DNA from: a virus
Strand: one strand, 5' to 3'
DNA length: 29,342 nucleotides
IMG/VR virus record: IMGVR_UViG_3300031621_000021
Location: 1-29,342 of that record
Made by a program: the position numbers and the translations under genes. Shown here piece by piece: positions 1 to 29,342 of this stretch (the first letter of the stretch is position 1; each line of letters starts with the position of its first letter). Under the pieces are notes generated by a model. It was not told the DNA's origin, made no database searches, and worked only from the letters and a program-made list of their open reading frames with translations.

Positions 1-2
1 TA

Positions 3-89
3 ATAGTTAAACCCTTATGGGTTTGTCATATTGTCTTGTTTCTTTTCTATATCCTCAAACGCCAATTTGACGATTCAGGGTTTAACTAT
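3..89. repeat. 13-bp perfect inverted repeat flanking a 61-bp spacer downstream of int
   Basis: The 13-mer ATAGTTAAACCCT at 3-15 recurs as its exact reverse complement at 77-89, immediately before the integrase stop codon. The left arm also forms a smaller palindrome, AAACCC-ttat-GGGTTT (9-24), so the AAACCC core occurs three times in 90 bp. This is seen directly. Position next to int suggests integrase arm or core sites, or part of an attachment site. A loose terminator is an alternative, but there is no T tract. No second att copy can be tested in this window. Confidence 0.6.
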
Positions 90-92
90 CAG

Positions 93-1106
93 CTACTGGT
101 ACAACATACCTTCGGTTCTCGCTGATATTCTTACCGTGTCAGCCTCATCTCGATGAATGTATCGTCGAGCCGCCGCCGCTGACTTCCAGCCACCGGCTAA
201 CATCAACTCTTCAACAGTCGTTCCAACACCTGAATGCCAACTCGCAAACGTATGTCGTAACGTGTGAAATCGCGTAGTGCTCGGCAACCCTGCCTTTGCA
301 CATGCCTGTTTCCAAGTCTTATTGGTCACCGATGTTCTGGCGAAAGGTTTACCAAAAGATTTGCCTTTAGGATCAATCTGAGCAAAAACATACTCCGTTG
401 AGAAAGAAGGGTGTTCATCTCTAACTCTCGACTGAATCTCCAAACGCTTCGCAAGAATCCTTTTGGCATCCTTGTTTAACACTAACATCAACCGCTCACC
501 ATTCTTGGTCGAGAGCGCAGGAACCAAAACATTGGTATGCTTAGGGTGAATCCAGTCCCAGCGCATCAATGTAATATTGCCATTCCTCTGACCCGTGGCT
601 AAAGACATCTCAACCATATCAGCACGAAGGGGATCAAGGTGCTGTATCAAATCCCTTGCTTGCTTCGGTGTAAGCGACTCCTCGCGACCATCTGGCTCCA
701 CTACCTCAAACTCTGGGAAGTCTAGAAACTTGACGCTACGTTTACTCTTAGCGTAGTTGCATAACGCCCTAAGGTATTTGACATAGTTATTAACACCGGA
801 TGGAGACATTCCTTTCTCGAAAATTAAAGAATCTTCCATCTCAGTCACATCGTTGGAGATGAGCGTCCCTATGTCTTTGTTATGGAACCTACCTGAGGTC
901 TTATCCATCACTATTTTCAAGTGTGGGTTCTTATCATGGTGAAACTTGCTGTACCGGTATACCTTTCTTGTGACTGGATCTCTCAATCCTGAAGGTAGCT
1001 TATGCCCCATCCAATTTAAGCAGTGTTGTGCAGTGGCACTTTTTCCCCGCTTAAGTTTTTTAGTGGGCGTTCTTAGGTACAATCTTGCTACTTCTTGAAA
1101 AGTCAT
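93..1106 (-). CDS. int: Tyrosine recombinase (phage integrase)
   Basis: This is a site-specific recombinase that would integrate and excise the phage genome in the host chromosome. Numbered from the ATG at 1106, the C-terminal catalytic domain shows Arg174 in ATGQR, a candidate Lys201, the HTLRH box (281-285), Trp307 in GGWKS and the nucleophile Tyr316 in RRYIHRD. The N-terminal ~150 residues would hold the arm-binding and SAM-like core-binding parts. The length (337 aa) is normal. I chose the ATG at 1106 over an upstream TTG because AAGGAG lies 7 nt before it. A perfect inverted repeat lies just past the stop codon. Function is secure; the target site is unknown. Confidence 0.96.
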   Translation of the reverse strand: MTFQEVARLYLRTPTKKLKRGKSATAQHCLNWMGHKLPSGLRDPVTRKVYRYSKFHHDKNPHLKIVMDKTSGRFHNKDIGTLISNDVTEMEDSLIFEKGMSPSGVNNYVKYLRALCNYAKSKRSVKFLDFPEFEVVEPDGREESLTPKQARDLIQHLDPLRADMVEMSLATGQRNGNITLMRWDWIHPKHTNVLVPALSTKNGERLMLVLNKDAKRILAKRLEIQSRVRDEHPSFSTEYVFAQIDPKGKSFGKPFARTSVTNKTWKQACAKAGLPSTTRFHTLRHTFASWHSGVGTTVEELMLAGGWKSAAAARRYIHRDEADTVRISARTEGMLYQ

Positions 1107-1181
1107 AATCAATCTCCTTGTTTGACTTTCTGCCCAGAAGCCTCGTCAGTATAGAAACGAAAACGCTAAAAGGCAATTATG

Positions 1182-1448
1182 CTATTTTGGTATCGGCATT
1201 AAAGAGTTACCACTGGGCACTCCAATATCGTACTCGCCGTCCTCTGTATAAATATCGAACCCAACTTCAGAGCCGTAATCAACAAGGCAGAGAACGGGGT
1301 AATCTGGGCTGAGATCTATATCCAAATTAACCACACAGATACGCTCACCATCAATGGTTTGAAGGGTTTTTGACCACGGTATATTATGGCCTTTTTCAGC
1401 CTTAAGTAGTTCAGATACGGATTCGCGTGAGGCGTTATAAGAAGTCAA
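1182..1448 (-). CDS. Hypothetical protein, translationally coupled, TTG start
   Basis: I do not recognise this 88-residue acidic protein. I place the start at a TTG (1448) because GAGGAG lies 7 nt before it and the TTG overlaps the TGA stop of the gene upstream (TTGA). A longer frame opens at 1514 but has no ribosome site and would overlap the upstream gene by 70 bp. The C-terminal half is rich in Asp, Glu, Tyr and Gly and looks like a beta-rich fold. It lies between int and a DUF7303-like gene and is probably cotranscribed with both. No function can be assigned. Confidence 0.7.
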   Translation of the reverse strand: MTSYNASRESVSELLKAEKGHNIPWSKTLQTIDGERICVVNLDIDLSPDYPVLCLVDYGSEVGFDIYTEDGEYDIGVPSGNSLMPIPK

Positions 1449-1705
1449 AAAGTACGCTCCTCTATAAAAAACCACACACGGTTTTCGCCTGTTGGCAGGG
1501 TTCGTCGCGCACATCTAATATTATCTTCAAACATACGAGAGTGTGCTTTGTTACGCTGTGTGATTGTACTAACAGCCGCAATGGCCTCCGATTGTGTCGC
1601 AAAAACAACCGAGTCTCCATGTTCTATCTTATCGACCCATGAGTATTTCCCGCTTTGATTAACGACAGGGGTCAAGGGAATTCCTTTATCAATTTTAATG
1701 CTCAT
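1445..1705 (-). CDS. Small phage protein, DUF7303-like
   Basis: This is an 86-residue protein opening with MSIKIDKGIPLTP. It continues with GDSVVFATQSEAIAAVSTITQR and ends in GENRVWFFIEERTF. This layout (basic N-terminus, a GDSV turn, an Ala-rich helix, then a VW-containing strand) matches small phage proteins that I recall as DUF7303, whose function is unknown. The start at 1705 has GGAG 9 nt upstream; a frame opening at 1765 lacks a site. Its stop overlaps the TTG start of the next gene. It lies downstream of a terminator, so it probably has its own promoter, which I could not find. Confidence 0.75.
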   Translation of the reverse strand: MSIKIDKGIPLTPVVNQSGKYSWVDKIEHGDSVVFATQSEAIAAVSTITQRNKAHSRMFEDNIRCARRTLPTGENRVWFFIEERTF

Positions 1706-1763
1706 TATCTTCTCCGTGTGATTTTTAGGTGGTTCGTTGTAGCCGCAAGTGAACCAAGCTTGC

Positions 1764-1790
1764 AAAAAAAGACATCGAGGAGGAGATGCC
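1764..1790 (-). terminator. Intrinsic terminator of the leftward recombination operon
   Basis: On the minus strand GGCATC pairs with GATGTC (one G-U pair) around an 8-nt pyrimidine loop, followed directly by seven Ts (1770-1764). It lies just after the stop of the gene at 1807, so it should end the operon that starts near 4564 and separate it from the int group. Confidence 0.6.
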
Positions 1791-1806
1791 TTAGGCTTCG
1801 GGGATC

Positions 1807-2058
1807 TTAGTGAGCTTTATCAGCTAGTTCGCCAGTCAGCTCTTCGGACTCAACGGGATCAGGCAAAAGCTTACACGCTTCTTTAAACTTGGCATCTGAT
1901 CCAGCTTTAGCGTTATTAAGCAGTGACGCTAACAGTTGAATACCTTGATTAGCAGTCTGGGTGTCACCCAGCATCTCCTTACAAGTGTCGGACAAGTCCG
2001 CGATGTTGTAAGTTAAGTTATCGATGTTGATCAGTTGTGGCTTGTCTTGTTCACTCAT
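1807..2058 (-). CDS. Small acidic phage protein, possibly DUF6447-like
   Basis: This 83-residue acidic protein contains INIDNLTYNIADLSDTCKEML, followed by a helical stretch. Small phage proteins with an I-DG-Y-LEDLS-like opening (recalled as DUF6447) are similar, but the match is loose. Its ATG overlaps the stop of the CsrA-like gene (ATGA), and GAGG lies 8-9 nt upstream. It is the last gene before the terminator at 1764-1790. Function unknown; a role accessory to recombination is only inferred from position. Confidence 0.7.
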   Translation of the reverse strand: MSEQDKPQLINIDNLTYNIADLSDTCKEMLGDTQTANQGIQLLASLLNNAKAGSDAKFKEACKLLPDPVESEELTGELADKAH

Positions 2059-2447
2059 TTCTTTTTCCTCGCATCGTGGCGAATAATCTCGTATTTACGC
2101 GGAGCATTTACCGCAAGTTGCGCTTGGGGAACCATCTTTTCATTTACTACATCACCGCGCCCACAAGCCTCGCAGTATTGTTTTGCTTTCATAAAAAAGT
2201 TCTGAACACCCACCATCGAGACGTTAATGTCGTGACCAAGCCAGATACCTTCATCACCGGTCAGCAATACATGCTCACTAACACCGTCTTTAGAGGTCAC
2301 GTTAACTAAAGCGTCTTGCTTTCCACGATGGTCGCGCACTCTCCTCACCCATAAGCGGTGGTCAAAAGACCCCTCAAGGTTATCTGGGTTAAGGTGCTCA
2401 CCCCCGTACAGGATAGAGTCAACGCTTCTTGTAAGTCGCAAAGCCAT
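2055..2447 (-). CDS. CsrA-like RNA-binding protein with a CxxC insertion
   Basis: This 130-residue protein appears to be a divergent CsrA/RsmA relative. Residues 60-81 (VLLT, GIWLG, DINVSMVGV) follow the CsrA strands beta1-beta3. After an insertion of about 26 residues carrying CEAC (92-95), residues 109-123 (AQLAVNAP ... IIRHD) follow beta4-beta5. Arg123 is seven residues after Pro116, the spacing of the RNA-binding Arg44 in CsrA. The N-terminus (LRLTRSVDSILYGGE) also resembles the LTRRVGE opening of CsrA, so the domain may be split or partly duplicated. CsrA proteins are dimers that bind GGA in hairpin loops over ribosome sites. The gene sits in the recombination operon, 9 bp after ssb. The assignment is by eye and needs a profile search. 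Confidence 0.55.
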   Translation of the reverse strand: MALRLTRSVDSILYGGEHLNPDNLEGSFDHRLWVRRVRDHRGKQDALVNVTSKDGVSEHVLLTGDEGIWLGHDINVSMVGVQNFFMKAKQYCEACGRGDVVNEKMVPQAQLAVNAPRKYEIIRHDARKKK

Positions 2448-2456
2448 TTTTTACTC

Positions 2457-2885
2457 CTAGAACGGAAGGTCATCATCGAGAAAGTCTTCGACCGGTGCCG
2501 CAGTCTTTTGCGGGGCAGGGGCTGATTGTGGAGCGCTAACATTGCCTCCAGCTTCAGTAAACTGCTTAAGATCTACCATGCCGTTACCAATCCAAGAGTC
2601 TTTAATCTGCAAAACATAACCGCTGTCAGTTTTAACCGCCTTACCTTTCCAGTTCATCCGCATAGTTTCAGTTCCAGCTTGGTTTAAGCCTTCCTGCAAC
2701 CAGTTGATATAAGATTGTCCGATTTGCATAAAGCCGTCGTAGTCATGGCACTTATCATCAGTCGCCCACGCTTGACCTTTGTCTTCGCGAAGAACTCTCA
2801 ATCGCTCTAACTCTTTTTGCTTCTTTTCGGGTGTCAACTTGTACAGCCGGCCATTTCCCGCGTGAACTTCAAAACTAGTACTCAT
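2457..2885 (-). CDS. ssb: Single-stranded DNA-binding protein (SSB-type C-terminal tail)
   Basis: This 142-residue protein ends in DFLDDDLPF (134-142), the acidic tip by which SSBs recruit partner enzymes. The tip follows a flexible Ala/Pro/Gln linker (about 116-131). Residues 1-110 are mixed and include WKGKAVKTDSGYVLQIKDSW, which could be beta strands of an OB fold, but the bacterial SSB signature is not obvious, so it may be a phage-specific type. It lies 2 bp after the exonuclease and is preceded by GGAG. In this operon it would coat single strands produced by the YqaJ-type nuclease and used by the annealing protein, and it may also serve replication. Confidence 0.72.
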   Translation of the reverse strand: MSTSFEVHAGNGRLYKLTPEKKQKELERLRVLREDKGQAWATDDKCHDYDGFMQIGQSYINWLQEGLNQAGTETMRMNWKGKAVKTDSGYVLQIKDSWIGNGMVDLKQFTEAGGNVSAPQSAPAPQKTAAPVEDFLDDDLPF

Positions 2886-2887
2886 AA

Positions 2888-3907
2888 TTATTCTCCATGC
2901 CTGATTGAAATTTGTTTAGAGCCAGTGGTTCGCCGAAACGATTCCATCTGCTCGTCTTTTTCTAACACTGCCTCTTCACCACCCAAGAACTCAAAGGCTC
3001 CCTTGTAGTCAATTGGCGGATTCTTTGTAATAATCTTTATAAGGGTCTGACCGTTGCTCACAGAAGATTCGTATTTTTCCCCGATGATTTTTTTAAGGTC
3101 ATCCGATGACTTACTAAGCACATCCAGAGCTTTAAGCTCCTCAGAGATGCGCTCTTTAATCATCAGAATTCTGCCCTGAACTTTTGATAAGTTGTTAAGG
3201 TCTTCATCGTTGGTCACGGTATCGAAGTCATCTTTCTTCAAGGGAGCGCAATGCTCTAAACGAGTCTCTTCATGATCGTACTGTGCTTGAATATGACGAT
3301 GCCACGCATGATAAAGGTCGAGTCGAGAGATCGTCCCCTTATCCGCTTGGGGTAGGTACTTGCGCGATAACAGCTCAGTTAGGAAGTCTTCCTTGCGCTC
3401 TATCCTCTCAAGAGTGTACTGAGGCTCCGATGCAGGAGAGGTCGCTAGATAGCACAAAAAGTCACACCAATCGACATCTAGCACTTCCATCTGCATATAG
3501 ACTTGCATCAGATACATTGGCTTGTCGTAAACCGAGTAGGGGGTCTTGGTGTACTTGGGATATGGGCACTTGAACTCACAACAACCGTCAAGATTCACCA
3601 AACCATCGGGGCTAGCGGCGAGAAAGTCATACTTAGGATGAACAACAAGTCCAGTCTCTTCAACGGTGTAACCCTGAAGCTTCTCAAGGAAGACGCGAGC
3701 ATGCTCCTCCATATTGGAACCATGCGCGACTGCCGGAACCATAGTAAATTCACTGGGCGCACCTGATAAAGCTCTTACTTCTTGCCTGACCAGATCTGCC
3801 GGTTTCATGTACTTGTGCTTGCCTTCGTAGGCGGCACACACAGAGCCTTTGATCTTTCCAGCTCTCGCGGCATGCCACTCAGGACTGCCTTGAATAGCTA
3901 GGCTCAC
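2888..3907 (-). CDS. YqaJ-type recombination exonuclease (lambda Exo fold)
   Basis: This is a 5'-3' alkaline-exonuclease type enzyme that would resect double-strand ends for phage recombination. The N-terminal nuclease core shows GSPEWHAARAGKIKGS (7-22), a conserved Glu in HGSNMEEH (62-69), Asp101 in ASPDG and the Glu111-x-Lys113 pair in CEFKCP. It ends with the helix around QVYMQMEV. The C-terminal ~130 residues are helical and charged. The start codon is GTG, overlapping the stop of the annealing-protein gene (GTGA), with GGAG 9 nt upstream. The pair SSAP plus YqaJ is the usual two-gene phage recombination system. Confidence 0.9.
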   Translation of the reverse strand: MSLAIQGSPEWHAARAGKIKGSVCAAYEGKHKYMKPADLVRQEVRALSGAPSEFTMVPAVAHGSNMEEHARVFLEKLQGYTVEETGLVVHPKYDFLAASPDGLVNLDGCCEFKCPYPKYTKTPYSVYDKPMYLMQVYMQMEVLDVDWCDFLCYLATSPASEPQYTLERIERKEDFLTELLSRKYLPQADKGTISRLDLYHAWHRHIQAQYDHEETRLEHCAPLKKDDFDTVTNDEDLNNLSKVQGRILMIKERISEELKALDVLSKSSDDLKKIIGEKYESSVSNGQTLIKIITKNPPIDYKGAFEFLGGEEAVLEKDEQMESFRRTTGSKQISIRHGE

Positions 3908-4542
3908 TTGCTAGCACTCCAGCCCTTAGCCTTACAGAGGTTTTCCCATCTGTGCTCGTCGTGATCATCCCAGCCTCTATTTCGTAGACCATCCAAGTAG
4001 CGCCGATAAATTTTCATTCCGGCGGACTTGTTAGTCGATTGAGTAATCTTTGTAGTGACCCATAGAGCCTCGACTTGAGAGACAATGTCAGCAACCTCAA
4101 CTGACTTCTCAGCAACAACGTCCTCACGCATTTTAGGTGCTGGCGAGACCATCCACATCTTATATCCTAAACCAAACTCACCAAGCGCTTTAACTCTGGC
4201 ACGTTGCTTTGCAACATGAATTTGCATGGAGTTGGGCGCTTTAACTGCGTCACCAAGATAATGAACAGGAAGGTAAGTAATATTTGTGTGAGTGCCGATA
4301 GTCATTCGGCATCTGACTTCAGCCGACCCGTCATCGAAGTAATGTACTTCTCTACCTTGCGGATCTTCGCTAAATTCCCATGAGTATTCAGGAAAAGCAC
4401 CCATCATGATTTCGTGGGCTTTCATTAAAGGGAGATAACGGATAGTTTTGTCATCACTAATTTCTGTTTCAGTACAGAATTCAGTAACATCAATTTGTGA
4501 GAGAGTATTCCAGATTTGTGATCTAGTTAAAAGCTGTTCCAT
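3904..4542 (-). CDS. Single-strand annealing protein, DUF1071/Sak3-like
   Basis: This recombinase would anneal complementary single strands. The pattern TIRYLPLMKAHEIMMGAFPEYSWEF, then a beta-rich stretch, then THTNITYLPVHYLGDAV and MQIHVAKQRARVKALGEFGLGYKMW matches the DUF1071 family of annealing proteins (LSWADAW...YP..., LPVMD, A-QR-KALA-HGLG). I chose the ATG at 4542 because AAGGA lies 7 nt upstream; an ATG six bases earlier would sit against the ribosome site. It is the first gene of the operon expressed from the promoter at 4571-4599. The C-terminal ~60 residues are basic and helical. Confidence 0.82.
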   Translation of the reverse strand: MEQLLTRSQIWNTLSQIDVTEFCTETEISDDKTIRYLPLMKAHEIMMGAFPEYSWEFSEDPQGREVHYFDDGSAEVRCRMTIGTHTNITYLPVHYLGDAVKAPNSMQIHVAKQRARVKALGEFGLGYKMWMVSPAPKMREDVVAEKSVEVADIVSQVEALWVTTKITQSTNKSAGMKIYRRYLDGLRNRGWDDHDEHRWENLCKAKGWSASK

Positions 4543-4570
4543 GTGCATGTCCTTGAATGACTATGCACAA

Positions 4571-4599
4571 ATTATACCTGTGTACTAGTGTAAAAACAA
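4571..4599 (-). promoter_or_regulatory. Sigma70-type promoter of the leftward recombination operon
   Basis: On the minus strand TTGTTT (4599-4594) is followed by a 17-nt spacer and a perfect TATAAT (4576-4571). GTGTAAA occurs at 4588 and 4607 (+), 19 bp apart, and GTGTA occurs again at 4580, so an operator may overlap the promoter. The first gene starts at 4542. Confidence 0.65.
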
Positions 4600-4632
4600 T
4601 GGTAACGTGTAAATTTAATTCATATTCCCATT

Positions 4633-4845
4633 TTATCCAGCAACAAATCTCAGCTTTTTTAATTCTTCTAGTATTGACTTAATGTCCGAATGGTCGCTTG
4701 CAGACTCTACGGGATTTACTTTAAACTCTTCTTTAGCTAACTGAACTAGTGTCATAGATTCCAAAGGAAAGGTCTCATGGTGCCAAGTGTCGAACTCTCC
4801 GGCTAATCTAAGCAACTCAAAGTCTATTTTATTTACGTACCCCAT
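4633..4845 (-). CDS. Hypothetical protein, 70 residues
   Basis: I do not recognise this small acidic protein, which has the sequence LAGEFDTWHHETFPLESMTLVQLAKEEF and a Lys-rich C-terminal helix. The start at 4845 has GGGAG 6 nt upstream, whereas a frame opening at 4887 has no ribosome site. It lies between the repressor and the recombination promoter and could be cotranscribed with the repressor. The 142 bp between it and the repressor stop codon (4888-5029) hold no gene that I can see. Confidence 0.65.
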   Translation of the reverse strand: MGYVNKIDFELLRLAGEFDTWHHETFPLESMTLVQLAKEEFKVNPVESASDHSDIKSILEELKKLRFVAG

Positions 4846-5029
4846 GTGCGGCTCCCTTTGCATAAGTTGTCTATCATTGACCACCAAATCATTTGGAGGG
4901 TTCTTAATCTACCTGTGTGGCTTACAGCCGCAAAGTAGTACATCTCCATGTGCGTATCCATCATTTATTTCCTTTCGTATAGGCGTTTATAGAGATTTCC
5001 ATAAGTACGTTAAAATTGCAACAACTTTT

Positions 5030-5452
5030 TTAATTATTTACATCCATTAAAATATCGCCATGCTCTAGCAGATAGCTAGCTTTCTCTTCGCTACGTAATA
5101 AAAGCATAAACAATTTACTGAATTGATCTGCTGTTAGCATTTTTTCAGTGTCTAACTCAAACTGCTTAAGTTTCGATATTAGTAACTGCACTCTACTGTG
5201 ATTAAAGTCAGATCCGTCAACACGCGGAACACCAAATACCCACTCATAGGGGCAAAAGTTATACTCGTCCGAGAAATTGAACAGCGATACTGGATCTTTT
5301 GGTAATGATCCGGTTAGCCACCCACTAGCGGTGGCAGGGGAGCATCCTGTCTTTTCTCTGATTAATCCGGCTCGCCCCCAATTCGGAACTCCGGCCTTAT
5401 CTAGAGAGACATTAATGAATCTCGCTCTCGCTCCTTTACTAATCTTATCCAT
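5030..5452 (-). CDS. CI-like phage repressor without a peptidase domain
   Basis: Residues about 5-80 look like an XRE-type helix-turn-helix domain. In ARARFINVSLDKAGVPNWGR the first helix leads into IREKTGCSPATASGWLTG, with recognition-helix character in SPATASGWLTG. The WL-G turn is followed by a segment ending in YEWVFG, the usual repressor pattern before YLL-G. The C-terminal half (90-140) is helical and lacks the Ser/Lys dyad of S24/LexA peptidases, so RecA-driven self-cleavage is not expected. It is divergent from the replication operon, with AAGG 8-9 nt before the ATG. Its promoter is at 5497-5525 and operator-like repeats flank it. It is the likely lysogeny regulator; partner proteins or an antirepressor are unknown. 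Confidence 0.75.
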   Translation of the reverse strand: MDKISKGARARFINVSLDKAGVPNWGRAGLIREKTGCSPATASGWLTGSLPKDPVSLFNFSDEYNFCPYEWVFGVPRVDGSDFNHSRVQLLISKLKQFELDTEKMLTADQFSKLFMLLLRSEEKASYLLEHGDILMDVNN

Positions 5453-5478
5453 GTGAATTGCCTTTTTATGCGCCTTGT

Positions 5479-5577
5479 TTTTAAGTGCGTACAGTATTTA
5501 TAGACCTATAGATATATAAAGTCAAATAAATTATGCACTTAACAACTGTGCGGTATTTAATTTCAATTAAGTATTGC
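5479..5577. promoter_or_regulatory. Candidate repressor operators (TTAAGTGC repeats)
   Basis: TTAAGTGC at 5481-5488 recurs inverted as GCACTTAA at 5535-5542. The similarity extends to the pattern TT(T/G)TTAAGTGC(G/A)TA. A weaker copy, TTAAGTATTGC, lies at 5567-5577. The sites flank the repressor promoter and precede the rightward gene, as expected for a genetic switch. Binding is inferred. Confidence 0.45.
5497..5525 (-). promoter_or_regulatory. Promoter of the repressor gene
   Basis: On the minus strand TTGACT (5525-5520), a 17-nt spacer and TATAAA (5502-5497) form a near-consensus promoter about 45 bp before the repressor ATG. Confidence 0.6.
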
Positions 5578-5602
5578 TATGCGAATTCGTAAGAATTACA
5601 CT
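5574..5602 (+). promoter_or_regulatory. Weak candidate rightward early promoter
   Basis: TTGCTA, a 17-nt spacer and TACACT lie 44 bp before the replication initiator gene. Each box matches the consensus at four of six positions. It overlaps the third operator-like repeat, so repression by the product of 5030-5452 would make sense. Confidence 0.3.
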
Positions 5603-5646
5603 TGTACATCAAATTTAGACCAACTTTACATCTACAAGGAAGAGCT

Positions 5647-6339
5647 ATGATTTTTCGACGAGCATCATACCCCGATGAAACTTTCACGACCATACCGAAT
5701 GAGCTTTTAAGGGGAAAAAATCCCGCGTCAGACCGAAGATCAGATCTATTGTCGGCTGAATCCTTAGGCGTTTTGGTATATCTGCTATCGCATAGAGTTG
5801 ACTGGAAGGTCACAAATCGTCAGGTTTCAAATGTTTTTAAAATGACCCCTAACAAAGTAACTAGGGTGTGTCGAGAATTAGAATCGGCTGGTTATTTAAA
5901 AAGAAATCTGAAGCGAGGTGATGGAGGAAAGCTTGCCGGCTGGGATTGGGAGGTATACGACCAGATAGTCGATTTACCACATCTGGATAAACCACATGTG
6001 GAAAATCAAGAGCTAAGTATAAATATAAGTAAAGAAATACAATCTAAGAAGAAACCTTCTGTCTTTGATATTAAACCTTCGGGCGTTAGCAAGACAGCGT
6101 GGAATCAATGGTGGGACTACAAGATTAAGCGCTCACGGGGCAAACAGCCAGCGGCTTCAACAGTTACTCGTCAGACTAAAGACTTTGAGCTTTTCGTTAA
6201 GGCTAAATTTGATATCGATGAGGTTGTTAGCTTTGCGATTAGCCGTCAATGGCACACGATTGGAGATCCATCGTGGCAAACGCTTCATAAGTTTCAAAAC
6301 ATATCTCGCAAAGATGACTTGCTCGGAGCCGTCAAATGA
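5647..6339 (+). CDS. Replication initiator with N-terminal winged helix (lambda O-like role)
   Basis: Residues 9-85 have the form TFTTIPNELLRG...LSAESLGVLVYLLSHRVDWKVTNRQVSNVF. They continue as KMTPNKVTRVCRELESAGYLKR, the winged-helix domain common at the N-terminus of phage replication initiators. The middle is a charged linker. The C-terminal part (SKTAWNQWWDYKIKRS ... HTIGDPSWQTLHK) resembles the DnaT/O-like segment that contacts DNA or the helicase. I place the start at 5647 because AAGGA precedes it; an upstream frame to 5602 lacks a site. The stop overlaps the start of the primase-helicase gene, so the two products are probably made together. An origin may lie inside the gene, but I see no clear iterons. 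Confidence 0.7.
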   Translation: MIFRRASYPDETFTTIPNELLRGKNPASDRRSDLLSAESLGVLVYLLSHRVDWKVTNRQVSNVFKMTPNKVTRVCRELESAGYLKRNLKRGDGGKLAGWDWEVYDQIVDLPHLDKPHVENQELSINISKEIQSKKKPSVFDIKPSGVSKTAWNQWWDYKIKRSRGKQPAASTVTRQTKDFELFVKAKFDIDEVVSFAISRQWHTIGDPSWQTLHKFQNISRKDDLLGAVK

Positions 6340-8183
6340 TGGACATCCGCGATCTATCTAAAAAGCTCGGTGATCATGCCTCAGGGATTTGTCAGGAGCT
6401 TTACCCCGACGGAAAAATCGAGTCTGGGTGCTACAAAGTTGGCTCGATCAGTGGTGAAAAGGGCAGATCAATGTCGGTGTACTTGCACGGAGAACAGGCC
6501 GGAAAGTACATGGATTTCGCGACAGGTGAGGGCGGAGATATGCTCGACCTAATTCAGTTTGCAATGGGCCTGAGCCTAGTTGATGCGATGGACTGGGCTA
6601 AGAAGAGATTCAATATACGTGATGGCGCACCGGCAAAAAAATTCAGCGGCGTAAAAAATAAAACCTACTCCAAGCCTAAACTCCCAGAGCAAGACAACAG
6701 TAATGTCCTCCACGGATACATGGAGAAGAGAGGCTTCAAGGATGTAGGAGAGATATGTTTCCGGTACAAGATCTATGAAACTGATACTAGGGGCGGTAAG
6801 GATGTTGTATTCCCTTTTCACGATCCTTCTGGTGAGCTTGTATTCATTAAGACCAAGCCAATGGATCATGATGGCAACCCGTCCACACAAAAAGATTTAA
6901 AGCCGATCTTGTTTGGGTGGCATGCACTGCCGGCTGACGCAAGGGAGGTCTGGATTACCGAGGGCGAATGGGATGCCATTGCTTGTAGTGAACTGGGATT
7001 TTCAGCCCTATCAGTCCCGATGGGAGGAGGGAAAGGAGCCAAGCAGACTAAGTGGATTGAGGCTGAATACGAGAACCTTGCCCGATTTGAGCGCATCTTG
7101 ATAGCTACCGACATGGATGAACAAGGGGAGCTTGCCGCCGCAGAAATTATGAGTCGTTTAGGTGACCGCTGTTTCCGGATTAACCTACCGACCAAGGATA
7201 TCAATGAGCTTTTGATGAGTGGCGAGAGTCCAAATGCGGCGTATGAGCATGCCCAGTTTGTACTGAAGTGTGCCTACGATGAGGCGGTATGGAAAGATCC
7301 GTCAACGCTTAGATCGGTGATCGAGTTTGAAGATGACCTTGATCAGTTTTTTAGTATTGAGGAAGACACCGCAGGATTCGGTTCAGGATGGGCAAAGCTT
7401 GATGAAGAGGATCTTCGGTTCCGGCCCCATGAACTATGGTTGGTTGGTGGAATCAACGGCCACGGAAAGTCGTTAATTCTAGGTCAGATTGCTTTAAATG
7501 CTGTCGAGCAAGACCAGAAGGTGTTAATCGCTTCAATGGAGATGCCGGCTAGAGCAACTCTTGGCAGGATGATGCGCCAAGCCGCCGGCGTAGGAACACC
7601 CCCCAAGCCTTACCGGAAGGCAATATTAGACTGGCTGGCACCTAACCTATGGCTTTTTGTGGATAAGCTGACTCCAAAGCCAAAAGATTTAATGGATTGC
7701 TTCGAGTACGCGTATCGGCGTTACGGCATCAATATGTTCGTCATTGACTCGCTAACGAACATGGTTCGCCAAGACGATTACGAAGGTCAGCAAAAATTCA
7801 TTGAGCAGTTAGTCAATTTTAAGATGGCTTTTCCCGTCACGATTTTTTTAGTCACTCACGTTCGGAAAGGTGAGAACGAATACCTCGCGCCCAACAAATA
7901 TGACATTAAGGGTTCAGGCTCGGTCACAGATTTGAGTGACGGCGTCGTTATGATTTTCAAAAATAAAAAGAAGATCGAAATGATGGCTCAGGCAGAAATG
8001 TTAGGTGAGGAGCCGGATGAAAAATACACAAAACAGTGGGACTCATACCTCGAAGTTCTGAAAAACCGAAACGGCCAGTGGGAAGGCAAGGTTGGATTTG
8101 AATTCGACTCAGGTTGCATGCAGTTCAAAGAGCGGAAAGGTTCCAAGCCAAAATTTTATATTAATTATTCAAAGGAAAGCTAA
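6336..8183 (+). CDS. Primase-helicase (TOPRIM plus DnaB/RecA-fold helicase)
   Basis: This 615-residue bifunctional replication protein resembles T7 gp4. Residues 15-95 resemble the primase N-terminal region (GKYMDFATGEGGDMLDLI) but lack zinc-binding cysteines. The TOPRIM motifs are Glu209-Gly-Glu (ITEGEWDAI) and Asp259-x-Asp261 (ATDMDEQG). The helicase domain shows Walker A GINGHGKS (372-379), the SMEMP motif (400-404), Walker B FVIDSL (about 468-473), VTH (506-508) and the KGSG motif near 525-528. The ATG at 6336 has GGAG 7 nt upstream and overlaps the previous stop. It should unwind the fork and prime the lagging strand. No DNA polymerase gene is visible in this window, so host polymerase is probably used. 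Confidence 0.92.
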   Translation: MMDIRDLSKKLGDHASGICQELYPDGKIESGCYKVGSISGEKGRSMSVYLHGEQAGKYMDFATGEGGDMLDLIQFAMGLSLVDAMDWAKKRFNIRDGAPAKKFSGVKNKTYSKPKLPEQDNSNVLHGYMEKRGFKDVGEICFRYKIYETDTRGGKDVVFPFHDPSGELVFIKTKPMDHDGNPSTQKDLKPILFGWHALPADAREVWITEGEWDAIACSELGFSALSVPMGGGKGAKQTKWIEAEYENLARFERILIATDMDEQGELAAAEIMSRLGDRCFRINLPTKDINELLMSGESPNAAYEHAQFVLKCAYDEAVWKDPSTLRSVIEFEDDLDQFFSIEEDTAGFGSGWAKLDEEDLRFRPHELWLVGGINGHGKSLILGQIALNAVEQDQKVLIASMEMPARATLGRMMRQAAGVGTPPKPYRKAILDWLAPNLWLFVDKLTPKPKDLMDCFEYAYRRYGINMFVIDSLTNMVRQDDYEGQQKFIEQLVNFKMAFPVTIFLVTHVRKGENEYLAPNKYDIKGSGSVTDLSDGVVMIFKNKKKIEMMAQAEMLGEEPDEKYTKQWDSYLEVLKNRNGQWEGKVGFEFDSGCMQFKERKGSKPKFYINYSKES

Positions 8184-8524
8184 TGGACGATCAGGAGCAG
8201 TTTGCAAACAAAGTTAGAGACGCTGGCAAAGCCATCTATAAGGCAGAAGCCGCATTAGGTCGGGCTGACGCTGAAGAGAAAAAGATTGTTGCAGTAACGA
8301 TGGTTCGGGCAGAGCTAAGTGCCGGAGCTAAAACAAATGCGGCTCAAATAAGAGCGGCTGATGAAGACATCACGGTGTATCAAGCGCGGTGTGATCGCGG
8401 TACAGCAAAGGGATTGCTAGCCCTAGCCAAGACAGAGTTGATAGCGGCAGAAATGGAGTTCAAACAATGGCAAAGCAATATGGCGAATCAACGCCTCGAA
8501 AAACACAGAATTTATAACTCATAG
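8183..8524 (+). CDS. Hypothetical helical protein, 113 residues
   Basis: I do not recognise this protein. It is rich in Ala, Glu and Lys, with heptad-like spacing over most of its length, so it is probably an extended helical or coiled-coil protein. The start overlaps the primase-helicase stop (TAATG), implying coupled translation. A role in replication is inferred only from position. Confidence 0.75.
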   Translation: MDDQEQFANKVRDAGKAIYKAEAALGRADAEEKKIVAVTMVRAELSAGAKTNAAQIRAADEDITVYQARCDRGTAKGLLALAKTELIAAEMEFKQWQSNMANQRLEKHRIYNS

Positions 8525-8533
8525 GAAATGACC

Positions 8534-8743
8534 ATGAAAAATGAAGCTTTAAGAGAATTAATGTTTAACAAAGACGTTACGCAAAGCCACCTAGCAAGAC
8601 AGACTGGTGTGCCACAACCAACAATAAATAGATTTTTACTGGGCCGAACGAAGTCTCCAGACTTTAGTTCTGTTCAAAAAATTGCAAAGTATTTTGATGT
8701 TGGGGTTGAGCAAGTATTCAACCAAGAAATCGTTCAAGAATGA
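8534..8743 (+). CDS. XRE-family helix-turn-helix regulator (Cro/CII-like position)
   Basis: This 69-residue protein is a single HTH domain: LRELMFNKDVTQSHLARQTGVPQPTINRFLLGRTKSPDFSSVQKIAKYFDVGVEQVF. TQSHLARQTGVPQPTINRFL is the classic helix-turn-helix. The start at 8534 has AGGA 7 nt upstream; an ATG at 8528 would be too close to it. It sits inside the replication operon, away from the main repressor, so it may tune early or late transcription as Cro or CII does. Its operator is unknown. Confidence 0.85.
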   Translation: MKNEALRELMFNKDVTQSHLARQTGVPQPTINRFLLGRTKSPDFSSVQKIAKYFDVGVEQVFNQEIVQE

Positions 8744-9042
8744 AAGGGAGGACACCCACCGTCGAAGAGAAAAAGTGGATGTCCGCCATATCTGATTTCG
8801 GGTGCGTGGTGTGTAAGAAATTCTTGGGGGTGACTTCCCCCGCAGAAATTCATCACATCGACGGCAAGACGAAACCTGAAGCTCACTTTAACTCAATACC
8901 GCTGTGCTACTTGCACCACAGGGCAGGAGAAAACAATGAAAGATTCACATCACGACATCCGTCAAAAGCAAAATTCGTTGAAAGGTACGGAACGGAGCAT
9001 GATCTTCGAGAATACGTCAGAGAGAAAATCGGATGGGATTAA
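8740..9042 (+). CDS. Ref-like HNH nuclease
   Basis: Conserved features are CVVC (22-25), EIHHIDG (36-42), a His-containing segment leading to IPLCYLHH (53-60), and the tail RHPSKAKFVERYGTEHDL. This is the pattern of the phage P1 Ref family, HNH endonucleases that cut single-stranded or D-loop DNA with the help of RecA. The opening MKGRTPTVEEKKWM also fits that family. The start overlaps the previous stop (ATGA). The last 107 bp are shared with the next gene in another frame. A role in recombination or DNA turnover is likely. Confidence 0.78.
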   Translation: MKGRTPTVEEKKWMSAISDFGCVVCKKFLGVTSPAEIHHIDGKTKPEAHFNSIPLCYLHHRAGENNERFTSRHPSKAKFVERYGTEHDLREYVREKIGWD

Positions 9043-9331
9043 CTCAGCGACACCGCAAGAGTGGGATCGAGTCAGAAAAGAGCATCCTGCAATCTTGAGG
9101 GAGGAGAACGTCTATTCGCCGTCGCACTACACGCATGCAACTGGTGCTGAATGCATCGATATTATGATTCAGCTCTACGGCAAGCAGAGGGTTGAGGAGT
9201 GGGCCGAGATCACATCGTTTAAGTACCAGTGGCGAAATGGATCTAAAGAAGGAAACTCGTCGGAGCAGGACAAGATGAAGTCCATTTGGTACAACCGATT
9301 TTCAATGGGGGATGATCCTAGAAATGATTAA
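8936..9331 (+). CDS. DUF3310 protein (phage nucleotide kinase-like domain) with N-terminal extension
   Basis: Residues about 60-125 match DUF3310: YSPSHYTHATGAECIDIMIQ, then an aromatic-rich segment SFKYQWRNGSK and a final KMKSIWYNRF. The family is widespread in phages and is sometimes labelled a nucleotide kinase, but its activity is not settled. I chose the ATG at 8936 because GGAG lies 6 nt upstream. This makes the first ~36 residues overlap the end of the Ref-like gene in another frame. That segment is hydrophilic and shows no domain. Later in-frame starts lack a good ribosome site. Confidence 0.75.
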   Translation: MKDSHHDIRQKQNSLKGTERSMIFENTSERKSDGINSATPQEWDRVRKEHPAILREENVYSPSHYTHATGAECIDIMIQLYGKQRVEEWAEITSFKYQWRNGSKEGNSSEQDKMKSIWYNRFSMGDDPRND

Positions 9332-9713
9332 CGGTAGAGCAAAAGGCCATGCTTTTGAGCGTGAGCTTATCAAGAAATTTCAAGATGAGTTTGGCGAGTG
9401 TGCTGATCATCTTAAACGCAACTTAGACCAGTATCAGGTCGCCGGTAAGGCTGACATTGAGTTTAATAACTTAATGATCGAGGCCAAGCGTTATGCGTCC
9501 GGTCACTGGCACAAAGAAGATTGGTGGGATCAGACGATGACATCAGCCGGTGATGAGTATATTCCGGTGCTGATTTACAAGTATGACCGACAGCCTATTA
9601 AGTTTGTGTTCCGGCTATCTGATTTGATGGGTGCAGGGTACGAGGAAGAGACGGCTAGTGTCGATTATGAGACTGGCATCATGCTGATGCGTGAGTTGTT
9701 GAAGTTTAAATGA
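9324..9713 (+). CDS. PD-(D/E)XK nuclease, Holliday-junction-resolvase-like
   Basis: This is a 129-residue nuclease-like protein. GRAKGHAFERELIKKF provides the early Glu, GKADIEFNNLMIEAKRY provides the Asp and the Glu-x-Lys pair, and KEDWWDQTMTSAGDEYIPVLIYK is the following helix and strand. This resembles VRR-NUC/Hjc-type phage resolvases. The ATG at 9324 overlaps the stop of the DUF3310 gene; a start at 9312 would lie directly against the G run. It probably resolves branched replication or recombination intermediates before packaging. Confidence 0.72.
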   Translation: MINGRAKGHAFERELIKKFQDEFGECADHLKRNLDQYQVAGKADIEFNNLMIEAKRYASGHWHKEDWWDQTMTSAGDEYIPVLIYKYDRQPIKFVFRLSDLMGAGYEEETASVDYETGIMLMRELLKFK

Positions 9714-10012
9714 AGCCTAGCGAGATGACTCACCATTCAAAAATTGCGGCGGCAAAAGCATATTACCCCCAATGCCTTAAATACATAGAAGAGAACATGA
9801 AGCCTCAGTTCCGTCAGCTAGCCAAAGCAACGCTGATGTACTACTTGCCGCGAGCGATACTTGACTTAAGCACGAAGGAAGAGCGTCGAGCCGCAATTGA
9901 CTCAATACCGGATGACTTAGACATAACTCACTTCAAGCCTATCGTGAAGCTGTCAGTCAGAAGTTTATGGGAATCAGACCAGAGGAGAGCCCGTGCTAAT
10001 CAAGCTAAGTAA
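9710..10012 (+). CDS. Hypothetical phage protein, 100 residues
   Basis: This is a helical, basic protein with KAYYPQCLKYIEENMKPQFRQLAKATLMYYLPRAILDL. I recall similar small proteins in other phage replication modules but cannot name the family or function. The start overlaps the nuclease stop (ATGA), and the end overlaps the start of the next gene. Confidence 0.75.
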   Translation: MKPSEMTHHSKIAAAKAYYPQCLKYIEENMKPQFRQLAKATLMYYLPRAILDLSTKEERRAAIDSIPDDLDITHFKPIVKLSVRSLWESDQRRARANQAK

Positions 10013-10499
10013 GCAGGACGTTCATAGCTCAGAAATCATGGGTGCCGACACGGTGAAGTTATGCGAGATGCAGGGCTTCAAACCAAGGCTTGAGAATGAC
10101 CGGCAGAGCAGGGTAGAGGCAAACGTCTACGGTTTCAAGGCAGAGTTCGCTGTTGCACGATTACTGGGCGTAGAGACGCCTACCGTCAACGTAGTGAGTG
10201 ATGGGGGTGTTGATCTTTGGTTTGAGGGCGTGAGCATCGATGTGAAGTTTAACAATGCAGAGTTTGGCAACCTGATCTTCGACAACATGGATAAGTTTAA
10301 ATCCAAGATTGCCGTGTTGGTTGGTAAGACCAGTGACCCTGAGGTGATGCGAATCAATGGTTGGATCAGTCGTAAGAAGTTTGGGGGTTCACATTTCCAA
10401 AAGGACTTTGGTTATGGCTCTAGGTGCGTCATGAAACATCATGATCTGCTAGATATTGAAAGTTTGTGGAAGGTACTGATGGAGTATCGATTTAAATAA
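9993..10499 (+). CDS. PD-(D/E)XK-like nuclease, second copy type
   Basis: This is a 168-residue protein. After a basic N-terminus comes VYGFKAEFAVARLLG (early Glu), then DGGVDLWFEGVSIDVKFN, which offers an Asp and a D-x-K pair typical of a restriction-endonuclease fold. A mixed region with IAVLVGKTSDPEVMRINGWISR follows. The start is GTG with GAGGAG 5 nt upstream. It is distinct in sequence from the nuclease at 9324-9713. It could be a nicking or degradation enzyme. The substrate is unknown and the fold assignment rests on motif spacing only. Confidence 0.6.
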   Translation: MLIKLSKQDVHSSEIMGADTVKLCEMQGFKPRLENDRQSRVEANVYGFKAEFAVARLLGVETPTVNVVSDGGVDLWFEGVSIDVKFNNAEFGNLIFDNMDKFKSKIAVLVGKTSDPEVMRINGWISRKKFGGSHFQKDFGYGSRCVMKHHDLLDIESLWKVLMEYRFK

Positions 10500-10511
10500 A
10501 AGGGAAAAGAT

Positions 10512-10808
10512 ATGGCAGTTAAAGTAATTAACAAAGTTTGTCACCCGAATGGCAGGAATGACTTGGGTTCACAAAACCACAAGCCCACTAATATTCGTTC
10601 AATAAAAGTTAATCTGGACGATAGTCGTACTTACAGAAACTATGTGGTTTTTGATTGTTTTCATCAGGTTGTAGAAATAACCGGAACAAGTTTCCATGCG
10701 ATTATTAAACAGAGTGTTGAAGATTATCCGAGGTTCAGAAAGATACTTAAAAACTACATAGAGCAGTTAGATAATCCCGACTTTGAAGATACGCACTACC
10801 GTAGATAA
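10512..10808 (+). CDS. Hypothetical protein, last gene of the replication operon
   Basis: This 98-residue protein contains RTYRNYVVFDCFHQVVEITGTSFHAIIKQSVEDYPRF and an acidic C-terminus. I do not recognise it. AGGG lies about 8 nt upstream of the ATG. It faces tail-to-tail with the leftward accessory operon. The only terminator in between works for the leftward operon, so rightward transcription may read on as antisense. Confidence 0.7.
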   Translation: MAVKVINKVCHPNGRNDLGSQNHKPTNIRSIKVNLDDSRTYRNYVVFDCFHQVVEITGTSFHAIIKQSVEDYPRFRKILKNYIEQLDNPDFEDTHYRR

Positions 10809-10816
10809 TTTAGACC

Positions 10817-10839
10817 AAAAAAAAGCCCCCGAAGGGGCT
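10817..10839 (-). terminator. Strong intrinsic terminator with UUCG loop
   Basis: On the minus strand AGCCCC-TTCG-GGGGCT is followed by eight Ts. The loop is the very stable C(UUCG)G type. The first stem base lies within the TAG stop codon of the last gene of the leftward operon. In the plus direction there is no T tract, so it acts one way. Confidence 0.88.
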
Positions 10840-11020
10840 AGACGCCTAGGCTTAACTTCAAGAGCTTGAGGTTAGACCGGCTCATTTTACGTGCATGCCT
10901 TGGGTCGCCATCACGCCGCCAGTTCGTGACGGTGGTCGGTGACACTTCAAGCATTTCTGCAATCGCTTTACTGGTTAATTTATGATCTTTTATCAGAGCG
11001 ATCAGTTCAGGGTTTTTCAC
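10838..11020 (-). CDS. Small helix-turn-helix protein
   Basis: This 60-residue protein carries IALIKDHKLTSKAIAEMLEVSPTTVTNWRRDGDPRHARKM, an HTH of the XRE/YdaS-like kind, and ends in basic helices. The GTG start shares its G with the stop of the previous gene (TAGTG), and GGAG lies 7 nt upstream; the in-frame ATG at 11044 lacks a site. It is the last gene before the terminator and may be a regulator of this operon or a host-directed DNA binder. Confidence 0.75.
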   Translation of the reverse strand: MKNPELIALIKDHKLTSKAIAEMLEVSPTTVTNWRRDGDPRHARKMSRSNLKLLKLSLGV

Positions 11021-11241
11021 TACTCTTCTCCAATTAGAATGCAACTAAGCAATGCCCATGCCGCGTCAATCTCTGACTGGCTGTACGGAGCATCGCCAAT
11101 GTTGCGCGTGTACTTGGTGATAACGGCATCCACAATATCAAAGGCTGTCTCGTCATTCATTTTATAGGTAATGCCATCAAGGTTTACTGCCATGTTATCC
11201 GGCAAGTAGATATCACCACCGCGCTCGAAAGTAAAAGCCAT
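11020..11241 (-). CDS. Hypothetical protein, 73 residues
   Basis: I do not recognise it. It has a beta-rich start (FTFERGGDIYLPDNMAVNLDGITYKM) and a helical end (EIDAAWALLSCILIG). The ATG overlaps the previous stop (TGATG) and is preceded by AAGGAGG, part of the repeated GGAGGTGGCGTGATG junction. Confidence 0.7.
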   Translation of the reverse strand: MAFTFERGGDIYLPDNMAVNLDGITYKMNDETAFDIVDAVITKYTRNIGDAPYSQSEIDAAWALLSCILIGEE

Positions 11242-11573
11242 CACGCCACCTCCTTAAAAAATTCAAGCAAATCATCACGTTTAATTTCCGTTAAATATGA
11301 CGAGTACCTCACGTTTAATGAGTTTAATGTGCATTTGAGGGTTTTAGGGTCGTCAGTCCCAAAAGGACTTTGATCCATAGGTATCTCGGCCCAGCACTCC
11401 CAAGACATACCTTGTGATGCGTCATAGGCATTGCATTCCCAATCACCCCCGTAATCTTCCTCTTTAATCAAAACCCAGTTACCCAAAGTTTTAATGTTGT
11501 CAGGGTCAAACTCTTCGCCGCCCATGCGCTCGCTGATGTACACCGCAAGCTCTTCTCTCTCTTGTCTGTTCAT
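11241..11573 (-). CDS. Hypothetical acidic protein, 110 residues
   Basis: It is acidic, with many Trp, Asp and Glu (NWVLIKEEDYGGDWECNAYD, SWECWAEIPMDQSPFG), and ends in FFKEVA. The EVA codons plus the stop form the ribosome site of the next gene. The ATG at 11573 is also set in a GGAGGTGGCGTGATG junction. Acidic proteins of this kind in phage accessory operons are sometimes DNA mimics, but nothing here proves it. Confidence 0.7.
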   Translation of the reverse strand: MNRQEREELAVYISERMGGEEFDPDNIKTLGNWVLIKEEDYGGDWECNAYDASQGMSWECWAEIPMDQSPFGTDDPKTLKCTLNSLNVRYSSYLTEIKRDDLLEFFKEVA

Positions 11574-11878
11574 CACGCCACCTCCGAGCAGTGTTGATCA
11601 TAATCTGCGGCCCATGCTTCAGAGACTTCATTGATGCCGTAGTCATAGATGATTTCATCAGGGTTTTGCTTCCACTCATGCATATAGCCGAACCATGAGT
11701 ATTCTGTTTCGGCTTCACCGGTGATAAGGTATATACATCCCATATCTCCGGCTTCACTAGCATCCTTGGCGTCCTTGTAACTGGTGCCGCGATACTCATG
11801 CTCACCTTCTATATCAACCTCGACGGTGTAACCTTTTGCTATACCCCATTTAATGAGGTGTAAGTGTGCTTTTTTCAT
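11573..11878 (-). CDS. Small phage protein with HEYRGTSYKDA motif
   Basis: This is a 101-residue protein, KKAHLHLIKWGIAKGYTVEVDIEGEHEYRGTSYKDAKDA, followed by an acidic stretch and ending in HCSEVA. Proteins with this helix plus sheet opening are frequent in phage accessory regions; the function is unknown to me. The ATG at 11878 overlaps the previous stop (ATGA), and AGG lies 7 nt upstream. Confidence 0.7.
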   Translation of the reverse strand: MKKAHLHLIKWGIAKGYTVEVDIEGEHEYRGTSYKDAKDASEAGDMGCIYLITGEAETEYSWFGYMHEWKQNPDEIIYDYGINEVSEAWAADYDQHCSEVA

Positions 11879-12090
11879 GCCGCCACCTCGCAATCTTCAG
11901 TCCATACCAAGAATACTGCGTTGGCGCAGTTTATAGTAAGGTCAAGATTCTCAACCATCCAAGATGGTGCGCCGAACATGTTCATCTCACCACTGTCTCT
12001 CAGTGACTCAAGCTCGTCAAAGTAATCAGATGGATCGATGTACTGGGTTTCTAGGAATTCCCTAGCTTGTTTAACATTGTTAAATTTCAT
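11875..12090 (-). CDS. Hypothetical protein, 71 residues
   Basis: It is acidic and predicted helical (VKQAREFLETQYIDPSDYFDELESLRDSGEM), with a hydrophobic segment LTINCANAVFLVWTEDCEVAA at the end. It has no recognised family. It starts after an SD hairpin (12097-12110), with AGGAGG 8 nt before the ATG. Confidence 0.7.
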   Translation of the reverse strand: MKFNNVKQAREFLETQYIDPSDYFDELESLRDSGEMNMFGAPSWMVENLDLTINCANAVFLVWTEDCEVAA

Positions 12091-12096
12091 AATAAT

Positions 12097-12161
12097 ATCC
12101 TCCTCAGGATTTAATTAAGTGTTCAAAAATAAACACTAAGAAACTACCCTTAGGTAGCTTC
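12097..12161 (-). promoter_or_regulatory. Intergenic RNA leader: two hairpins plus SD hairpin
   Basis: On the minus-strand RNA, reading from the upstream stop codon, there is a 9-bp hairpin GAAGCUACC/GGUAGUUUC (12161-12140, one G-U pair). Next comes a 6-bp hairpin AGTGTT/AACACT (12118-12137). Last is ATCCT-GAGG-AGGAT (12110-12097), which holds the Shine-Dalgarno sequence of the gene starting at 12090. The leaders at 12840-12882 and 13238-13302 have the same plan with compensated stem changes. Confidence 0.65.
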
Positions 12162-12168
12162 GTGGTGA

Positions 12169-12384
12169 TTACTCCTCTTCAGTGTCATGCGCGACAATAA
12201 GCAGTGACAGATTCTCGATAACGACCGACAAGTCATTGCGAATTTGACGGGCGTCCAAAACAAGATCGCTACGCTTTATATCAAAGCCGTCTATCGCGGA
12301 TAGCGCACGGTGAAAATCGGTGTCTATCGTATCAAGGTCTTCCCAGATCTCCTGCAAATACTTTAGGACTTGTGACTTTTCCAT
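12169..12384 (-). CDS. Hypothetical helical protein, 71 residues
   Basis: It is an acidic, largely helical protein (LKYLQEIWEDLDTIDTDFHRALSAID, then RSDLVLDARQIRNDLSVVIENLSLLIVAHDTEEE). It has no recognised family. The ATG at 12384 follows a GGAGGTGGCGTGATG junction. Its TAA begins the leader element that precedes the next gene. Confidence 0.7.
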   Translation of the reverse strand: MEKSQVLKYLQEIWEDLDTIDTDFHRALSAIDGFDIKRSDLVLDARQIRNDLSVVIENLSLLIVAHDTEEE

Positions 12385-12548
12385 CACGCCACCTCCGTCT
12401 TAAGTTGGTCAATGATCTTACCCATACGGATGATCTCACTTCTAGCCCATGCGGTATCGCCAGTGCCTTCCATGATCGCGACCAACATCACTGCGGTCTC
12501 TTCCCATGTGGGGGTCATATCTACATATTCAGTTTGTGATTGGCTCAT
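12384..12548 (-). CDS. Small hypothetical protein, 54 residues
   Basis: A short gene reading MSQSQTEYVDMTPTWEETAV, a helical core VMLVAIMEGTGDTAWARSEI and an end at KTEVA. MTPTWEE followed by an Ala-rich helix recurs in small phage proteins as I recall, with no known function. It overlaps its neighbours at both ends (ATGA upstream, TGATG downstream), and GGAGG lies 6 nt before the start. The tight packing supports it being real despite its size. Confidence 0.75.
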   Translation of the reverse strand: MSQSQTEYVDMTPTWEETAVMLVAIMEGTGDTAWARSEIIRMGKIIDQLKTEVA

Positions 12549-12814
12549 GACTTCCCTCCACTAAAGGTTGGCAGACCCAGATCCGACCATTTGACACTAA
12601 GGTCGTTGTGCGTCTTCTCTAGTTCGAGTGCTGTCATTGTTTCTCTCAGCTTCTCGCAAGCTTGGTCAATCAGGCTCTCAATGACAGTTAAGCCGTTAAC
12701 ATCATGCTCAAAGTGATCGTCACCTTGAAACTGTTCCATAAGACCGGAGAGTCTGCTTAACTCCTGCTCTATAGCGTTTAGGCTTTTAGATGTATATTTA
12801 GTTTTATTATTCAT
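12545..12814 (-). CDS. Hypothetical coiled-coil protein, 89 residues
   Basis: It is helical and acidic (SLNAIEQELSRLSGLMEQF ... VIESLIDQACEKLRETMTALELEKTHNDL) with a short disordered C-terminus. It has no recognised family. Its ribosome site (CGGGAT) differs from the standard SD hairpin of the neighbours, apparently a degenerate copy. Confidence 0.7.
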   Translation of the reverse strand: MNNKTKYTSKSLNAIEQELSRLSGLMEQFQGDDHFEHDVNGLTVIESLIDQACEKLRETMTALELEKTHNDLSVKWSDLGLPTFSGGKS

Positions 12815-12839
12815 AATAATCCCGTCCGTGTTTTTTTAA

Positions 12840-12882
12840 TGATGTCAGAATTAACATCAAGAAACCACCCTTGGGTGGCTTC
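12840..12882 (-). promoter_or_regulatory. Intergenic RNA leader: two hairpins
   Basis: GAAGCCACC/GGUGGUUUC (9 bp, loop CAAG) and TGATGT/ACATCA (6 bp) repeat the plan of the leader at 12097-12161 with different but still paired bases. The SD hairpin at the end has decayed (ACGGACGGGAT). The element starts at the stop codon of the gene at 12890. Confidence 0.6.
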
Positions 12883-12889
12883 GTGGTGC

Positions 12890-13231
12890 TTACTCGTAGC
12901 GAGGTCTCTCCTCAGGAAATTCTCTAGGGGGGTGAGACTGAACTAGCACTGCGATTTCAGATTGTCCCCAAGCTCCACCAACAGTAATGTAATTATCATC
13001 ACCGTTACCGTCCGGATCACAACCGTCCATAGAGTTGAATCCCATCTTATACTCTGTGGGTTGCTGTATTTTCTCGCGCAGTTCCTTCGCTAAAGACTGA
13101 GCTTTTTTTGGATCAACAAAACGTGCCTTGCATCCTACCGGCTCTCCTGCGCTATACCACCAACCACCTTCCTCAGAACCGCCGTAGCAAGAGTGGATTT
13201 CATAAAGATTAACGTAATGCATTTTTTTCAT
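12890..13231 (-). CDS. Phage protein with GGSEEGGWWY motif
   Basis: A 113-residue protein opening MKKMHYVNLYEIHSCYGGSEEGGWWYSAGEP. The motif Y-GG-EEGGWWY followed by a gap, a helix (DPKKAQSLAKELREKI) and a beta-rich end recurs in small phage proteins I have seen, without a known role. The ATG is 8 nt after AGGAGG in an SD hairpin. Confidence 0.75.
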   Translation of the reverse strand: MKKMHYVNLYEIHSCYGGSEEGGWWYSAGEPVGCKARFVDPKKAQSLAKELREKIQQPTEYKMGFNSMDGCDPDGNGDDNYITVGGAWGQSEIAVLVQSHPPREFPEERPRYE

Positions 13232-13237
13232 AATAAT

Positions 13238-13302
13238 ATCCTCCTCAGGATCATATTCAGTGTCGAAGTTAACACTAGTAAGCTACCCCGAAAGATAGCT
13301 TA
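13238..13302 (-). promoter_or_regulatory. Intergenic RNA leader: two hairpins plus SD hairpin
   Basis: TAAGCTA/TAGCTTA (13302-13279), AGTGT/ACACT (13259-13276) and ATCCT-GAGG-AGGAT (13251-13238) follow the same plan as 12097-12161. It begins about 8 nt after the stop of the small membrane-protein gene. Confidence 0.6.
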
Positions 13303-13309
13303 GTGGTGA

Positions 13310-13426
13310 TTACTTTTTGTTACGGTGGTTCCACTCCTCTTGCTTATCAATGACTATGATCATTGAGGCTGAAAATAGAGCAACAAAAATCGTCATAAAT
13401 ACAGAGCCTAAAATAAAATCTAACAT
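13310..13426 (-). CDS. Small single-pass membrane protein, 38 residues
   Basis: Residues 3-26 (DFILGSVFMTIFVALFSASMIIVI) form one hydrophobic segment. A short charged tail, DKQEEWNHRNKK, follows, so the tail would probably lie in the cytoplasm. GAGG lies about 9 nt before the ATG. Its TAA occupies the same position relative to the following leader as in the neighbouring genes, which supports it being real. Function unknown; small phage membrane proteins can affect superinfection or lysis. Confidence 0.7.
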   Translation of the reverse strand: MLDFILGSVFMTIFVALFSASMIIVIDKQEEWNHRNKK

Positions 13427-13454
13427 ATAAAATTGCCTCGGTTATAATGTGATC

Positions 13455-13514
13455 GACAGGTCTGAGCAGTGGTCATCCGTGACCAACTTTCCTCAGGTCT
13501 TGCTCAGATCTGTC
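13455..13514 (-). promoter_or_regulatory. Long stem-loop in the spacer after the gene at 13513
   Basis: GACAGGTCTGAGC (13455-13467) pairs over 13 bp, with one G-U pair, with 13502-13514. An inner hairpin GGTCA-TCCG-TGACC lies at 13471-13484. The structure begins inside the upstream stop codon. It contains CCTGAGG but lacks a full SD hairpin. It could be a processing site or an unidentified structured RNA. Confidence 0.55.
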
Positions 13515-13758
13515 ACCTAAACATCTCCCTTATTTGATACATGGCCGTGCGGTACTTATTGCGTTTGAGAACCCCATCTTGCACCACATAAAAAGCGTGT
13601 GGTTTGTTGCGCTCAAACTTTTCAAAAGATGTGAACACAACCATCGTGCTACCATCCCTCTCTATGTCAGAAAAGTCTCCAAGCTTCTGCACACGCTGAA
13701 ATGCGGCATGGGCAAAGGGGTAGGGGTGCTCATCTGCACTGGCTATAAAATAACTCAT
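13513..13758 (-). CDS. Hypothetical protein, 81 residues
   Basis: It contains a beta-rich centre (GSTMVVFTSFEKFERNKPHAFYVVQDGVLKRN) and a basic C-terminal helix. It has no recognised family. The ATG overlaps the previous stop (ATGA), and AGGTGG lies 4 nt before it. It is the only gene in this stretch coupled directly to its neighbour rather than having a leader element. Confidence 0.7.
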   Translation of the reverse strand: MSYFIASADEHPYPFAHAAFQRVQKLGDFSDIERDGSTMVVFTSFEKFERNKPHAFYVVQDGVLKRNKYRTAMYQIREMFR

Positions 13759-13934
13759 AAAACCACCTGAGCATTAACACCGGTGAAGGTGTAGCCAAGT
13801 CGCTTCATCAGTTCTCGCGTTTCAGAAGTGAGGGTTTTTGTTCCGGCAATTAGTGCAAAAGTCTCACCAACAATACAGGTCGGGTAAACAACGTCAGTGC
13901 CGTAATTTTTTGTAACTGTCACTTGTATGTTCAT
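13755..13934 (-). CDS. Small hypothetical protein behind hammerhead ribozyme 1
   Basis: This is a 59-residue protein, MNIQVTVTKNYGTDVVYPTC, then VGETFALIAGTKTLTSETRELMKRLGYTF. A beta-strand opening, a GT-LT turn and a helix are visible. It has no recognised family. The ATG at 13934 lies 4 nt after the SD hairpin at 13938-13951; the longer frame to 14006 would run through the ribozyme and is not credible. Confidence 0.75.
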   Translation of the reverse strand: MNIQVTVTKNYGTDVVYPTCIVGETFALIAGTKTLTSETRELMKRLGYTFTGVNAQVVL

Positions 13935-13937
13935 AAA

Positions 13938-13951
13938 GACCTCCTCAGGTC
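13938..13951 (-). promoter_or_regulatory. SD hairpin of the gene at 13934
   Basis: GACCT-GAGG-AGGTC on the RNA strand is a 5-bp stem with a GAGG loop. The AGGAGG ribosome site lies half in the loop and half in the 3' strand. The two outer pairs differ from other copies yet remain paired. Confidence 0.7.
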
Positions 13952-13958
13952 GTAGTTT

Positions 13959-14014
13959 TCCAAGACACCCAGAAGGGTGTTTCGACTGGTAACTAACCAG
14001 TCTCATCAGTTGGA
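13959..14014 (-). ncRNA. Type I hammerhead ribozyme 1
   Basis: On the minus-strand RNA, in order: stem I UCCAA, core CUGAUGA, stem II GACUGGU-uaguu-ACCAGUC, the GAAA box, stem III ACACCC-uucu-GGGUGU, cleavage triplet GUC, and stem I UUGGA. All invariant core bases (C3 U4 G5 A6 G8 A9, G12 A13 A14, A15.1-U16.1) are present. The predicted cut is between 13964 and 13963, leaving a 29-nt leader before the ATG at 13934. Stem I starts directly after the stop codon of the upstream gene. Activity itself is inferred. Confidence 0.92.
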
Positions 14015-14251
14015 TTAATAGCCCTGCTTACTTGCCCACTTTTCTATTTTGGCTAAAGTCTCGTCACCTACTACACGAAGCGATCCATCGTCAAGTTCAA
14101 ACCCACCCATTGCCTCGACACAGGCTAGACTTCCTCCGGCCAAGCATTCTCCAGACTTTAGGTTGAGAGTTACCCAACACTCTGTCTGGCCTGTATCGCG
14201 GTCAAGAAGATCCACTTCAGCGTGGACGTTTCCTATTTTTAACTTACTCAT
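14015..14251 (-). CDS. Hypothetical protein between two ribozymes, 78 residues
   Basis: A beta-rich protein (KIGNVHAEVDLLDRDTGQTECWVTLNLKSGECLAGGSLACVEAMGGFELDDGSL) with a short C-terminal helix. It has no recognised family. It is framed by hammerhead ribozyme 2 upstream and ribozyme 1 directly after its stop, so self-cleavage would release it as its own short message. Confidence 0.72.
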   Translation of the reverse strand: MSKLKIGNVHAEVDLLDRDTGQTECWVTLNLKSGECLAGGSLACVEAMGGFELDDGSLRVVGDETLAKIEKWASKQGY

Positions 14252-14257
14252 ATCAAT

Positions 14258-14269
14258 GCCTCCTCAGGC
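14258..14269 (-). promoter_or_regulatory. SD hairpin of the gene at 14251
   Basis: GCCT-GAGG-AGGC on the RNA strand, 6 nt before the ATG. The stem is 4 bp and the loop GAGG. Confidence 0.65.
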
Positions 14270-14274
14270 GTTAG

Positions 14275-14336
14275 TTTTCCAAGACGCACCGGAGTGCGTT
14301 TCGACCAGTAACTAACTGGTCTCATCAGTTGGAAAA
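14275..14336 (-). ncRNA. Type I hammerhead ribozyme 2
   Basis: RNA order: stem I UUUUCCAA, core CUGAUGA, stem II GACCAGU-uaguu-ACUGGUC, GAAA, stem III ACGCAC-uccg-GUGCGU, GUC, stem I UUGGAAAA (8 bp). It is homologous to ribozyme 1 but stems II and III carry several paired substitutions. The predicted cut is between 14283 and 14282, 31 nt before the ATG at 14251. The stop codon of ardC lies 33 bp upstream. Confidence 0.94.
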
Positions 14337-14368
14337 ATTTGAATCGGGGGAAGAAATAATCCCCACCC

Positions 14369-15247
14369 CTATGCCGCAACCTCTAGAGGGATAGACTCTT
14401 GTTTAACATCCATCCAGTCCATAACCTTCTGCGCTTCGCTAGCCGCTTTAAAGATATAGTCATTGTCTCCACTTAAGGCTTGAAGCCAAGAGTTGAGGTA
14501 CTGGGCATGGTCTTCGCGTGGAGTGCTAGAGACATCCAAGTGATTGCACAGAAAAGCGGCTGACAACTCAGCAACTAACTCCTCGAATGCGTATCCCTTT
14601 TTGTTCTTTAAATCCAAGCGATCAAGCCGTGATGAATGACCGGTACAGTGCGCTGACTCATGCAGTAACGTGCTGTAGTAACACTCAGTCGCAGTAGATG
14701 TTTTAGTTGCGATGAATTGATCACGTTGCGGCATATGGATGAAGTCATTGGCCGGCTGATAATAAGCACCGCCCTCCGTGCTATGACGTATGTCAAATCC
14801 AAGGTTAGTGACGTACTGGTCAACTGCTTCCAGTCGCTCTGTGAGATCAACTCTCTCACCTAGTTCAGGCTCAGACCATGGCTCCCCAGTCTCAGCATGT
14901 AGCACCTGACTCGCAGGGAACACTGAAGCGCCCCTGAATCCGAACATCTTGCTGTCACCGGTTTTCTTATCCTTGCCCACCATTGGCACTGATATGCCAA
15001 CGGACTTGCTACCCTTTTGGACTTGGTAGCCAAGATCAGCCCATTGCTTGTAGGTCGCAACAGTCCGGTAGCCTAGCAATCCAAGCCATAAGGCATTAAG
15101 TCCGCGATAGTGTTTACCGCTCGATGCATTGGCAGGGCGACCTCCAAGAGTTTTGAATGGCATGGTGAAGTCAGAGCCAGTCGCTTGGGCGTCTTTGATC
15201 ATGTCGATGATCTGGGCAGTAATAGTTTCTTTGATATCTTTCTTCAT
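14369..15247 (-). CDS. ardC: ArdC-type antirestriction protein
   Basis: This 292-residue protein has the two-part ArdC layout. The N-terminal ssDNA-binding domain (about 5-130) has the form TMPFKTLGGRPANASSGKHYRGLNALWL, then YKQWADLGYQVQKGSKSVGI. The C-terminal zincin-like domain has HESAH at 196-200 and a candidate third ligand in FEELVAELSAAFL (221-233). ArdC proteins protect incoming DNA from host restriction and would act early after entry. It is preceded by ribozyme 3 and an SD hairpin. It ends in LEVAA, like several small neighbours that end in EVA. Confidence 0.9.
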   Translation of the reverse strand: MKKDIKETITAQIIDMIKDAQATGSDFTMPFKTLGGRPANASSGKHYRGLNALWLGLLGYRTVATYKQWADLGYQVQKGSKSVGISVPMVGKDKKTGDSKMFGFRGASVFPASQVLHAETGEPWSEPELGERVDLTERLEAVDQYVTNLGFDIRHSTEGGAYYQPANDFIHMPQRDQFIATKTSTATECYYSTLLHESAHCTGHSSRLDRLDLKNKKGYAFEELVAELSAAFLCNHLDVSSTPREDHAQYLNSWLQALSGDNDYIFKAASEAQKVMDWMDVKQESIPLEVAA

Positions 15248-15253
15248 GTTGTG

Positions 15254-15265
15254 GCCTCCTCAGGC
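15254..15265 (-). promoter_or_regulatory. SD hairpin of ardC
   Basis: GCCT-GAGG-AGGC on the RNA strand, 6 nt before the ardC ATG, identical in form to the copies at 14258, 15597 and 15991. Confidence 0.65.
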
Positions 15266-15273
15266 TTTGATTT

Positions 15274-15333
15274 TCTGTGACACTGGCGAACCAGTGTTTC
15301 GGCTGAGAATCACTCAGCTACTCTTCAGACAGA
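15274..15333 (-). ncRNA. Type I hammerhead ribozyme 3 (core overlaps a stop codon)
   Basis: RNA order: stem I UCUGU, core CUGAAGA, stem II closed by G-C with a UA bulge then GCUGAG-ugauu-CUCAGC, GAAA, stem III ACACUGG-uucg-CCAGUGU, GUC, stem I ACAGA. Only the variable position U7 differs in the core. The predicted cut is between 15279 and 15278, 31 nt before the ardC ATG. The core bases U4-G5-A6 are the TGA stop codon of the upstream gene (15327-15325). The bulge may lower activity. Confidence 0.86.
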
Positions 15334-15591
15334 TGTAATGTGATTTTTGATTGACCACTTTTCAATCACTGGCTGACCGTTGTCGTCCTCATCGACTACG
15401 ACATAAGCGACAGTCTTTTTGACGTTGGCATAACGCCAACCGGAGTCATTTATTGGGTTGCAACTGACCCAGACTCTGTGCGGATAGTTAATTACCGGTA
15501 GCCAACTATCAGATGGGTTGTTCGGCTCGTATGCGAAATCAACACCGTTACTGTGTTGGAAGTAGGTGATACTACTTGGTGCTTGGGACAT
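15325..15591 (-). CDS. Hypothetical protein, 88 residues
   Basis: It is a beta-rich, Trp- and Asn-rich protein (ITYFQHSNGVDFAYEPNN ... PHRVWVSCNPINDSGWRYANVKKTVAYVVV). It has no recognised family. It starts 6 nt after an SD hairpin. Its TGA stop is part of the catalytic core of ribozyme 3, so its 3' end and the ribozyme cannot evolve independently. Confidence 0.7.
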   Translation of the reverse strand: MSQAPSSITYFQHSNGVDFAYEPNNPSDSWLPVINYPHRVWVSCNPINDSGWRYANVKKTVAYVVVDEDDNGQPVIEKWSIKNHITSV

Positions 15592-15596
15592 GGTGG

Positions 15597-15649
15597 GCCT
15601 CCTCAGGCTTTAAATAAAAACAATGGAAACCACTCTCTCGAATGGCTTC
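15597..15649 (-). promoter_or_regulatory. Intergenic RNA leader: terminator-like hairpin plus SD hairpin
   Basis: On the RNA strand GAAGCCA pairs with UGGUUUC (15649-15626, one G-U pair). A U-rich run with A and G interruptions follows, then GCCT-GAGG-AGGC (15608-15597). The hairpin plus U tract looks like a leaky terminator. The sibling at 15991-16047 has the same plan with G-C in place of A-U and G-U. Confidence 0.6.
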
Positions 15650-15660
15650 GATGGATTTAC

Positions 15661-15984
15661 TTACATGATGTTAGATGCTACTTGAAGCAGTGCGACGATA
15701 GGATTGTGATCCTCCCTTTCTAGCGAGCCTTCATGCTCAACGGCGTACCAGAAGTTAGTCCAATCATCCTTGGATGCTGTTGCGACTAGCTGACCTTCAT
15801 GGCTCAGATCGCATATCTCATACGTTCCATTTTCTGGATCACCGAAGTTTGTTGAGTACCGGCTAAATTCAAACTGCTCGCCTCGATACATAATTGTTTT
15901 GTCGCCATAAGTCAGGTCAAGCACTGTTGCGGTTACTTCTTGAGTGTCACCCCAGTTGCTAGGGTTAAAAGTTAATGTGTTCAT
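15661..15984 (-). CDS. Hypothetical protein, 107 residues
   Basis: It is an acidic, aromatic-rich protein (VTATVLDLTYGDKTIMYRGEQFEFSRYSTNFGDPENGTYEIC). This is followed by a Trp-rich segment DDWTNFWYAVEHEGS. The first two thirds look beta-rich. It has no recognised family. The start lies 6 nt after the SD hairpin at 15991-16002, and the stop begins the next leader. Confidence 0.7.
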   Translation of the reverse strand: MNTLTFNPSNWGDTQEVTATVLDLTYGDKTIMYRGEQFEFSRYSTNFGDPENGTYEICDLSHEGQLVATASKDDWTNFWYAVEHEGSLEREDHNPIVALLQVASNIM

Positions 15985-15990
15985 ATTGAT

Positions 15991-16047
15991 GCCTCCTCAG
16001 GCTGGTTAAATAAAAACAAAAGAAGCCGCTAAACATCTAACGGCTTC
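15991..16047 (-). promoter_or_regulatory. Intergenic RNA leader: terminator-like hairpin plus SD hairpin
   Basis: GAAGCCG/CGGCUUC (7 bp, 12-nt loop, 16047-16022) is followed on the RNA by UUUUGUUUUUAUUU, a terminator-like pattern, and then by GCCT-GAGG-AGGC (16002-15991). The genes beyond it still need expression, so it probably attenuates rather than stops transcription. Confidence 0.62.
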
Positions 16048-16054
16048 GATGGAT

Positions 16055-16303
16055 TTACTTCTTAATGAATCCATAAAAGAATCGACCTAATCTCCTTCCT
16101 CCATTTACCTTGGAGTAGAGAGTGTCGCCAGAAAAGCAGTAGCCATTGGTGAACACCATGTCAGGTGCTTCCTCGAACTCACTGTCCCAGTTACCCCAGT
16201 CAACCGAACTAACTACTAACGTCCATTCGTTCGCGTAACCGTTGATGCGATCACCTTCAAGAACGACTGTGTCGCCGGTTTGAAACTCTGTTACGTATGC
16301 CAT
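16055..16303 (-). CDS. Hypothetical beta-rich protein, first gene of the accessory operon
   Basis: This is an 82-residue protein. FQTGDTVVLEGDRINGYANEWTLVVSSVDWGNW looks like an SH3-like barrel opening (G-D-V-V-L). It continues through APDMVFTNGYCFSGDTLYS and ends in GRFFYGFIKK. It has no recognised family. The ATG is preceded by AGGAGG at 6 nt spacing. It is the first gene after the ~300-nt structured leader and should be the most highly transcribed of the operon. Confidence 0.7.
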   Translation of the reverse strand: MAYVTEFQTGDTVVLEGDRINGYANEWTLVVSSVDWGNWDSEFEEAPDMVFTNGYCFSGDTLYSKVNGGRRLGRFFYGFIKK

Positions 16304-16606
16304 ACATCACCTCCTCAGGCTTTAAATTGATTTCGTTATGACCTACAGAAGCAGGGCATAAGCAAATCAACTCATCAGGCTGTACTCGCTTGCGCTTTCC
16401 GTGGGTAGGTTGCCCACCTGATAGGTTGTTTCGTTTCCTTACTGGGCTTGCTACTCGCCGAAGCTTTCACTATCCAGAACCTAAGACCTTAAACCCGCTT
16501 AGGGAGGCACCTTGAATTCCTTTGCAAGGTGAAGAGTCATTCCGGAGACTCTCTAGCCGGTACTGTATGTCTATACAGTGGTGTAAATTCTTGCTCAACG
16601 AGCAGT
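16304..16606 (-). promoter_or_regulatory. Long structured 5' leader of the accessory operon (no gene)
   Basis: About 300 nt separate the likely transcription start from the first ATG. RNA-strand hairpins include ACTGTAT-agac-ATACAGT, AGAGTC/GACTCT, CACCTTG/CAAGGTG, GTGGG/CCCAC inside ATCAGG/CCTGAT, and TTGATTT/AAATCAA. The leader ends in GCCT-GAGG-AGGT over the ribosome site (16320-16309). No convincing protein frame is present. A put-like antitermination RNA, a riboswitch or an unknown structured RNA are possible. I match it to no known class. Confidence 0.6.
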
Positions 16607-16612
16607 TAGGCG

Positions 16613-16642
16613 AGTATAAGCTTAGTGCGAAATGCTTGTCAA
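16613..16642 (-). promoter_or_regulatory. Promoter of the leftward accessory operon
   Basis: On the minus strand a perfect TTGACA (16642-16637), an 18-nt spacer and TATACT (16618-16613). It is the strongest-looking promoter in the window and overlaps the rightward -35 box. Confidence 0.7.
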
Positions 16643-16663
16643 CAGTTTTCACACTGGTACAAT
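16636..16663 (+). promoter_or_regulatory. Rightward late-operon promoter candidate
   Basis: TTGTCA (16636-16641), a 16-nt spacer and TACAAT (16658-16663). Its -35 hexamer is the complement of the leftward one, shifted by one base, so both polymerases cannot bind at once. Confidence 0.55.
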
Positions 16664-16706
16664 AGAATCACACTTAAAATGCTTATAAATCACCAGTAAA
16701 TAACCT

Positions 16707-16988
16707 ATGAGATCAGTCGAATTGGACTTTGAAAAACGATTAGACCGAATTGAAGCCAAGCTCGATGGCGTCAGCCAAACTCTGACGCATTTAGCTCGCA
16801 TCGATGAACGCCTGACTGGTGGTCACAAGCGCATTGATCGACATGAACAGCGGTTAGATTTGCTTGAGGATCAACAGAGAACCATTGAGACGCGTATCGC
16901 TGAGACCATGGGCAAGTCAATGATTGTTGAGCGTGGCGCTTGGGTAGTGTTCGCGGCTGTAGCTACCGCAATTGCTCAGATTTTTTGA
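16707..16988 (+). CDS. Coiled-coil protein with C-terminal membrane segment (XhlA-like layout)
   Basis: Residues 1-70 form a coiled coil with clear heptads (RSVELDFEKRLDRIEAKLDG, then a second run IDERLTGGHKRIDRHEQRLD). Residues 77-93 (GAWVVFAAVATAIAQIF) form a membrane segment. This is the layout of XhlA/holin-accessory proteins, so a role in lysis or membrane anchoring is possible. There is no good ribosome site before the ATG, so translation is probably weak or uses a short leader. It is the first gene of the rightward late block. Confidence 0.72.
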   Translation: MRSVELDFEKRLDRIEAKLDGVSQTLTHLARIDERLTGGHKRIDRHEQRLDLLEDQQRTIETRIAETMGKSMIVERGAWVVFAAVATAIAQIF

Positions 16989-17048
16989 ATCGGCGGGAAA
17001 AAAGATCCCACACCCCAGTGCCATCTACCCCTATAGAGAGATAGACAG

Positions 17049-17489
17049 ATGAAACAGACAGAGACGGCAGTCAGACCAGTAAACCTAAGACAAGAACGCT
17101 TTGTTATGGAGTATCTATCTACTGGCAATGCAACCCAAGCCGCAGAGAGAGCAGGCTATAAGCATCCCAATGTGCAGGCATTCCGCCTGTTAGTAAATGT
17201 TAGTGTAAAAACGGCCATTGAGGTCAAGAGAGCAGAGTTAATGAATGATTCGGAAGCAAAGTTGGCATCCTATGTCGCGTCGTTGGAAGCAGAGAGCCGT
17301 GACGCAGATCAGTCCGGAACACGCGTCAGAGCCTTAGAGCTACTGATCAAGGTAGTCGGTGGATTTGCCCCAGAAAAGCAGGAGGTTCACTCCTATCACG
17401 GTGCCTTTTTGGCTGATTTAGACATGGTTGAGGATGAAGTGGACGAGCTATTGGTTGATAAGGCCAATGATATCAGTGACTTACACTAG
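17049..17489 (+). CDS. terS: Terminase small subunit
   Basis: Residues 12-62 have the classic opening NLRQERFVMEYLSTGNATQAAERAGYKHPNVQAFRLLVNVSVKTAI, a helix-turn-helix that recognises the packaging site. A helical oligomerisation region (65-110) and an acidic tail that would contact the large subunit (LDMVEDEVDELLVDK) follow. It is 146 aa, usual for the family. The ribosome site is weak (GAGAGA). The large subunit lies 2.2 kb downstream, separated by small genes. Confidence 0.9.
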   Translation: MKQTETAVRPVNLRQERFVMEYLSTGNATQAAERAGYKHPNVQAFRLLVNVSVKTAIEVKRAELMNDSEAKLASYVASLEAESRDADQSGTRVRALELLIKVVGGFAPEKQEVHSYHGAFLADLDMVEDEVDELLVDKANDISDLH

Positions 17490-17682
17490 CATAGTGCAAC
17501 ACTACCAAGGTTGAAGCATCACCCATCACCCTCCACGCGCATGTAATAGAAGGTAGGGGGGGGTAGTTGACTGAGTTCTGGGCCGGTTCGACAGTCTGGT
17601 TCCATGGGGGGACTATCAGGAAGTATTGGCAATTATTGGCAAATATTGATAACTGAAAAATATAAAAAAATATGGTGCAAAA
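17490..17682. other. Gene-free spacer with G-runs and phased repeats
   Basis: This 193-bp spacer has no frame I can support. It contains an eight-G run (17556-17563), another six-G run (17606-17611), three 10-bp-phased repeats (see next entry) and an A/T-rich end. Its position after terS makes it a candidate packaging or cos region, but this is only inference. Confidence 0.45.
17624..17653. repeat. Three direct 10-bp repeats downstream of terS
   Basis: TATTGGCAAT, TATTGGCAAA and TATTGATAAC follow each other with exact 10-bp spacing, placing each on the same DNA face. This suits a protein-binding array, for example small terminase or a regulator. Confidence 0.5.
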
Positions 17683-17892
17683 ATGCAACAGCTACTTATG
17701 ACTTACAAATCGGCAGTTGAGTATGTGGACATGGAAGCAGAGATGTTTGACAAGTTCATCGCTCCGAATGTAACGGTTTTAAAATTCGACGGGCACTCCT
17801 TTTATTTGTCTGAGCAGATTGATGAGGCTGTTTTCTTTTTGATTGAAGAATCGCCGGTAGATAAGGATTTCACACTGCACCTCGTGGAATAG
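17683..17892 (+). CDS. Hypothetical protein, 69 residues
   Basis: An acidic protein (AVEYVDMEAEMFDKFIAPNVTVLKFDGHSFYLSEQIDEAVFFLIEES), probably alpha/beta. It has no recognised family. The ribosome site before the ATG at 17683 is poor, and an ATG at 17698 is an alternative. The G-rich sequence after its stop holds the ribosome site of the next small gene. Confidence 0.6.
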   Translation: MQQLLMTYKSAVEYVDMEAEMFDKFIAPNVTVLKFDGHSFYLSEQIDEAVFFLIEESPVDKDFTLHLVE

Positions 17893-17905
17893 GGGGGCGG
17901 TTGTT

Positions 17906-18055
17906 ATGAGAGTACCTCTTGTTGGAAATATACAAAAAATTGAAAGGCGGGTGGGTCAGATTTGCACTTGTATTTATACGGTGAAGCCGGAGCGCTATAG
18001 GGTTTGGTGTAACAAGTGTAAGGCGTACCAGAAACATAGCAGATTTAAAAATTGA
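17906..18055 (+). CDS. Small zinc-ribbon-like protein, 49 residues
   Basis: A short basic protein with Cys20, Cys22, Cys35 and Cys38 (CTC ... WCNKC), a likely zinc ribbon, followed by a basic end KAYQKHSRFKN. A GGGGGGCGG run lies 5 nt before the ATG. The four ordered cysteines and the ribosome site make a chance frame unlikely. It may bind nucleic acid. Confidence 0.62.
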   Translation: MRVPLVGNIQKIERRVGQICTCIYTVKPERYRVWCNKCKAYQKHSRFKN

Positions 18056-18088
18056 AATATCAAAAAAATACAAAAGGTAAATTTTGAA

Positions 18089-18343
18089 ATGGCGGCACCG
18101 GCAAAAGGGAAGGCGAAAGTAAAAGTCACCGCTAGCGGCAAGAAGGTTAGCTATGGGCAGGCTGGTAAGGCAAAAGATGGTAGCCGAAGAGTTCAGGCTG
18201 GTACGTCGAAGGGTGACGCTTATTGCGCTAGGAGTTTAGGTATTAAGAAAGGTTTACCTAAGAAGAAGCAGAACGACCCAAACACACCAAACAATTTATC
18301 ACGTAAGCGCTGGAAATGTTCTGGCGCAAAATCTAGGAGATAG
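18089..18343 (+). CDS. Basic small protein, DUF6321-like
   Basis: This is an 84-residue, very Lys/Arg-rich protein. The order KVKVTASGKKVSYGQAGKAKDGSRRVQAGT, then KGDAYCARSLGIKK and NNLSRKRWKCSGAKSRR matches small phage proteins that I recall as DUF6321 (SYGQAGKAKDGG ... YCARS ... LSRRKWKC). The function is unknown; its charge suggests DNA or RNA contact. It belongs to a run of basic genes between the terminase subunits. Confidence 0.75.
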   Translation: MAAPAKGKAKVKVTASGKKVSYGQAGKAKDGSRRVQAGTSKGDAYCARSLGIKKGLPKKKQNDPNTPNNLSRKRWKCSGAKSRR

Positions 18344-18345
18344 TT

Positions 18346-18510
18346 ATGCCAAGTGGAAAAGGTACATACGGTAATAAAGTTGGAAGACCTCCAGCAAAGA
18401 AGAAAGCGGCACCTAAGAAGAAGCCTCGCCCTGCTATCAGCGCACCTATGTCTGACCCGCGAGCCAAGGAAGCTATTGCGGCTCTCAAGCTTCAGAAGAA
18501 AAAGAAGTAG
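18346..18510 (+). CDS. Basic small protein with GTYGNKVGRPP motif
   Basis: This 54-residue protein opens MPSGKGTYGNKVGRPPAKKK and ends in a Lys-rich helix (EAIAALKLQKKKK). I recall similar openings in proteins of marine phages, without known function. GGAGA lies 5 nt before the ATG. Predicted pI is very high. Virion or DNA-condensing roles are possible. Confidence 0.75.
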   Translation: MPSGKGTYGNKVGRPPAKKKAAPKKKPRPAISAPMSDPRAKEAIAALKLQKKKK

Positions 18511-18519
18511 GAGATACAG

Positions 18520-18660
18520 ATGTCCTTATACAAGAACATACATGCCAAAAAAGCGCGTATTAAGGCCGGTTCTGGCGAGACTATGAAGAAGGCTGGGCAG
18601 AAGGGTAGACCTACTGCTAAGAACTTTAAAAACGCGGCTAAGACGGCAAAAAAGAAATGA
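18520..18660 (+). CDS. Basic small protein with YKNIHAKKARI motif
   Basis: This 46-residue protein, MSLYKNIHAKKARIKAGSGE followed by GQKGRPTAKNFKNAAKTAKKK, belongs to a common phage family that I know only by its pattern (Y-NIHAK---I-AGSGE-M). The function is unknown. GGAG lies 6 nt before the ATG. It overlaps the next start (ATGA). Confidence 0.78.
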   Translation: MSLYKNIHAKKARIKAGSGETMKKAGQKGRPTAKNFKNAAKTAKKK

Positions 18661-18884
18661 CAAATCACAGAGAAACAAGGTACAGCAAAGGTGACTTTAG
18701 GCGTCCTGAGAATCGCGATAAATTTTCTGCGAACTTTGACAAGATCTTTGGGAAGCGAGATGTTCCTCAGAATGTACAACGTAAATCTTATGAAACAAAT
18801 GAGACCTTGCGTGTACAAAACCAAACCACTGAGGAGTGGCTGGCAGAGTATGAGGAGGAGCTTAGTGCAAAAAGTTCTTCTTGA
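18657..18884 (+). CDS. Hypothetical protein, 75 residues
   Basis: A polar protein with a basic first half (RYSKGDFRRPENRDKFSANFDKIFGKRD) and an acidic end (EEWLAEYEEELSAKSSS). It has no recognised family. Its start overlaps the previous stop (ATGA), and its last 20 bp overlap the start of the DUF5675 gene. Confidence 0.68.
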   Translation: MTNHRETRYSKGDFRRPENRDKFSANFDKIFGKRDVPQNVQRKSYETNETLRVQNQTTEEWLAEYEEELSAKSSS

Positions 18885-19275
18885 GCGTTTCTGTTACCAC
18901 CCAAAAGGCACTTTAGGCGTCATTAAGCTTGATTCTGAGACGTTTTATTCTGTAGAGCGTCCTTGGTTAGATAACGCGCCAAACGTCTCCTGCATCCCTG
19001 AGGGGACGTATCAGATGGGTTGGCGAGACTCCCCTAGATTTGGTGAGACTTGGCATGTCAAAGATGTCCCTGAAAGGACATATATTTTGATTCATGCGGC
19101 AAACTATCCAGATGAGGTGCATGGCTGTATTGCTTTGGGTCAGTATCTAATGGCGAACAGAATTGCAGTATCAAACTCTAGACTAGCTGTGGATAGATTT
19201 GAGGAGCTGACAAAGGGAACCGAATGGGAACTGATAGTCACACATGCAATTCTTGCGGGGTTACAAAGCCAGTAG
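18865..19275 (+). CDS. DUF5675 family protein
   Basis: This 136-residue protein matches DUF5675: VLLERFCYHPKGTLGVIKLDSETFYSVERPW, IPEGTYQMGWRDSPRFGETWHV, TYILIHAANYPDEVHGCIALG and a helix with FEELTKG. The family is common in phages and the histidine-rich core resembles a peptidase or hydrolase site, but its activity is not established. I place the start at a GTG (18865) with GGAGG 6 nt upstream; frames opening earlier would overlap the previous gene deeply. The 3' end overlaps the HNH gene. Confidence 0.82.
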   Translation: MQKVLLERFCYHPKGTLGVIKLDSETFYSVERPWLDNAPNVSCIPEGTYQMGWRDSPRFGETWHVKDVPERTYILIHAANYPDEVHGCIALGQYLMANRIAVSNSRLAVDRFEELTKGTEWELIVTHAILAGLQSQ

Positions 19276-19676
19276 CTTGCTTTAGTAACAGCAATAGAAA
19301 GTGTAATGACTGTAGGCACGACTCAATGTTAGACCTTGCGAACTCAAGCGTCGAGGGCTTTCTACAGCGTCGATTAACCTCCATGAAACAGCGTCACAAG
19401 CAAAAACGATACGACGGTAAGATTGTAACTGTTAAGTATTTAAAGGGTCTGTATGACGCTCAGAACGGCATTTGCGCCCTTTCAGGGATACCAATGCATG
19501 TAACTACTAAGCAATCTGAATTATCTGCAAGTCCAGACCGAATTGATATAGAAAAAGGGTACGTCGAAGGCAATATCCGCCTTGTTTGTGCGCGAATTAA
19601 TCTAATGAGAAACAGTTTGCACGACCATGATTTTGTTTGGTGGTGTAGGGCTGTGGTGAATAGCAATGGAAATTGA
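19224..19676 (+). CDS. HNH endonuclease next to the large terminase
   Basis: The N-terminus carries a zinc ribbon (Cys8, Cys11, Cys27, Cys30). The C-terminal half has the HNH pattern GICALSGIPM, SASPDRIDIEKGYVEGNIRLVCARIN. In many phages an HNH protein beside the terminase is needed for cos cutting, which fits here. A homing-type nuclease is the alternative. The ATG has AGGGA 5 nt upstream. It overlaps DUF5675 by 52 bp and terL by 11 bp. Confidence 0.78.
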   Translation: MGTDSHTCNSCGVTKPVACFSNSNRKCNDCRHDSMLDLANSSVEGFLQRRLTSMKQRHKQKRYDGKIVTVKYLKGLYDAQNGICALSGIPMHVTTKQSELSASPDRIDIEKGYVEGNIRLVCARINLMRNSLHDHDFVWWCRAVVNSNGN

Positions 19677-21246
19677 GAAGGTCGCGGCAAAATTTAAAGG
19701 TAATTTTCCTTTATATGCCAAGAATGTCCTAAAAATCGTAACAAAAGAGGGTGAATCCGTCCCTTTTGCTCTGAATTCTGCCCAGCTTTACGTCCATAAT
19801 CAGCTAGAAAAACAGCTAAAAGAGCAGGGTAATGTTAGGGCGTTGGTTCTTAAGGCGAGACAAACAGGTATTTCTACCTACGTACAGGGACGCAACTTCT
19901 GGAAAGTGACACAAAATCGCAATGCTAACGCATTTGTACTGTCTCACTTGGCGGAATCGACTAACGCTATTTTTAACATGGTGAAGTTCTTTTATGACAA
20001 TGTCCCGCATCCGGCGTTCAAGCCTCCGCTCGCTAGTCAGTCGGCGTCAACACTGGTATTTGATGAAATCAACTCGCGGTACAGGGTTGGAACCGCAAGG
20101 TCTACCCAAACAGGGCGAGGACAAACAAACAGATTTGTCCACGGGTCAGAAGTCGCCTTCTACCCACAAGGATCAGACATAGTCGCTGGTCTATTGCAGA
20201 CAGTGGGCGGAAAAAAATCCGAAGTAATTCTTGAGAGCACTGCCAACGGTGCTGGCGGTTGGTATTACGATCAGGTAATGAAGAGCGTGAGGGGTGAGTC
20301 TGAATGGCAGACTATATTTATCCCGTGGTTCTGGATGCCGGAGTATCGCAGAAAGCCCAGCCCTTATTTTGTTGCCACACCGGAAGAATATGAGCTTGCC
20401 CAAAAATATAATTTAGATGATTCCCAGATTTGCTTTCGCCGCTCCAAGCTTGACGAACTGGGTGGCACAGATCTATTTCAGCAGGAATACCCCAGTAACA
20501 TTTTAGAAAGCTTCTTAACGTCGGGCCGGTGTTTTGTAGAAGCACCAAGCCTTAACCAAGCTGAAAGTAACTGTTACACCGCTGACTTCAAAGGTGACTT
20601 GGTAGGTGGGGAGCTTGTAGATAGAACCCACGGTAATTACCAAGAGTGGCACCCCCCAACAAGGGAAGAGAGTTTTACTATTGGGGTAGACGTAGCTGAA
20701 GGCTTGGCTTACGGAGACTACTCTTGCGCTCAAGTGCTGGACTCTAAAGGAAATCAAGTTGCTTGCTGGCACGGGCATATAGATCCGTTTGATTACGGGG
20801 CATTACTGTGCGAGATAGCAAAGCGATTTAACATGGCTTACGTTGTGGTAGAACGAAATAATCACGGACTAACAACACTCCGAAAAATGCAAGATTTAGG
20901 GTATGCAAACTTATTTGTAGAGAGTTCTGTTGATGGTGCTTACGGAGATCGCTTAACAAAACGCGGAGGCTTCTTAACAACGTCTAAAACCAAGCCACTG
21001 ATCATTGATGGACTGGCATCGTTGATTAGACAGGGTGAGAGTGGAATAGCAGATATAGAGCTGTTAAATGAATTGCGTACCTACATAATTGATGATAAAG
21101 GTGCTTTCAATTCTCAGTCAGGATGTTATGATGACAGGGTAATGGCTTATGCCATTGCTCTGCACGGACTTGCTTCTATGCCTCGACCTAGGCATCGCAT
21201 TATACAACAGCGATTTAGAACGCTCGACTCCGTGACAGGCTACTAA
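19666..21246 (+). CDS. terL: Terminase large subunit
   Basis: This is a 526-residue packaging motor and nuclease. The ATPase domain has Walker A LKARQTGIST (62-71) and a Walker B region near FVHGSEVAFYP (157-166), with the coupling motif ESTANG (189-194). The RNase H-like nuclease domain has Asp341 (VDVAEG), Glu395 (VVERNNHG) and Asp488/489 (YDDRVMAYA). The length is normal and nothing is missing. It would cut concatemers and pump DNA through the portal encoded next door. Confidence 0.96.
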   Translation: MEIEKVAAKFKGNFPLYAKNVLKIVTKEGESVPFALNSAQLYVHNQLEKQLKEQGNVRALVLKARQTGISTYVQGRNFWKVTQNRNANAFVLSHLAESTNAIFNMVKFFYDNVPHPAFKPPLASQSASTLVFDEINSRYRVGTARSTQTGRGQTNRFVHGSEVAFYPQGSDIVAGLLQTVGGKKSEVILESTANGAGGWYYDQVMKSVRGESEWQTIFIPWFWMPEYRRKPSPYFVATPEEYELAQKYNLDDSQICFRRSKLDELGGTDLFQQEYPSNILESFLTSGRCFVEAPSLNQAESNCYTADFKGDLVGGELVDRTHGNYQEWHPPTREESFTIGVDVAEGLAYGDYSCAQVLDSKGNQVACWHGHIDPFDYGALLCEIAKRFNMAYVVVERNNHGLTTLRKMQDLGYANLFVESSVDGAYGDRLTKRGGFLTTSKTKPLIIDGLASLIRQGESGIADIELLNELRTYIIDDKGAFNSQSGCYDDRVMAYAIALHGLASMPRPRHRIIQQRFRTLDSVTGY

Positions 21247-23243
21247 TGATAGAAGATGAAGACTCAGAATTAAAAGAAGATACGCTGGACGGTACGCAAG
21301 CTCAAAGCATGCAGAGTCTAGGGTCTCGCCTCGCCGGTACTTTTCAAGAGTATAAAGACGCCCGAAAAGAAACTGAGAACGAATGGCTGAAGGATTTACG
21401 TCAGTATCAGGGGATATATGAGCCTGATGTACTCGCACGTTTAGCCCAATCGTCAGGTTCGCGCTCAAAAGTTTTTGTTGGCCTTACTCGAACCAAGGTA
21501 ATGGCGGCATATAGCCGAATAATTGACTTATTATTTCAGTACGGAGATGTATTTTTCTCTGTAAATCCTACTCCCATTCCACAAATTGACCCTCTAAAAG
21601 CCATGCAAATGCGGCAAATGGCGATGGATCAGATAATGATGGCAAGCCAGCAAGATCCGATGATGAATCCGGACTTAGTTGCCGCCAGAATGGAAGAGTT
21701 AGAAGAGGAATTTTTAGAGCTAGAGCAGGACATATCAGCGAAAGCCGCTGAGTCAATGACCGCTGACATCGAAGACCAGCTTATTGAAGCTAATGCGGAG
21801 ATGAAGCTTAAGGAATCTATCCTAGAGGCATGTATATTTGGCTCAGGAGCCGTCAAAGCGGGCACTGTTCGCATTGATAAAAAGCAATCTTACTCCCAAA
21901 CACTTGACCCAGAGACTGGTGAGCAAGCTTACGCACTCTCTATTGTTGAAAGTGTTATGCCTGACGTTGAGTCGGTAAGTATATTTGACTTATACCCAGA
22001 CCCTTATTGCACCACGTTAAATGATTGCGATGGGTTGTTCCGGCGTCATGTCTTAACGCGCCGTCAATTTAGAGATTTATCTGATCTTCCGCAGTTTGAC
22101 TCGGATATGGTTAAGCACATTCTTAAGACTAATCGTGCTGGCAATCATACTGAAGAAGATCACGAAAAAACTCGCAGACGTATTGCGGGAATGAACGACC
22201 AGAATGGCGAGTCATCTAGATTTGTTGTAATGGAATATTGGGGCACTATCGATGGTTATGCTTTAGAAGAGCATGGTATTGAGATGCCAGAAGATACAGA
22301 CCTTTCAGACGACTACTCTGCTTGTGTTTGGTTCTGCGACAGTAAGATATTAAAGGTAATGCTAAACCCTATTGCAGGGTACAAAATCCCTTATCACATC
22401 TTCCCCTACGAGAGATCTCCTCACCAGTTCTGGGGTACAGGCGTACCGAGAATGATGAGAGATTCTCAAAGCACAATGAATGCGGCGACAAGAATTTGGC
22501 TTGATAACTTAGCCCTGTCCTCAGGCCCGATGTGCGAGGTGAATACTGATTTACTGGCCGCTGGTGAAGATCCAACGGACATTCATCCTTGGCGAGTCTT
22601 CTTGCGTGAAGGTGGTGACGGCTCTATGCCGGCAGTTCGCTGGTATCAGCCAGTTGCTAACGCTAATGGCCTCAACCAGATAGTGGAGATTTTCCGCCGT
22701 TTTGCCGATGAGACCACTAGCTTGCCGTCATATACCCACGGTGAGCAGACTCAAGGTCTGAACAAGACCGCTACGGGCATGTCGATGCTTATGGGTGCGG
22801 CAAACATTGCACTTAAAAGCACCATTAAGAATATCGATGACTTCCTTATTGAGCCAATGATTGAAGGCTTATTCCATTTTAATATGGAGTTTGGCATCAA
22901 TGAAAAATCTAAAGGAGATCTCCGGATTGTTGCTAGAGGTAGTACTGCACTGGTTCAGAAAGAAGTACAAAGCCAGAGACTGCTTCAATTCTTATCTCTT
23001 GTCTCTAACGAACAAGACGCTGGTTATGTAGATCGTCTTGGCTTATTGCGTGACATAGCAAAAAGCATGGACATTGATCCAGAAGATGTAATTAAGACGG
23101 AGGAGCAATTAGCTCTTGAACAACAACAAATCCAACAGCAACAACAGCAACTACTCCAAGCTCAAGCTCAACAGGGAGCAGTCTCAGGCAGTCCTCAGGC
23201 TCAGGGCAATGCCGGAATGGGTGCTGGTGGAGCAATTATTTAA
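21246..23243 (+). CDS. Portal protein (P22/podovirus-like)
   Basis: This 665-residue protein would form the dodecameric DNA channel. Typical features are an early helical region with WLKDLRQYQGIYEP, the contiguous body SKVFVGLTRTKVMAAYSRIIDLL, the central PYHIFPYERSPHQFWGTGVPRMMRDSQSTMNAATR and TATGMSMLMGAANIALKS. The C-terminus (about 620-650) is a Gln-rich tract (QQQQIQQQ-like), then Gly/Ala-rich. The start overlaps the terL stop (TAATG). Confidence 0.9.
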   Translation: MIEDEDSELKEDTLDGTQAQSMQSLGSRLAGTFQEYKDARKETENEWLKDLRQYQGIYEPDVLARLAQSSGSRSKVFVGLTRTKVMAAYSRIIDLLFQYGDVFFSVNPTPIPQIDPLKAMQMRQMAMDQIMMASQQDPMMNPDLVAARMEELEEEFLELEQDISAKAAESMTADIEDQLIEANAEMKLKESILEACIFGSGAVKAGTVRIDKKQSYSQTLDPETGEQAYALSIVESVMPDVESVSIFDLYPDPYCTTLNDCDGLFRRHVLTRRQFRDLSDLPQFDSDMVKHILKTNRAGNHTEEDHEKTRRRIAGMNDQNGESSRFVVMEYWGTIDGYALEEHGIEMPEDTDLSDDYSACVWFCDSKILKVMLNPIAGYKIPYHIFPYERSPHQFWGTGVPRMMRDSQSTMNAATRIWLDNLALSSGPMCEVNTDLLAAGEDPTDIHPWRVFLREGGDGSMPAVRWYQPVANANGLNQIVEIFRRFADETTSLPSYTHGEQTQGLNKTATGMSMLMGAANIALKSTIKNIDDFLIEPMIEGLFHFNMEFGINEKSKGDLRIVARGSTALVQKEVQSQRLLQFLSLVSNEQDAGYVDRLGLLRDIAKSMDIDPEDVIKTEEQLALEQQQIQQQQQQLLQAQAQQGAVSGSPQAQGNAGMGAGGAII

Positions 23244-23412
23244 TCATCGGCTAGAGAGTTCTCAGAAAGAACTTGAGCAGTCAGATGAAAAGAATTTCAG
23301 GTTTGAGCAGGGCAGGCTTAAAGAGCTTCGCTTCTTCTTAAATTTGGAAACTGCGGCGAAAGCCGTTCTAGACAAAGCGCGGCTCCCTAGTAGGAATACC
23401 GCAATCGATTAA
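23209..23412 (+). CDS. Small head-region protein, 67 residues
   Basis: A charged helical protein: LFNHRLESSQKELEQSDEKNFRFEQGRLKELRFFLNLETAAKAVL. It lies between portal and scaffold and starts inside the portal gene. The exact start is uncertain (ATG 23209, or GTG at 23221 or 23227). It could be an assembly or scaffold helper. I recall similar small genes after portals but cannot name the family. Confidence 0.65.
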   Translation: MPEWVLVEQLFNHRLESSQKELEQSDEKNFRFEQGRLKELRFFLNLETAAKAVLDKARLPSRNTAID

Positions 23413-23456
23413 TTGACGACCGAATATCCCATTAAGGGACTCGACAGGATTATGAA

Positions 23457-24383
23457 ATGGCTAGTAGTAGAAATGACCCAGAGCGACTAGAAGCTGAAGC
23501 TAAAGAGTTGTACGAGCAAATGACTAAAGGAAGGACAGGAACCCCAGAGGCAGATCAACCTCTAGAGGATACTCCAGAAGAGCCAGAAGAGTTGCAAGTA
23601 GAAGCCCCCGATCCCACGGATAAGGCTGAGACCACAGCAGATGAGGACACTGAAGATGATTCACAACGCGGCGAAATAGAATCAGAAGAAGTGACTGCTT
23701 TACACAAAGCAGAGAAAGCCATGAAGGGCGCACAGGCGAGAATGACCAAAGCAACCCAAGAGGCGGCTGACTTGAAGCGGCAAAATGCCGACCTGATCAG
23801 AAGCGTCACGGAGCTTAAAGGTCAACTTGTGGAGACTCAAAAAGATGATGGTAAGTTAGCTCAAATTAGGGAAGATTACCCTGACTTAGCTGGCCCACTG
23901 TTAGATGAATTGAAGCGAACACAGGATGAAGTTGGTAAAGCTAAAGATGCTTTAGCAGAGCAAGAACAGAGTAAATATCGCGAACTAGAGGATAAGGCGC
24001 AAGCCGAACACTTTGATCGTATTAGAGCGGCTCACCCAGACGTTGATACATTAATTGAATCAGCAGATTGGTTGAACTGGCTTGAAGACGCTAGCTCACA
24101 GACGAAAGAGTGGATTCAAACTGGATCGTCTAATGATGTTAACTCAGTACTTAATCAGTTTAAAGTTGATATGGGCGAACCTCTTCCCACGCCGCAAGAG
24201 CAGACTCTGAAGCGGGCACGGTCGGTTGCAGAACCGAAGATGCCAAAAGCTAGGAAGTCTAATTTAAAAGGTGAAAAGAAAAACTGGACTGTCGATGAGA
24301 TTATGAGGATGCCAAACGAAGTGTTTGAAAAGCATCAAACAGAAATTCTCAAGGCAATGGAAAGTGGATCAATTCGCCGCTAA
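23457..24383 (+). CDS. Scaffolding protein
   Basis: This is a 308-residue, highly charged protein: an acidic disordered part (about 20-80, many Glu, Asp, Pro), then a long coiled coil (about 80-185), then a compact C-terminal part with basic residues (LKRARSVAEPKMPKARKSNLKGEKK). Position directly before the coat protein and composition fit a head scaffold, whose basic C-terminus binds coat. AGGA lies 7 nt before the ATG. No protease motif is seen. Confidence 0.82.
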   Translation: MASSRNDPERLEAEAKELYEQMTKGRTGTPEADQPLEDTPEEPEELQVEAPDPTDKAETTADEDTEDDSQRGEIESEEVTALHKAEKAMKGAQARMTKATQEAADLKRQNADLIRSVTELKGQLVETQKDDGKLAQIREDYPDLAGPLLDELKRTQDEVGKAKDALAEQEQSKYRELEDKAQAEHFDRIRAAHPDVDTLIESADWLNWLEDASSQTKEWIQTGSSNDVNSVLNQFKVDMGEPLPTPQEQTLKRARSVAEPKMPKARKSNLKGEKKNWTVDEIMRMPNEVFEKHQTEILKAMESGSIRR

Positions 24384-24402
24384 TCTCTTGTGAGGTAATA
24401 AA

Positions 24403-25260
24403 ATGTCTTTTTCACAATTTAGTACGGGTTCTACATCTGAAGTAAACTTTATCCCAGAGGTGTTTTCTAAACTCCTTCAGGCTAAGTTCTACAAAAAATC
24501 AATTTTGCCCGAAATTTCCAACACCGATTATGAAGGTGAAATCTCCGGCCAAGGCGACAAGGTTGTTATTCGTACAGTTCCGGCTGTAACGATCAATGAC
24601 TATGCTGGCACAATCACTACTCAAGAGCTGACCACAGCTAAAGTAGAGATGTTGATCGACAAAGCTAAGTACTACAGCTTTAAGGTTGATGATGTGCTTG
24701 CGGCTCAGGCTGACATCAATTTGCTTGAAGGTGCATCTACTGATGCTTCTGAAGGTATGAGAATTGCTGTAGAGACTGAAGTTCTTTCAGGTGCTGTTAC
24801 CGGTGCTACTACTATTGGTTCTCAAACCACTATTAGTGCAAGCAACATCTTAGAAAACATCCTTGTCATGTCTAAGCAATTAGACGAGCTAAACATCCCA
24901 GAAGAAGGTCGATTCATTGTTCTTTCTCCTGAGTTCATTAGCATGCTCAAGCAGTCAGAGCTTCGTCAGGCTTACCTGACAGGTGATTCTACTTCACCTC
25001 TCCGCAATGGCATGGTTGGTATGGTTGACCGTTTCAAAGTGTTCCAAAGCAACATGGTTTACACCCCAGCATCTGGCGCAGACAGTGGTTATACACACGT
25101 TCTAGCTGGACACCCTAAGGCACTTTCTTTTGCGTCACAGTTCACTAACACTGAAACTGTTCGTATGGAAAGCACCTTTGGTGATCAAGTTCGCGGATTG
25201 AAAGTATACGGCTCTAAGGTCGTTACTCCAGACGCACTTGTAGTTGGTAAGTGGACTTAA
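24403..25260 (+). CDS. Major capsid protein
   Basis: This 285-residue coat protein probably has the HK97 fold. It has an N-arm with FIPEVFSKLLQAKFYKKSILPEISN, then GDKVVIRTVPAVTINDYAGTIT. The spine segment ILVMSKQLDELNIPEEGRFIVLSPEFISML is followed by LRNGMVGMVDRFKVFQSNMVY. The pattern resembles the P22/N4-type coat group and short HK97-fold coats. GAGG lies 7 nt before the ATG. It is followed by a strong hairpin, as often seen after highly expressed coat genes. Confidence 0.9.
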   Translation: MSFSQFSTGSTSEVNFIPEVFSKLLQAKFYKKSILPEISNTDYEGEISGQGDKVVIRTVPAVTINDYAGTITTQELTTAKVEMLIDKAKYYSFKVDDVLAAQADINLLEGASTDASEGMRIAVETEVLSGAVTGATTIGSQTTISASNILENILVMSKQLDELNIPEEGRFIVLSPEFISMLKQSELRQAYLTGDSTSPLRNGMVGMVDRFKVFQSNMVYTPASGADSGYTHVLAGHPKALSFASQFTNTETVRMESTFGDQVRGLKVYGSKVVTPDALVVGKWT

Positions 25261-25275
25261 TAGTCTGAACGGTAG

Positions 25276-25293
25276 GGGGAGGGAAACCTCCCC
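25276..25293 (+). terminator. Strong hairpin after the capsid gene (partial terminator)
   Basis: GGGGAGG-GAAA-CCTCCCC is a 7-bp GC-rich stem with a GNRA tetraloop, followed by only TTATT. With so short a T tract it may be a leaky terminator or a 3' stabiliser that raises capsid mRNA over downstream genes. Confidence 0.6.
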
Positions 25294-25310
25294 TTATTCA
25301 GGAGATACAA

Positions 25311-25589
25311 GTGACAAACAAATCAGCAACAAAAAAAGACGAGATATTTGCTAAGGCAAAAGAAGACTTCGATGTAAAGCTTGATCGCAGGCTAACGCTT
25401 GCACAGCTAGAGGAACAGGTTAAACAGTTGGCCCGTAACAAAGCCAATCCGCCTCCCAAAGAAGAAGCCCTCGTCCCTAAACGAGTAAGGAATGTAATCA
25501 CCGGAAATGAGTTTGATTACAATTCGCTTTTTAAAAATAACCCCGATTTACAAATAATCGAATGGGAGACGAACGATGGCAACAACTAA
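25311..25589 (+). CDS. Small head protein with a HeH/LEM-like helix pair
   Basis: A 92-residue protein with a GTG start, GGAG 7 nt upstream. A Lys-rich N-terminus leads to FDVKLDRRLTLAQLEEQVKQL, a helix-extended-helix-like segment. A Pro-rich linker and VITGNEFDYNSLFKNNPDLQIIEWE follow. Such proteins occur after coat genes in many phages. The function is unknown; decoration or head completion is possible. Confidence 0.65.
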   Translation: MTNKSATKKDEIFAKAKEDFDVKLDRRLTLAQLEEQVKQLARNKANPPPKEEALVPKRVRNVITGNEFDYNSLFKNNPDLQIIEWETNDGNN

Positions 25590-26229
25590 AGTTGTAGATA
25601 TTTTAGATCGGGCTGGAATTATCCTACAAGATAATACTAATGTTCGATTTCCTAACGAAGAGCTTTTAAAGTTCTTTAATGACGCGCAGAAAGAAGTAGT
25701 TCTGCACCGTCCAGACGCAAAGATGGTAAACACCACCTTTGCTTGCACGACTGGTAGTAAGCAGACATTACCGTCAGCGGCGTTAAGGTTAATTGAGGTA
25801 GTCCGCAATGTAGGTGGACGAGCAATTACACAAGTACAACGGCGCATACTTGACGAGACTTTACCTAACTGGCATGAGACAGCGGCTGGAACAAACAAGA
25901 TTGAACATTTTGTTTATGATCCTGCTGACCCCAAGAATTTTTACGTTTACCCTAAAGCGGCAAGTGGAACTCACTCGTTAGAGATAGTGTTTAGCTCATC
26001 TCCTTCAGAGATTGCTATTTCCAACTTCTCTTCAGACACAAGCGTAATCAGTGTAGATGATGTCTACGCTAACTGTTTACTGGACTATGTCCTGTATCGC
26101 TCATATCAGAAGGATTCAGAGTTCGCTGGAAACGCTCAGAGAGCAATGATGCACTATCAGAGCTTTGCTACTGCTTTGGGAATTAAAACTCAAGCAGACT
26201 CGGCCACAACCCCAGTCCCCACACTATAA
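25576..26229 (+). CDS. Head-tail adaptor protein, DUF6682-like
   Basis: This is a 217-residue protein. The N-terminus has the form VVDILDRAGIILQDNTNVRFPNEELLKFFNDAQKEVVLHRPDA. Later come LRLIEVVRNVGGRAITQVQRRILDETLPNW and the strand FVYDPADPKNFYVYP. The C-terminal helices are CLLDYVLYRSYQKD. This follows the adaptor family that I recall as DUF6682, helical proteins that bind under the portal. It overlaps the previous gene by 14 bp, with GGGAG 7 nt upstream. Confidence 0.78.
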   Translation: MATTKVVDILDRAGIILQDNTNVRFPNEELLKFFNDAQKEVVLHRPDAKMVNTTFACTTGSKQTLPSAALRLIEVVRNVGGRAITQVQRRILDETLPNWHETAAGTNKIEHFVYDPADPKNFYVYPKAASGTHSLEIVFSSSPSEIAISNFSSDTSVISVDDVYANCLLDYVLYRSYQKDSEFAGNAQRAMMHYQSFATALGIKTQADSATTPVPTL

Positions 26230-26241
26230 GGGTAATGGATA

Positions 26242-26865
26242 ATGAAATATTCTGATTTTGCTTTGTACGTCCGACCTGAAGCTCAAGGCGCACCTGATTT
26301 TGTTATCGAAAGAGCGGTTAGGGATTCGGCTATAGATTTCTGTGCAAGAACGGATATTTATATGCCGGAGCCTGAGTTTATAACGGTTATTTCTGGGCTA
26401 AATGAGTACGCAGTTAGTTTGCCTACCGGAACAGAGCTGAATCATATTTTGGATATTTTTAAAGACAAGTCGGCATTAACGCCAATAAGTTATAATCAGC
26501 TACTGCTTAGGCTTGGAGATGAGACCACGACAGGCTCTCCTGCGTATTATGCTCAACGAGATAATTCAGATTTTTATCTAGCACCCATTCCAGCAAGCTC
26601 AGATTCTATTAGAGTTCTGTACAGCGTCAAACCTTCATCAACAAGTACCAGCATTCCAGATTCTGTAGGCAAGGAACACAGAGAGACTATTTCACATGGT
26701 GCGCTTTACCGGCTCCAAATGATGGCCTCTCAGCCTTGGTCAAACCCGAACTCAGCCGCCAATAATAAACAGTTATTTGAGCGAGGATTGGGTCGAGTTG
26801 TTCGTCAGGTTAAATATGGATTTAGCGGTGGATCACTAACAGCAAAGTCGAGGGCATTTATCTGA
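26242..26865 (+). CDS. Second head-tail connector/adaptor protein
   Basis: A 207-residue protein with VIERAVRDSAIDFCARTDIYMPEPEFITV, then SGLNEYAVSLPTGTELNHILDIF and SPAYYAQRDNSDFYLAPIP. The C-terminal helix is ETISHGALYRLQMMASQPW. Its fold looks like that of the preceding adaptor (N-terminal helix for residue binding, beta insertion, C-terminal helices), so the two are probably distant paralogs stacked in the neck. Confidence 0.7.
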   Translation: MKYSDFALYVRPEAQGAPDFVIERAVRDSAIDFCARTDIYMPEPEFITVISGLNEYAVSLPTGTELNHILDIFKDKSALTPISYNQLLLRLGDETTTGSPAYYAQRDNSDFYLAPIPASSDSIRVLYSVKPSSTSTSIPDSVGKEHRETISHGALYRLQMMASQPWSNPNSAANNKQLFERGLGRVVRQVKYGFSGGSLTAKSRAFI

Positions 26866-27239
26866 TGGCATATTTGACCACAATAAATTTAGTTCAGGGA
26901 GACCAGCTTCCTGAAATACAAATCATTCTAAAAGACAGTAATACTGCGGCTTCAGGTGCTGTTCTGGATACTGACGACCCATCAACATTTGCCACCCTAG
27001 ATTTAACGGGTGGATCTGTTCGCATGAGAGTTCGGACAGTAGGGCAGACCTCTTTAATTGATACTCTTGTCGGTACAATAACCAGCGCTACAGGAGGCGT
27101 TGTCGTATTCGTATTTGACGCAGACACGCTATCTGCTAGCGGAGTACTGGAAGGTGAGATTGAATTCACAGACTCTTCTGGAAGAACACAGACCGTAATG
27201 GATTTAATCAAGTTTAAAGTTAGATCGCAGTTCGGGTAA
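26865..27239 (+). CDS. BppU-like beta-sandwich baseplate/tail protein
   Basis: This 124-residue protein is NLVQGDQLPEIQIILKDSNTAASGAVLD, then DLTGGSVRMRVRTVGQTSLIDTLVGTI, then VLEGEIEFTDSSGRTQTVMDL. The sequence VQGD-LPEI at the start and LTG-SVRMRVR is typical of the N-terminal domain of baseplate upper protein (BppU) and similar tail beta-sandwich domains. The start overlaps the previous stop (TGATG). Confidence 0.72.
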   Translation: MAYLTTINLVQGDQLPEIQIILKDSNTAASGAVLDTDDPSTFATLDLTGGSVRMRVRTVGQTSLIDTLVGTITSATGGVVVFVFDADTLSASGVLEGEIEFTDSSGRTQTVMDLIKFKVRSQFG

Positions 27240-27245
27240 TAGCTA

Positions 27246-28202
27246 ATGGCTATCAGAGCGTCCGTAAGCTTCAAATCGATTGTAGCCAGTGCCTCGCACC
27301 GAAAGCTTGATCTAAATGCGTCCCTGCTTCCATCACTTGGTAATCAAGTTTACTTTACAAAGCTGGTCGGTGTCGCAAATTGGCAAAGGCTGTTCTTAGA
27401 TGATATTCATGTAAATGCTACTCGGACTGTTTACTTCTTTAACAATTCATTTAATTTTTTGGAGTCTCAAGAATTTTCCGTAGGCAAGGGTGTCACTGAC
27501 TCGCTAACTATCGGCAGTCTTGATCCGATATTTGATGTCATTTCTAGCAAGACAGATACCTTAAATACCATTGACTATACTATCATCGGCGCAGGCAAGG
27601 TTGCAGTTGACCTAGTATCCTTCAATGAAGCTCAAACTTTTAACACTATTAAATCAACGTCGGACTCCATAGCGTTTAACGAAAGCGTGGTGACGCTCTT
27701 AACCTTTATTAGAAGCTTTTCCGATACCTCATTACTTACTGACAACCTAAGCCTTGCATCCACCAAGAACTCCTTGGACTCTTTTTCCTTTAGCGATGAG
27801 TTGTCAACGAACTTTGGTAAGTCATCTGGAGACAGCTTCGCTCTCTCAGAGCAACTTTTAGCAGAGACTGGAAAGTTTCTTCCAGACCCTGTCGTTATGG
27901 TTGACACGTTCAACATAACAAGACAGCCATACAGTTTTATTTTTAATGACGTTGGTGGAGTGGTTTCGGTTACCGGTGCTCCTAACCATAACTTTACGCT
28001 TTCAGATACAACTCCAGTCTTTAATATTGAGACAGCACTTCAAGATTATTTTGCTCTTGATGATTTTGCTCAGGTCAATAAAGACAGCCTTGGCGTTAAG
28101 GTAAATGTTGTCGGATTCTCTGATCAAATTGACTTTGACCATGTTGTCACTAGCTCTTTATTAAATAAGGCGCTTTTAGGCAATATGGTATTAAACGCCT
28201 AA
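27246..28202 (+). CDS. Tail structural protein with DSFSFSDE-type repeats
   Basis: This is a 318-residue Ser/Asp/Phe-rich protein. Short repeats of the type S-D-S-I-A-F-N-E-S recur through its middle: SDSIAFNES, TDNLSLAST, LDSFSFSDE, GDSFALSEQ, LSDTTPVF. The end reads SDQIDFDHVV ... KALLGNMVLNA. Repeats of this kind are typical of beta-helical or fibrous phage tail proteins that contact the host surface. The N-terminal 70 residues look globular. No catalytic motif is seen. A degenerate copy of its C-terminus lies just downstream. Confidence 0.65.
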   Translation: MAIRASVSFKSIVASASHRKLDLNASLLPSLGNQVYFTKLVGVANWQRLFLDDIHVNATRTVYFFNNSFNFLESQEFSVGKGVTDSLTIGSLDPIFDVISSKTDTLNTIDYTIIGAGKVAVDLVSFNEAQTFNTIKSTSDSIAFNESVVTLLTFIRSFSDTSLLTDNLSLASTKNSLDSFSFSDELSTNFGKSSGDSFALSEQLLAETGKFLPDPVVMVDTFNITRQPYSFIFNDVGGVVSVTGAPNHNFTLSDTTPVFNIETALQDYFALDDFAQVNKDSLGVKVNVVGFSDQIDFDHVVTSSLLNKALLGNMVLNA

Positions 28203-28258
28203 GAAATTAAATCATTGAATATCAGCATATTACCTTGACCAAAGTGAAATTATTTGCT

Positions 28259-28287
28259 TTGTAAAAAGCTCTTTTAGACCCTATAAT
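28259..28287 (+). promoter_or_regulatory. Candidate internal promoter before the tail-fibre genes
   Basis: TTGTAA, a 17-nt spacer and a perfect TATAAT lie in the 296-bp spacer at 28203-28498. The -35 box matches at four positions. The sequence also reads as part of a gene remnant, so the match may be chance. Confidence 0.35.
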
Positions 28288-28484
28288 AGCATCTGGATTC
28301 CTAGCTTTACATGCGCCAAGGCTAGTATTTTTTTACATCACATTTACGGGCGCAGTCACACTGTCTTCATGGATCGGAAAATCGGATGGTATAGATATTG
28401 TCGATTCAATTGGCTATCAGCGTGTAGTTATGAGCGCTATAAAAGTCAGGGTTATTCGGCAATATAATATTGAATGCTGAATAA
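28265..28484 (+). pseudogene. Frameshifted remnant related to the end of the upstream tail gene
   Basis: In one frame 28265-28439 reads without a stop, including FLALHAPRLVFFYITFTGAV and WIGKSDGIDIVDSIGYQRV. The neighbouring frame then continues KSGLFGNIILNAE before a TAA at 28482. The intact gene upstream ends SDQIDF ... KALLGNMVLNA, so SD-ID and K--L-GN--LNA are shared, and 16 of 21 bases match over the last seven codons. No usable start codon is visible. It is probably a decayed duplicate or recombination scar. Confidence 0.45.
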
Positions 28485-28498
28485 ACCGGAGATCCACC

Positions 28499-28945
28499 AT
28501 GATCCAAGATGATCTAAAACTTAAAGGGCGACTTACCGTTAATTTAATTGCGGCTGACGGCTCTATTAAGAACACTCAAGAGATACCTAATCTCGTTGTA
28601 ACCTCAGGCAAAACCTTTGTAGCAAGTCGCATGGCTGGTACATCTTCTAGCGTAATGAGTCACATGGCTATTGGCACCTCAGCGACAGCGGCGGCAGTTG
28701 GAAACACTACGCTAGGGGCTGAAGTTGCCAGAGTTGCTTTAACAAGCACTACAGCCAATAACAATGACATTGTATATGTAGGCTCATTCCCAGCGGCAAC
28801 ACCATCTAGCTCTGCGGCTGTGGTAGAAGCGGCAATATTTAATGCTTCTTCAAGCGGAACCATGCTTTGCAGAACGGTTTTCAGCGTTATTAACAAGGCG
28901 GCAACAGATAGCCTTAGTATCTCATGGACAATTTCAGCTAGCTAG
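28499..28945 (+). CDS. Tail-associated structural protein
   Basis: A 148-residue Ala/Ser/Thr-rich protein: LKLKGRLTVNLIAADGSIKNTQEIPNLVVTSGKTFVASR. MSHMAIGTSATAAAVGNTTLGAEVARVALTSTT and VVEAAIFNASSSGTMLCRTVFSVINKAATDSLSISWTI follow. This pattern (NLVVT-G-- ... MAIGT ... EAGIFN ... M-CRTVF) is common in phage tail proteins of unknown exact role, probably a tail fibre or collar component. GGAG lies 7 nt before the ATG. Confidence 0.75.
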   Translation: MIQDDLKLKGRLTVNLIAADGSIKNTQEIPNLVVTSGKTFVASRMAGTSSSVMSHMAIGTSATAAAVGNTTLGAEVARVALTSTTANNNDIVYVGSFPAATPSSSAAVVEAAIFNASSSGTMLCRTVFSVINKAATDSLSISWTISAS

Positions 28946-28954
28946 GAGCCTTAA

Positions 28955-29342
28955 ATGGCAATTCAGTTCTCGAACCTAGCTAGCACTACGCTGGCTAGTG
29001 GCGTTTCCTCATCGGCAACGTCTGTAAGTGTAACCAGCGCATCCCTATTTCCCTCTCTGGGAGGTAGTGATTATTTCTATGCAACTCTAGGAGACGGCAC
29101 TGGGTCTGAAATTGTTAAAGTCACGGCCATATCAGGGACTACATTTACTGTAGTTCGTGGTCAAGATGGGACTTCAGCAATAAGCCATAGCACGGGAACT
29201 CAATTTGCTCTAAGGGTAACAGCGGCGGCACTTGAAGATCTCCGAGACTCCCCTAACGTAGAATCCGTCTCCAAAAGCGGAGACACGATGACGGGCAACC
29301 TATCACTAGGCGATAACGTCAAGCTACAGCTAGGCAATCAGA
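28955..29342 (+). CDS. Tail fibre or appendage protein, N-terminal part (runs off the window)
   Basis: The first 129 codons are visible: MAIQFSNLASTTLASGVSSS, then TSVSVTSASLFPSLGGSDYFYATLGD. TFTVVRGQDGTSAISHSTGTQF and SKSGDTMTGNLSLGDNVKLQLG follow. The first ~100 residues resemble the short beta domain that often begins phage fibre proteins, and SGDTMTGNL is the linker motif typical of fibres before repeated or receptor-binding parts. AGGAG lies 6 nt before the ATG. The rest is outside the window. Confidence 0.82.
   Translation, partial: MAIQFSNLASTTLASGVSSSATSVSVTSASLFPSLGGSDYFYATLGDGTGSEIVKVTAISGTTFTVVRGQDGTSAISHSTGTQFALRVTAAALEDLRDSPNVESVSKSGDTMTGNLSLGDNVKLQLGNQ

Follow-up and report, generated by a model that had tools for sequence, protein, structure and literature searches.

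A virus record of 29,342 bases (the window) carries three type I hammerhead motifs in the gaps of a phage operon, and these would probably cut the operon message into short, end-protected gene mRNAs that are independent of one another. The reading that such hammerheads would divide a polycistronic message in front of individual genes, including the antirestriction gene ardC, is well supported because the motifs covary, form same-strand arrays in related phages and lie at a fixed distance between cut and start codon.

The window holds an integrase, RecE-like and Sak-like recombination genes, a primase/helicase and the terminase, portal and major head protein genes. Together, these integration, recombination and head/packaging functions indicate that it derives from a temperate tailed phage. 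The operon had no DNA relative among isolate phages, nor did the one ribozyme used as a query find a convincing match there, and the terminase is at most 39% identical among the isolate phages listed. The accessory operon runs leftward (minus strand) and comprises about sixteen genes. A ribozyme stands ahead of only three of these, the consecutive ardC, 78-aa and 59-aa genes, each of which is preceded by one hammerhead. The main features of the operon, from its head to its end, are as follows.

16613-16642, minus strand: promoter-like site TTGACA-18-TATACT at the operon head, the top one in the region with 11 of 12 matches
16022-16047, minus strand: terminator-like hairpin ahead of the 107-aa gene, in a gap without a hammerhead
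15626-15649, minus strand: terminator-like hairpin ahead of the 88-aa gene, in a gap without a hammerhead
14369-15247, minus strand: ArdC-like antirestriction protein, 292 aa (Pfam PF08401 and PF18818; phrog_7245)
14015-14251, minus strand: 78-aa protein between hammerheads B and C
13755-13934, minus strand: 59-aa protein after hammerhead C, overlapping the next gene (81 aa)
12861-12882, minus strand: terminator-like hairpin in an operon gap without a hammerhead
12140-12161, minus strand: terminator-like hairpin in an operon gap without a hammerhead
10824-10839, minus strand: terminator-like hairpin with a T-rich tail at the operon end, called strong

The ArdC-like protein combines an ArdcN domain with a zincin-like metallopeptidase domain bearing a HESAH motif, and the 78-aa protein is without a family match in Pfam and PHROG-type family searches. 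The total number of promoter-like sites in the region is not above that in shuffles, and the site at 16642-16613 is the best single one. The hairpins of the ribozyme-less gaps recur in relatives ahead of other genes. The last operon gene (10838-11044, minus strand) appears by eye to encode a small Cro/CI-like helix-turn-helix protein (LTSKAIAEMLEVSPTTVTNW), and the strong terminator-like hairpin follows it.

Three hammerhead motifs and their pseudoknots

On the minus strand, all three motifs described in the initial annotation were found at the positions it gave, in the full hammerhead order of stem I, CUGANGA, stem II, GAAA, stem III, UC and stem I. Its cut sites are likewise correct as predicted positions, as are the distances of 31 (A), 31 (B) and 29 nt (C) between cut and start codon.

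15274-15333, minus strand: type I hammerhead A, before ardC; predicted cut 15279/15278; model score 62.8 bits
15268-15272, minus strand: pseudoknot 3' half of hammerhead A, AAUCA; its partner is the stem II loop UGAUU at 15308-15312
14275-14336, minus strand: type I hammerhead B, before the 78-aa gene; predicted cut 14283/14282; model score 82.7 bits; Rfam RF00163 32.8 bits
14271-14276, minus strand: pseudoknot 3' half of hammerhead B, AACUAA; partner UUAGUU in the stem II loop
13959-14014, minus strand: type I hammerhead C, before the 59-aa gene; predicted cut 13964/13963; model score 84.1 bits; Rfam RF00163 22.6 bits
13953-13957, minus strand: pseudoknot 3' half of hammerhead C, AACUA; partner UAGUU in the stem II loop

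The CUGANGA and GAAA core and a UH ahead of the cut site are present in every copy, and stem II of hammerhead A carries a UA bulge. All three stems had been said to differ between copies; this holds for copy A against the others but not for B against C, which share the inner 5 bp of stem I. In each copy the stem II loop is predicted to pair, over 5-6 bp, with the strand just past stem I, and both sides change together. This pseudoknot, on which the initial annotation was silent, is present in A, B and C.

The Rfam search that had been proposed as a check was run, and it returned hammerhead B (14277-14334, 32.8 bits, E 1.3e-4) and, weakly, hammerhead C (13958-14015, 22.6 bits, E 0.3), but not A, which is absent at E values up to 1; the curated RF00163 cut-off is 34 bits, which no window copy reaches. 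The motifs share with RF00163 the core, the three stems, the open stem I and the UH cut site, and differ from it in the stem II bulge of copy A and in a loop-to-tail pseudoknot that lies outside the stretch matched by the Rfam model. A covariance model was read alongside; it was built from 34 hammerheads, the three of the window included, with the pseudoknot left out. Run with filters off, it gave exactly three matches in the window (84.1, 82.7 and 62.8 bits), the next scoring 7.6 bits. With a descriptor that demands the core and three stems, 100 dinucleotide shuffles of the window gave no match. No further hammerheads were found in the window, where other CUGANGA...GAAA matches are without stems, and a scan of it for type II and type III hammerheads found none. 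RAGATH-1 (RF03152) matches copy C weakly, at 31.3 bits and far below its cut-off of 56.3, and this identity was rejected; mir-1017, ceN22 and sR32, the remaining weak Rfam matches of the window, are below cut-off and were taken as chance. Judged by their sequence, the window motifs are genuine type I hammerheads with a predicted loop-to-tail pseudoknot.

Covariation and arrays in related phages

Relatives were gathered from metagenomic phage records with an ArdC protein search and two ribozyme patterns. The covariance model gave 95 matches across 45 loci from relatives; the sources of some of these loci overlap. At least one hammerhead was found in 22 of the 22 records searched whole, a count that is no frequency, as these records were mostly picked for holding such a motif. 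Wherever a record has several hammerheads, all are on one strand and inside one operon, and arrays reach six (G004) or seven members (G006, G009 and G010), on one strand and within about 5 kb. Intact cores are seen in relatives, and a copy in L079 exceeds the Rfam cut-off (36.7 vs 34 bits). The strict pattern read backwards had no match in 20 records. Loci that bear ArdC outside the group (L014-L020) had no model match, which favours specificity.

The covariation of the hammerhead stems, which had been claimed from the window copies, is borne out over the 34 aligned hammerheads. Pseudoknot included, 94.6% of the paired cells are standard pairs, changes on both sides are seen in 16 of 23 pairs, and the covariation score is 0.453, compared with 0.175 in shuffled and at most 0.102 in slid alignments. 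Stems I, II and III are paired at 98.2, 89.5 and 97.5%, respectively, with stem I open-ended; the pseudoknot helix is 94.7% paired and has compensatory changes in three of its five pairs. As stems and pseudoknot stay paired while their sequence changes, the structure is under selection. The position of the ribozyme relative to the gene is also conserved: across the window and relatives, the distance from cut to start is 28-33 nt in 30 of 35 ribozymes, with a median of 31.

Several variants were observed beside these arrays. A type III hammerhead stands directly before the first operon gene in L008/L082 (L008 4886-4939), L010 (3936-3989) and L061 (458-511). A different phage fragment of 4.7 kb, L070, has five hammerhead-like motifs on one strand, in which types I and III are mixed (821-874, 1211-1262, 1980-2042, 2437-2506 and 2744-2798). 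Long hammerhead copies, of 105-134 nt compared with the usual 70, occur at L080 8565-8669, L081 10058-10162, L079 7290-7394, L010 7320-7450 and L063 744-877, and those of the group L079-L081 owe their size to a lengthened stem III whose loop is T-rich. In bacterial genomes five loci matched the ribozyme-plus-loop pattern, and of these only L076 is a possible hammerhead, of type III.

A Shine-Dalgarno hairpin and a structured leader

The sequence CCTGAGGAGG at the ribosome-binding site is common to eight genes of the window operon. It takes the form of a mini-hairpin, N-CCUGAGGAGG-N' (that is, N-CCU-GAGG-AGG-N'), which encloses the Shine-Dalgarno sequence, whether or not a ribozyme is nearby.

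16309-16320, minus strand: Shine-Dalgarno hairpin ahead of the first gene, closed by a G-U pair
15991-16002, minus strand: Shine-Dalgarno hairpin before the 107-aa gene, no hammerhead
15597-15608, minus strand: Shine-Dalgarno hairpin before the 88-aa gene, no hammerhead
15254-15265, minus strand: Shine-Dalgarno hairpin G-CCUGAGGAGG-C, close behind cut A and ahead of ardC
14258-14269, minus strand: Shine-Dalgarno hairpin G-CCUGAGGAGG-C before the 78-aa gene
13939-13950, minus strand: Shine-Dalgarno hairpin A-CCUGAGGAGG-U, with a further G-C pair, ahead of the 59-aa gene
13239-13250, minus strand: Shine-Dalgarno hairpin before the 113-aa gene, no hammerhead
12098-12109, minus strand: Shine-Dalgarno hairpin before the 71-aa gene, no hammerhead

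In the window, as in those related records where it occurs, the motif is confined to one strand and one cluster. Watson-Crick pairing closes the hairpin at 94% of 120 sites, compared with 29% expected, and all four pair types are used; when similar sites were removed (84 left) the figure was 92%, the maximum of 10,000 permutations being 48%. It is formed at 39 of 39 ribozyme-linked sites and at 91% of the 80 sites without a ribozyme. Folding of the window copies predicts the same Shine-Dalgarno hairpin in intact and cut RNA. The idea that cutting unmasks the Shine-Dalgarno site is thus unsupported, since no change in access is predicted, and any benefit of cutting must therefore come from the RNA ends or from the unlinking of genes. 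A limited literature search, which makes for a weak negative, found no description of such a hairpin. That it covaries, with or without a ribozyme, hints at shared translational control, and we know of no earlier description of such control through a hairpin of this kind.

Between the promoter-like site and the first gene lies a long leader.

16321-16612, minus strand: long structured leader from the promoter-like site to the first gene, conserved in relatives, with covarying helices in its 3' domain

The leader holds repeated GAAAGC-loop-GCGAGUA modules and had no Rfam match. It is found in the same place in L079, L080, L081, L059, L004, L006, L012 and L071, and is roughly 200-400 nt long in relatives. 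Because terminator-like hairpins follow between the genes, it may be a read-through (antitermination) element. A wider proposal, which is possible and which we make tentatively, is that of a ribozyme-punctuated regulon. Up to seven hammerheads would release single-gene mRNAs, nearly all with the same Shine-Dalgarno hairpin, which would serve as the shared site of one RNA-binding protein (or other trans factor) acting as a translational switch for the entire operon, and the structured leader would let polymerase read through the intergenic terminators.

Probable processing of the operon message

From the motifs, their covariation, the arrays in relatives and the position of the cut, we infer that cutting takes place in the cell and brings a benefit. 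Each ribozyme would fold as polymerase passes and would cut the nascent transcript after GUC. The upstream message would end in a cyclic phosphate, its 3' end closed off by stems II and III, and the message of the next gene would begin with a 5'-hydroxyl and a leader of 29-31 nt containing the Shine-Dalgarno hairpin. The outcome would be mRNAs whose stability and translation are no longer interdependent, and no host enzyme would be needed. In the early mRNA of bacteriophage T7, RNase III cuts a multi-gene transcript between genes to give stable mRNAs with a 3' hairpin. There the cut is made by a host protein, whereas here the RNA would cut itself, leaving the cyclic phosphate and 5'-hydroxyl ends.

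The strong promoter-like site at the operon head and the terminator-like hairpin at its end support a single long transcript cut by ribozymes. The initial annotation had proposed that the operon is processed gene by gene; this fits the three single genes that are each preceded by a hammerhead, but these are only three of about sixteen genes and several other gaps hold terminator-like hairpins. As several gaps are without a ribozyme, cutting is no general rule in the operon. Amid neighbouring RNA the mean pair probability, from folding without the pseudoknot, is 0.72 for A, 0.75 for C and 0.95 for B, which makes the predicted folds of A and C less firm.

Translation control and recombination linkers are live rivals as accounts of the benefit, not of what the motifs are. 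In the first, which we regard as unlikely, the ribozymes would cut but serve mainly for regulation, with cutting under the control of upstream translation: a terminating ribosome would cover stem I and the core and so delay the cut. The upstream stop codon indeed lies at or inside the ribozyme, ending a median of 1 nt before it and overlapping it in 15 of 35 cases, and in copy A the UGA stop of the upstream gene (15325-15327) forms part of the CUGA of the catalytic core. Such abutting is expected anyway in compact phage genomes, however, and in 10 of the 35 the stop ends at least 12 nt upstream of the ribozyme, where there is little room for coupling.

The second rival, an improbable one in our judgement, is that spacers of ribozyme and Shine-Dalgarno sequence are kept mainly as recombination linkers for gene swaps, with RNA cutting incidental. 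The same 60-nt hammerhead A is found before different genes, with an identical copy in L004/L066 and occurrences ahead of other genes in L068 and L071/L073, and the ardC of L003, at 98% protein identity, is preceded by a different hammerhead; it follows that spacers have been exchanged between phages. Linkers, however, need only sequence identity, yet the stems and pseudoknot keep pairing as the sequence changes, and terminator-like spacers are shared likewise without ribozymes. That the motifs are chance hairpins or inactive remnants is scarcely credible: no window copy is at the Rfam cut-off and the third is unlisted at E up to 1, but none arose in 100 shuffled windows, covariation is strong, pseudoknot included, and cores are intact in relatives.

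Processing of the message into gene mRNAs, the reading that we prefer, has a precedent. The initial annotation knew of no earlier serial set that processes a phage operon, a claim refuted by Perreault et al. 2011 (PMC3088659), who described clustered prophage hammerheads that flank single genes and proposed processing into single-gene mRNAs. Their tandem sets cleave in vitro, a triple around ardA in Agrobacterium tumefaciens cleaves both in vitro and in E. coli, and pseudoknots were reported in about 40% (PMC3088659). The cleavage of this comparable ardA triple supports the processing reading here. Several hammerheads on one strand that flank single phage genes, the mark of such clusters, are found in the window and in its relatives. 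As in the 2011 prophage clusters (PMC3088659), the hammerheads flank single accessory genes, one of them for antirestriction, and a pseudoknot joins the stem I and stem II regions. Unlike in those clusters, the antirestriction gene is ardC rather than ardA, related phages have arrays of six or seven with the cut mostly 28-33 nt before the start, a paired Shine-Dalgarno hairpin is present at 39 of 39 ribozyme-linked motif sites, and the phages are metagenomic. What looks new is thus that the arrays are longer, that their geometry is fixed, that they occur with ardC, that terminators and type III ribozymes are mixed in, and that many operon genes have the Shine-Dalgarno hairpin.

In a 2023 paper (PMC10085705) the biological reason for the association of hammerheads with phage genes, and with each other, was considered still unknown. 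The clusters described here are longer and more regular than the triple reported in 2011, and one long message is probably cut into gene messages. With six- or seven-member arrays, a fixed distance from cut to start and copies that differ from one another, the processing hypothesis is directly testable on one cloned fragment.
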